Origin: an uncultured Paracoccaceae bacterium | GTDB lineage: Bacteria; Pseudomonadota; Alphaproteobacteria; Rhodobacterales; Rhodobacteraceae | Direction of reading: 5' to 3' | Length of the DNA: 50,546 nt | Assembly (NCBI GenBank): GCA_947311485.1 | Contig: CAMZLM010000081.1 | Span: forward strand, 1 to 50,546 | Shown here: piece by piece, positions 1-50,546 of the stretch | Numbering within the stretch: position 1 is the first letter of the stretch | Layout: each line of letters opens with the position of its first letter | Position numbers and translations under genes: made by a program | Notes under the pieces: generated by a model | Seen by the model: the letters and a program-made list of their open reading frames with translations, nothing else | The model's database searches: none | What the model was told of the DNA's origin: nothing

Positions 1-1
1 C

Positions 2-1462
2 AATGTGCGCGCCATGGTTCTGTGGGGGCACGCACCAAACAGCCAGACACGCGGCAAGGAAATGAAAACCGCGATGGAAAAGCTGGATATGCTGGTCGTT
101 GTTGACCCGTATCCAACTGTTTCGGCTGTTATGCATGACCGTACCGATGGTGTTTATCTGTTGCCGGCCTCGACACAGTTCGAAACACGCGGGTCTGTGA
201 CTGCCTCCAACCGGTCGTTCCAGTGGCGCGACAAAGTGGTTGATCCGGTGTTTGAATCTCTGCCGGACCACATCATCATGGCAAAATTCGCCAAGAAATT
301 CGGCTGGGCGGATAAATTCTTCCGCAATATCGGTATGGATGCCGAAGACGAGCCGAACATCGAGGATATCACCCGCGAGTTCAACGGCGGTATGTGGACC
401 ATCGGGTATACCGGTTGTTCGCCAGAGCGGATCAAATCGCATATGGCCAACCAGCACACGTTTGACCGCACCACATTGCAGGCCGTTGGTGGCCCGAATG
501 ACGGTGAGTATTACGGGTTGCCTTGGCCGTGTTGGGGAACACCTGAAATGGGTCACCCGGGGACGCCAAACCTCTATGACATGTCCAAGCCTGTGTCCAA
601 AGGTGGCCTGACCTTCCGCGCCCGTTTCGGGGTGGAACGCAACGGCGAAAACCTGTTGGCCGAAGGGGTTTATTCCCAAGGGTCCGACATTCAGGACGGC
701 TATCCCGAGTTCACCATGCAAATGCTGATGGACCTTGGCTGGGATGGCGATCTGACGGATGAGGAACGCGCCAGCATTGACGCGGTTGCCGGTCCCAAGA
801 CCAACTGGAAAACCGACCTGTCCGGCGGGATTCAGCGGGTTGCGATTGCCCATGAATGTGCGCCCTTCGGGAACGCCAAGGCACGGGCCGTTGTCTGGAC
901 ATTCCCCGATCCGGTGCCAATCCACCGTGAGCCGCTCTATACCAACCGGCGCGATCTGGTGGCGGATTATCCGACCTATGCAGATAAACAGGCCTATCGC
1001 CTGCCAACACTGTATAAAACCATTCAGGATCAGGACTTCAGCAAGGACTATCCTATGATCCTGACAAGCGGTCGTTTGGTCGAATACGAGGGTGGGGGCG
1101 ACGAAACCCGTTCCAACCCCTGGTTGGCGGAGCTGCAACAGGAAATGTTTGTCGAGATCAACACCCGCGATGCCAACAACATGGGCATTCGGGACGGTCA
1201 GCAAGTCTGGGTCGAAGGTGCCGAAGGTGCCAAGGTCAAGGTTGCGGCTATGGTCACAGAGCGGGTCGGAGAAGGCGTTGCCTTTATGCCGTTCCACTTT
1301 GGCGGGCATTTCGAGGGCAAGGACCTGCGGGACAAATACCCCGAGGGTGCGGACCCCATCGTTCTGGGTGAAGCGGCAAACACCGCGATGACCTATGGCT
1401 ATGACAGCGTAACCCAAATGCAAGAGACCAAGGCGTCTCTTTGTAAAATCACCGCAGCATAA
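2..1462 (+). CDS. fdhA: Formate dehydrogenase alpha subunit (molybdopterin oxidoreductase), C-terminal part; 5' end lies outside the window
   Basis: Open frame from the window edge. Ends with a molydopterin dinucleotide-binding domain (YPMILTSGRLVEYEGGGDETRSNPWLAELQQEMFVEIN...), followed directly by a 4-cluster ferredoxin subunit and a cytochrome b subunit. Confidence 0.9.
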   Translation, partial: NVRAMVLWGHAPNSQTRGKEMKTAMEKLDMLVVVDPYPTVSAVMHDRTDGVYLLPASTQFETRGSVTASNRSFQWRDKVVDPVFESLPDHIIMAKFAKKFGWADKFFRNIGMDAEDEPNIEDITREFNGGMWTIGYTGCSPERIKSHMANQHTFDRTTLQAVGGPNDGEYYGLPWPCWGTPEMGHPGTPNLYDMSKPVSKGGLTFRARFGVERNGENLLAEGVYSQGSDIQDGYPEFTMQMLMDLGWDGDLTDEERASIDAVAGPKTNWKTDLSGGIQRVAIAHECAPFGNAKARAVVWTFPDPVPIHREPLYTNRRDLVADYPTYADKQAYRLPTLYKTIQDQDFSKDYPMILTSGRLVEYEGGGDETRSNPWLAELQQEMFVEINTRDANNMGIRDGQQVWVEGAEGAKVKVAAMVTERVGEGVAFMPFHFGGHFEGKDLRDKYPEGADPIVLGEAANTAMTYGYDSVTQMQETKASLCKITAA

Positions 1463-1473
1463 GGAGCAACGAG

Positions 1474-2070
1474 ATGGCACGAGTAAAATTTCTCTGTGAT
1501 GCAGAACGTTGCATCGAATGTAATGCCTGTGTAACGGCGTGTAAAAACGAACACGAGGTCCCTTGGGGCATCAACCGGCGTAAAGTCGTCACCATCGGTG
1601 ACGGCAAGCCCGGCGAACGTTCGGTTTCCATTGCCTGTATGCATTGTTCCGATGCGCCTTGTATGGCCGTTTGTCCGACCGACTGTTTTTACCAGACAGA
1701 AGACGGCATCGTGTTGCACAACAAGGATCTGTGCATCGGGTGTGGGTACTGTTTCTATGCATGTCCGTTTGGCGCGCCACAGTATCCTCAGGCAGGCAAC
1801 TATGGCTCACGCGGCAAGATGGACAAATGTACCTTCTGCGCTGGCGGTCCTGAAGAGGACAATTCGCAGGCCGAGTTCCAGAAATACGGTCGCAACCGTA
1901 TTGCAGAAGGCAAGCTGCCGATCTGTGCGGAAATGTGCGCGACCAAGGCCCTTCTGGCGGGTGACGGGGACGTAGTTTCCGGTATCTACCGTGAACGGGT
2001 TGTCGCACGGGGCTTTGGCTCCGGCGCTTGGGGCTGGGGTACAGCCTATAACCGCAAGGCTGGTCAGTAA
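1474..2070 (+). CDS. fdhB: Formate dehydrogenase iron-sulfur (beta) subunit
   Basis: Multiple CxxCxxCxxxC motifs (CIECNACVTAC, CMHCSDAPCMAVCP, CIGCGYCFYACP). Confidence 0.9.
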   Translation: MARVKFLCDAERCIECNACVTACKNEHEVPWGINRRKVVTIGDGKPGERSVSIACMHCSDAPCMAVCPTDCFYQTEDGIVLHNKDLCIGCGYCFYACPFGAPQYPQAGNYGSRGKMDKCTFCAGGPEEDNSQAEFQKYGRNRIAEGKLPICAEMCATKALLAGDGDVVSGIYRERVVARGFGSGAWGWGTAYNRKAGQ

Positions 2071-2081
2071 TCTGATTGCCC

Positions 2082-2108
2082 GCAGCGCGCGGGGGTTCCG
2101 CGCGCTGC
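2082..2108 (+). terminator. Strong GC hairpin between fdhB and fdhC (attenuator or RNA-processing element rather than a classic terminator)
   Basis: GCAGCGCGCGG-GGGTT-CCGCGCGCTGC: perfect 11-bp stem with 5-nt loop, followed only by ATTTCTCC (weak T-tract). Confidence 0.6.
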
Positions 2109-2158
2109 ATTTCTCCTGCTTGAACAGGACAGAATTCTATCATTTGTGGACCAAGACA

Positions 2159-3190
2159 ATGAACAACTTGTTGCGTATGGTCGCTGTTTTGCTGGTGTTG
2201 CTGATGGGCGTAACTGCCTCGCAGGCCCAAAGCGTGCGCCCGCCGGGAAATGCGGTGAATCTGGATGACGGGATTGAACCGGGGCCGCCCAATACCCTGG
2301 GTGATCTGTCGGATTCCGATTTTTGGCGGAATTATCGGGGGGGCGATCCGAATGATCCGCAACAAATTATCGGGCCAAGGCCGGATGGCGTGGTTCTGAC
2401 AACCACGGGGCAGCACTGGCGGGCCTTGCGGGAAAACTACATTCGTAAATATGCGGGCTGGGCACCTTTGATTGTGATCGGCATTCTTGCTGTTTTCTAT
2501 GTCCTGATTGGGCCAATGCGGATCAAATCCGGCCGCTCGGGCAAGACGTTGTCGCGCTTTAACCTGACCCAAAGGGTATCGCACTGGTTTATGGCAGCGG
2601 TATTTATCCTGCTGGGAATCAGCGGATTGATTATCCTGCTGGGCCGCCCGTTGATTGCGCCTTTTCTAGGCAAAGAAGTCAATTCCATCATGACCAGTGC
2701 CGCCATGCAGGGGCATAACCTGTTCGGGCCGCTGTTTATTGTGGCGCTGGTCTGGATGTTCATCAAATTCGTGCGGGGTAACTTTTTCCAGTGGGTGGAC
2801 CTAAAGTGGATATTCAAACTAGGCGGATTTTTCGGCGGTCATGTGAGTTCGCATGAATTCAACTTTGGTGAAAAATCCTGGTTCTGGATGGTCACGATTG
2901 TTGGTACGGTCATCAGCGTGACCGGTGTTTTGTTGCTTTTTCCATGGCTGGTAGAGGACCTGCGCATTCTGCAACTGTCCACGATTCTGCATGGTCTTGG
3001 GGCTGTCGGGCTGATTTCTGTGTTGTTTGGTCATATCTATGTGGGCACGATCGGGATGGAGGGATCGCTGGACTCCATGCTCAAGGGGGAAGTGGACGAA
3101 CACTGGGCCAAGGAACACCATGATCTGTGGTATGAAAAGGTAACCGGAAAATCCGCTTCTGAAACTGCCAAAGAGGAGGAGCCATCATGA
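2159..3190 (+). CDS. fdhC: Formate dehydrogenase cytochrome b (gamma) subunit
   Basis: Signal-peptide-like start MNNLLRMVAVLLVLLMGVTASQA; multi-TM protein with 'FNLTQRVSHWFMAAVFILLGISG' typical of FDH cytochrome b. The ORF-track start at 1991 overlaps fdhB and is less likely. Confidence 0.88.
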   Translation: MNNLLRMVAVLLVLLMGVTASQAQSVRPPGNAVNLDDGIEPGPPNTLGDLSDSDFWRNYRGGDPNDPQQIIGPRPDGVVLTTTGQHWRALRENYIRKYAGWAPLIVIGILAVFYVLIGPMRIKSGRSGKTLSRFNLTQRVSHWFMAAVFILLGISGLIILLGRPLIAPFLGKEVNSIMTSAAMQGHNLFGPLFIVALVWMFIKFVRGNFFQWVDLKWIFKLGGFFGGHVSSHEFNFGEKSWFWMVTIVGTVISVTGVLLLFPWLVEDLRILQLSTILHGLGAVGLISVLFGHIYVGTIGMEGSLDSMLKGEVDEHWAKEHHDLWYEKVTGKSASETAKEEEPS

Positions 3191-3831
3191 GCTTTCTGGA
3201 ATTTGTCGAAGGCCCATTATTTCTCGTCGCCTCTGCGATTTTTCTGCTGGGCGTCGTCTGGCGTGTTGGCGGGATTATCCTGATCGGCCGCAAGAAGGAT
3301 ATTTCCCCGCCCAAAGGTTCCGCCGCGATGGGATTTCTCAAGGGGAATTTGCGCCATTTTATCCCGCGCGGGATTTTTGCCAAACGCACGGCGCTGCACC
3401 TTATTGCCGGCTATGGTTTCCATCTGGCGCTGTTAGTGCTGGTGCTGTTTGCGGCACCGCATATTGCCTTTATTCAGGATCGTCTGGTCAACGTAAACCT
3501 GCCGGAAATGCCACGCTGGGGGTTCATTCTGACGGCGGAGATATCCTTTGCCGGTCTGATTATGCTCTGGGTGCGGCGGATTTCCGATCCGGTGATGCGG
3601 CTGATTTCTGATTGGGATGACCACATCGGTAGCTGGCTGACCTTTCTGGTGATGTTGACCGGCTGCCTTGCCTTGCAGGAAAGCCATGGCTTTTTGCGGG
3701 CACAGCACATGCTGGTTGTGGATGTCTGGCTGATCTACTTTCCGTTCAGTCGCCTGATGCACGCTTTTACCTTTTTCTTGTCGCGCGGCAATTCCGGTGC
3801 GACCTATGGCCGTAAGGGGATCAACCTATGA
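3187..3831 (+). CDS. NarI/DsrM-like membrane cytochrome b-type electron-transfer subunit
   Basis: Multi-TM protein with His residues in TM segments (FHLALLVLVLFAAPH); ATGA overlap with fdhC; followed by an HdrD/DsrK-like Fe-S protein. Confidence 0.7.
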   Translation: MSFLEFVEGPLFLVASAIFLLGVVWRVGGIILIGRKKDISPPKGSAAMGFLKGNLRHFIPRGIFAKRTALHLIAGYGFHLALLVLVLFAAPHIAFIQDRLVNVNLPEMPRWGFILTAEISFAGLIMLWVRRISDPVMRLISDWDDHIGSWLTFLVMLTGCLALQESHGFLRAQHMLVVDVWLIYFPFSRLMHAFTFFLSRGNSGATYGRKGINL

Positions 3832-5108
3832 CTGCCAATTCCGAAATAGCTGTCGAAAAATTCCTCGAACATACAGATGCGGAGGCGGCCTCTTTCTTCG
3901 AGGCCTGCGTTCACTGTGGCGAATGTGCCGAGGCATGCCAGTTTTACCTGTCGACGGGGGATCCCAAATACACTCCCACCTATAAATTGCGCCCGATGGA
4001 GCGCGCCTATAAGCGGGACAAAGCCCCGTTTTCCGGCCTGAAAAAGGCGCTGGGGCTGGCCCCGTCACCGGTCACTGAAGAAGAGTTGCGCGAATGGGAA
4101 CCGCTGGTTTACGATAGCTGCAACATGTGCGCGCGTTGTACGCTGGTTTGTCCGATGGGCATCGACATTGCCGGCACCATCCGCAAAATGCGCGAGGGCT
4201 ATGCCGCAGCAGGGTTTGTGCCGGAGGGCCTGCAACGTTCTGCCGAATTCGTGAAAAAGACCGGTAGCCCGATGGGGGTTACCGCCAAGGCGCTCAAGGC
4301 GCAGATCAAACATCAGGAAGACGCGGTTGGTATCAAGATTGAAATCGATAAAAAAGGTGCCGATTACATGGCGATCTTTTCGTCAATGGAGATCATGGGC
4401 TATCCAGAAGTTCTGGGGGCCTATGCCAAGCTGTTCAAGCGCGCCGGCCTGACGTGGACGATTTCTTCGGTGGCCTATGAGGCAACCAACGTGGGTGTGC
4501 AGATCGGTTCTGCGCCGATGGCCAAGGAAATCCTGCAACGGGTGGTCGACGCTGCCGAGGCGCTGGAAGTCAAACATGTCATCAGTCCGGAATGCGGCCA
4601 TGCTTACGGCGCGATCCGCTGGGCGGGGCCAAATATGATGGGCCGGCAATTCAAGTTCGAGGTGGTTCACATCATCGAATTGCTGGATCAGCTGCGCCGC
4701 GAGGGGAAAATTCCGGTGGGCAAGAAAGATACCCGCCGCATGACCTTGCACGATCCCTGCCAAATCATCCGGCGTGGCGGTTTGCTCAAGGAACCGCGTA
4801 GCCTGCTGAATGATTCCTGTGCCAATTTCACCGAAATGAAGGGGGCCGGTATCACCAATTTCTGTTGTGGCGGCGGCGGTGGTGTTTCTGCCAATCCGCG
4901 GGCGGAAGAGTTGAAAACAGCGGCCTTCTCTCGCAAAGTAGAGCAATTGAACGGCGTTCAGGATCTGGAAGCGGTTGTGGTGCCCTGCGGTAATTGCCGG
5001 GCCGTATTCGAAGACGGGCTGGATGAATATGATCTTGATCTTGAAATCATCGGGTTGAGCGAGTTGGTTGCCGAAACGCTGGCGGAAGAGGACGAAACCG
5101 GCGCTTGA
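3828..5108 (+). CDS. (Fe-S)-binding heterodisulfide reductase D / DsrK-like protein
   Basis: Two 4Fe-4S motifs (CVHCGECAEAC; CNMCARCTLVCP) plus a C-terminal CCG-type domain (NFCCGGGGG...VVPCGNCRAVF). Confidence 0.85.
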   Translation: MTANSEIAVEKFLEHTDAEAASFFEACVHCGECAEACQFYLSTGDPKYTPTYKLRPMERAYKRDKAPFSGLKKALGLAPSPVTEEELREWEPLVYDSCNMCARCTLVCPMGIDIAGTIRKMREGYAAAGFVPEGLQRSAEFVKKTGSPMGVTAKALKAQIKHQEDAVGIKIEIDKKGADYMAIFSSMEIMGYPEVLGAYAKLFKRAGLTWTISSVAYEATNVGVQIGSAPMAKEILQRVVDAAEALEVKHVISPECGHAYGAIRWAGPNMMGRQFKFEVVHIIELLDQLRREGKIPVGKKDTRRMTLHDPCQIIRRGGLLKEPRSLLNDSCANFTEMKGAGITNFCCGGGGGVSANPRAEELKTAAFSRKVEQLNGVQDLEAVVVPCGNCRAVFEDGLDEYDLDLEIIGLSELVAETLAEEDETGA

Positions 5109-5164
5109 ATTCTGGGCTGGAATAACGCACCATGCCCCAGCAATTTAGCGTGGGGCAGGGGTGC

Positions 5165-6526
5165 ATGAGCAAAGCACAACCGGAAAATGTTGACAAGGAA
5201 TTCGGGGCCAGCCTGTCGCTGGCCTCGATCCTTGTGGTGGATGACGAACCGGGGATGCGCAATTTTCTGGTAAAAATCCTGCGTCCCCGTTGCAAACGCG
5301 TGGAACAGGCCGCCAATGCCGATGAGGCCAGCAAAATCATGGATACCAGTCATTTTGACATTGTTATTCTGGACAATGTCATGCCCGGCAAAAGCGGGCT
5401 GGACTGGTTACGTGAACAACGCAAGCTGGGTTTTTTCGCCGATGCAATCCTGATCACGGCCTTTGCCGACCTTGAAACCGCTATTGCGGCCTTGCGGGCG
5501 GGGGCGGTGGATTTCGTGCTGAAACCCTTTCGCTCCAACCAGATCCTGAATGCGGTGGCGCGCAGTATTGACCGGCTGCATTTGCAGCGGGAAAATTTTC
5601 TGTTGAAGTACGAACTTTCGGCGGATGTCAGCGCCGGTCGCGGGCGGCTGCTTGGCCCATCCAAGGAAATCGGTGAGGTGCGCAACCTGTTGGAACGCGC
5701 GGCCCCCTTGCCAACCTGCGTGCTGTTTACCGGTGACAGCGGCACCGGCAAGGAAATCGCGGCCCGCGCACTGCATGCGATGTCGGATCGTGCGCACAAA
5801 CCCTTTGTTCCGGTGAATTGCGCCACAATCAGCCCGGATATAATTGAACGTGAACTGTTTGGCGACGTCACCACGAACGGGCAGGGGCGGCGCGACGGGC
5901 TTTTGCTCTATGCGTCTGGCGGCACGCTGTTTCTGGACGAAATTGCAGAACTGCCCCTATCTGTACAGGCGACCCTGTTGCGGGTGTTCGAGGAAATGCG
6001 CATCCGGCCTTTTGGCTCTACCCGTGAAATCCCGTTGAACCTGCGGTTTATTTTTGCCACCAATGCCGATCTGGCCAAAGCGGTGGAGGAAGGGCGTTTT
6101 CGTGCCGATTTGTATCATCGGATCAATGTGCTGAACATTCGCATGCCAACCCTGCGGGAACGGATTCAGGATATTGGCGAATTGGCGGCCATGTTCATGC
6201 AGAAGATTTCCAATCAACTGGGCATGCCGCCGTTGGTGCTGGACGAGCAAGTGTTGTTGAACATGTCCTGTTACGATTGGCCCGGCAATGTACGTGAATT
6301 GCGCAACCTGATTGAACGCGCGCTGATTCTGGGCGAGTTCCCCCCCGAATTTGCCGGCACCGGCGATGAAATCTCGCCCGAGGCTGTAGATTCCCTGCAA
6401 CTGGTGGAAAAACGCCATATCCTGACCGTGCTGGATGCCTGTGAGGGAAACCGTGCAGAGGCCGCCCGCCGTTTGGGCGTGTCACGTAAAACCATCGATC
6501 GCAAATGCGCCATGTGGGATGGCTGA
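5165..6526 (+). CDS. NtrC-family AAA+ response regulator lacking the GAFTGA motif
   Basis: REC domain (ILVVDDEPG, DIVILDNVMPG), Walker A GDSGTGKE, Walker B GGTLFLDEI, Fis-type HTH. Start at 5165 preferred (RBS-like gcagggg). The ORF track begins at 5132. Confidence 0.88.
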   Translation: MSKAQPENVDKEFGASLSLASILVVDDEPGMRNFLVKILRPRCKRVEQAANADEASKIMDTSHFDIVILDNVMPGKSGLDWLREQRKLGFFADAILITAFADLETAIAALRAGAVDFVLKPFRSNQILNAVARSIDRLHLQRENFLLKYELSADVSAGRGRLLGPSKEIGEVRNLLERAAPLPTCVLFTGDSGTGKEIAARALHAMSDRAHKPFVPVNCATISPDIIERELFGDVTTNGQGRRDGLLLYASGGTLFLDEIAELPLSVQATLLRVFEEMRIRPFGSTREIPLNLRFIFATNADLAKAVEEGRFRADLYHRINVLNIRMPTLRERIQDIGELAAMFMQKISNQLGMPPLVLDEQVLLNMSCYDWPGNVRELRNLIERALILGEFPPEFAGTGDEISPEAVDSLQLVEKRHILTVLDACEGNRAEAARRLGVSRKTIDRKCAMWDG

Positions 6527-8477
6527 TCGGGGCGGCATAACCCGTTTCCATTCGGTCCGGGCGCGTTTGTTGGTGATCGCGCTGCTGCCGATGCTGGTGG
6601 TGATGCCGGTATTTCTGGGGCTGGTGATGGCCAATTGGTCGGACCGGTTTGACCGGCTTTTGATCGCCAAGGTAAACGGCGAATTAACGATCGCCCACCA
6701 GCATATGACGGGGCTGTTGGAACGCAGCGGTGAACAGGTGCAGGCACTGGGGGACTCTGCAGCTTTTGCAGCGGTGAATTTGCAGGATCAAGCGACTGTA
6801 AAAGCATTTCTTGCAGAACGGCGTCAGGCATTAAAACTGGATTTTCTGTATTACACAAGGGCCACAAATTCCGTTAACTGGCCAGTGATCCAATCGGCGC
6901 TGGCAGGCAAGCGTGGATCGGTTATCGACATTTTCAGCCATGATCAACTGGTTGCGATTTCTCCGCATCTGGCCGAACAGGCCAAAATTCCGCTGGTCCC
7001 GACCGAGGCTGCCGTCCCCACCACTCGCAGCGAGGAAACGCGCGGAATGGTGGTGCACACGGCTTCGCCTGCGCGCGGGGGCGCGCTTGTGGGGGGGGTG
7101 TTGTTGAACCGGAACCTTGATTTTATTGATACCATAAATGAACTGGTCTATCCCGCAGCATCGCTGACCGAAGGCAGCCGCGGGACTGCCACCCTGTTTC
7201 TGGAGGACGTGCGCGTCAGCACCAATGTGCGCCTGTTTGAAAATGTGCGTGCGCTTGGGACACGGGTATCGGCGATTGTGCGCGAACGGGTGCTGGGGCA
7301 GGGGCGGGTCTGGCTGGATCGGGCTTTTGTCGTGAACGATTGGTATATTTCGGCCTATGAACCGATCATCGACAGTTTTGGAAAACGGGTGGGGATGCTC
7401 TATGTCGGCTTTCTGGATACACCGTTCAGGGCGGCCAAGCTGCGCACGATCTGGATGGTTGTCGGTGGGTTTTTAGCGGTGATCCTGCTGTCGGTCCCGA
7501 TTTTTCTGCGCTGGGCGCGGGACATCATCAATCCGCTGGAAAAGGTGGTTGATACCATTTCCAAGGTTGAAGGCGGCAATTTGGGCGCGCGTACGGGGGT
7601 AACCGGCGGGCAGGATGAAATCACCCGCGTGGCCGCGCATCTGGACGGGTTGCTCGAACAGGTACAGGAACGCGACCAGCATTTACGCGGCTGGAACGAG
7701 GAATTGAACCAGCGGGTCGAGGAACGCACGCGTGCATTACACAAGGCCAACCAACGGCTGGAGGCCACGACCAAGCAATTGGTGGTGTCAGAGAAACTGG
7801 CTGCGATTGGGGAAATTACGGCTGGCATTGCCCATGAAATCAACAATCCGATTGCGGTGATTCAGGGTAATCTGGATGTGATCTGGCAGGAAATCGGCGG
7901 ACAGGCGCAGGATCTGGATACGGAATTCGCCCTGATTTATGAACAGGTCCACAGCATTAATATTCTGGTTAACAAATTGCTGCAATTTGCCCGGCCAGAG
8001 GAGTACGCCGGTGTGGTCGACTATCACATTCCCAACGAAGTGATTGCGGATTGCCTGCCGCTGGTGCAGCATTTAATGACCAAAACCGACATTTCACAGG
8101 AACTGGAACTGTACGCGGATAGGGCCGTGGCGATGAACCGGACAGAACTGCAACAAGTGCTGATCAACCTGATTGTGAATGCCATCCATGCCATGCCAAA
8201 TGGTGGCGAACTGCGTTTGCGAACCCATAATCAGGATGACAATGACATTCCGGGCGTGTTGATCGAGGTCGCTGACACCGGCCTTGGCATGTCGCCGGAG
8301 GTGCTGAAATCCGTGTTTGATCCGTTTTTTACCACCAAGCAGGCCGAAGGCACCGGGCTTGGCCTGTCAATAAGCCAAAAGCTGGTGACCCGCGCGGGCG
8401 GGCATATCAATGTTTGCTCTGATCCGGGCATTGGCACCTGCTTTTCGATCTGGTTGCCGGCGGCAGACATCACGTAG
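6519..8477 (+). CDS. Membrane sensor histidine kinase (Cache-type sensor + HAMP + HisKA + HATPase)
   Basis: N-terminal TM, periplasmic region, second TM, HAMP, 'GEITAGIAHEINNPIAVIQGNL' H-box, 'VLINLIVNAIHAM', 'GTGLGLSISQKLV'. Start overlaps the regulator stop. Confidence 0.87.
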   Translation: MADRGGITRFHSVRARLLVIALLPMLVVMPVFLGLVMANWSDRFDRLLIAKVNGELTIAHQHMTGLLERSGEQVQALGDSAAFAAVNLQDQATVKAFLAERRQALKLDFLYYTRATNSVNWPVIQSALAGKRGSVIDIFSHDQLVAISPHLAEQAKIPLVPTEAAVPTTRSEETRGMVVHTASPARGGALVGGVLLNRNLDFIDTINELVYPAASLTEGSRGTATLFLEDVRVSTNVRLFENVRALGTRVSAIVRERVLGQGRVWLDRAFVVNDWYISAYEPIIDSFGKRVGMLYVGFLDTPFRAAKLRTIWMVVGGFLAVILLSVPIFLRWARDIINPLEKVVDTISKVEGGNLGARTGVTGGQDEITRVAAHLDGLLEQVQERDQHLRGWNEELNQRVEERTRALHKANQRLEATTKQLVVSEKLAAIGEITAGIAHEINNPIAVIQGNLDVIWQEIGGQAQDLDTEFALIYEQVHSINILVNKLLQFARPEEYAGVVDYHIPNEVIADCLPLVQHLMTKTDISQELELYADRAVAMNRTELQQVLINLIVNAIHAMPNGGELRLRTHNQDDNDIPGVLIEVADTGLGMSPEVLKSVFDPFFTTKQAEGTGLGLSISQKLVTRAGGHINVCSDPGIGTCFSIWLPAADIT

Positions 8478-8492
8478 AGGGCGTGCCCGAAT

Positions 8493-9245
8493 TCAAGAAA
8501 GGTTTTGTGTCCGCAAAACCCGTTCCAGAAACTGTTGGGTGCGCGCATGTTCCGGTGCGCCGAACATTTTTTCCGGCGGGGCGATTTCCAGCAGTTCGCC
8601 GTCACTCAGAAAACAGACCCGATCCGAAACTTCGCGCGCGAACCCCATTTCATGGGTCGCCAGCAGCAACGTCATGCCCTGTGCCTTGAGCTGACGGATC
8701 ACGTCCAGAACTTCGCCCACCAGTTCAGGATCCAGCGCAGAGGTGACCTCGTCCAGCAACATGATTTCCGGCTCCATCGCCAATGCGCGCACGATGGCGG
8801 CGCGCTGTTGCTGGCCACCGGACAGGCGGTCCGGATAAACATGTGCCTTGTCCAGTAAACCAAAACGGTCGAGCAGGGCCTCTGCCTGTTCGGTAATGTC
8901 ACGGCTGGCCATGCGTTTTACCTTCATTGGGGCCAGTTTGATGTTTTCCAGCACGGTCATATGCGGAAACAGGTTGAAGCTCTGGAATACCATACCGATT
9001 TTGCGCCGCACCGGATCCGGATCAAACCCGGGCACGGAAATATCCACCCCGTCCAGCAGGATTTCCCCGTCATCAATCGGGTCCAGCAGGTTGATACAGC
9101 GCAGCAAAGTGGATTTGCCGGAACCGGACCCGCCAATCAGGCAAACCAGCTCGCCTTTGTGTACATCCACGGTGATATTTTTGCAGACCTCCAGCGGGCC
9201 AAAGCTTTTGCGGATATTGCGCAGGGAAAGTTTCGCGTCGCTCAT
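8493..9245 (-). CDS. Polar amino-acid ABC transporter ATP-binding protein (GlnQ/HisP type)
   Basis: Walker A GGSGSGKST, LSGGQQQR signature, Walker B IMLLDEVTSALDPE. Confidence 0.92.
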   Translation of the reverse strand: MSDAKLSLRNIRKSFGPLEVCKNITVDVHKGELVCLIGGSGSGKSTLLRCINLLDPIDDGEILLDGVDISVPGFDPDPVRRKIGMVFQSFNLFPHMTVLENIKLAPMKVKRMASRDITEQAEALLDRFGLLDKAHVYPDRLSGGQQQRAAIVRALAMEPEIMLLDEVTSALDPELVGEVLDVIRQLKAQGMTLLLATHEMGFAREVSDRVCFLSDGELLEIAPPEKMFGAPEHARTQQFLERVLRTQNLS

Positions 9246-10096
9246 CGTGTCCTCTGGGCGTTTTGTTTGGCCATCAGGTAATCGGCAAAACGGATGGCGG
9301 GGATGGTGGCCACCAGAAAGATGATCGCCGCCCCCACATAGGGGGTGAAATTGGCAAACAGGGATTTATAAACGCCGGCTTGGCGTAACACTTCGACCGG
9401 GCCGATAAAGGACAGCAAAGCCACGTCCTTTAGCAGCGCCACAAGGAAATTAACCAGTGTCGGCACCACCCGCCGGATCGCCTGTGGCAGCACCACATAG
9501 CGCATCATCGAGGCTTCGGATAGGCCCAGAGACCGCGCGGCGGAACGCTGGCTTTCGTGGATGGATTCAATGCCGGTGCGGAAAACTTCGGCGATATAGG
9601 CGGAATAGGCCAGCACCAGCGCCACGGATCCCCAGATATAAGGGCTGTTCCACGGCGGCAGCAGGCCAAGACCGGGAATGCCAAACCCGATCAGGTAAAT
9701 AGTCAGGATCACCGGAATAGAGCGCAGCACATCAATATAAACGATGGCGAACAGTTTCAGTGGATAGAGCGCAGGGCGGGTGACATTGCGCATCAGGGCA
9801 ATCACCAGTGCAAGGATAAAAATCGCGGGGGCGGCGGCGAAAAACAGGATCAGATCCAGCGTAAAAGCCGAGAGCAGCTTGGGAAAGGTTTTAACCAGTA
9901 CATTCCAGTTGAAAAAGCTGCGTTGCACGGCCTCCCAGCCGGGGGCCATTGGAACAAGGACAACCAACAGCGCAATGGCGGCGGCAGAGCTGACGGCGGC
10001 AATCAGCAGGCTTTTGCGTCGGGCTTTTTGTTCATAGGCTTGACGGCGGGTCGGCGCGCGCGGTTTCCCGCGCGCGGTATTTTGCGTGTTATCCAA
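9242..10096 (-). CDS. Polar amino-acid ABC transporter permease (HisM/GlnP type)
   Basis: Multi-TM, EAA-type loop 'QRSAARSLGLSEASMMRYVVLPQAIRRVVPTLVN'. Confidence 0.92.
   Translation of the reverse strand: MDNTQNTARGKPRAPTRRQAYEQKARRKSLLIAAVSSAAAIALLVVLVPMAPGWEAVQRSFFNWNVLVKTFPKLLSAFTLDLILFFAAAPAIFILALVIALMRNVTRPALYPLKLFAIVYIDVLRSIPVILTIYLIGFGIPGLGLLPPWNSPYIWGSVALVLAYSAYIAEVFRTGIESIHESQRSAARSLGLSEASMMRYVVLPQAIRRVVPTLVNFLVALLKDVALLSFIGPVEVLRQAGVYKSLFANFTPYVGAAIIFLVATIPAIRFADYLMAKQNAQRTR
10055..10076 (-). other. GC hairpin just inside the permease start, immediately 3' of the binding-protein gene
   Basis: CGCGCGCGG-TTTC-CCGCGCGCG (9-bp perfect stem), 24-45 nt downstream of the binding-protein stop on the minus strand. 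Confidence 0.5.
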
Positions 10097-10099
10097 GGC

Positions 10100-10933
10100 T
10101 TATTTGCTCATGTCGATCACGGGAACACCGGCACCGGAGGCCAGCCATTTATCCTCGATCGCGACCATTGTGCCATCGGATTTCATTTCTGCCAGCGCGG
10201 TATCGACACAGGATTTCAACGGGTTTCCCTTGGCGAAGACCATGCCGAAATGATCCGGGCTATCGTTGACATCGGTCGGGAACTGACCCAGAATTTTGCC
10301 GTTGTCCATTTGCACGGCGGTCACGAACAGGGCGGTGGGCAGATCGAAAATAACCGCATCTACCTGATTGGCCTGAAGCGCGGCAACTGTATTGGCCACA
10401 TCGTCATAGAGCAGAGTGGATTGTTCCGGCTTCACCGCGCTTTCAAGGAAGGTCGCGGCGCTCAGACCGGCACCGGCACCGAATTTCAGGGATTTCACAC
10501 CGCTCAAGCTGGCCGGCGTATCCTGCTTGCCATTGGCGGTTGTCACCACAACGGCCTTGGTGGTGGTGTAATAGGGCACAGAAAAATCCACCACTTCGGC
10601 ACGTTCAGGCAGGATGGAAAACTGTTGCAGGTTAAAGTCGAAATTCTTGGCACCGGGTTGAATTGCTCCGTCAAAAGAAGTCCGCACCCAGCTGACATGC
10701 GCCTTGTCATAGCCCATTTTATCGGCAACCGCATAGGCAACGGCTGCTTCGAACCCCTGACCGGATTCAGGCGCATCATCGATCACCCACGGATAATAGG
10801 CCGGATTGCCGGTGGCGATGGTCAACATACCGTCGGCAAGAGTTTTGCCGGTGCTGCATTCATTGGCGGATGCGCCAAAGGCAACGCTGGCGACAACGAG
10901 GCTGGCGGCTATTTTCAAGCTTGTGGATTTCAT
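10100..10933 (-). CDS. Amino-acid ABC transporter periplasmic substrate-binding protein (SBP_bac_3)
   Basis: Signal peptide and type-II SBP pattern (GFEAAVAYAVADKMGY..., DFSVPYYTTTKAVVV). Confidence 0.9.
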   Translation of the reverse strand: MKSTSLKIAASLVVASVAFGASANECSTGKTLADGMLTIATGNPAYYPWVIDDAPESGQGFEAAVAYAVADKMGYDKAHVSWVRTSFDGAIQPGAKNFDFNLQQFSILPERAEVVDFSVPYYTTTKAVVVTTANGKQDTPASLSGVKSLKFGAGAGLSAATFLESAVKPEQSTLLYDDVANTVAALQANQVDAVIFDLPTALFVTAVQMDNGKILGQFPTDVNDSPDHFGMVFAKGNPLKSCVDTALAEMKSDGTMVAIEDKWLASGAGVPVIDMSK

Positions 10934-11056
10934 CTGTAACTCCCGAAATTTTGTTTTTGTTTCTGTGGCGTAGCTTGCAAATCTGGCATGGCAGGGTCAA
11001 GGCGTAAATGGGGAATGGTCACTATTCAGGGGCGCTATGATGTGAATCATTTGTGG

Positions 11057-11075
11057 ATAGAACTTTCTGTTCTAT
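11057..11075. promoter_or_regulatory. Palindromic operator candidate upstream of the FixH-peroxidase operon
   Basis: ATAGAAC-TTTCT-GTTCTAT, perfect 7-bp arms with 5-bp spacer, about 29 bp upstream of the 11104 start. Confidence 0.45.
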
Positions 11076-11103
11076 AGGGGGCGCAAATATGCGCAGAATA
11101 TGA

Positions 11104-11547
11104 ATGGAAAAGAAACAGATGAAAAAGCTATGGATAGGTGTTGGAATTGTGGTTGTTGCGGCAATCGGTTTTATGGCTTTCAAAATGCTGCAACCGGCAC
11201 CGGAGGGGTTGAATTTGGCCACCACGCGAAACAGCGATGCCAATCAATTTGTGGTCAGTATCGCACCGGAAAACCCGGCATTTAGGCGGAGCGATCTGCA
11301 TGCGTGGATTGCGACAGTAAAGACCACAGAAGGCTTGCCGGTGGAAAACGCGCAGATTTCCGTAGATGGCGGTATGCCGATGCATGGACACGGGTTGCCG
11401 ACCAATCCGGCAGTAACAGATTATCTGGGGCAGGGGCGCTATAAAATTGACGGGGTGCGGTTTAATATGGGGGGCTGGTGGGAATTCAAGCTGGCGATTA
11501 CAGCGGATGGTATCAGCGATGTTGTTACGTTTAATTTGACGTTCTGA
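11104..11547 (+). CDS. FixH/YtkA-like membrane-anchored protein
   Basis: Single N-terminal TM followed by a periplasmic beta domain with 'GGMPMHGHGLPTNPAVTDYLGQGRYKIDGVRFNMGGWWEFKLAI'. Alternative ATG at 11119. Confidence 0.7.
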   Translation: MEKKQMKKLWIGVGIVVVAAIGFMAFKMLQPAPEGLNLATTRNSDANQFVVSIAPENPAFRRSDLHAWIATVKTTEGLPVENAQISVDGGMPMHGHGLPTNPAVTDYLGQGRYKIDGVRFNMGGWWEFKLAITADGISDVVTFNLTF

Positions 11548-12761
11548 TGATGAAACCTTTGGATATGGCGGCGGTTGTTGGTGTTCTGGCGATTGCCGGT
11601 TGGGTGGCTGGCAACGCACTTATGAGCAGCGCCGGGCTGAGCAAGGCCGAACTGGCAACCGCCCGCAGCCTGAGCCTCGCAGATTTGCCGCCGCTCCCGA
11701 AATCTGTCGGAAATGCGGTGGCGGATGATCCGCGGGCGGTGGCATTAGGGGAAGCGTATTTTAACGATACAGGCTTTTCTGCGAACGGGATGGTAGCCTG
11801 TGCGACGTGCCATTTGGCGGACCGGCAATTTCAGGACGATCTGCCCTTGGCGCATGGTATCGGGATAACAGCACGCCGTGCCATGCCGTTGCGCGGGGTA
11901 GCGTATGAATCGTGGTTGTTTTGGGATGGGCGCAAGGATTCACTGTGGTCTCAGGCGCTTGGTCCGATTGAAAGCGTGGTGGAGCACGGCTTCACCCGTA
12001 CCGAAATAGCGCAAAAAATTGCGCAAGACTATCGCGCGCCCTATACGGATATTTTCGGGCCGCTGCCGGATGGTCTGGCCGATCTGCCGGCTGCCAGCCC
12101 GCTTGGCGATGCCGATGCTCAGGCAGCCTGGCAGGGCGTTCCCGCTGAAACACAGCAGAAGATCAACCGGATTTTTGCTAATTTCGGCAAATCTGTTGCA
12201 GCCTACGAGCGCACTCTGATGCCGTTAGAAAACCGGTTTGATCGTTACACACAGGCAGTTTTGGCGGGGAAAACGCCCACAGGAGATGCGCAGCTGACGC
12301 AAAAGGAATTGCAAGGGTTTATTCTGTTTTCCGGCAAGGCAGGCTGTATCAATTGCCACAATGGACCGCGATTGACGGATGAATTTTTTCACAATAACGG
12401 CGTGTTCAGCTCAGCAAAACCGGTAACGGATCATGGCCGGGCGGATGCAATTGCACAGGTGGAAACCGATCCATTCAATTGCCTAGGCCCCTTTAGCGAT
12501 GCTCCTGTCGGGGCCTGTAAGGAATTGCGTTTCATGTCACGCGATGCACATACGTTTGATCGGGCCTTTAAAACACCCAGCCTGCGCGGGGTTGCCGATC
12601 GCGCCCCGTATATGCATGCGGGTCAGATCAAAACTTTGGGGCAGGTGATCGCCCATTACAACGCTGCTCCCCCTGCGCCGAGCGGCCATTCCGAGGTAAA
12701 ACCTTTGCATCTGACTCGGCAGGAAAAAGCGGCGTTGCTGGCATTCTTAAAGACCTTGTAA
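11547..12761 (+). CDS. Di-heme cytochrome c peroxidase / MauG family protein
   Basis: Two CxxCH heme motifs (CATCH, CINCH), 'RRAMPLRGVAYESWLFWDGRKDSLWSQALGPIE', 'FKTPSLRGVADRAPYMHAG'. Confidence 0.9.
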   Translation: MMKPLDMAAVVGVLAIAGWVAGNALMSSAGLSKAELATARSLSLADLPPLPKSVGNAVADDPRAVALGEAYFNDTGFSANGMVACATCHLADRQFQDDLPLAHGIGITARRAMPLRGVAYESWLFWDGRKDSLWSQALGPIESVVEHGFTRTEIAQKIAQDYRAPYTDIFGPLPDGLADLPAASPLGDADAQAAWQGVPAETQQKINRIFANFGKSVAAYERTLMPLENRFDRYTQAVLAGKTPTGDAQLTQKELQGFILFSGKAGCINCHNGPRLTDEFFHNNGVFSSAKPVTDHGRADAIAQVETDPFNCLGPFSDAPVGACKELRFMSRDAHTFDRAFKTPSLRGVADRAPYMHAGQIKTLGQVIAHYNAAPPAPSGHSEVKPLHLTRQEKAALLAFLKTL

Positions 12762-12769
12762 ATAAAAAA

Positions 12770-12791
12770 GGGCACCCCGAACGGGATGCCC
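12770..12791 (-). terminator. Intrinsic terminator, stronger on the minus strand (end of the RND operon)
   Basis: GGGCACCCCG-AA-CGGGATGCCC; on the minus strand the stem has a G-U wobble and is followed by CTTTTTTATTTAC. Confidence 0.75.
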
Positions 12792-12815
12792 TTTGAAAAT
12801 TGTGTTTGATCCGCG

Positions 12816-15800
12816 TTACATTTTGAACACGCGGTAAATGGCGGGAATCACCAGCACGGTCAGGGCGGTCGACGTCGCGAGACCGAACAAAAGCGAAATC
12901 GCCAGACCTTGGAAAATCGGATCTGACAGGATCACCACCGCCCCGATCATCGCAGCAATCGCGGTGAGCAAGATCGGTTTAAACCGCGTCGCACCGGCGG
13001 CAATCAGGATATCGAGGTTAACCTCGCCCGCGCCTTCGTTGCGGATGAAATCCACCAGAAGAATCGAGTTTCGCACGATAATCCCCGCAAGTGCGATGAA
13101 TCCGATCATCGATGTTGCCGAGAAAGGCGCATTGAACAGCCAGTGACCAAACATGATGCCAAGGAAGGTTAGCGGAACCGGCGTCAGGATGACCAATGGC
13201 AGGCGGAAAGACCCGAATTGCGCCACCACAAGGATATAAATTCCCAACAGAGCCACAGCAAAAGCCGACCCCATGTCGCGGAATGTTACCCAGGTAACCT
13301 CCCATTCACCATCCCAGAGCAGAATGGGTTTGTCTTCCTCTTTGGGTTGGCCATGCAGTACGATTTCCGGTTTTTCCATATCGGACCAGTCCATTTTATC
13401 GAGCTCCTCTGCCACGGCCAACATGCCGTAGAGGGGGGCCTCGAAGCGGCCGGCCATTTCGCCCATCACCATTTCCGCATAGCGGCCATTGTGACGGAAA
13501 ATGGGATAGGATGCACGTTCTTCGATGATGTTTACCACATCACCGAGTTCGACCACACCGCGATCCCCCGGCAGCACATTTGCCGGCACAGGGGTTGCCA
13601 ACATCCGTTCGTCAATCACCCGGTCAGAGCGGTCGCGCCCGACCACAATCGGGATCGGCTGACGGCCTTTGCCGCGATGGGAATAACCCACAGTAATGTC
13701 ACTATTGAGCATTTGCAGCGTGTTGAGCGCATCGGATTCCTGCACGTGGTAGAACTCCAGATCATCGGGCAACAATTCCGCTCGCATCCGGCGCGGACGC
13801 ACGCCAAAGCTGTCGTCTACATCCACCACATAGGGCACGGCCTCGAATGCCTGACGAATACGACGCGCGCTTTCACGGCGGGTTTCGGCGTCCGGTCCGT
13901 AGACTTCGGCCAGCAGGGTTGCGATCACAGGTGGACCGGGGGGCGGTTCAACGGTTTTAATGTTGGTGCCTGGCGGTACGTCCAGTTCAGCCAGTTTTCC
14001 GCGCAATTCCAGCGCAATTTCATGGCTGGTACGGGTGCGGTCGTCCTTGCCTTCCAGATTGATCTGCACTTCGCCCAGTTCCGGCAGTTGGCGCAAGAAG
14101 TAGTGGCGTACCAAGCCGTTGAAATTGAACGGGGCGGCGGTGCCGGCATAGGTTTGAACCGATACGACCTCTTCCAGTTCCAGCGCCACACGCGCGGCCT
14201 GTTGCAATACGCCGTCGGTGGCTTCGGCAGAGGCCCCTTCGGGTAAGTCCACGACGATCGATAATTCGGATTTATTATCAAACGGCAGCAATTTTACCGT
14301 CACATCGCGGGTATAGAGCGCGCCGAGCGAGCCAAAGGAGGCTGTAATAATCACGATCAGAAAAATACCGCTAACGGCTTTGCTGCGTAGCAACGGCCGC
14401 GCGATAACGGCATAGAGTTTGCCCAAACGGCCACCGGACTCGGCCCCTTCGTCGTGGTGCAGATCGGCCTTGCCGGCGACTTTCATCATCAGCCAAGGGG
14501 TCACAATCACCGCAATAAAGAATGAAAAGATCATGGCCGCGGAGGCATTCGCCGGAATTGGGCTCATGTATGGCCCCATCAAGCCGGAGACAAACAGCAT
14601 AGGCAACAATGCCACAACCACGGTCATGGTGGCAACGATGGTGGGATTTCCCACCTCGGCTACGGCGGCAATGGCCGCGCGATTGCGGCCTTTGTTGCCC
14701 TTGTTCATCCCCCAGTGCCGCGCGATATTTTCGATCACTACAATGGCGTCATCCACCAGAATGCCGATTGAGAAAATCAACGCAAATAACGATACACGGT
14801 TGAGCGTGTAGCCCATCAACCAAGCAGCAAACAACGTCAGCAGAATGGTCATCGGGATCACAACGGCAACCACGATGGCTTCGCGCCACCCAATGGCAAA
14901 TAGCACCAGAATAACGATGGAAACGGTGGCAAGCCCCAGATGGTAGAGTAGTTCGTTGGCCTTTTCCTCGGCAGTGTCACCGTAATCGCGGGTCACATCC
15001 ACGACCACAGAATTGGGGATCGTGTGGCCTTTGAGGCTCTCGATCTTGTGGAGGATTTCCTCGGCCACCAGCACGGCATTGGCACCGGCGCGTTTGGCCA
15101 CGGCCAGAGTAACCGCCGGCATCCGCGAGATTTCCTCGCCGTCGACGCGGCGCAGGGTGGCGACGTGGACTTCGTCCAGATCGGTAATAAAACCGACCGA
15201 TGCCACATCACGTACATAGACCGGACGGCCATCACGCGATGTCAGCACCAGATTGCTGATCTGTTCCGGGCTGGACAGGGTGCCGCCCAAAATCAGGGAA
15301 ACCTGTTCGCCTTGGTCACGTACTGAACCGGCTGGAAAGGCCGAATTCGCCCCCTTAACCTTGCCCACCAGCTGTTGCAGGGTGATCCCGTAGAGCGCCA
15401 GTTTTTCCGGATCGGGTGCCACACGCAATGCTTCACCGGTTTCTCCGACAAGGAAGGTGCGTCCGACGTTGTCGATCTTGGCCAATTCGGCGTCGACCTC
15501 GCGGACAATGCGGGAAATGTCGTTGGCGGTTGTGCTGGTTTGTCCCGGAGCAGGTGAGAACGTCAGCGTGACAATGGCAACATCGTTAATACCACGCCCC
15601 ACCACCAGGGGTTCGGGGATTCCTACGGGAATTTGGTCAAAGTTGGCGCGGATTTTATCATGTACGCGCAAAATAGCGGTTTCGGAATCAACGCCCACAT
15701 CAAACCGCGCGGTGACCATGACCTGATTGTCGCGAGTCGAGGAATAGACATGTTCGACCTGGTCAATGCTTTTGACGATGCTTTCGAGTGGTTCGGTGAT

Positions 15801-16025
15801 CAGCTTCACCGCATCGGGGGCCTTAAGCCCGTCTGCGCGAATGTGAATATCGACCAAGGGCACGGAAATTTGTGGTTCTTCCTCGCGCGGGAGGCTGACC
15901 AGAGCGAGTAAACCGACCGCAATTGCGGCAAGCAAAAACAAGGGCGTAAGCGGAGATTTGATAAAGGCCGCGGTCAGGCGTCCTGCAATCCCCAGAGGCC
16001 CGGAATCGGGTGTTTGATCAGTCAT
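12816..16025 (-). CDS. RND efflux transporter permease subunit (HAE-like)
   Basis: 1069 aa, two repeated multi-TM halves, TM4 'GILVDDAIVVIENIARH' with the DD pair of proton-coupled HAE-type RND pumps. Confidence 0.92.
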   Translation of the reverse strand: MTDQTPDSGPLGIAGRLTAAFIKSPLTPLFLLAAIAVGLLALVSLPREEEPQISVPLVDIHIRADGLKAPDAVKLITEPLESIVKSIDQVEHVYSSTRDNQVMVTARFDVGVDSETAILRVHDKIRANFDQIPVGIPEPLVVGRGINDVAIVTLTFSPAPGQTSTTANDISRIVREVDAELAKIDNVGRTFLVGETGEALRVAPDPEKLALYGITLQQLVGKVKGANSAFPAGSVRDQGEQVSLILGGTLSSPEQISNLVLTSRDGRPVYVRDVASVGFITDLDEVHVATLRRVDGEEISRMPAVTLAVAKRAGANAVLVAEEILHKIESLKGHTIPNSVVVDVTRDYGDTAEEKANELLYHLGLATVSIVILVLFAIGWREAIVVAVVIPMTILLTLFAAWLMGYTLNRVSLFALIFSIGILVDDAIVVIENIARHWGMNKGNKGRNRAAIAAVAEVGNPTIVATMTVVVALLPMLFVSGLMGPYMSPIPANASAAMIFSFFIAVIVTPWLMMKVAGKADLHHDEGAESGGRLGKLYAVIARPLLRSKAVSGIFLIVIITASFGSLGALYTRDVTVKLLPFDNKSELSIVVDLPEGASAEATDGVLQQAARVALELEEVVSVQTYAGTAAPFNFNGLVRHYFLRQLPELGEVQINLEGKDDRTRTSHEIALELRGKLAELDVPPGTNIKTVEPPPGPPVIATLLAEVYGPDAETRRESARRIRQAFEAVPYVVDVDDSFGVRPRRMRAELLPDDLEFYHVQESDALNTLQMLNSDITVGYSHRGKGRQPIPIVVGRDRSDRVIDERMLATPVPANVLPGDRGVVELGDVVNIIEERASYPIFRHNGRYAEMVMGEMAGRFEAPLYGMLAVAEELDKMDWSDMEKPEIVLHGQPKEEDKPILLWDGEWEVTWVTFRDMGSAFAVALLGIYILVVAQFGSFRLPLVILTPVPLTFLGIMFGHWLFNAPFSATSMIGFIALAGIIVRNSILLVDFIRNEGAGEVNLDILIAAGATRFKPILLTAIAAMIGAVVILSDPIFQGLAISLLFGLATSTALTVLVIPAIYRVFKM

Positions 16026-16974
16026 GGCTGTTCACCAGTTTGTCGCCCGCATACAGGCCGGTTAACACTTCGTAAAAGCTTTGGCCGTCTTTTTCGACTT
16101 TTTCGCCCAAAACCACAGCCCGTTGGAGCGGCGCGCCGTCAACATCGATGGTGACAAAGTCGATTCCGCCGCGCAGTACCAGTGCCGATTCGGGCACCAG
16201 CAGCGCATCGCGTGTGCCGACGGGCAGGCGCACCGGAATGCGGCGGCCGATGAAATGGTCGTCAAGGTTGTCGACTTCGACATCGGCCAAAACACGGCCT
16301 CCCTCGATTTGCGGATAGATTTTGGCGAGTCGGCCTGTCTGGCCTTCGCCAATGGAAATTGTGTCACCCTGCTTGAGCGCGGTGGCGTGGCGTTCGGGTA
16401 CGGACAGGCGCAAAAATGCCCCGCCGGCCCCGATGATGGCGATGCCTTCGCCCGGGGAAGCAACTGATCCTTTGGCGGTGGGGACCGACAACACGATGCC
16501 GTCATCCGGAGCCAGAACCTTGCCTTCGGATACCCGTTGGGTCGTGATCAGGCGGTTGGATTCCGCAGAGCGAATTTCGCCTTTCAGAACGTCTACTTGG
16601 GTAGTGAGTTGATCAAAGCTCTGTTTGGTGATGACGCCGCGTTTAAGCAGCTCTTCGCCACGTTTGAAATCGGTCAGCGCAGCCTGAAGACGGGACTGCA
16701 GGGTGCTGATTTGGGCGTCTGCCGCGGCCAGTTGAAAGGCCAGTTTGTCGTCAACGATCAGGGCAATACGCTGACCTTGCTTGACCATGTCGCCTTCGGA
16801 GACAGAGAGTTCGGCGATGGTGCCGCTGATGCGCGCGCGGGCGGGTAGGCGGTCACGGGTTTCGACGACTCCGTAAACGGCTTTCCATTCGGTAAGCGGT
16901 TGCAATTGAAGTTCTTGCGCCGATGCCGCCGAGGCAGCAAGCAAGGCTGCAATGACTGGTAGGATGAGTTTCAT
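16018..16974 (-). CDS. RND efflux periplasmic adaptor (membrane fusion protein)
   Basis: Signal peptide MKLILPVIAALLAASAASA, HlyD-like 'GDMVKQGQRIALIVDDKLAFQLAAADAQI...', 'APDDGIVLSVPTAKGSVASPGEGIAII'. ORF-track start at 17241 is too far upstream. Confidence 0.9.
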   Translation of the reverse strand: MKLILPVIAALLAASAASAQELQLQPLTEWKAVYGVVETRDRLPARARISGTIAELSVSEGDMVKQGQRIALIVDDKLAFQLAAADAQISTLQSRLQAALTDFKRGEELLKRGVITKQSFDQLTTQVDVLKGEIRSAESNRLITTQRVSEGKVLAPDDGIVLSVPTAKGSVASPGEGIAIIGAGGAFLRLSVPERHATALKQGDTISIGEGQTGRLAKIYPQIEGGRVLADVEVDNLDDHFIGRRIPVRLPVGTRDALLVPESALVLRGGIDFVTIDVDGAPLQRAVVLGEKVEKDGQSFYEVLTGLYAGDKLVNSHD

Positions 16975-17063
16975 GGCTGGTGTCCTTTGGCCCGTTTGGG
17001 GCAGTTTACCTTTTTTGCGGCTTGCGTCCACGGGCAAGCCGTCAGATTCGAATGCAACTCCTT

Positions 17064-17085
17064 CACATTCACGTTTGTGAATATG
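17064..17085. promoter_or_regulatory. Inverted-repeat operator candidate upstream of the RND operon
   Basis: CACATTCAC-GTTT-GTGAATATG: core ATTCAC-GTTT-GTGAAT is perfect, extended arms match 8/9. Confidence 0.5.
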
Positions 17086-17162
17086 AATATCAGTCCCCAA
17101 ACCTTGTGTAAAGTGGTCAAATTCGGGCTGCTCAATTAAAATTGAACAAGGGTAACAAGGGC

Positions 17163-17193
17163 TTGACCTTCCCGTACTGGAAGTTTGCAGAAT
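17163..17193 (+). promoter_or_regulatory. CueR-type (MerR family) promoter upstream of the cytochrome c operon
   Basis: TTGACC-19 bp-CAGAAT with TTCC...GGAA dyad inside the spacer (ttgaccttcccgtactggaagtttgcagaat). Confidence 0.72.
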
Positions 17194-17252
17194 TGGCCGA
17201 GGTGGTCCTGTATCCGCAGGGCTGCACTTGGGATGTGTCATAAGGAAAATTG

Positions 17253-17693
17253 ATGAATAATAACTTAAAACTGGTTCTGGCCCTGTTGGTTTTGGCCGTT
17301 GGTGGCGGAGCTTTGTGGATGTTGCAACGGCCTATGCCGATGGATGGATCGCAAATGGCGATGGCGGATGGCGGTCCGATTGCGGATGTAAAAATTCCGG
17401 CAGAACTGAGCAGTCTGGCCACGATCGGCAAGCGGGCCTTTGATGTCAAATGTGCGGCATGTCACGGGGCGAATGCTGCCGGGACACAGGGCAAAGCACC
17501 ACCGTTGGTGCATCAATACTATCGCCCCGGCCACCACGCGGATGCCGCATTTTTTCTGGCGGCACAAAACGGGGTACGGGCGCACCACTGGCGGTTTGGC
17601 GACATGCCCCCGGTGGAGGGTGTAACCAAAGGGGACATCAAGGGGATCGTTGCTTATGTACGCAGTCTGCAAAAAGAAAACGGCATTAATTGA
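17253..17693 (+). CDS. Membrane-anchored c-type cytochrome with Met-rich linker, likely copper-related
   Basis: N-terminal TM, Met-rich PMPMDGSQMAMA, one CAACH heme motif, His-rich 'HQYYRPGHHADAAFF...RAHHWRFGDMPP'. Confidence 0.82.
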   Translation: MNNNLKLVLALLVLAVGGGALWMLQRPMPMDGSQMAMADGGPIADVKIPAELSSLATIGKRAFDVKCAACHGANAAGTQGKAPPLVHQYYRPGHHADAAFFLAAQNGVRAHHWRFGDMPPVEGVTKGDIKGIVAYVRSLQKENGIN

Positions 17694-17704
17694 GGGGGTA
17701 TAAC

Positions 17705-18130
17705 ATGGGTTTACGTCATCTGGCTGGGGGATTGTGTTTGGCATTCCTCGCGCAACCGGTCGCTGCGCAACAGGATGTTAGTGCGGGTAAAGAGTTGTAT
17801 GCGGCTAATTGTGCGTCTTGTCACGGGGCCAAGCTCGAAGGGCAAAAACAATGGCAGCGGGCCGATGAGAACGGGGTTTTTCCGGCCCCGCCCCATGATG
17901 TAAATGGCCACACATGGCATCACGGTGACAAACTGTTGTTTGACTATACCAAATTGGGCGGGGCCAAGGCGCTTGCCGCGCGCGGTGTGGCGGATTTCAA
18001 CAGCGGCATGCCTGCATTTAAAGACGTGCTGTCGGATACGGAAATCCGCAATATCTGGGCGTTTATCAAGTCCACATGGCCAGCGCAGGCCCGGGCGGTA
18101 CAGGCAGAGCGTACCGCCGGGGAGGATTGA
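17705..18130 (+). CDS. Periplasmic c-type cytochrome, likely copper-related
   Basis: Signal peptide MGLRHLAGGLCLAFLAQPVAA, CASCH heme motif, 'PPHDVNGHTWHHGDKLLFDYTKLGG'. Confidence 0.82.
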   Translation: MGLRHLAGGLCLAFLAQPVAAQQDVSAGKELYAANCASCHGAKLEGQKQWQRADENGVFPAPPHDVNGHTWHHGDKLLFDYTKLGGAKALAARGVADFNSGMPAFKDVLSDTEIRNIWAFIKSTWPAQARAVQAERTAGED

Positions 18131-18142
18131 TCAACCCCGCTC

Positions 18143-18340
18143 CTAGGCGGGTGTTGCCGGATAGCCTTCTTCGGCCAGCGCCTGAATAATCACGTCTGTG
18201 CTCAGCGCAGAGATAACCTCCACGGATTTCTTGTCCAGATCCGTGGTGACCACCGCATCGGCATCAAGGCCGGCGATGGTTTTTTCAATTGCGGCAGTGC
18301 AATGGCCGCAGCTCATGTCGGGTACATTTAGTTTGATCAT
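18143..18340 (-). CDS. copZ: Copper chaperone, heavy-metal-associated domain (CopZ-like)
   Basis: 65 aa; MSCGHC metal-binding motif (VPDMSCGHCTAAIEKTI). Confidence 0.88.
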   Translation of the reverse strand: MIKLNVPDMSCGHCTAAIEKTIAGLDADAVVTTDLDKKSVEVISALSTDVIIQALAEEGYPATPA

Positions 18341-18375
18341 CGGTATCTCCTGAAACGATTTGGGAGAGGAGCTAA

Positions 18376-18398
18376 GGCTTCCCCCGCCGGAAGGTCAA
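18376..18398 (-). promoter_or_regulatory. CueR-type operator/promoter of copZ
   Basis: Minus strand TTGACCTTCCGGCGGGGGAAGCC: same TTGACCTTCC...GGAA architecture; -10 element less clear. Confidence 0.6.
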
Positions 18399-18447
18399 GC
18401 GCCGGTTAAAAATAAATTCACAACTTGGAATATTTTCGCTCCCGGCC

Positions 18448-18478
18448 TTGACCTTCCCCCCACTGGAACCCCTATCTA
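18448..18478 (+). promoter_or_regulatory. CueR-type promoter of copA
   Basis: TTGACC-19 bp-TATCTA with TTCC-CCCCACT-GGAA dyad; elongated 19-bp spacer typical of MerR-family promoters. Confidence 0.8.
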
Positions 18479-18515
18479 GAGAAGCGAAACAGTCATTTTG
18501 ACAGAGGTAATCCCG

Positions 18516-21020
18516 ATGGATTCGCAACAGAGTGTTACATTTCAAATCGAAGGCATGACCTGTGCGTCCTGCGTTGGTCGTGCCGAACGGGCGCTGGCCA
18601 AAGTGGATGGCGTGCAGAGTGTTTCGGTTAATCTGGCCAACGAGACCGCGCAGGTGGTGTATGATGCGCCTGCCGATATTCCGGCTTTGCTGGATGCGCT
18701 GACCGATGCCGGTTATCCGGCGGCGACGCAGGAAATCACCCTGAATGTGGAGGGGATGACCTGTGCATCCTGTGTGGGGCGTGTCGAGCGAGCCTTGCGA
18801 AAAGCAGCGGGGGTGCTGGAGGCATCGGTTAATCTGGCCACGGAAACCGCCACGGTGCGGTTTGCCGAACGGGTGATTGAACCGCGCGACATTGCGGCGA
18901 TCGTGACGGATGCCGGTTATCCGGCCAAACTTAAGGACGCGGAGAAACCCCGCGATATGAACCGCAAGGCCAAAGAGGCCGCACATTTGAAAACCATGTT
19001 GATTATCGCGGCGGTGCTGGCGATTCCGGTGTTTGTGCTGGAAATGGGGGGGCATGTGTTTCCGGGGTTTCGGGATCTTGTCAACAGCACGTTGGGCGAA
19101 CAGAACAGCCGCTTGTTGCAGTTCGTTTTAACCACGGTGGTATTATTCTGGCCGGGCCGAGCGTTTTACACCAAGGGATTTCCGGCATTGTTCAAGGCCG
19201 CACCGGACATGAATTCGCTGGTGGCGCTGGGAACATCTGCCGCCTATGGGTTTTCGCTGATCTCGACTTTTGTGCCGTCATGGCTGCCGGAGGGAACGGC
19301 GAATGTCTATTACGAGGCAGCCGCCGTGATTGTCGTGCTGATCCTGCTGGGCAGGTACCTGGAAGCCCGCGCCAAGGGACGTACTGGCGAAGCCATCCGC
19401 AAGCTGGTCGGCCTACAGGCCAAATCTGCTCGTGTGGAACGCGACGGCACGGTGGTAGAACTGCCGATTGCGGATATTGTTGTGGGTGACGTGATCCATG
19501 TGCGCCCCGGTGAAAAAATCGCGGTCGATGGCGAGGTGCTGGACGGTGCGTCCTATGTGGATGAAAGCATGATCAGCGGCGAGCCGGTGCCGGTAGAGAA
19601 AACCAAAGGCGGCGAGGTTGTCGGCGGCACTGTCAACGGTACCGGTGCGTTGACGTTTCGGGCGACCAAGGTGGGTGGCGATACCATGTTGGCGCAGATC
19701 ATCGCCATGGTCGAGCAGGCGCAGGGGGCCAAGCTGCCGATTCAGGGTATTGTGGACCAGATCACCGCGTGGTTTGTACCGGCGGTGATGGCGGTAGCGA
19801 CGCTGACGGTCTTGGTCTGGATGATTTTTGGTCCTGATCCGGCGCTGGGCTTTGCGCTGGTGGCCGGTGTGGCAGTACTGATTATTGCCTGTCCCTGTGC
19901 GATGGGGCTGGCGACGCCGACGTCTATTATGGTTGGCACCGGGCGTGCCGCTGAAATGGGGGTACTGTTTCGCAAGGGGGATGCGTTGCAATCGCTGCAA
20001 GAGGCAGGGATTGTGGCGGTGGACAAAACCGGCACCCTGACCGAAGGCCGCCCGGAGCTGACCGATTTCAAACTGGCGGACGGGTTTGACGAGTCCGAAG
20101 TGCTGGCCATGGTGGCGGCAGTGGAAGACCGTTCCGAACACCCGATTGCCGAAGCCATCGTGCGCGGGGCCAAGGCCAAAGGACTGATGCTGCCGGAGAT
20201 CACCGAGTTTATTTCCATCACGGGCTATGGTGTGCAGGCGCAGGTGAACGGGCACCATGTTATGATCGGTGCGGACCGGTTCATGACCCGCGAAGATGTG
20301 CAACTGGCCCGGCTGGCCGATCAGGGGGATGCGCTGGGTAAAAAGGGCAAAACCCCGCTGTATGCCGCTGTTGACGGTGTGGCCGCAGCGGTGATTGCGG
20401 TATCCGATCCGATCAAGGCGAATACGCCTGCCGCAATTGAGGGGCTGCATGCGCTGGGGCTCAAGGTGGCGATGATTACGGGCGATAACCAAGGCACTGC
20501 CGATGCGATTGCCCGCGAATTGGGCATCGACCACGTGATTGCCGAAGTCCTGCCCGAAGGCAAGGTTCAGGCGCTTGAGGCCCTGCGCGCCGGCGGGGCA
20601 AAGCTAGCCTTTGTCGGGGATGGCATCAACGATGCGCCTGCGTTGGCTGCGGCGGATGTGGGGGTGGCCATCGGCACCGGCACGGATGTGGCGATCGAGG
20701 CCGCCGATGTGGTGCTGATGTCGGGTGAATTGACCGGTGTGGTCAACGCGTTTCACATCAGCCAGAAAACCATGGCCAATATCCGGCAAAACCTGTTTTG
20801 GGCGTTCGGCTATAACACCCTCCTAATTCCGGTGGCTGCCGGGGCGCTCTATCCGGTCTGGGGGATCATGCTGTCGCCGATGCTGGCGGCGGGGGCAATG
20901 TCCTTGTCCAGCGTATTCGTGCTGACAAACGCGCTGCGCCTGCGCTGGGTGAAACCGTTGCAGGCCGAAACATCACAGGGGGCTACGGCCCCGTCGCTGC
21001 AAACCGCAGCAGCAGAATAA
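18516..21020 (+). CDS. copA: Copper-translocating P1B-type ATPase with two N-terminal HMA domains
   Basis: Two MTCASC motifs, CPC motif ([12 protein letters not shown]), DKTGTLTEG phosphorylation site, [16 protein letters not shown]. Confidence 0.95.
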
Positions 21021-21036
21021 TCAAGGAGTATCACAA

Positions 21037-21423
21037 ATGAACATTGGAAGCGTATCCGCCCAATCAGGCCTGTCCGCAAAAACCATCCGTTACTATGAGG
21101 ATATCGGGCTGGTGAAACCCCTGCGCGACACCAATGGATATCGGTCGTTTCAGGAGAAGGAGCTGCACAAGCTGACCTTTCTCAGCCGAGCGCGTGCGCT
21201 TGGGTTCACCATCGAGGATTGCCGCGCATTGCTGGCGCTGTACGAGGACGAAACCCGTGCCAGTGCCGACGTAAAACGCATTGCGCAAGAACAGCTGCAG
21301 ATGATTGAGAAAAAACTGGTAGACCTGCAGAACATGCATGACACGCTGTCCCACCTGATCGATGAATGTGCCGGCGATCATCGGCCCGATTGCCCGATTC
21401 TGAAGGATCTGGGCAAGGTTTAA
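21037..21423 (+). CDS. cueR: Copper-responsive MerR family regulator
   Basis: MerR HTH (MNIGSVSAQSGLSAKTIRYYEDIGLVKP) and C-terminal CxxxxxxxC metal loop (CAGDHRPDC); same operon as copA. Confidence 0.9.
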   Translation: MNIGSVSAQSGLSAKTIRYYEDIGLVKPLRDTNGYRSFQEKELHKLTFLSRARALGFTIEDCRALLALYEDETRASADVKRIAQEQLQMIEKKLVDLQNMHDTLSHLIDECAGDHRPDCPILKDLGKV

Positions 21424-21428
21424 TTGTG

Positions 21429-21647
21429 ATGAAACGCTGCCTGCGCGATAAAATGATCGAGGTCTGCGACCGTAAAATCGCCCAAAAGGGTGAAGGTGTC
21501 GGCCTGTCATTTTATGCTTTTTTCGCGAACAAAAACGACAATCCGGAATTGTTGATGCAGGCGGCTGAGTGGTGGATAAAAACCCACGAGCTTGACCATT
21601 TTGAAAAGGCCGCGAAAATCAAACAGATGGTTTTGGACGGGTTGTAA
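21429..21647 (+). CDS. Small conserved protein (DUF6500-like)
   Basis: 72 aa, MKRCLRDKMIEVCDRKIAQKGEGVGLSFYAFFANKNDN...; family assignment from memory of the sequence pattern. Confidence 0.6.
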   Translation: MKRCLRDKMIEVCDRKIAQKGEGVGLSFYAFFANKNDNPELLMQAAEWWIKTHELDHFEKAAKIKQMVLDGL

Positions 21648-21673
21648 AAAGGTGGGGGTCTACCCCGCCTTTT
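21647..21673. terminator. Bidirectional intrinsic terminator between convergent genes
   Basis: AAAAGGTGGGG-GTCTA-CCCCGCCTTTT: 11-bp stem with one G-U wobble, A/T tracts on both sides. Confidence 0.78.
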
Positions 21674-22601
21674 CCAGTATCGCCCGACACTTCACACAAT
21701 CGTCTTTCATCGTGACAATCAGGTCGTCGATGTTGTCAAACTTGGCTTCGGGGCGCAGGTAATCGACCAGCGCGACAGACACATGCGTGCCATAGAGGTC
21801 GCTCTCGAAATCCAGAACATGCACTTCCAGATTGGGGGCGTTGATGCCGAATGTCGGGCGTTCGCCCAGCGATGCCGCGCCCAGATAGGTGCCTTTGTGC
21901 GGGCCGCTCAGCACGTCGAAAAACACCGCATAGACGCCGAATTTCGGCAGGTGTAGACCCTTCATCGACAGGTTGGCCGTGGGAAAGCCCAGATCGCGGC
22001 CGCGCTGGTCTCCCTTTTCAACAATGCCTTCGATCCGGTGCCAATGGCCCAGTATCCGTGCGGCGCATTCGGGTTTTCCTTCGCGCAATTCCTTGCGGAT
22101 CGCAGTAGAGGAATAATCCCCCTGTGCATCGGTCACAAGCGGGGCGATGGTAACGCCGAAACCGTGGGTTTCACCCATTTTCTGCAATAGCTTTGCATCG
22201 CCTGTTCGTCCCTTGCCGAAACGGAAATCCGCCCCGACCACCAGATGCCGGATGCCCAGACCATCGCGCAGCACATCGCGCACGAAATCTTCGGCTGGTT
22301 TGGCTGCCAGTTCGGCATTGAAAGGCAGCTCGTACAGTTGATCCACCCCCAGCTTTTCAAACCGAGTGGCGCGGGCATCGGCGGACATCAGGCGGAAATC
22401 CGGTGCATCCGGTTGAAAAAAAGCACGCGGGTGCGGTTCAAACGTGACTACCCCCAACGGGGCCGATAACCCCGCCGCTGCTGCCCGTGCCAGCGCCAGT
22501 ACCGATTGGTGTCCCAGATGTACTCCGTCAAAATTGCCCATGGCAACGGCTGCGCCCTGATCGTTCGAGGTCAAACCGGTAAAGCTATTGTGACGTTTCA
22601 T
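21660..22601 (-). CDS. ribF: Bifunctional riboflavin kinase/FAD synthetase
   Basis: 'VAMGNFDGVHLGHQSVLALA', 'VVGADFRFGKGRTGD', 'GRDLGFPTANL'. Confidence 0.92.
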   Translation of the reverse strand: MKRHNSFTGLTSNDQGAAVAMGNFDGVHLGHQSVLALARAAAAGLSAPLGVVTFEPHPRAFFQPDAPDFRLMSADARATRFEKLGVDQLYELPFNAELAAKPAEDFVRDVLRDGLGIRHLVVGADFRFGKGRTGDAKLLQKMGETHGFGVTIAPLVTDAQGDYSSTAIRKELREGKPECAARILGHWHRIEGIVEKGDQRGRDLGFPTANLSMKGLHLPKFGVYAVFFDVLSGPHKGTYLGAASLGERPTFGINAPNLEVHVLDFESDLYGTHVSVALVDYLRPEAKFDNIDDLIVTMKDDCVKCRAILEKAG

Positions 22602-22654
22602 GGTGGGCCTTTCACTGTGGGGTTGTCCCCCCTTAAAATGCCAAACCGGTTGGG

Positions 22655-24580
22655 TCAATGGTCGGTCATAATGCCTTGGCCAATGGTTTTGCGTAAAAAT
22701 GCCAGGATCAGTGCCATCTGTTTGGCGGTGCTGTCCAGATCGCCGCCACCACCATGGCCACCTTTGGCAAATTCATAAAACCGTGGCGCATGTCCGGCAT
22801 CGCGTAATTTGGCCACCATGCGGCGGGCGTGGCTGGGATCAACGCGGTCATCGCTTTGATGCGTGTAAAACAGGGACGGCGGATAGGCCGTGCTGTCCGC
22901 AGGGGTGATTTGGTGGAGCGGCGAATAGGCCAGAAGATGTTCCCGGTCAGCAGGGGTGTCGGGATCGCCATATTCATCAATCCAGGCCTGACCGGCTGCA
23001 AATAGGTGAAAACGGGTCATGTCCAGCACCGGCACGCCGCTGATAATGGCCCCGAAATATTGCGGATAGCGGGTGAGCATCACGCCGGTCAAAAGCCCGC
23101 CATTGGAACCGCCCTCACAGGAAATACGCGCGGGACAGGACAGGCCGCGTGCGGCAATATCTGCGGCGATGCTCTTGAAATCCTCGAATGCCTTGTGGCG
23201 TTTGTTGCCCTTGGCTGCCAAATGCCAGTCAGGGCCAAATTCCGCCCCGCCGCGAATATAGGCCACCGCAAAACCGCCGCCGCGTTGCAGCCAGGTTTTG
23301 CCGGCAATTCCCAGATAATTGAACGGGTAGAGCGATGACGCAAATCCACCGTAGCCGTACATCCGTATCGGTGTCTGGTCGGTGGGATTGGCGGGCAAGG
23401 CAATATGGTAGGGGATTTTTGTGCCGTCATCCGAAATGGCATAATTCAGCTGTACCTGCATGCCTGTTGCATCAAAACGGGGCGTTGTGTGGTGGATTTC
23501 CTGCAGAGTGTCGGGGGTATCTGGATCAAACAGAAAGGTGGTGGGCGGGACAATCAGGCCAAGAGCCGTGATCAGGAGCCGGTTGTCGCCGGATTGATGA
23601 TCTGCATTCAGCAGGTGAAAATTGACAAAATCACATCCGTCGGGCAGGGGGATTTCCTGTGTCGTTGTGTCCGGTCCGGTCAGGTTTTTGCGAAACAGGC
23701 GCGGGATCAGGTTTTCGTGGGTTTGCCAGTAGATCCAGTTCTGGCTCAGAAAGTAATTTCCCAAAAACTGCGTATCCGATGCCGCGAACAATCGTTCGGC
23801 ATTCGTAACCGCATTCAAGGGGGCAAGCATCAGGTCACCGGCTGTATATGCGCCGGTTTCTGCCGGGGAAAAGGCAACATGTGTGGCGTTGATGTCCTTG
23901 GTGGATTTCAACGGTAGTGGCAGTTTGCGCATATTTTTCGGGTCGGTGCCGATAAAAACAATGGATTGGCCAATGTCCACATAGCGAAAGAAAAACAACA
24001 GAGGCGGCCCGTTGGCGGTAATTTCCACATGCGCATAAAGCGAGACATCGTTTTTGTCGGCCTCAAACACAATCGGCGCGTCATGCAGGTCTTGGCCGCG
24101 CCGCACCTGTTTGGCTACCCGCGCCCAACCGGATGTGGTGGCATTGCCAGCCCCGGCACTGGTGCAAACCAGCAGGCTGTCCGCATCCATCCACACCGTA
24201 TCGGCCTTGGCGGCGGGAATATCAAACCCGTCGTCGGGGTGGGTCTTGGTCGCGCAATCAAATTCCAGAAAACGACACCGGTCCGATCCGTCATCGGCAA
24301 GGATCAACAGCACCTGTTGCGGGTTGGCAGGATTGGCCGAGACCCCTTTCCAAACCCAGTTGTGGTCTTCATGCCGGCAAAAACCGTCCAGATCGAAAAC
24401 CGTTTCCCATTGGCAGGAGGCATCGGGCTTTTCACATGCCGGAATGCGCCGCCAAAGCCCCTTGGGGTTGGTGCTGTCCTGATGGAAATCATACCAGTAT
24501 TCGCCCCGTTGACGGTAATGAAAGGCCTTGTCCGGGTCTTGCAGAATATCCGCAATGGTCGCCCTGTCCTGTTCGAACAA
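22655..24580 (-). CDS. Prolyl oligopeptidase family S9A serine peptidase
   Basis: Catalytic motif 'ISCEGGSNGGLLTGVML', C-terminal 'FYEFAKGGHGGGGD'. The coding frame appears to continue upstream to about 24691 without a standard start codon (see findings). Confidence 0.9.
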   Translation of the reverse strand: MFEQDRATIADILQDPDKAFHYRQRGEYWYDFHQDSTNPKGLWRRIPACEKPDASCQWETVFDLDGFCRHEDHNWVWKGVSANPANPQQVLLILADDGSDRCRFLEFDCATKTHPDDGFDIPAAKADTVWMDADSLLVCTSAGAGNATTSGWARVAKQVRRGQDLHDAPIVFEADKNDVSLYAHVEITANGPPLLFFFRYVDIGQSIVFIGTDPKNMRKLPLPLKSTKDINATHVAFSPAETGAYTAGDLMLAPLNAVTNAERLFAASDTQFLGNYFLSQNWIYWQTHENLIPRLFRKNLTGPDTTTQEIPLPDGCDFVNFHLLNADHQSGDNRLLITALGLIVPPTTFLFDPDTPDTLQEIHHTTPRFDATGMQVQLNYAISDDGTKIPYHIALPANPTDQTPIRMYGYGGFASSLYPFNYLGIAGKTWLQRGGGFAVAYIRGGAEFGPDWHLAAKGNKRHKAFEDFKSIAADIAARGLSCPARISCEGGSNGGLLTGVMLTRYPQYFGAIISGVPVLDMTRFHLFAAGQAWIDEYGDPDTPADREHLLAYSPLHQITPADSTAYPPSLFYTHQSDDRVDPSHARRMVAKLRDAGHAPRFYEFAKGGHGGGGDLDSTAKQMALILAFLRKTIGQGIMTDH

Positions 24581-24687
24581 GCGATCAAACAGGGCGGTTT
24601 CGGTTTCCTGATTACGGGCCAGAACAAAGTGACGCGTATCCGCGGTGTTTTGTTCCAGTGACAGGTATTTTGCGGTTTTGATAGGGA

Positions 24688-25134
24688 TCAGCCTTGGTTG
24701 CGGGACGGCGCCAGCACCAGTGCTTCGCCTTTCATCACCAGTTTATCCCCGACCCGACAGGCACAATCAAGTCGCACACGGCGCTTTTCGGGGAAAATCT
24801 CGGCAACGGTGATGGTGGCTGTTACATGGTCTCCGGGGCGCACGGGGGCCAGAAACTGCATTTCCTGTTTCAGGTACACCGCCCCGTGTCCCGGCAGCTG
24901 TTCACCGATAATGGCGGACAATAACGCGCCGGTCAGCATCCCGTGGGCGATACGACCGTTGAACATGGTAGCATTTGCATAGTCGTCATCCAGATGCAGC
25001 GGATTATAGTCTTCGCTGACCTGCGCATACATGTTGATGTCGTGATCCGTGAATGTCTTGGAGATCGAACGGGTAAGGCCCACGTGCATATCTTCAATAT
25101 AAATGGTGCCGATTTCGATGTTGGTACGGGGCAT
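24688..25134 (-). CDS. MaoC family hot-dog dehydratase
   Basis: 'ISKTFTDHDINMYAQVSEDYNPLHLDDDYANATMFNGRIAHGMLTGALLS' (hydratase-2 motif). Confidence 0.88.
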   Translation of the reverse strand: MPRTNIEIGTIYIEDMHVGLTRSISKTFTDHDINMYAQVSEDYNPLHLDDDYANATMFNGRIAHGMLTGALLSAIIGEQLPGHGAVYLKQEMQFLAPVRPGDHVTATITVAEIFPEKRRVRLDCACRVGDKLVMKGEALVLAPSRNQG

Positions 25135-25221
25135 GGGCGTGACCTTTGCAGATGGGTTTTGCCTGTGGTTTAGGCAGGCAAGATGGTCAGGTCAAGCGCG
25201 CTCGCGTAATTAACCTGCTAG

Positions 25222-25249
25222 ATTACAGTCCAAATTGTAATATTATTAC
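25222..25249. promoter_or_regulatory. Overlapping palindromes in the MaoC upstream region
   Basis: ATTACA-GTCCAAAT-TGTAAT (25222-25241) overlapping GTAATA-T-TATTAC (25237-25249), both perfect. Confidence 0.35.
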
Positions 25250-25253
25250 GCGT

Positions 25254-26132
25254 CTATCGCAGGTGCCCGATGGCATAGGTGGTGCCGGCCTGTGATTTAC
25301 GCATGAACTGCTCCAGCTTCTGGGGATCCGGCTGCCCGTCAGTGCCAGTTTCCGTTGCCGCCAACCCGCCGGTAATGAACAGGCTGTCCAGATCCTCTTG
25401 CAAGGCACCGCGAATGTCGGTGTTGATGCCATCGCCGATCACGATGATCTTTTTGTCGATCACCACCCGTCCCAACAACGCCGTCAGCCGGTTGCGTGCC
25501 AGATCGAAAATCGGTGGATGCGGTTTGCCGAAATAGAATGCCTCGCCACCGCGTTCTGCATAGGCCTGCGCAATTGCGCCTGCGCAGTAAATCCGTTTGT
25601 GGCCCAGATCGACCATTATATCCGGATTGGCACAGAGCATTTTCAACCCGCGATTATGTGCGTCCAACAGGATTGCGGCGTAATCCTCGGGGGTTTCTGT
25701 CTGGTCGTCAAACAGGCCGGTACAAACCACGGCTTCGGCCTGATCCATGGGCACACGGGTGATGTTGGCCAGACCGGGGATGAAATCGGACGGCTCGAAA
25801 AACGAGAGATCCCGTTCGGGGCCGATGTGGAATACCTTGTGCCCAAAACTGCCCGCCGCCAATGCGGCGCGCGCGCTGTCACCGGATGTGGCGACCTCCT
25901 GATAAATATCACGTGGCACGCCCAGCCCGTCCAACTGTTCGATCACCGACTGCTTGGGGCGGGGAGAATTGGTCAGCAGCAAAACCGTGCCGCCCTGATC
26001 GCGGAATTTAGCCAGCGCGGCCACGGCCTCGGGAAAGGGGGCAACCCCGTTGTGCAAACAGCCCCACAGATCGACAAAGGCAACCTCGTACTGGTGGGAA
26101 ATTTCGTCAAAACGGGTAATAATTTTGGTCAT
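25254..26132 (-). CDS. HAD-superfamily hydrolase (NagD/TIGR01459-like)
   Basis: 'VAFVDLWGCLHNG', 'VLLLTNSPRPK', 'IIVIGDGINTDIRGALQ'. Confidence 0.85.
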   Translation of the reverse strand: MTKIITRFDEISHQYEVAFVDLWGCLHNGVAPFPEAVAALAKFRDQGGTVLLLTNSPRPKQSVIEQLDGLGVPRDIYQEVATSGDSARAALAAGSFGHKVFHIGPERDLSFFEPSDFIPGLANITRVPMDQAEAVVCTGLFDDQTETPEDYAAILLDAHNRGLKMLCANPDIMVDLGHKRIYCAGAIAQAYAERGGEAFYFGKPHPPIFDLARNRLTALLGRVVIDKKIIVIGDGINTDIRGALQEDLDSLFITGGLAATETGTDGQPDPQKLEQFMRKSQAGTTYAIGHLR

Positions 26133-26189
26133 GTCGGGCGGCTCCAGAGTTCCCCCCCTGTTAACAGCCTGCCGACAGGCCCGCAACGG

Positions 26190-27140
26190 TCAGGGCCGGC
26201 TTTTCTTGTGCTTCAACGCGGCCTCGCGGCGGGCAACATAGAGCGTGGATGAAATGATGATTGCCGCCCCGATCAGGGTCGGGGTGTCAGGAGACTCACC
26301 AAATAGAAAATAGGCGGCTGTGCCGATCAGGACCAGCCGTAAATAGGTAATAGGGGCCAGCACGGCGGCCTCTGCATGGCGATAGGCCTGTAGATCTGCC
26401 AGATTGCGCAAACCGCCGCCAATAATCAGTAACCCGATTGCCAGCCAAGCCCCGATGTCGGTTGGGACGGCCCAGACCGGTGCGGCCAACGGCACCGAGA
26501 TGATCGCGGTCAGCACAACAGAGGAGGTAAAGGCCGACAGCGGGCCGTCGGCTTCGGCAATGGGGCGTGACATGGACAGGGCAGTGGCAAACAGCATGGA
26601 GCTGGCCAGCGCGCTGAGCATTCCAAGCTGCAACGGCGCGCCCCCTGGGCGCAGGATAATCAGCGCCCCGATAAAGCCGACCGCAATGGCGGCGATCCGG
26701 CGTGGGCCGATCTTTTCGCCGTGAATGACAACGCTGATCAGGGTGGCAAAAACTGGGGCGGTAAACATCAATACCGTGGCCGTCGTCAGCGGAATAGAGG
26801 CAATGGTATAAAACCCGAGATGGGTTGAAATACCGATTGCGGTGCCGCGCGCAATATGTAGCCACGGTTTGGAAAACCGCAAATTGCGGCGTAGCGGAGA
26901 AAACAGGATCACCAACACCCCGAGCAACCCCATGGTCAGTACCGAGCGAAACAGCACGATCAGACGTGAATCAAACTCCGCCGCCAGCTGACGCACAGTC
27001 AGGGTCATGACGCTGGCGGCGAAAACCGATAGCAATATCCACAGGATACCCCGTTTATTGTCGCGCTCTTGTACCGGCGGTACAGGCAGGGCGTTGGCCC
27101 CGGGACCGGGGATCAGGGGTTTAGACGTGGGGCGGGGCAT
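26190..27140 (-). CDS. DMT superfamily (EamA) transporter
   Basis: About 10 TM helices, duplicated EamA halves. Confidence 0.85.
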   Translation of the reverse strand: MPRPTSKPLIPGPGANALPVPPVQERDNKRGILWILLSVFAASVMTLTVRQLAAEFDSRLIVLFRSVLTMGLLGVLVILFSPLRRNLRFSKPWLHIARGTAIGISTHLGFYTIASIPLTTATVLMFTAPVFATLISVVIHGEKIGPRRIAAIAVGFIGALIILRPGGAPLQLGMLSALASSMLFATALSMSRPIAEADGPLSAFTSSVVLTAIISVPLAAPVWAVPTDIGAWLAIGLLIIGGGLRNLADLQAYRHAEAAVLAPITYLRLVLIGTAAYFLFGESPDTPTLIGAAIIISSTLYVARREAALKHKKSRP

Positions 27141-27250
27141 GGGAGATCCGGTTAATGTGTTAACAACTTATCGCCAATTGCCGCCAAGCGCAATCGTGAG
27201 TGGCGCCTTGTGTCGGATTGTTTTACAAGGCTGGCCAAACAACGGGAGCG

Positions 27251-28141
27251 ATGGCCATGAACGAGACCACACAAACAGACGACCACAAAAACCGCGCATC
27301 TGCGTGGTTCCGCGATTTGCGCGACCAAATCGTTACCGCATTCGAAGCATTGGAAGACAGCCAGACCACCGGCCCTTTTGCCGACCGTCCCGCCGGCCGG
27401 TTCGAGGCGACTAAAACCACGCGTGAACAGGGCGGTGGCGGCCTGATGTCTGTTATGCGTGGCGGGCGGGTGTTTGAAAAGGTCGGGGTAAATATTTCCA
27501 CCGTGCATGGCACCCTTGGCGAGCGCGCGCAAATGGCGATGGCGGCGCGCAAAGGGCTGGATGGGATGAAAGAGGACCCGCGTTTCTGGGCCTCGGGCAT
27601 ATCCTTGGTGGCACACATGCAAAACCCGCACACTCCGGCGGTGCATATGAACACCCGCATGTTCTGGACACCGCATGCCTGGTGGTTCGGGGGCGGGGCG
27701 GATTTGAACCCCTGTATTGAATATGAACAGGACACCGCAGATTTCCACGGCGCGTTGCGGGACCACTGCAATCGCCACGATCCGGCGTATTATGACCGTT
27801 TCAAAGCCTGGGCTGACGAATATTTCTTTGTCCCCCATCGGGGCCGCGCCCGCGGGGTTGGTGGCGTGTTTTACGACGACCTGAACACGGGTGACTGGGA
27901 AGCGGATTTCGCATTCACCCAAGACGTAGGGCGCGCCTTTCTGCCGGCTTTTGTACCGGTGACCGAAAGACGCCGTAATACGCCATGGAACGAGGCCGAC
28001 AAAGACGCGCAATTGGTTCATCGCGGCCTCTATGCGGAATACAATCTTGTTTATGATCGTGGCACCAAATTCGGCCTTGAAACCGGCCACAACGCCGATG
28101 CAGTGCTGATGAGCCTGCCACCGATGGCCAAGTGGGTCTAG
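27251..28141 (+). CDS. hemF: Oxygen-dependent coproporphyrinogen III oxidase
   Basis: 'GGGADLNPCIEYEQDTADFHGALRDHC', 'RGRARGVGGVFYDDL', 'YNLVYDRGTKFGLETGHNADAVLMSLPP'. Confidence 0.95.
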   Translation: MAMNETTQTDDHKNRASAWFRDLRDQIVTAFEALEDSQTTGPFADRPAGRFEATKTTREQGGGGLMSVMRGGRVFEKVGVNISTVHGTLGERAQMAMAARKGLDGMKEDPRFWASGISLVAHMQNPHTPAVHMNTRMFWTPHAWWFGGGADLNPCIEYEQDTADFHGALRDHCNRHDPAYYDRFKAWADEYFFVPHRGRARGVGGVFYDDLNTGDWEADFAFTQDVGRAFLPAFVPVTERRRNTPWNEADKDAQLVHRGLYAEYNLVYDRGTKFGLETGHNADAVLMSLPPMAKWV

Positions 28142-28145
28142 CCTG

Positions 28146-28224
28146 TTCGAATTCGGTCAAATATCCCCGCCGGAGGCATAAAAGTCTTAATGCCTCCGGC
28201 GGGGATATTTCCGGCGAATTCGAA
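28146..28224. repeat. Rhodobacteraceae-type palindromic repeat acting as bidirectional terminator (intact copy)
   Basis: AAATATCCCCGCCGGAGGCAT (28159-28179) / 10-nt loop / ATGCCTCCGGCGGGGATATTT (28190-28210), 21-bp perfect stem, with outer arms TTCGAATTCG (28146-28155) / CGAATTCGAA (28215-28224). Confidence 0.85.
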
Positions 28225-28266
28225 ATTAGGTCCTTGGGGTCGTTTTTAGACGATAAACCGCACGGT

Positions 28267-29409
28267 CTAAATGTGGTCGCGTATCGCGAGTTCTTGCGCG
28301 ATACTGCCCACGGTTTCCATCCAGCGTGCCACCAGATCCGGACGGCTTGGCACGGCGCAAACACCGGCGGAAATGTCCCCTTTCTTGACGGCCTCGACCG
28401 CAAGTGACACCGGAATAGACACCAGTTTTGCCATGGCCGTGGCGTTTTCGTCACCCCATGCATCCATGGTATAGGTTTTGTGGTAAACGGTCTTGCCGTC
28501 CTTTTCTGCCTTGAGGGCGACAAACATCACAACGCGGTCGGGATCGTTTTCGCCGTACGCATTGTTGCGCCAGAATTGTTCCGACATTTCCTTGAGCCTC
28601 GCTTCGCCGGCATCCCCTTGCAGGGTTTCCACCTCGGTAAACACATCGGCCCATGCCTTGGCCCAGCCGTTCAGGCGCAGTGTGCCACGCACGAATTTCT
28701 TTACCTTCCAGTCGGGGTCAAAATGGTAATCCGCGATGAACGGCAGGCTGTCGCGGTTGGGGTAGACTTCGAAGGTTTCCAGCGTTTTCAAGGGAGCTTC
28801 GTAGCTGGAGATCGCATCCCATGGTCGTGCCACGTTCAGTTCCTTGAAATTATCGATAGATTTGGAGGGCGAGCGCAACGCCTTGAGCACGCCGAGCGGT
28901 GACCAGCTGAATTTGTATTTGAACGGATTGGGTTTTTTCGGAATCCCGCCACAATAGGAAATGAACGACAATTCGTTCGCTGGATCATAGGCATCAGAGG
29001 CCCGATAATCGGCGACCAGCCAATGGGCCATGGCATGGTCAATACCCGGGTCCAGCCCAACTTCGTTCATCAGGGTCAGGCCGGCCTGTTTTGCCGCCCC
29101 GTCCAGCGCCCGCATTTCCGGCGCGATATAGGAGGAGGAGACAAAATGCGCACCTTTTTGCAAGCATAGTTCTGCCAGTGGTACATGCCAGTCGCCTGGC
29201 AACATCGACACCAGAATATCGTCTTTATGCAAGGATTCCGTGATGGCTTCTTTGCTAAAGACACGAATTTGTTGCGTCAGGTCACCAACCGCAGCCTGTG
29301 CTTTGTCTATTGTGCGGTTCCAGACCACCACATCGTGGCCGTTTTCGATCAGGCGGCGGATGCCGGGGACAGCAGAAAGGCCGGTGCCGATCCAGTGGAT
29401 TTGTGTCAT
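28267..29409 (-). CDS. Saccharopine dehydrogenase-like protein (Lys9/SDH type, glutamate-forming)
   Basis: 'MTQIHWIGTGLSAVPGIRRLIENGHDVVVWNRT', 'MNEVGLDPGIDHAMAHWLV', 'LSFISYCGGIPKKPNPFKYKFSWSPLGVL'. Confidence 0.88.
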   Translation of the reverse strand: MTQIHWIGTGLSAVPGIRRLIENGHDVVVWNRTIDKAQAAVGDLTQQIRVFSKEAITESLHKDDILVSMLPGDWHVPLAELCLQKGAHFVSSSYIAPEMRALDGAAKQAGLTLMNEVGLDPGIDHAMAHWLVADYRASDAYDPANELSFISYCGGIPKKPNPFKYKFSWSPLGVLKALRSPSKSIDNFKELNVARPWDAISSYEAPLKTLETFEVYPNRDSLPFIADYHFDPDWKVKKFVRGTLRLNGWAKAWADVFTEVETLQGDAGEARLKEMSEQFWRNNAYGENDPDRVVMFVALKAEKDGKTVYHKTYTMDAWGDENATAMAKLVSIPVSLAVEAVKKGDISAGVCAVPSRPDLVARWMETVGSIAQELAIRDHI

Positions 29410-29413
29410 GGTT

Positions 29414-30058
29414 TTATCCTTGGGCAGGGCTAAGCAAATGGCCTAGCGCGGTGATGGTATGGTCTGGTTTATGGGCCTGAAGGGCTGCAAAATCGTGAAA
29501 CAGGCGGTTTTCATCCGGTGTGAACAGGCAGGTTTGCGTGCCGGCGGCCCGTCCTGCGGTGATGTCCACATGGGAATCACCGACGATCAGGGTGCGGGCC
29601 GGTTCGGCCCCGAGGTTGGCAAGCGTGGCGGTAAAGGGTTCGGGGTCCGGTTTGCGTTCGGTGACTTCGTCCCCGGCAATGATGCTGCTGAAAAACCGGT
29701 GAAGCCGGCGCGGGGCCAGTGCCGTATTGATCAGGCGGCGCGGGCTGGAAGTGACAAGTGCCATTTGCGTGCCTTGTTCCGCCAGCATTTCAAGCGTTTC
29801 CAACGCCCCGTCGTATAGGGCGATCGTGGCCAGATTGTCCTGCACATAATCGCGGGTGTCGCGAAACATTTGCGCGGGATCAATATCGGGAAAGGTCTTG
29901 GTGCTCTCCATCGGGGCATGGAAAATGACTTGCATGATCTGGCTGTCGGGCATGGTGTAGCCCTGATTGGCCAGTCCGGTTTTATAACCTTCCAGCCACA
30001 GATGCAGGGTCATACCAAGGGTGCCGTCCCAGTCGAATATGATGCTGTCATACTGCAT
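29414..30058 (-). CDS. HAD-IA hydrolase (phosphoglycolate phosphatase-like)
   Basis: 'SIIFDWDGTLG', 'MALVTSSPRRLI', 'TLIVGDSHVDITAGRAAGTQT'. Confidence 0.85.
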   Translation of the reverse strand: MQYDSIIFDWDGTLGMTLHLWLEGYKTGLANQGYTMPDSQIMQVIFHAPMESTKTFPDIDPAQMFRDTRDYVQDNLATIALYDGALETLEMLAEQGTQMALVTSSPRRLINTALAPRRLHRFFSSIIAGDEVTERKPDPEPFTATLANLGAEPARTLIVGDSHVDITAGRAAGTQTCLFTPDENRLFHDFAALQAHKPDHTITALGHLLSPAQG

Positions 30059-31132
30059 CTACAGGTTCGCCAGATGGTCTTCAAACACGGCCTTTGCACG
30101 GCCCCAAACGCCGGTGTCGATCCGGTCAAGCGATTGAAGGGACGGCAGCAGTTGCGCGGCATAATCCTCGGACGCCTCAATCGGCAGCATCGAAGGCAGA
30201 TTGTCGATTGCCATCACATCCAGCGGCGGTTTGCCGTTTGCCGCACGGATCACGGGCGCATCAAAGGTGGTGGAATGGCTGTAAATCGGCACCGGATTGT
30301 AATCGGAATTCGGATCACAGGCCACATCCGCTACCACCGACAGGCGGCGTGGCGCAGCAAGCGCGGATTTCGGCACAAACATCGGCACGCCCGGTTGCGC
30401 AAGGATGCAGTTCACAAACAGGGTATGATCCAGAATTTCGGGAAACGGCCCACCATGGGCGGTTTCGGCCATGTCCCATTTGGTAACAGACAGGCCAAGC
30501 GATTGAAGGCAATCACGGGCACCGCTGCCGACGCGGCCAAGAGCACCAATCACAATGGCATCGGGTGTGTCCGCGCCATTGGCCAGACCGGCGGCAAGGT
30601 CGGTTTTCAGGTCTTCCACCAACGCATCACGGCCCCTATAAACGCCAACGGATGCCGGACCGGGAATATCCCCCGCCTGCTGGGCCGCCCATGTTTTCAG
30701 CCCCACAGCTGCGCCGGCAAAACCGGCCCAATAACCGAATGCCGCCACGCGCCGGCCGGTTTCATCCACCAGATACTCCAGATCATAAAGCGTGCCGCCG
30801 CCCTGTTTGAACCGCCGCAACAGATCAGGGCCGTCGGCCTGGCCTTTGAATGCATGGCCAAACATGATGTGGCGATGTTTGAGCGGGGTGCCATCCTCTG
30901 GCAGCTCTTTCAGGCCGAAAATGATCGCTTCCTCAGGGGCCTGCGGCCAGGACCCTTCGTCGGCGATGCTGCAACCGGTTGCCTCAAACCCCGCGAGCGG
31001 CATGGCGCGGCAAGAGGAGCGTTCCACGGTGACGGTGAAGCCGGCATCCATCAAGGCGCGTACGCCGTCTGGAGTGATACCGATGCGTTGTTCATTCGCA
31101 CGCTGTTCTGCGCGTACCCAAAGATGTGTCAT
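30059..31132 (-). CDS. Saccharopine dehydrogenase, lysine-forming type (Lys1/LKR-like)
   Basis: 'RAEQRANEQRIGITPDGVRALMDAGFTVTVERSS', 'AFGYWAGFAGAAVGLKTW', 'DVACDPNSDYNPVPIYSHSTTF'. Confidence 0.88.
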   Translation of the reverse strand: MTHLWVRAEQRANEQRIGITPDGVRALMDAGFTVTVERSSCRAMPLAGFEATGCSIADEGSWPQAPEEAIIFGLKELPEDGTPLKHRHIMFGHAFKGQADGPDLLRRFKQGGGTLYDLEYLVDETGRRVAAFGYWAGFAGAAVGLKTWAAQQAGDIPGPASVGVYRGRDALVEDLKTDLAAGLANGADTPDAIVIGALGRVGSGARDCLQSLGLSVTKWDMAETAHGGPFPEILDHTLFVNCILAQPGVPMFVPKSALAAPRRLSVVADVACDPNSDYNPVPIYSHSTTFDAPVIRAANGKPPLDVMAIDNLPSMLPIEASEDYAAQLLPSLQSLDRIDTGVWGRAKAVFEDHLANL

Positions 31133-31300
31133 GGTTGTGATCCCGTATTTTTCCCGATTGTTGGCGTAATCAGGCGCGGATTGCCAGTGGAATTTTTATA
31201 AGAGGCGTAAACCGTGCGCCTGATGTCGGTTATCGGGTTGGCGGGGATGTGGGGGGCGTGATCTAAGAGTGGTAGCCTCAAACTAACCGGATGTTATCCT

Positions 31301-34072
31301 ATGTCTGACACAGTCGAATTTACCTTGAATGGAAAAACCGTAAACGCTGCGGTGGATGAAACCATATGGGAGGTTGCCAAACGGATTGGCACCGATATCC
31401 CGCATCTGTGCCATTCCGGGGAAAAGGGCTATCGTGCCGATGGGAATTGTCGTGCCTGCATGGTGGAAATCGACGGCGAGCGGACGCTGGCGGCCTCTTG
31501 CGTACGCAAGCCGGCGGCGGGCATGGTGGTGACCAGTGACAGTGCGCGGGCCACTTCGGCACGTAAAATGGTGATGGAATTGCTGCTGGCGGATCAGCCA
31601 CCCCGCGATCAGGCCCATGATGCGGGGGCGCATTTTTGGGATATGGCGGATGCGCAGGGGATCAGCGACAGCCGTTTTCCGGCACGTGAAAATATTCCAC
31701 TTCTCGACAGCAGCCATGTGGCCATGTCGGTTAATCTGGACGCGTGCATTGCGTGCAACCTCTGTGTGCGGGCGTGTCGCGAGGTGCAGGTGAATGATGT
31801 GATTGGCCTGTCCGGGCGCGGGGCCGCGAACCGGATCACCTTTGATCTGGCCGATCCGATGGGCGCGTCAAGCTGTGTCGCCTGCGGGGAATGTGTGCAG
31901 GCCTGCCCGACCGGTGCCTTGATGCCGGCGGCAGTGCTGAATGAAACGCAACAGGGCGACAGCCGCGTCTTTGATCGCGAAGTGAAGTCCGTTTGCCCGT
32001 TTTGCGGGGTCGGCTGCCAGATCAGCCTGAAAATCCGCGATGACCGCGTGGCCTGGGTGGATGGCATCGATGGTCCCGCCAATGAGGGGCGGCTTTGTGT
32101 CAAAGGGCGGTTCGGGTTTGACTATATCCATCATCCGCACCGGTTGACCACACCGTTGATCCGGCGCGAAGATGCACCGGCCAAAGGGATGAATGTGGAT
32201 CCGTCCAATCCGCTGACCCATTTCCGCGAAGCTACGTGGGATGAGGCCCTGCAAGCCGCCGCCGGTGGGTTGGCGCGTCTGCGCGATGCGCATGGCGGCG
32301 GGACCATTGCCGGCTTCGGATCCGCCAAATGCACGAACGAAGAAGCCTATCTGTTTCAAAAGTTGATCCGCCAAGGGTTTGGTACCAACAACGTTGATCA
32401 CTGCACGCGCCTGTGCCATGCGTCTTCGGTCGCAGCATTGTTGGAGAACGTCGGTTCCGGTGCCGTGACAGCCACCTTTAACGAGATCGAAAACGCCGAT
32501 GTGGCTATCGTGATCGGCTGTAATCCGGTGGAAAACCATCCGGTGGCCGCGACCTATTTCAAACAATTCACCAAACGGGGGGGCAAACTGATCGTGATGG
32601 ACCCGCGTGGCGTGGGGCTTGCGCAGTATGCCAGCCACCGGCTGCACTTCCGGCCCGGCACCGATGTGGCGATGCTGAACGCGATCATGCATGTGATTGT
32701 GGAGGAACGTCTCTACGATGCTGATTACATCGCCAAGTATACCGAGAACTGGGAGGCACAAAAGGCACACCTAAAGGATTTCACCCCCGAAAAAATGGCC
32801 CCCCTTTGTGGTGTGTCCGCCGATGATTTGCGACAGGTCGCGCGGGTGTTTTCCGGTGCCAAGGCAGGGATGATTTTCTGGGGTATGGGGGTGTCACAAC
32901 ACATCCATGGCACGGATAACGCCCGTTGTCTGATCAGCCTCGCCCTGATGACAGGGCAGGTCGGCCGACCGGGCACGGGATTGCATCCATTACGGGGGCA
33001 AAACAACGTGCAAGGGGCATCCGATGCGGGGCTGATTCCGATGTTTCTGCCGGACTATCAGGACGTAACCGACGATGGTGTGCGCTCTGCCTTCACGGAG
33101 ATTTGGCAATCGGACACTGATTTTTCCGCTGAAAAAGGCCTTACCGTGGTGGAAATTATCCATGCCATCCACGCAGCGCAGATCAAGGGTATGTATATTC
33201 TGGGCGAAAACCCGGCGATGTCGGATCCGGATGTGGATCATGCCCGCGCCGCATTGGCAAAACTGGATCATCTGGTGGTGCAGGATATTTTCCTGACCGA
33301 AACCGCCAATTATGCCGATGTGATCCTGCCTGCCGCCGCCTTTGCGGAAAAAAACGGCACCGTTACAAATACCAACCGCCAGGTGCAAATGGGCCGCGCG
33401 GCCGTGCCGCCGGCAGGACAGGCGCGCGAAGATTGGCGCATCACCACAGATCTGGCACGGCATCTGGGACTGGATTGGGGCTATACCCACCCGTCTGAAA
33501 TTTTTGCCGAAATGAAGCAAGGGATGAAATCTCTGAACAACATTACTTGGGAACGGTTGGAACGCGAGGCCGTGACCTATCCGTCACTTTCCCCCGAAGA
33601 CCCGGGGCAGGCGATCGTGTTTGGCGACGGCTTTCCGCGTCCGGACAAACGCGCGCGGTTTACGCCTGCCAATATTGTCGCGCCGGATGATACACCGGAT
33701 GCTGCGTATCCGCTGATCCTGACCACAGGACGGCAGTTGGAACACTGGCACACCGGTACCATGACGCGTCGTTCAACCGTGCTGGACGCGGTGGAGCCAG
33801 AGGCAAACTGCTCGCTGCACCCCAAAACCCTGCGCGCGCTGGGCGTGGTGGCCGGTGATATGATCCGCCTGACCACCAAACGTGGCAGTATCGACATCAT
33901 GGCCCGCGCGGACCGCGCGGTGGCCACAGACATGGTGTTCCTGCCCTTCGCCTATGTCGAAGCCGCAGCCAATTTGTTAACCAATGCGGCGCTCGATCCC
34001 TATGGCAAAATACCCGAATTCAAATTCTCGGCGGTCAGAGTTGAAAAAGCCCGAAATATCGCGGCTGAATAA
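31301..34072 (+). CDS. fdhF: Cytoplasmic-type formate dehydrogenase alpha subunit with N-terminal 2Fe-2S and 4Fe-4S domains
   Basis: 2Fe-2S ferredoxin N-terminus (HLCHSGEKGYRADGNCRACMVEI), ferredoxin motifs (CIACNLCVRAC, CVACGECVQAC), Mo-bisPGD domain with Cys active site (NNVDHCTRLCHASSVAALL). Confidence 0.9.
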   Translation: MSDTVEFTLNGKTVNAAVDETIWEVAKRIGTDIPHLCHSGEKGYRADGNCRACMVEIDGERTLAASCVRKPAAGMVVTSDSARATSARKMVMELLLADQPPRDQAHDAGAHFWDMADAQGISDSRFPARENIPLLDSSHVAMSVNLDACIACNLCVRACREVQVNDVIGLSGRGAANRITFDLADPMGASSCVACGECVQACPTGALMPAAVLNETQQGDSRVFDREVKSVCPFCGVGCQISLKIRDDRVAWVDGIDGPANEGRLCVKGRFGFDYIHHPHRLTTPLIRREDAPAKGMNVDPSNPLTHFREATWDEALQAAAGGLARLRDAHGGGTIAGFGSAKCTNEEAYLFQKLIRQGFGTNNVDHCTRLCHASSVAALLENVGSGAVTATFNEIENADVAIVIGCNPVENHPVAATYFKQFTKRGGKLIVMDPRGVGLAQYASHRLHFRPGTDVAMLNAIMHVIVEERLYDADYIAKYTENWEAQKAHLKDFTPEKMAPLCGVSADDLRQVARVFSGAKAGMIFWGMGVSQHIHGTDNARCLISLALMTGQVGRPGTGLHPLRGQNNVQGASDAGLIPMFLPDYQDVTDDGVRSAFTEIWQSDTDFSAEKGLTVVEIIHAIHAAQIKGMYILGENPAMSDPDVDHARAALAKLDHLVVQDIFLTETANYADVILPAAAFAEKNGTVTNTNRQVQMGRAAVPPAGQAREDWRITTDLARHLGLDWGYTHPSEIFAEMKQGMKSLNNITWERLEREAVTYPSLSPEDPGQAIVFGDGFPRPDKRARFTPANIVAPDDTPDAAYPLILTTGRQLEHWHTGTMTRRSTVLDAVEPEANCSLHPKTLRALGVVAGDMIRLTTKRGSIDIMARADRAVATDMVFLPFAYVEAAANLLTNAALDPYGKIPEFKFSAVRVEKARNIAAE

Positions 34073-34084
34073 CCTGCCAACCCT

Positions 34085-34140
34085 TTCGAATTCGCGCAAA
34101 TATCCCCGCCGGAGGCATGAAATCTATGCACACCGGCGGT
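34085..34140. repeat. Degenerate second copy of the palindromic repeat
   Basis: TTCGAATTCGCGCAAATATCCCCGCCGGAGGCAT (34085-34118) matches 28146-28179 at 32/34 positions; right arm degenerate (ATGCACACCGGCGGT). Confidence 0.8.
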
Positions 34141-34146
34141 CCCCGG

Positions 34147-35469
34147 TTATCCGTTTACAAAATGTAAATCCGCAAACCGGCCCCTCAAGTCCGCGACCTC
34201 GGGGGCCAGCGCTTCGGGGGTGTCGCTGTTTAGTGCTGCCACAAACAGATTCACCAGGGGTTCCAGGTTTTCCGGAGTGATGCCAAACCGCACGATTTCC
34301 GGTGTGCCGATGCGCAGCCCGTTCAGATCGCCGACAACCTCGGCTATTGGCAATCCGATGCCGCAGGTCAAAAAACCGGCTCGGCGCAAGTGTTTGGCGG
34401 CGTGCTGGCCCCCGCCATAGGCTGCGGCCTCGATAGCGAACTGATGCGATCGGGTGAAACTACCGCTGCCCTGAAATACCTTTACCCCCTGTGCGTCCAG
34501 CCGTGCAGCAAAGGCCTGTGCTACATCGACCATGGTTTGGGCATACTCGGCCCCGTGGTCGCGCCAGTCCAGCAGGGTCATCGCCAATGCGGCAGATTTA
34601 CCGGCATCAAAATTGGCTGTCATCCCCGGATAGGCGATGGCGTCCAGACGCTCGGCCAGTTCCGCATCATTGCTGACGATCAGCCCGCCCGCCGGCCCGC
34701 CAAGGGATTTATAGGTACTCATGGTCATCAAATGCGCGCCTTGCGCCAATGGATCGGGCCAAACGCCCCCTGCAATAATCCCGCATTGGTGGGCGGCATC
34801 AAACAGAACTTTGGCCCCGACCAGATCTGCAATCGCGCGGATTTCCGCCACCGGATGCGGAAACAAGTTCAGGCTGCACCCGATGGTGATCAGCTTGGGC
34901 CGGCATTCCTGCGCCAGCGCGCGCAAGCCAGCCATATCCACCGTATAGCCATCCGCGTTCACCGGTGCGTGGTGGATTTTCAGGCCGTACAACCCCGCGC
35001 AACCCGCCATGTGGTGGGTGACGTGGCCGCCAATGCTGGCCGGTGGCGCGATAATCACATCCCCGGGTTTACAGGTGGCCATAAATGCATAGAGATTGGC
35101 TATCGCGCCAGAGGGCACCCGAATTTCGGCAAAATCTGCGTTGAATACTTCGGCGGCCAACTCGGCGGCAATCACTTCGATTTCCTCGATCGCTTCCAGC
35201 CCGACTTCGTATTTATCCCCCGGATACCCCAGCGAGGGACGTTCGCTCAATCCGCTATTCAGAAACGCGGCGGCGCGCGGGTTGATAACGTTGGTGGCAG
35301 GGTTGAGGTTGAAACAGTCCCGTTCGTGGATCTGCCGGTTGGCTGTGGCGAGGCTCTGCAGCCTTGCGCTAATTGTGCTGCTGTCTTGTGTGGCGGTCTG
35401 GGCGGCATATTCCTGAACCAGACGTTCACTGTTTGCCGGCACCCATGGGCGGGTTTTTAACTGTGTCAT
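34147..35469 (-). CDS. Serine hydroxymethyltransferase-like PLP enzyme (GlyA paralog)
   Basis: 'NPRAAAFLNSGLSERPSLGYPGDKYEVGLEAIEEIEVIAAE', PLP-lysine region 'LMTMSTYKSLGGPAGGLI'. Start 35469 preferred over ORF-track 35589. Confidence 0.8.
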   Translation of the reverse strand: MTQLKTRPWVPANSERLVQEYAAQTATQDSSTISARLQSLATANRQIHERDCFNLNPATNVINPRAAAFLNSGLSERPSLGYPGDKYEVGLEAIEEIEVIAAELAAEVFNADFAEIRVPSGAIANLYAFMATCKPGDVIIAPPASIGGHVTHHMAGCAGLYGLKIHHAPVNADGYTVDMAGLRALAQECRPKLITIGCSLNLFPHPVAEIRAIADLVGAKVLFDAAHQCGIIAGGVWPDPLAQGAHLMTMSTYKSLGGPAGGLIVSNDAELAERLDAIAYPGMTANFDAGKSAALAMTLLDWRDHGAEYAQTMVDVAQAFAARLDAQGVKVFQGSGSFTRSHQFAIEAAAYGGGQHAAKHLRRAGFLTCGIGLPIAEVVGDLNGLRIGTPEIVRFGITPENLEPLVNLFVAALNSDTPEALAPEVADLRGRFADLHFVNG

Positions 35470-35570
35470 TGATTGCTCCTGTGTTTCTGGCAGGGGACCA
35501 TAAAAGCGGCTTGGCGGCAAACCAGTCTTTCGGTAAACTGGGCCTAGAAAAACTACGCCAAAGATTGCCC

Positions 35571-36473
35571 ATGCCCGTCCTGCCCCCACGCCCCAAAGGT
35601 CCGCCGCTCAATGCCCTGCGCGCATTCGAGGCCGCCGCCCGTCTGGGGGGCTTCAAGCAGGCGGCGCAGGAGCTGAATGTCACTCCCGGTGCGGTGGCCC
35701 AGCAGGTCAAGCAACTGGAAACATGGTGCGGCGCGGTCCTGTTTGAGCGCCATGCAACCGGCGTGCGGCTTGGCGCGCTTGGCCAGCAGGTGTTACCGGA
35801 TTTCATCGCCGCCTTTGACGCCATGGCGCGCGCCCATCAACACCTGAGCAGTGCCGCCGCCAATCGTCTGCGCATTGCGGCGCTGCCCAGCATTGCGCAA
35901 CTCTGGCTGGGACCGCGTTTGCCCGATATCCGCGCGGCACTCGGTGGGGTGTCGATTTCGGTCACCGCGATGGAGGAACCGCCCAATCTGGCACGCGAAC
36001 CCTATGATCTATCGATATTTTTTGAACCCAAGCCGCGCAAGCAGGCATGGTTTCAATCCGGTCGGGATCAGCTCTTGCCGGTTTGCGCGCCTGCGCTGGC
36101 GGCGCAGCTGCGTGATCCGGTGGATATGGCCGCGCACCCCTGCTTGTTTGATCTGGCTTGGCCGGATGACTGGGAAAAATGGCTGCAATCCCTGCCGGAA
36201 ACAGCGCGGTTTACCCCGTCCGGACCGGCGTTTTCGCTCTATAGCATGGCGGTTGCCGAGGCCATTGCCGGGGCCGGTATTTTGATGGGACATCGCGCGC
36301 TGGTGGTCCCTGATCTGGCCAGTGGCAGGCTGGTAGCTCCGTTTGAACAGACACAGCGGATTAACAGTTTTTTGACTGTGGAAAAACGCATTGGCGCGAG
36401 GCGGAACCGGATGCTGGACCGGTTGGCGGATTTGCTGGTTCAGCCCCAGTTTACCTCACCCAGAAAAATATAG
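35571..36473 (+). CDS. LysR-family transcriptional regulator (GcvA-like)
   Basis: 'PPLNALRAFEAAARLGGFKQAAQELNVTPGAVAQQVKQLETWCGAVLFER'. Confidence 0.88.
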   Translation: MPVLPPRPKGPPLNALRAFEAAARLGGFKQAAQELNVTPGAVAQQVKQLETWCGAVLFERHATGVRLGALGQQVLPDFIAAFDAMARAHQHLSSAAANRLRIAALPSIAQLWLGPRLPDIRAALGGVSISVTAMEEPPNLAREPYDLSIFFEPKPRKQAWFQSGRDQLLPVCAPALAAQLRDPVDMAAHPCLFDLAWPDDWEKWLQSLPETARFTPSGPAFSLYSMAVAEAIAGAGILMGHRALVVPDLASGRLVAPFEQTQRINSFLTVEKRIGARRNRMLDRLADLLVQPQFTSPRKI

Positions 36474-37144
36474 CCGGCCCCGTAGATGGTTTTGATCAGG
36501 CGTGGATTTTTCGGATCTTCGCGCAGTTTGGTCCGCAGGCGTGACACGCGCACATCCATGGCGCGATCGAAGCTGTCACCGGCCACCCCGCCAAGGGTTT
36601 CCTGCATATACTGGCGTGTAATCAGCCGGTTCGGGGAGTTCAGGAACAGCTTCAGAACCTCGCCTTCAGCATGGGACAGGGGCAGAATATCGCCGTTTTC
36701 GGCCTGTAACTGAAATTGGTCAAAATCCGCGCTCCAGCCGGCAAAGCGGGCGATAGAGGCCTTTTGCCCGCCTGCCTGTTGTCTGCGCCGAAGCAGGACG
36801 CGGGCGCGCGCGACGACCTCGGCGGGATCAAAAGGCTTGGAAATATAGTCGTCTGCGCCCAGTTCCAGACCGGTGATTTTATCCTGCACCCGCGAACGCC
36901 CCGATATAATAATAATCCGCGCCCCCTGTTCCAGTGCCAGTCGGTGCACCAGCGCCAGCCCGTCCTTGTCCGGCAGGCCCAGATCGACCAGACAGATATC
37001 CGGTTTCATGGTGGCGAGGGCGGCCTCGAATTCGGTGGCGCGGCCAAAGGAAGCGGTGCGAAAACCGGCATCCTCGAGCGCGGTGGCAAGCATGGAACGG
37101 ATTTGGGGTTCGTCATCCAGAATGGTGATCAGGGGGGCGGTCAT
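36440..37144 (-). CDS. OmpR-type response regulator
   Basis: REC (ITILDDEPQIRS, DICLVDLGLPDKDGL) and winged-helix C-terminal domain (DRAMDVRVSRLRTKLREDPKNPRLIKTIYGAGYIF). Confidence 0.92.
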   Translation of the reverse strand: MTAPLITILDDEPQIRSMLATALEDAGFRTASFGRATEFEAALATMKPDICLVDLGLPDKDGLALVHRLALEQGARIIIISGRSRVQDKITGLELGADDYISKPFDPAEVVARARVLLRRRQQAGGQKASIARFAGWSADFDQFQLQAENGDILPLSHAEGEVLKLFLNSPNRLITRQYMQETLGGVAGDSFDRAMDVRVSRLRTKLREDPKNPRLIKTIYGAGYIFLGEVNWG

Positions 37145-39054
37145 GGGGTGGCCTCGAATATGGCGGCAAGCTGGGCGGGAGAAAACGGTTTGGACAGCAC
37201 GCGGAAACGGGCTTCGGCGGCTTGCCGGTTTGGATCGCTACGCGGCAGGCCGGTCATCAGGGTGGCGGGAACATTCAGGCCGTTTGCTTGCATGCGGGTC
37301 ATCAGATCGGTGCCGGTGGTGCCGTCATTCAACATAATGTCCGATAAAACATGGCTAATGCCGGGGACTTGGGACAGGGCCAGGGCTTCGGTGCTGTTGT
37401 CGGCCTCCAGCACTGTATGACCCAGATCGCGTAGCATGTTTCGGACGGATTCGCGAATTTCGGGGATGTCCTCGACCAACAGCACCAACCCGGGTTTTTG
37501 CACGGTTTGTGCAGGACGTAGCGGCAACTGGACGGTTACCCGCGCGCCGCGTTTGCCGTTGGCAATGCGCACCCGCCCGCCGGAAAGTTGGGCGAAATCG
37601 TAAATCATGGTCAGGCCAAGGCCGGAGCCGTCCTTGGCCTTGGTGGTGAAAAAAGGATCCAGCGCACATTCGAGCGCCTCGGCGCTAAAGCCGGTGCCGG
37701 TGTCCGTTGCCTGAATTTCCAGCCATGTATTCCCGCGTTTGCGCGCGGTCAGGGTGATTTCGCCTGTGCCGTCAATGGCGTCGCGGGCGTTCAGGATCAT
37801 GTTGATCATGGCATCCTGCAAAAAACCCTGATCGAGCAAGACCGGATGATCCACGTCCCGATTGACCAGCGTCAAGGTAATGTCCGGTGGTAGGGTGGGT
37901 TCCGCCAAGGCACGCACGGCGTCAAACAGATCGTCTATTTTACCGGCACTGACGGCCAGATCACGGCGTGCGGACACATCGGAGAGCCGGTCGAGCAAAT
38001 CGCCCCCGCGCAGGGCGGCGGCTTTGGTGGTTTGCACGGCTTTTCGGGCGGCGTCGGGCAGGTCGGGGATACGTTCGATCTGGCTTTGCAATCCCATGAT
38101 GATCGTCAAAAGGTTGGAGAAATCATGCGCCAGACCGCTGGCCAGTTGCGCTGCAAGTTCACGTTTTCGGGTCTGCATCAGCACGGCGCGGGCCTGTGCC
38201 TCGGCGGTGATATCCATGGACAGGACATAGGCCCCGACGATGTTACCATCCTGTGCCTCGTCCGGTGTAAAAGCCACCCGAATACGGCGCGCGCCGTCGC
38301 CCATATCGAATTCAAACACTGACGGTTCTCCGGCAAAGGCCATGTCCAGATAGGGTTTTATTTTTGCATAGGCCTCTGCCCCCAAAGCCTGTTTTGCGGT
38401 CAGGCCCAGAATGTCAATCGGGCGGTTGGAGATGACTTCGCGCAGACGGCGGTTGGAATAGGTATAGACCTCGTCCCGCCCCAGATGCGCAATATGGGCC
38501 GGTGTCATTTCCGTGGTCATACGGGTGCGTTCTTCGGATTCGGTCAGTTGGCGTTTGGCCTCTTCCAATGCGGAAATCGTGGCTGCCAGTTCGCGGTTCG
38601 TCTGGGTGAGCTGTTCGGAGCGGCGCAACAATTGATCGGACAGTTTGGCTGAATGGGACCGCAGCAGTTGTTCGTGTTCCTTGATCGCGGTGATATCGGT
38701 GTATACCGAAACCCAGCCGCCTTGGCGCAGGGGGCTGCCTTCGATTGAAATCCAGCGCCCGTTGGAACGTTGGCGTTCAACATAGTGGGGTTCAAACGCC
38801 AAGGCCTGTTCGATCTTTTGGCGGACAAATTCGTCCAGATCCGCCACATCGCCGTATTCGCCATTTTCGGCCAGATAGCGGATGGTGGTGTCAAATGGCG
38901 CGCCATCGGCGACACACCAATCCGGCAGGTTGAATAATTCCTGAAACCGCCGGTTGGATACGGTCAGATGCAAATTGCTGTCGTAAATCGACAGGGCTTG
39001 CTGAATCAAATTCAGCCCCGAGCGCATCATTTCCTGATTTGAGTTTGTGTTCAT
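37141..39054 (-). CDS. Hybrid sensor histidine kinase/response regulator (PAS, PAS, HisKA, HATPase, REC), no TM
   Basis: N-terminal PAS_7-like 'LNLIQQALSIYDSNLHLTVSNRRFQELFNLP', H-box 'ELAAQLASGLAHDFSNLLTIIMG', 'GSGLGLTMIYDFAQ', C-terminal REC 'LVLLVEDIPEIRE...HVLSDIML'. Confidence 0.9.
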   Translation of the reverse strand: MNTNSNQEMMRSGLNLIQQALSIYDSNLHLTVSNRRFQELFNLPDWCVADGAPFDTTIRYLAENGEYGDVADLDEFVRQKIEQALAFEPHYVERQRSNGRWISIEGSPLRQGGWVSVYTDITAIKEHEQLLRSHSAKLSDQLLRRSEQLTQTNRELAATISALEEAKRQLTESEERTRMTTEMTPAHIAHLGRDEVYTYSNRRLREVISNRPIDILGLTAKQALGAEAYAKIKPYLDMAFAGEPSVFEFDMGDGARRIRVAFTPDEAQDGNIVGAYVLSMDITAEAQARAVLMQTRKRELAAQLASGLAHDFSNLLTIIMGLQSQIERIPDLPDAARKAVQTTKAAALRGGDLLDRLSDVSARRDLAVSAGKIDDLFDAVRALAEPTLPPDITLTLVNRDVDHPVLLDQGFLQDAMINMILNARDAIDGTGEITLTARKRGNTWLEIQATDTGTGFSAEALECALDPFFTTKAKDGSGLGLTMIYDFAQLSGGRVRIANGKRGARVTVQLPLRPAQTVQKPGLVLLVEDIPEIRESVRNMLRDLGHTVLEADNSTEALALSQVPGISHVLSDIMLNDGTTGTDLMTRMQANGLNVPATLMTGLPRSDPNRQAAEARFRVLSKPFSPAQLAAIFEATP

Positions 39055-39240
39055 GACTTATCGCTAACACCGTCGGCCCCGGTTATTCCAGAGAGAATTG
39101 CCATTGTTACAATTTGATACATTCCAGAAAAACTTGCGAATAAATTGACGGCGAGTGTGCAAATCGACCTAATGGGCGAGGGAATCACCTTTTGCGTGAT
39201 TGCTGTCGGTGATTTGCCGACATAACGGGAGGAATACTGC

Positions 39241-41214
39241 GTGACAAATGCTGCTGTGCTGGACACGTCTCTGGATACGTTTCCAAAACTGTTGGTGCGC
39301 AACAGCACCAAATTTGCCAATCGGCCTGCGTATCGCGAAAAAGAATATGGTATCTGGCAGAGCTGGACCTGGGCCGAGGTGCGCAAACAGGTCGAAGCCC
39401 TGGCGCTCGGGTTTCTGGATCTGGGGATGGAGCCGGGCGACCATGTGGCCATTGTCGGCCGCAACAGACCACATTTTTACTGGGCGATGATGGCGGCACA
39501 ATACGTAGGTGCGGTGCCGGTGCCGGTGTATCAGGATGCCGTCGCCGAAGAGATGGCCTATGTGCTGGATCATTGCAACGCGCGGTTCGCGATTGTCGAA
39601 GATCAGGAGCAGGTGGATAAGATCCTGGAGATCGAGGATAAAATTCCCGGTCTGAAACATGTGGTTTATGTGGATAAGCGCGGGTTGCGCAAATATGACC
39701 ACACCACGTTGCATGCCTATACAACAGTGCAGGAAACCGGCCGCGTCAAGCGTGATGAGCATCAACCGGAACTGGATCGGCGGGTGAATGCGGCAACCAC
39801 GGATGACACCTGTGTCATGCTCTATACCTCCGGTACCACAGGGCGGCCCAAAGGTGTTGTGATGTCCCATTACAACATGTTGATGACCGCGAAAAATTCG
39901 TGCGAGTTTGACAATCTGAATGAAACGGATTCGGTGCTGGCCTATCTGCCAATGGCGTGGATCGGGGATTTCATTTTCTCCATGGCGCAATCCAATTGGG
40001 CCGGTTTCTGTGTGGCCTGTCCGGAGAGTGCCGAAACCATGCAGGCGGATCTGCGCGAAATCGGGCCGACCTATTTCTTTGCCCCGCCGCGGTTCTTTGA
40101 GGGGTTGCTCACCAATGTGATGATCCGCATGGAAGACGCCGGGAATTTCAAACGCAAGATGTTCTACAAGTACATGGATCACGCCAAAAAGGTCGGGCCG
40201 GATTTGCTGGATGGCAAGCCGGTTTCGGCGGCGGACAAGTTGAAATACCAGATCGGCAAGCTGCTGGTTTATGGTCCGTTGTTGAACACGCTCGGCCTGA
40301 GCCGCGTGCGCGTGGGGTATACCGCAGGGGAAGCGATCGGCCCCGAGATTTTCGAATTCTACCGTTCGCTGGGCATCAACCTGAAACAGCTGTACGGCCA
40401 AACCGAGGCCTGCGTGTACATCACCCAGCAACCGGATGGCGAGGTGCGCGCCGATACTGTGGGGATACCAAGTCCGGGTGTCGAAGTGCGCATTGCCGAC
40501 AACGGCGAGGTTTTCTATCGTTCGCCCGGCACCTTTCAGGAATATTACAACAATCCCGAAAGCACGGCCGACACCAAGGACCCCGAAGGTTGGGTCGCGA
40601 CGGGGGATGCGGGGTTTTTCGAGCCTAGCACCGGCCATCTGCGAATTATCGACCGCGCCAAAGATGTGGGGAAAATGTCGGACGGCGGCATGTTTGCGCC
40701 GAAATTTGTGGAAAACAAGCTCAAGTTCTATCCCGATATTCTGGAAACCGTGGTGTTTGGCAACGAGCGCGACAAGTGTACCGCCTTTATCAACATTGAT
40801 CTGTCGGCGGTGGGCAATTGGGCGGAACGCAACAACATTGCCTATGCCTCCTATCAGGAACTGGCGGGGCATCCCAAAGTGCTGGAATCCATCCAGAACC
40901 ACGTTGAGGCCGTTAACAAATCTGTGGCTGAGGACGAAATGCTGTCCGGTTGCCAGATCCACCGTTTTCTGATCCTGCACAAGGAACTGGACGCGGATGA
41001 CGGCGAATTGACCCGCACCCGCAAGGTGCGCCGCAAGGTGATCGAGGAGAAATTCAAAGTGTTGATTGACGGGCTGTATGACGGCTCCAAAGAGGTCTTT
41101 GTCGAAACCGAAGTCACCTATGAAGACGGGCGTAAAGGCTCGATTTCCGCAACACTGGAATTGCGCGACGCGGCGGTGGTGCCGGTCAAGGCCAAGAAGG
41201 ACGTGGCAGCATGA
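39241..41214 (+). CDS. AMP-dependent acyl-CoA synthetase/ligase
   Basis: 'MLYTSGTTGRPKGVVMSHYNML', 'LYGQTEACVYI'; GTG start. Confidence 0.9.
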   Translation: MTNAAVLDTSLDTFPKLLVRNSTKFANRPAYREKEYGIWQSWTWAEVRKQVEALALGFLDLGMEPGDHVAIVGRNRPHFYWAMMAAQYVGAVPVPVYQDAVAEEMAYVLDHCNARFAIVEDQEQVDKILEIEDKIPGLKHVVYVDKRGLRKYDHTTLHAYTTVQETGRVKRDEHQPELDRRVNAATTDDTCVMLYTSGTTGRPKGVVMSHYNMLMTAKNSCEFDNLNETDSVLAYLPMAWIGDFIFSMAQSNWAGFCVACPESAETMQADLREIGPTYFFAPPRFFEGLLTNVMIRMEDAGNFKRKMFYKYMDHAKKVGPDLLDGKPVSAADKLKYQIGKLLVYGPLLNTLGLSRVRVGYTAGEAIGPEIFEFYRSLGINLKQLYGQTEACVYITQQPDGEVRADTVGIPSPGVEVRIADNGEVFYRSPGTFQEYYNNPESTADTKDPEGWVATGDAGFFEPSTGHLRIIDRAKDVGKMSDGGMFAPKFVENKLKFYPDILETVVFGNERDKCTAFINIDLSAVGNWAERNNIAYASYQELAGHPKVLESIQNHVEAVNKSVAEDEMLSGCQIHRFLILHKELDADDGELTRTRKVRRKVIEEKFKVLIDGLYDGSKEVFVETEVTYEDGRKGSISATLELRDAAVVPVKAKKDVAA

Positions 41215-42026
41215 GTACCGTTGAAACATACACAACCCCGGACGGGCGCACCATTGGCGCGCCGGTGATGGAGATGAAAAACATCACCCTGCGTTTTGGT
41301 GGTGTGGTGGCGATCAAGGATATTTCCTTTGATATCCGCGAGGGCGAAATCCGCGCGATTATCGGGCCGAACGGGGCCGGAAAATCCTCGATGTTGAACG
41401 TGATGAACGGGTTTTACCATCCACAAGAGGGCGAAGTCTGGTTTCGCGGTAAAATCCGCCCGCCGATGCGTCCGTATCAAATTGCAGGGCAGGGGGTGGC
41501 GCGCACATTCCAGAATATCGCTTTGTTCAAGGGCATGTCGACGCTCGACAACATTATGTGCGGACGTCTGACCCACATGAAGACCGGAATGCTGAGCCAT
41601 ATTCTGTGGAAGGGCAAAGCGGAGCGTGAAGAGGTCGAAGCCCGCGAAAAGGTCGAGAAGATCATCGACTTTCTTGAAATTCAGGCGATCCGCAAGAAAC
41701 CTGTGGGCAGCCTGCCCTATGGGTTGCAAAAACGGGTGGAGCTGGGCCGGGCCTTGGCTGCCGATCCGGAATTGCTGCTGCTGGACGAGCCGATGGCCGG
41801 TATGAACGTCGAGGAAAAAGAGGACATGTCCCGTTTTATTCTGGATGTGAATGATGAATTCGGCACAACAATTGCCCTGATCGAACATGACATGGGGGTG
41901 GTGATGGATATCGCCGACCGGGTTGTGGTGATGGATTACGGCAAGAAAATCGGCGATGGCACACCGGCGGAAGTGCTGGCAAACCAAGACGTGATTGATG
42001 CGTATCTGGGGGTGGATCATGGATAA
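41211..42026 (+). CDS. Branched-chain amino-acid-type ABC transporter ATP-binding protein (LivG-like)
   Basis: Walker A GPNGAGKSS, 'LPYGLQKRVELGRALAADPELLLLDEPMAGMN'. Confidence 0.92.
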   Translation: MSTVETYTTPDGRTIGAPVMEMKNITLRFGGVVAIKDISFDIREGEIRAIIGPNGAGKSSMLNVMNGFYHPQEGEVWFRGKIRPPMRPYQIAGQGVARTFQNIALFKGMSTLDNIMCGRLTHMKTGMLSHILWKGKAEREEVEAREKVEKIIDFLEIQAIRKKPVGSLPYGLQKRVELGRALAADPELLLLDEPMAGMNVEEKEDMSRFILDVNDEFGTTIALIEHDMGVVMDIADRVVVMDYGKKIGDGTPAEVLANQDVIDAYLGVDHG

Positions 42027-42053
42027 GTTTACAATTTTGACGGGGAAAGCCCA

Positions 42054-43052
42054 ATGAGTGCTGAATTCTATTTCGGGGTCGAGGTTTTCCTCAACGGTTT
42101 GATGGCCGGGGTGATGTATTCGCTCGTGGCGCTGGGCTTTGTGCTGATCTTCAAGGCCTCCGGTATTTTCAACTATGCCCAAGGGGTGATGGCGCTGTTT
42201 GCGGCGCTGACGCTGGTGGGGTTCCAGAACGGGCAAATCCCGTTTGCGCATCTGATCAACACGATCTTCGGCACGGAACTGAGCACCTTTGGCTGGACCC
42301 TCCCGGCCTTTGCCGCGATCCTGCTGACGCTGGGTGTGATGATCCTGTTTGCGGTACTGGTGGAAAAACTGGTCTTGAAACATCTGGTTAATCAGGAACC
42401 GATCATTCTGTTTATGGCCACCATCGGGCTGGCCTATTTCATGGAAGGTTTTGGCGATCTGATGTGGGGGTCCGATATCAAAAAACTGGATATCGGCATT
42501 CCACAGGGTGGCAACCGCTGGATCGAAGACCACACGGCCTTTCTTGGCGGGGATAATTTCTATGGCTTTTATATCGATACACTGGATATCTATGCGGCGG
42601 TGATTGCGGCCATTCTGGTGAGCTCTCTGGTGCTGTTTTCCAAATACACCAAAACCGGCCGTGCCCTGCGTGCGGTGGCGGATGACCATCAGGCAGCGTT
42701 GTCCGTTGGCATCAGCCTGCGTACCATCTGGGTTATTGTCTGGGCGATTGCCGGATTTGTGGCCTTGGTTGCTGGCATCATGTGGGGCAGCAAGTCCGGC
42801 GTGCAGTTCTCCCTGTCACTAATCGCGCTCAAGGCTTTGCCGGTGTTGATGCTGGGCGGGTTTACCTCCATCCCCGGCGCGATTGTCGGTGGGCTGATTA
42901 TCGGCGTGGGTGAAAAAATGTTCGAATTCCTGATTGGCGCGCCATTTCTTGGCGGAGCCACGGAAAACTGGTTCGCCTATATGCTGGCACTTATGTTTCT
43001 TGTCTTCAGACCCCAAGGTCTGTTCGGCGAGAAGATTATCGAGAGGGTTTGA
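42054..43052 (+). CDS. ABC transporter permease (LivH-like)
   Basis: 'VEVFLNGLMAGVMYSLVALGFVLIFKASGIFNYAQGVMAL'. Confidence 0.92.
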   Translation: MSAEFYFGVEVFLNGLMAGVMYSLVALGFVLIFKASGIFNYAQGVMALFAALTLVGFQNGQIPFAHLINTIFGTELSTFGWTLPAFAAILLTLGVMILFAVLVEKLVLKHLVNQEPIILFMATIGLAYFMEGFGDLMWGSDIKKLDIGIPQGGNRWIEDHTAFLGGDNFYGFYIDTLDIYAAVIAAILVSSLVLFSKYTKTGRALRAVADDHQAALSVGISLRTIWVIVWAIAGFVALVAGIMWGSKSGVQFSLSLIALKALPVLMLGGFTSIPGAIVGGLIIGVGEKMFEFLIGAPFLGGATENWFAYMLALMFLVFRPQGLFGEKIIERV

Positions 43053-43055
43053 TCC

Positions 43056-44132
43056 ATGTTCTATCGCGAAGCAGGTGATTTCAAAACGACCTATGCCGAA
43101 GACAACCAGACCTTTCCGCTCAAGCTGGACCGGATTGGCTACTATGCCATCCTGTTGGTGGGCTTTCTGGTGGTGCCGTTTGTGATTGACGATTACTGGG
43201 TCAGCGCGGTTTTGCTGCCCTTTCTGATCTATTCGATTGCCACCATCGGGTTGAATATCCTGACGGGTTATTGCGGGCAGGTCAGCCTTGGATCCGGTGG
43301 TTTCATGGCCGTGGGGGCCTATGCCAGCTATAAATTGATGACCAGCTTTCCGGACCTGTCGATGATCATCGTCGTTCTGTTGTCCGGTGCGATTACCGCG
43401 ATGGTGGGAATTGTTTTCGGTTTGCCGAGCCTGCGGATCAAAGGGTTCTATCTGGCGGTGGCGACACTGGCGGCGCAGTTCTTTCTGGTGTGGATGTTCA
43501 ACAAGGTGGAATGGTTTTACAACTACTCCGCCTCCGGCCAGATCAACGCGCCGGAACGTACGGTGTTCGGGTTCAATATTACCGGTGCCGAAGTACAGCC
43601 TTTTGTCGCCTATCTGTTTTGCCTGAGCTTTGTTGTGGTGCTGGCCTGGGCCGCGCGCAATATGACCCGTTCCAATACCGGACGGCGCTGGATGGCTATT
43701 CGGGATATGGATATCGCAGCCGAAATCATCGGGGTGAATCCGCTGGGAGCGAAATTATCGGCCTTTGCGGTAAGTTCCTTTTACATCGGTGTGGCCGGTG
43801 CGTTGTTGTTCAGCGTTTATCTTGGCGCGGCAGAGGTGGGCGAGGCCTTCGGCATTTCCAAATCCTTCTTGCTGCTGTTCATGGTGATCATCGGCGGGCT
43901 GGGATCGATTTTTGGCTCTTTTGCCGGCGCGGCTTTTATGGTGCTGTTTCCGGTGCTGTTGAAGAACATTATGGTGGGGCAGCTGGGCTGGGCCACAGAT
44001 ATTGCCGCACATTTTGAATTCGTGATTGTGGGGGCGCTGATTATCATCTTCTTGATTGTCGAACCCCACGGTTTGGCCGCGCTCTGGCGTGTAACCAAAG
44101 AAAAGCTTCGTCTGTGGCCATTCCCGCATTAG
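43056..44132 (+). CDS. ABC transporter permease (LivM-like)
   Basis: 'YSIATIGLNILTGYCGQVSLGSGGFMAVGAYASY'. Confidence 0.92.
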   Translation: MFYREAGDFKTTYAEDNQTFPLKLDRIGYYAILLVGFLVVPFVIDDYWVSAVLLPFLIYSIATIGLNILTGYCGQVSLGSGGFMAVGAYASYKLMTSFPDLSMIIVVLLSGAITAMVGIVFGLPSLRIKGFYLAVATLAAQFFLVWMFNKVEWFYNYSASGQINAPERTVFGFNITGAEVQPFVAYLFCLSFVVVLAWAARNMTRSNTGRRWMAIRDMDIAAEIIGVNPLGAKLSAFAVSSFYIGVAGALLFSVYLGAAEVGEAFGISKSFLLLFMVIIGGLGSIFGSFAGAAFMVLFPVLLKNIMVGQLGWATDIAAHFEFVIVGALIIIFLIVEPHGLAALWRVTKEKLRLWPFPH

Positions 44133-44150
44133 GGTTGCGCCATACAAATA

Positions 44151-44167
44151 CACCCGATCCTCGGGTG
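44151..44167 (+). other. Small hairpin upstream of the substrate-binding-protein gene
   Basis: CACCCGA-TCC-TCGGGTG, perfect 7-bp stem. Confidence 0.4.
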
Positions 44168-44202
44168 CAACAATTGTCGGATATGTTAGGGAGGAAATTA
44201 AC

Positions 44203-45489
44203 ATGAAACTGACTAAATTTGCAGCAATCGCTGCGGCCGCACTTACTGTGGCAAGCCCGGTGCTGGCGGACCTTGTGTTCCCGTCACTGAGCTATCGTAC
44301 CGGTCCTTATGCGGCAGGCGGCATTCCGTTTGCTGATGGCTATGCGGACTATTTCACGCTGGTGAATGAACGTGACGGCGGCATCGGTGGTGCCAAGGCC
44401 AAGGTTGTCGAATGTGAAACCGGCTATAACACCGAAAAAGGTGTGGAATGCTATGAATCCACCAAAGGCATGGGCGCGCTGGTGTATCAGCCATTGTCCA
44501 CCGGTATTACCTATCAGCTGATCCCGAAAACGGCGGCTGACGGCATCCCTATGCACACCATGGGTTATGGGCGTACGTCTGCTGCCAACGGCAAAGTATT
44601 CCGCAACGTGTTCAACTATCCGGATAACTACTGGAATGGCGCATCCGCGATTGTGAACCACTTGCTGGAAATCAACGGTGGCGACATCAAAGGCAAAAAA
44701 CTGGCGCTGGTGTATCATAACTCTGCCTACGGCAAAGAGCCGATCCGCACGCTGGAAGCGCTGGCTGAAAAGCACGGTTTCAAGTTGACACTGTTGCCTG
44801 TTGACCACCCTGGTCAGGAGCAGAAATCCCAATGGCTGCAAATCCGCCGCGAGCGTCCGGACTATGTGGCGATGTGGGGCTGGGGTGTTATGAACCCGAC
44901 CGCGATTCAGGAAGCCGCAAACATCCGTTTCCCGATGGAAAATTTCATCGGCATCTGGTGGTCCGGTTCTGAAAACGATGTGAAACCTGTAGGCATGGCA
45001 GCAGATGGTTACAAGGCTGTGACCTTCCACAACGTAGGCTCTGACTTCCCGATCTTTGCGGACATTCAGAAATACGTTGTTGACGCTGGCAAAGCTGCCG
45101 GTGCGGGTGACCAGATCGGCACGGTTCTGTATAACCGCGGTTTGTATGCCGCCATGCTCGCGGCTGAAGCCGTGAAAAAGGCACAGGCCATTCACGGCAC
45201 CAAAGACATCAACGCATCCATGATGCGCGATGGCATGGAAGCCTTGGAAATCACCGAAGACATCATGGCTGCGCAAGGCATGCCCGGCTTTGGTCCTTCG
45301 TTCAAGGTTTCCTGTGAAAACCACGGTGGCTCGGGGACTGTTGGTGTTCAGCAGTGGGATGCCAAAGCGGGCAAATGGAACCTGATCTCTGATTTTAAAC
45401 CGACTGACGGCGATGTTATCGGTGCTTTGATCAAGGAAGACTCCATGAAATATGCCACAGAAAACAACATCACCGAAGGCTGCAACTAA
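44203..45489 (+). CDS. ABC transporter substrate-binding protein (type I periplasmic, LivK-like)
   Basis: Signal peptide; 'YRTGPYAAGGIPFADGYADYFTLVNERDGGIGGAKAKVVECETGYNTEKGVECYE'. Confidence 0.9.
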   Translation: MKLTKFAAIAAAALTVASPVLADLVFPSLSYRTGPYAAGGIPFADGYADYFTLVNERDGGIGGAKAKVVECETGYNTEKGVECYESTKGMGALVYQPLSTGITYQLIPKTAADGIPMHTMGYGRTSAANGKVFRNVFNYPDNYWNGASAIVNHLLEINGGDIKGKKLALVYHNSAYGKEPIRTLEALAEKHGFKLTLLPVDHPGQEQKSQWLQIRRERPDYVAMWGWGVMNPTAIQEAANIRFPMENFIGIWWSGSENDVKPVGMAADGYKAVTFHNVGSDFPIFADIQKYVVDAGKAAGAGDQIGTVLYNRGLYAAMLAAEAVKKAQAIHGTKDINASMMRDGMEALEITEDIMAAQGMPGFGPSFKVSCENHGGSGTVGVQQWDAKAGKWNLISDFKPTDGDVIGALIKEDSMKYATENNITEGCN

Positions 45490-45510
45490 GCCTTTGTGAT
45501 CTGAACCTTT

Positions 45511-45533
45511 CTCCGGCCTGCAACGGGCCGGGG
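45511..45533 (+). other. Intercistronic hairpin between the binding-protein gene and livF-like gene
   Basis: CTCCGGCC-TGCAACG-GGCCGGGG: 8-bp stem with one wobble, no T-tract. Confidence 0.45.
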
Positions 45534-45563
45534 AACCCAACCGATAAACCAGAGAATTCTGCC

Positions 45564-46388
45564 ATGCTTGACGCCGCAAAAACCGATACCACACTGTTGG
45601 AAGTCAATAACATCGAGGTGATCTATAATCACGTGATCCTGGTGTTGAAAGGCGTCAGCCTGTCGGTCCCCCAGGGCGGGATCACCGCCTTGCTGGGTGG
45701 CAACGGTGCTGGCAAAACCACAACGCTCAAGGCGATTTCCAACCTTCTGCATTCCGAACGCGGCGAGGTCACCAAAGGGTCGATCCTCTATCGTGGCGAT
45801 GCGGTAGCGGAATTGTCCCCCGCCGAAATGGTGCGGCGCGGCGTGGTTCAAGTGATGGAAGGCCGTCACTGTTTTGAACACCTCACGGTCGAGGAAAACC
45901 TGATGACCGGAGCCTATACCCGCAAGGCAAACCGGGCTGAAATCACCCGTTCGCTGGAAATGGTCTATACCTATTTTCCGCGTTTGAAAGAACGCCGTAA
46001 ATCGCAGGCCGGTTATACATCGGGCGGAGAACAGCAGATGGTGGCGATTGGCCGCGCGCTGATGTCCAATCCGGAAACTGTGCTGCTGGATGAACCGTCC
46101 ATGGGGCTTGCGCCGCAACTGGTCGAGGAAATTTTCCAGATCGTGAAATCCCTGAACGAAAAAGAAGGCGTATCGTTTTTGCTGGCGGAACAGAATACCA
46201 ACGTGGCGCTGCGCTATGCCCATTATGGCTATATTCTGGAATCCGGGCGTGTGGTGATGGATGGCCCTGCCGCCGATTTGCGGGAAAATCCGGATGTGAA
46301 GGAATTCTATCTGGGAATTTCCGATGAAGGCCGGAAATCCTTTCGCGATGTGCGCAGCTATCGGCGCCGTAAACGGTGGCTGAGCTAA
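45564..46388 (+). CDS. ABC transporter ATP-binding protein (LivF-like)
   Basis: Walker A GGNGAGKTT, 'SGGEQQMVAIGRALMSNPETVLLDEPSMGLAP'. Confidence 0.92.
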   Translation: MLDAAKTDTTLLEVNNIEVIYNHVILVLKGVSLSVPQGGITALLGGNGAGKTTTLKAISNLLHSERGEVTKGSILYRGDAVAELSPAEMVRRGVVQVMEGRHCFEHLTVEENLMTGAYTRKANRAEITRSLEMVYTYFPRLKERRKSQAGYTSGGEQQMVAIGRALMSNPETVLLDEPSMGLAPQLVEEIFQIVKSLNEKEGVSFLLAEQNTNVALRYAHYGYILESGRVVMDGPAADLRENPDVKEFYLGISDEGRKSFRDVRSYRRRKRWLS

Positions 46389-46477
46389 GCTACCCATTTG
46401 AATTTTAATATTTTTCCCTGTGGGTCGTATCCACAGAGCGGGAAACGCAACCCTAATAACCCGAAAGGGGCAGGTTC

Positions 46478-47677
46478 ATGACTGAATATTTTGACACGCT
46501 GGAAACCCGATCCGCAGATGCCCGCGAAGCCGCCCAGCTGGCTGCCCTGCGGGACCAGATTACCCGGGCACGCGCGGTTTCAGGGGCTTGTCAGCTCGAT
46601 GGACCCGAGCTGAAATCACTGGCTGATCTGGCGGAATACCCTGTGTTGCGCAAGTCGGACCTAAGCAAGTGGCAATCGGAAAACCCGCCGTTTGGTGGCT
46701 TTGGTGTCACCAAACCGGCGCATATATTTCAGTCGCCCGGACCGATCTATGAACCGGGTCAAACCAGTCGTGACTGGTGGCGGATGGGACGGTTTCTGCA
46801 TGCGGCGGGAATACGGGCCGATGATATCGTGCAGAACTGTTTTTCCTATCATTTCACGCCCGCCGGCCTGATGTTTGAAAATGGTGCGGCGGCGGTCGGG
46901 GCTACGGTTTTCCCCGCCGGCACCGGCCAGACTGAATTGCAGGCCCGCGCGGCGGCGGATATTGGTGTGACCGCCTATGCCGGTACGCCGGATTACCTGA
47001 AAATCATTCTGGACAAGGCCGATACGCTGGGTTTGGCCCTGAAAATCAAACGGGCGGCGGTGGGTGGCGGCGCATTATTCCCGAGCCTGCGGGCGGAATA
47101 TGCGGATCGGGGGATCGCCTGTTTGCAATGTTATGCCACGGCCGATCTGGGCAACATCGCCTATGAATCCGAGGCGATGGAAGGCATGATTCTGGATGAG
47201 GGCGTGATCGTTGAAATTGTGACCCCCGGCACCGGTAATCCGGTCGCCCCGGGCGAGGTGGGCGAGGTGGTCGTGACCACGCTCAATCCCGATTATCCGC
47301 TGATCCGGTTTGCCACGGGTGATCTGTCCGCGATTCTACCGGGGACAAGCCCCTGTGGCCGCACCAACACACGGATCAAGGGCTGGATGGGGCGCGCGGA
47401 TCAAACAGCCAAGATCAAAGGCATGTTTGTGCGTCCGGAGCAGGTCGCCGCTTTTGTCGCCAAACACCCCGAAATCGCCAAGGCCCGCGTGGTTGTTACT
47501 CGTCAGGGCGAAGCCGATTTTATGACGGTACAGGTAGAGTCCGAAGGCGGAGATGCGGCCATTTATGAGAAAACTTTGCAAGAGACCTTGAAACTGCGGG
47601 GTAAAATCGTGCTTAATTCCCATGGAACACTACCAAAGGATGGTATTGTCATAGAAGATCAGCGAAAATACGACTGA
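46478..47677 (+). CDS. Phenylacetate-CoA ligase family protein (PaaK-like)
   Basis: 'YPVLRKSDLSKWQSENPPFGGFG', 'YPLIRFATGDLSAILPGTSPCGRTNTRIKGWMGRADQTAKIKGMFVRPEQV'. Confidence 0.85.
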   Translation: MTEYFDTLETRSADAREAAQLAALRDQITRARAVSGACQLDGPELKSLADLAEYPVLRKSDLSKWQSENPPFGGFGVTKPAHIFQSPGPIYEPGQTSRDWWRMGRFLHAAGIRADDIVQNCFSYHFTPAGLMFENGAAAVGATVFPAGTGQTELQARAAADIGVTAYAGTPDYLKIILDKADTLGLALKIKRAAVGGGALFPSLRAEYADRGIACLQCYATADLGNIAYESEAMEGMILDEGVIVEIVTPGTGNPVAPGEVGEVVVTTLNPDYPLIRFATGDLSAILPGTSPCGRTNTRIKGWMGRADQTAKIKGMFVRPEQVAAFVAKHPEIAKARVVVTRQGEADFMTVQVESEGGDAAIYEKTLQETLKLRGKIVLNSHGTLPKDGIVIEDQRKYD

Positions 47678-47701
47678 TCTACCTAATAATAGGGGGTTGG
47701 T

Positions 47702-49354
47702 ATGGGGTTGCGTAAGTTTTTACTTGGAACTGTGGCCGCAATGGGGGTGTTGCCTCTACCGGCTTTGGCAGAAAATATCGCAATGGTCATTGGCTCCGGC
47801 GATTATCGAAATTTTGCAGATGTGGAAAATGGCAGTCAGGTTTTGGCTGCAACGCGACGACTGACGGAAACGGGGTATCGCGTGATTTCCGCGTCGGATG
47901 CGACCATGGCTGCGTTGCAAAACGCTGTTGGTGAACTGGAAAAAGCCCTGCCGGATGCGGATCGGGTGGTGGTGGTTTTATCAGGGGCATTTTTGCACAA
48001 CAAGACTGTCACCTGGTTTGCCCCAACAGATTTGCGTTCGCCATCGCTCGCAGCGGTCGGGTTCGAAGGGCTGTCTGTGCAAGCAATCCTTGGCTATCTT
48101 GGCCAAAAACCCGGCGGGGCAGTGTTGTTTTTGGCATCAAACGGTGGGCAGGGAACCGGCGAACTGATTTCCAAAGGCATTGGCAGGCTTAAGGCCCCTC
48201 AGGGGGTATTGCTGGTGCAAGGGTCACCCCAAGGCATCACAGATGCGATTAACAATCAGTTTCTGGTGCAAGGACGTTCGCTGGCGGATGCGGTTCAGTT
48301 GAGCAAAGACACCATCACGGCGCAAGGCTATTTGTCGGAACTGTCCACTTTGAACCCTACCGAAGAAGTCGTGCGCGGGCTGTCCGAGGCAGAGTTGAAA
48401 ATTCTGGCAGAGGCCGCCTATTGGCGGGCGGTTCTGGACCTGTCGACTATCGGCGGGTTCAACGCATATTTGCAGCATTACCCGAAGGGCGAATTCGTGG
48501 AAGGGGCCAACGCACGCATTCAGGCAATCAAGGATGCACAACCCCAATACACGCCCGAAGAGCAAACCGAAATTGATCTGAACCTGACGCGGAATGATCG
48601 TAGTCGTGTTCAGGAACAACTGTCGTTTTTGGGCTATAACACGCGCGGGATTGACGGTTTGTTCGGGCCGGCCACGCGGAATGCGCTGAAACGCTGGCAG
48701 TCGCAGAATGGTCAGGCCGCCAGCGGTTTCCTAACGGCGCAAGACATGCAAAAACTACGTGTACAGGCCGAGAAACGCGCGAAAAGTTTGGCGATAGAGG
48801 CCGCTAACAAGCAAGTCGCCCAAGATGCCGCAGATGCGGAATTCTGGCGTGTGACCGGTGCCAATGGAGGCGAAGCGGACTATCTTGCTTATCTGAAGAA
48901 ATACCCGGATGGCCTGTATGCGGCGGCGGCACGCAAGCGATTACAGGTCTTTGAGGTGAAAAAACGCGATCAGGCGCGGGCATCTGAAACCGCGAAATGG
49001 GATGCCGCGATCAAGACGAATACCAAGAAAGGTTATTTGGCCTATCTGGAGGCCTTTCCGAACGGAGCCTTTGCCGATGTCGCGCGCGGGCGTGTCGCGG
49101 AAATCGAAAAAAAGCAGGCTGACAATGTCCGTATTCAGGCCGCGCGAGCGGAGGAGGAAAAGTTGCCGCTGAACCCGAGTCTGCGATTGTTGCTGGAACG
49201 GCAGTTGAAAAAGCTCAAACTGACGCCGGGGGAGGTTGACGGCAAATTCAACAAAGCTACGCGCAAGGCCCTGCGTCGCTATCAGCGGTCGCGCGGGCTG
49301 GAAGTGAGCGGTTATTTGACCCGTCCAACCATCGTACAATTGATGGCGGAATAG
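47702..49354 (+). CDS. Secreted caspase-fold (peptidase C14-like) protein with peptidoglycan-binding-like domains; predicted catalytically dead
   Basis: Signal peptide; 'AENIAMVIGSGDYRNFADVENGSQVLAATRRLTETGYRVI' (C14 fold start); two PG_binding_1-like segments (VQEQLSFLGYNTRGIDGLFGPATRNALKRWQ; LERQLKKLKLTPGEVDGKFNKATRKALRRYQ). Confidence 0.8.
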   Translation: MGLRKFLLGTVAAMGVLPLPALAENIAMVIGSGDYRNFADVENGSQVLAATRRLTETGYRVISASDATMAALQNAVGELEKALPDADRVVVVLSGAFLHNKTVTWFAPTDLRSPSLAAVGFEGLSVQAILGYLGQKPGGAVLFLASNGGQGTGELISKGIGRLKAPQGVLLVQGSPQGITDAINNQFLVQGRSLADAVQLSKDTITAQGYLSELSTLNPTEEVVRGLSEAELKILAEAAYWRAVLDLSTIGGFNAYLQHYPKGEFVEGANARIQAIKDAQPQYTPEEQTEIDLNLTRNDRSRVQEQLSFLGYNTRGIDGLFGPATRNALKRWQSQNGQAASGFLTAQDMQKLRVQAEKRAKSLAIEAANKQVAQDAADAEFWRVTGANGGEADYLAYLKKYPDGLYAAAARKRLQVFEVKKRDQARASETAKWDAAIKTNTKKGYLAYLEAFPNGAFADVARGRVAEIEKKQADNVRIQAARAEEEKLPLNPSLRLLLERQLKKLKLTPGEVDGKFNKATRKALRRYQRSRGLEVSGYLTRPTIVQLMAE

Positions 49355-49397
49355 CCTCACCGTTAAAATTTTGGCAACAGAAAAAGGGTCGCTACAT

Positions 49398-49703
49398 AAC
49401 CCCGATTCTGGATAAGGGGTTGTTGAGAGGGATTCACGAACCGACATTTCTGTGATTCAAGATCGTATCACTTACAACACGATCGGTCCCCCTCATGTCG
49501 ATGTCTACCACCGCTCTTTATTGCTGCATAGATGATTTTGCCAAAATTTACGCAGACTGGGAAAACCATCACCTGATCCCGACGAGTCGCCAGCGCAATC
49601 GCAAAGGCAACGCATTCGTCCACATCACATCCTGCCTCGCGGCCTACATGCTCGCTGGAAAAAAGGTCAAAATGAAAAATGTCGCTTATCCATAACTGGG
49701 GTT
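49398..49703 (+). mobile_element. Internally deleted IS982-family element (MITE-like)
   Basis: Terminal inverted repeats AACCCCGATTCTGGATAAG (49398-49416) and CTTATCCATAACTGGGGTT (49685-49703), 16/19 match after reverse complementing, flanking an IS982-like transposase remnant. Confidence 0.75.
49495..49695 (+). pseudogene. IS982-like transposase remnant: N-terminus fused in frame to C-terminus
   Basis: 66 aa: N-terminal 'ALYCCIDDFAKIYADWENHHLIP' joined to C-terminal-type 'NAFVHITSCLAAYMLAGKKVKMKN'; the catalytic core is missing. Confidence 0.75.
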
Positions 49704-50546
49704 ACCTAACCAACTTTCCTGTGTTTTTAAATATACCCGCTTCAACTAGTGCATTCCTTTGACCTTGCGTCAAATCCTTCCAGCCGTTTTCCGGCACATA
49801 CCCATGATAAACGTTTTCGGATGTTTCTTGAAAGACCACAATCTCTCCTGTTTCGCTATCATAGCCAATTCTTGCCTTGGAATTGCCACCGACCGGTTTT
49901 GACACTTCAAGTGTTCTTTGAGGGTTAGCAGGCTCTCGGCTTATTCTTCCGCGAGCAACACTGCCATGCTTCCCTGAGTTAGGTTCATATGTTCCAGAAA
50001 AAACAGGAGAATCCGCTGCTCTGTTTGTTCTACTTACTCTGCTATGCCGGCCCTTCCCCACCATATTTAGGCCATCGATTATAGGGCCACCAAGAGCCAT
50101 GGCGACTTCTGTGGCTTTGCCTAATGGCCCCTTGGCCTGCTCAATTGCAATGGCGTCACCAATTACTGGAACAAGAGAAATCCCAGGGATATTTGTTATT
50201 GCGTCTCTAGAGTCCCAATCGTGACTTGGAAATGCTTTTTCAAGTAAATCTCCGAACCAGCCCATCACTGCATCAACGGCCCTTTCTCCATTGGTTGGAT
50301 GTTCAGCGGAATTCCCCTCCAGATCCCTCGCATTTACCGGGTCATTCCCCGCATACGCATACCGGTTCGTCCCGCCCCCCGCTTTGGTCACTTCAAACCA
50401 GTCCGGCTGGATGAACATCCCCAGCTTGGGATCATAATACCGCGCGTTCAGGTATTGCAGGCCGGCGTTGGCGTCATAGCGTTCACCCCTCGCCGAAGCG
50501 GCGCTGCTAGAGCGAGCTGAGCTGCCGCCGACATGGCTGTCCCCGC
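49702..50546 (-). CDS. RHS repeat-associated core protein, C-terminal part with variable toxin-like tip (5' end outside the window)
   Basis: Open frame extends to the window edge (reads ...GERYDANAGLQYLNARYYDPKLGMFIQPDWFEVTKAGGGTNRYAYAGNDPVNARDLEGN, the RHS core signature), followed by about 190 aa of non-RHS sequence. Confidence 0.85.
   Translation of the reverse strand, partial: GDSHVGGSSARSSSAASARGERYDANAGLQYLNARYYDPKLGMFIQPDWFEVTKAGGGTNRYAYAGNDPVNARDLEGNSAEHPTNGERAVDAVMGWFGDLLEKAFPSHDWDSRDAITNIPGISLVPVIGDAIAIEQAKGPLGKATEVAMALGGPIIDGLNMVGKGRHSRVSRTNRAADSPVFSGTYEPNSGKHGSVARGRISREPANPQRTLEVSKPVGGNSKARIGYDSETGEIVVFQETSENVYHGYVPENGWKDLTQGQRNALVEAGIFKNTGKLVR

Follow-up and report, generated by a model that had tools for sequence, protein, structure and literature searches.

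Two neighbouring genes for c-type cytochromes (cyt1 and cyt2) in the 50,546-nucleotide stretch of DNA analysed here, hereafter the window, very probably form a copper-inducible operon under the predicted control of CueR. With hardly less confidence, the pair may be placed in the CueR regulon with a copper-defence role of some kind. Participation in the copper-defence response is very probable because a switch of the type found at copA and copZ is conserved before cyt1 in many marine relatives. The features concerned are the following.

17163 to 17193, forward strand: putative CueR-type promoter of the cytochrome pair, read from the sequence as TTGACC (17163-17168), a 19-bp spacer and CAGAAT (17188-17193)
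17253 to 17693, forward strand: cyt1, monohaem cytochrome c of 146 aa with a predicted N-terminal membrane anchor and the haem motif CAACH (Pfam PF00034, E=4e-14)
17705 to 18130, forward strand: cyt2, probably exported monohaem cytochrome c of 141 aa with the haem motif CASCH (Pfam PF00034, E=7e-13)
18143 to 18340, reverse strand: copZ, HMA copper chaperone of 65 aa (Pfam PF00403)
18368 to 18398, reverse strand: putative CueR-type site of copZ, read from the sequence as TTGACCTTCC-N6-GGAAGCC with a weak -10
18448 to 18478, forward strand: putative CueR-type promoter of copA, read from the sequence as TTGACC, 19 bp and TATCTA, with the dyad TTCC-N7-GGAA
18516 to 21020, forward strand: copA, Cu-type P1B ATPase of 834 aa with two HMA domains (NCBIfam TIGR01511, 595.7 bits, cut-off 397; Pfam)
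21037 to 21423, forward strand: cueR, Cu(I)-responsive MerR-family regulator of 128 aa (NCBIfam TIGR02044, 160.3 bits, cut-off 147.4)

A preliminary description of this DNA had reported three CueR-type sites, and all three are present. The window contains three matches to the pattern TTGACCTTCC-N3..9-GGAA, whereas 100 dinucleotide shuffles of it yielded none, and in a scan of the whole genome (3.07 Mb) the three window sites are the only matches, with the same outcome for a relaxed pattern; together, the shuffles and the scan argue against a chance origin. The spacer of the cytochrome site contains ACCTTCC-N6-GGAAGTT, with dyad symmetry at 8 of 10 positions, and the site ends about 60 bp upstream of the cyt1 start codon. 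The copZ site at 18398 (reverse strand) reads TTGACCTTCCGGCGGGGGAA; it and the copA site lie between the divergent copZ and copA genes, their starts 50 bp apart. The 19-bp spacing to a -10 element was recovered for the cytochrome pair and copA; copZ has no clear -10 at that distance, the hexamer there, AGCTCC, being a poor one and TAGCTC at 18 bp a better one. At the cytochrome site, CAGAAT is itself only a moderate match. Nor are the three sites equivalent, as had been assumed: in addition to the weak -10 of copZ, the TTCC-GGAA dyad has a 7-bp centre at copA but a 6-bp one at the other two sites.

Published CueR/HmrR signals have a 7-bp centre (PMC1526738), one base more than the cytochrome site; the latter therefore resembles them less closely, but its assignment as a CueR-type site is not weakened by this. 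A census of exact CueR-type sites in 61 genomes of the family gave 80 sites, upstream of copA (32), copZ (18), cyt1 (4), cyt2-like genes (3), cueR (3) and others (20), compared with 6 matches for the reversed pattern used as control. Spacing differs by target, with N7 at 31 of the 32 copA sites and N6 at 12 of the 18 copZ sites (Fisher p = 1.7e-6). Since copZ sites are mostly of the N6 kind, this spacing is a regular variant in the family and not a fault of the cytochrome site, and by the same counts the cytochromes are the third class of named CueR-site target. Presumably, one CueR serves both spacing classes. A second close CueR paralogue for the N6 sites was sought in the genome and not found: the cueR product is the sole close homologue, the other two MerR-like matches being 28-29% identical. 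The identity of the cueR gene downstream of copA, proposed earlier, is borne out by the equivalog cut-off of TIGR02044. The best NCBIfam matches of copZ are a copper ion binding model and a CopZ model, both under their cut-offs.

CueR-type sites also lie immediately upstream of cyt2-like cytochromes at three loci (L169, L189 and L203), and immediately upstream of L,D-transpeptidase genes at three others (L184:1501-2110, L194 and L210), assigned through PF03734 for the first and by sequence similarity for the other two. L,D-transpeptidases are also found upstream of cyt1 on plasmids of the Roseobacter clade, and may possibly represent a copper-induced cell-wall enzyme. Genes for a protein combining glutaredoxin and MauE/DoxX domains (L045:8598-9344 and other loci) often have their own CueR-type site near cueR and cyt1. 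In the window, an RND efflux pair (a HlyD/CusB-like adaptor and an AcrB-family pump; 12816-16974, reverse strand) is divergent from the cytochrome operon, and its position is kept in two relatives (L034 and L035). A gene for a DUF6500 protein (21429-21644, forward strand) follows closely 3' of cueR.

A check proposed earlier, whether the site also precedes orthologous cytochrome genes, gave a positive result. With a scoring matrix trained on copA and copZ sites only and a threshold of at least 8 bits, 42 of the 110 regions upstream of cyt1 orthologues contain a site; of 1100 dinucleotide shuffles, 1% reached the threshold. Control regions gave 1/45 for cyt2, 0/18 for MCO_a and 0/24 for MCO_b, the latter two being multicopper oxidase groups (0/42 together). 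The enrichment before cyt1 has a Fisher p of 8e-12 if genes are taken as independent, an overstated figure because the genes are related. Among the 68 cyt1 upstream regions lacking a site, 54 are near other cop genes, and some of these site-less genes sit inside operons that are themselves led by a site (e.g. L050 and L055). The second -10 position is A in all 29 N7 cyt1 sites and in 9 of the 13 N6 ones. In a sister genome (an Amylibacter MAG), whose cyt1 is 87% identical to that of the window, 20 of 22 bases are retained in the core of the cytochrome site and 200 of 266 alignment columns in the remaining intergenic sequence; the -10 reads CAGGTG.

The strongest argument that the site belongs to the cytochrome comes from lone copies, in which a site precedes cyt1 even though no cop gene was detected nearby. 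This is the case at 17 loci having at least 2.5 kb on both sides and no cop gene detected within 6 kb by tblastn with marker proteins, a search that could miss a very divergent cop gene. The genera include Marinosulfonomonas, Sulfitobacter, Aquicoccus, Loktanella, Albidovulum, Actibacterium and Sinisalibacter, and the surroundings were inspected for five examples (L079, L088, L109, L121 and L138). With no cop gene detected near them, these copies argue against spill-over from adjacent copA or copZ promoters. The conserved site, the lone copies and the identity of CueR together support the earlier proposal that the cytochrome pair belongs to a predicted copper regulon with CopZ and CopA, and from these sequence comparisons we infer that CueR binds at 17163-17193 and that copper induces cyt1-cyt2. 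The start of cyt2 is 12 bases past the cyt1 stop and no terminator-like site was found between them, so co-transcription of the two genes is likely.

Both products have the features of class I c-type cytochromes, with one CXXCH motif each, a distal Met ligand and a PF00034 domain, and the AlphaFold2 models are confident (pLDDT 91 and 90), showing the N-terminal helix of cyt1 at residues 3-25. Foldseek found no match in the PDB at E<=0.001 for either protein. Among solved structures, the cyt1 domain is closest in sequence to CcoP, a subunit of cbb3 oxidase, and, further down, to the haem domain of three-domain copper nitrite reductases. These are domains or subunits of larger enzymes, whereas the window cytochromes are free-standing and carry extra invariant histidines. 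Across 73 cyt1 sequences His94, His95, His111 and His112 are invariant, His87 is nearly so and Met118 is conserved; across 29 cyt2 sequences His64, His69, His72 and His73 are invariant, as is Met102. The axial Met is separate from the non-haem histidines, and aligned CcoP segments have a residue other than histidine at most of the conserved cyt1 histidine positions. Such invariant non-haem histidines would fit a copper-binding or copper-contacting surface. The cyt1 of the window also has five methionines at positions 23-37, in the segment after the membrane anchor, but orthologues do not share this methionine-rich stretch.

A multicopper oxidase gene is flanked by cyt1 and cyt2 in many relatives, often with CopC-CopD or a larger cytochrome. 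Clusters of this type are accompanied by CopA-CueR on annotated plasmids of Dinoroseobacter shibae and Phaeobacter, and by a copper ATPase on the megaplasmid of Ruegeria pomeroyi DSS-3. No multicopper oxidase lies between cyt1 and cyt2 at the window locus. The genome does have one, 62% identical to that of the relative L035, on a contig of about 3 kb (C167; L159, 1-3085), where no CueR-type site was found in the 167 bp available upstream. It sits behind a transposase fragment (a DDE_3 transposase end, PF13358), and part of the sequence upstream of it recurs at the other contig end, which suggests that it was relocated by an insertion element.

Copper nitrite reductase haem domains exchange electrons with copper centres. 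The invariant histidines and the solved relatives, CcoP and these haem domains, are the reasons for favouring a role as a copper-induced periplasmic electron relay aiding Cu(I) oxidation, a conjecture to which we would give somewhat less than an even chance. A rise in cytoplasmic Cu(I) would cause CueR on the dyad in the 19-bp spacer (17163-17193) to untwist the promoter, and cyt1-cyt2 would be switched on together with copZ and copA. CopZ and CopA would transfer Cu(I) to the periplasm, and there cyt1, with its predicted membrane anchor, and the probably exported cyt2 would most likely act as an electron relay. The relay would draw electrons from Cu(I), either directly at a histidine-lined site or via a multicopper oxidase, and hand them to the respiratory chain, so that Cu(I) would become the less toxic Cu(II). 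A bolder version, which we consider doubtful, is that Cu(I) oxidation is the dedicated function of cyt1 and cyt2, each with a histidine-lined copper site beside the haem, through which the respiratory chain would oxidise periplasmic Cu(I), and that a lone cyt1 would replace or supplement the multicopper oxidase.

The cytochromes might alternatively be spare electron carriers with no direct copper role, raised by CueR to replace those damaged by copper: copper would poison cytochrome c maturation and harm resident cytochromes, and the replacements would sustain respiration. Toxic copper has been described as acting on the assembly of c-type cytochromes (PMC8456105, citing Durand 2015), and each of the two proteins is a monohaem cytochrome from a common Pfam family. 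We nevertheless hold this account to be rather unlikely, since it leaves unexplained both the invariant non-haem histidines and the repeated linkage to multicopper oxidase, CopC and CopD, and the replacement would itself depend on the poisoned maturation pathway. Slightly less probable again is that the two bind copper in the periplasm, chiefly to sequester or deliver it, via the conserved histidines and the methionine-rich segment of cyt1; the eight invariant histidines and the five methionines speak for such a function, but it would make the haem group superfluous, and the methionine-rich segment varies among orthologues. Finally, it is very improbable that the CueR-like sequence at 17163 arose by chance or is decaying and that the pair is driven by another promoter, such as the one consensus-like sigma-70 match at 17114-17142, because, despite the weak -10 of the sister genome, shuffles of the same stretch average 1.4 such promoter matches, and the CueR-like site, which has no counterpart in the genome other than those of copA and copZ, recurs before cyt1 in many genera.

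As in the CueR/HmrR regulon of E. coli and Rhizobium (copA, copZ, cueO), a MerR-family CueR, a 19-bp spacer, an ACCTTCC...GGAA dyad and copA/copZ targets are present. The window differs from that regulon by the addition of a c-type cytochrome pair, by cytochrome and copZ dyads whose centre is 6 bp long where the published one has 7, and by a multicopper oxidase whose membership of the regulon is not apparent in this genome. For Rhodobacter sphaeroides, a member of the same bacterial order as the window genome, the work of Peuser and colleagues reportedly gives a copper ATPase and a chaperone as the CueR targets, and is said to report no cytochrome. The title of that earlier study, devoted to the R. 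sphaeroides CueR (RSP_2889), is cited in PMC10141476 (Peuser et al. 2011). A cytochrome as a member of the CueR regulon is not new in kind, because Permina et al. (2006, PMC1526738) had already predicted such sites ahead of the genes for cytochromes c553/c554 in three Vibrio species, V. vulnificus, V. parahaemolyticus and V. cholerae. That prediction is likewise computational and concerns a c-type cytochrome behind the same kind of promoter, but in another bacterial class, and the cytochromes described here form a two-gene operon and also occur as a family of solitary copies. No experimental work on cytochromes under CueR control in Rhodobacterales came up in a search of the open-access literature, an absence that is weak evidence. 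In the proteome of a Roseobacter-clade strain under copper, CueO, CopA and CopZ are reported, and the term "cytochrome c" is absent from the main text (PMC6308992). As far as the open-access literature shows, the new elements are a Rhodobacterales-wide cytochrome family, its two-gene operon, its lone copies under predicted CueR control and its invariant non-haem histidines.

If the proposed regulation is true, the 2006 Vibrio prediction would be extended to a different bacterial class, and the use of c-type cytochromes in bacterial copper detoxification would become testable, with the lone site-bearing cyt1 copies as a clean single-gene test case. A respiratory-type cytochrome would then join the defences that an abundant marine family raises against copper.
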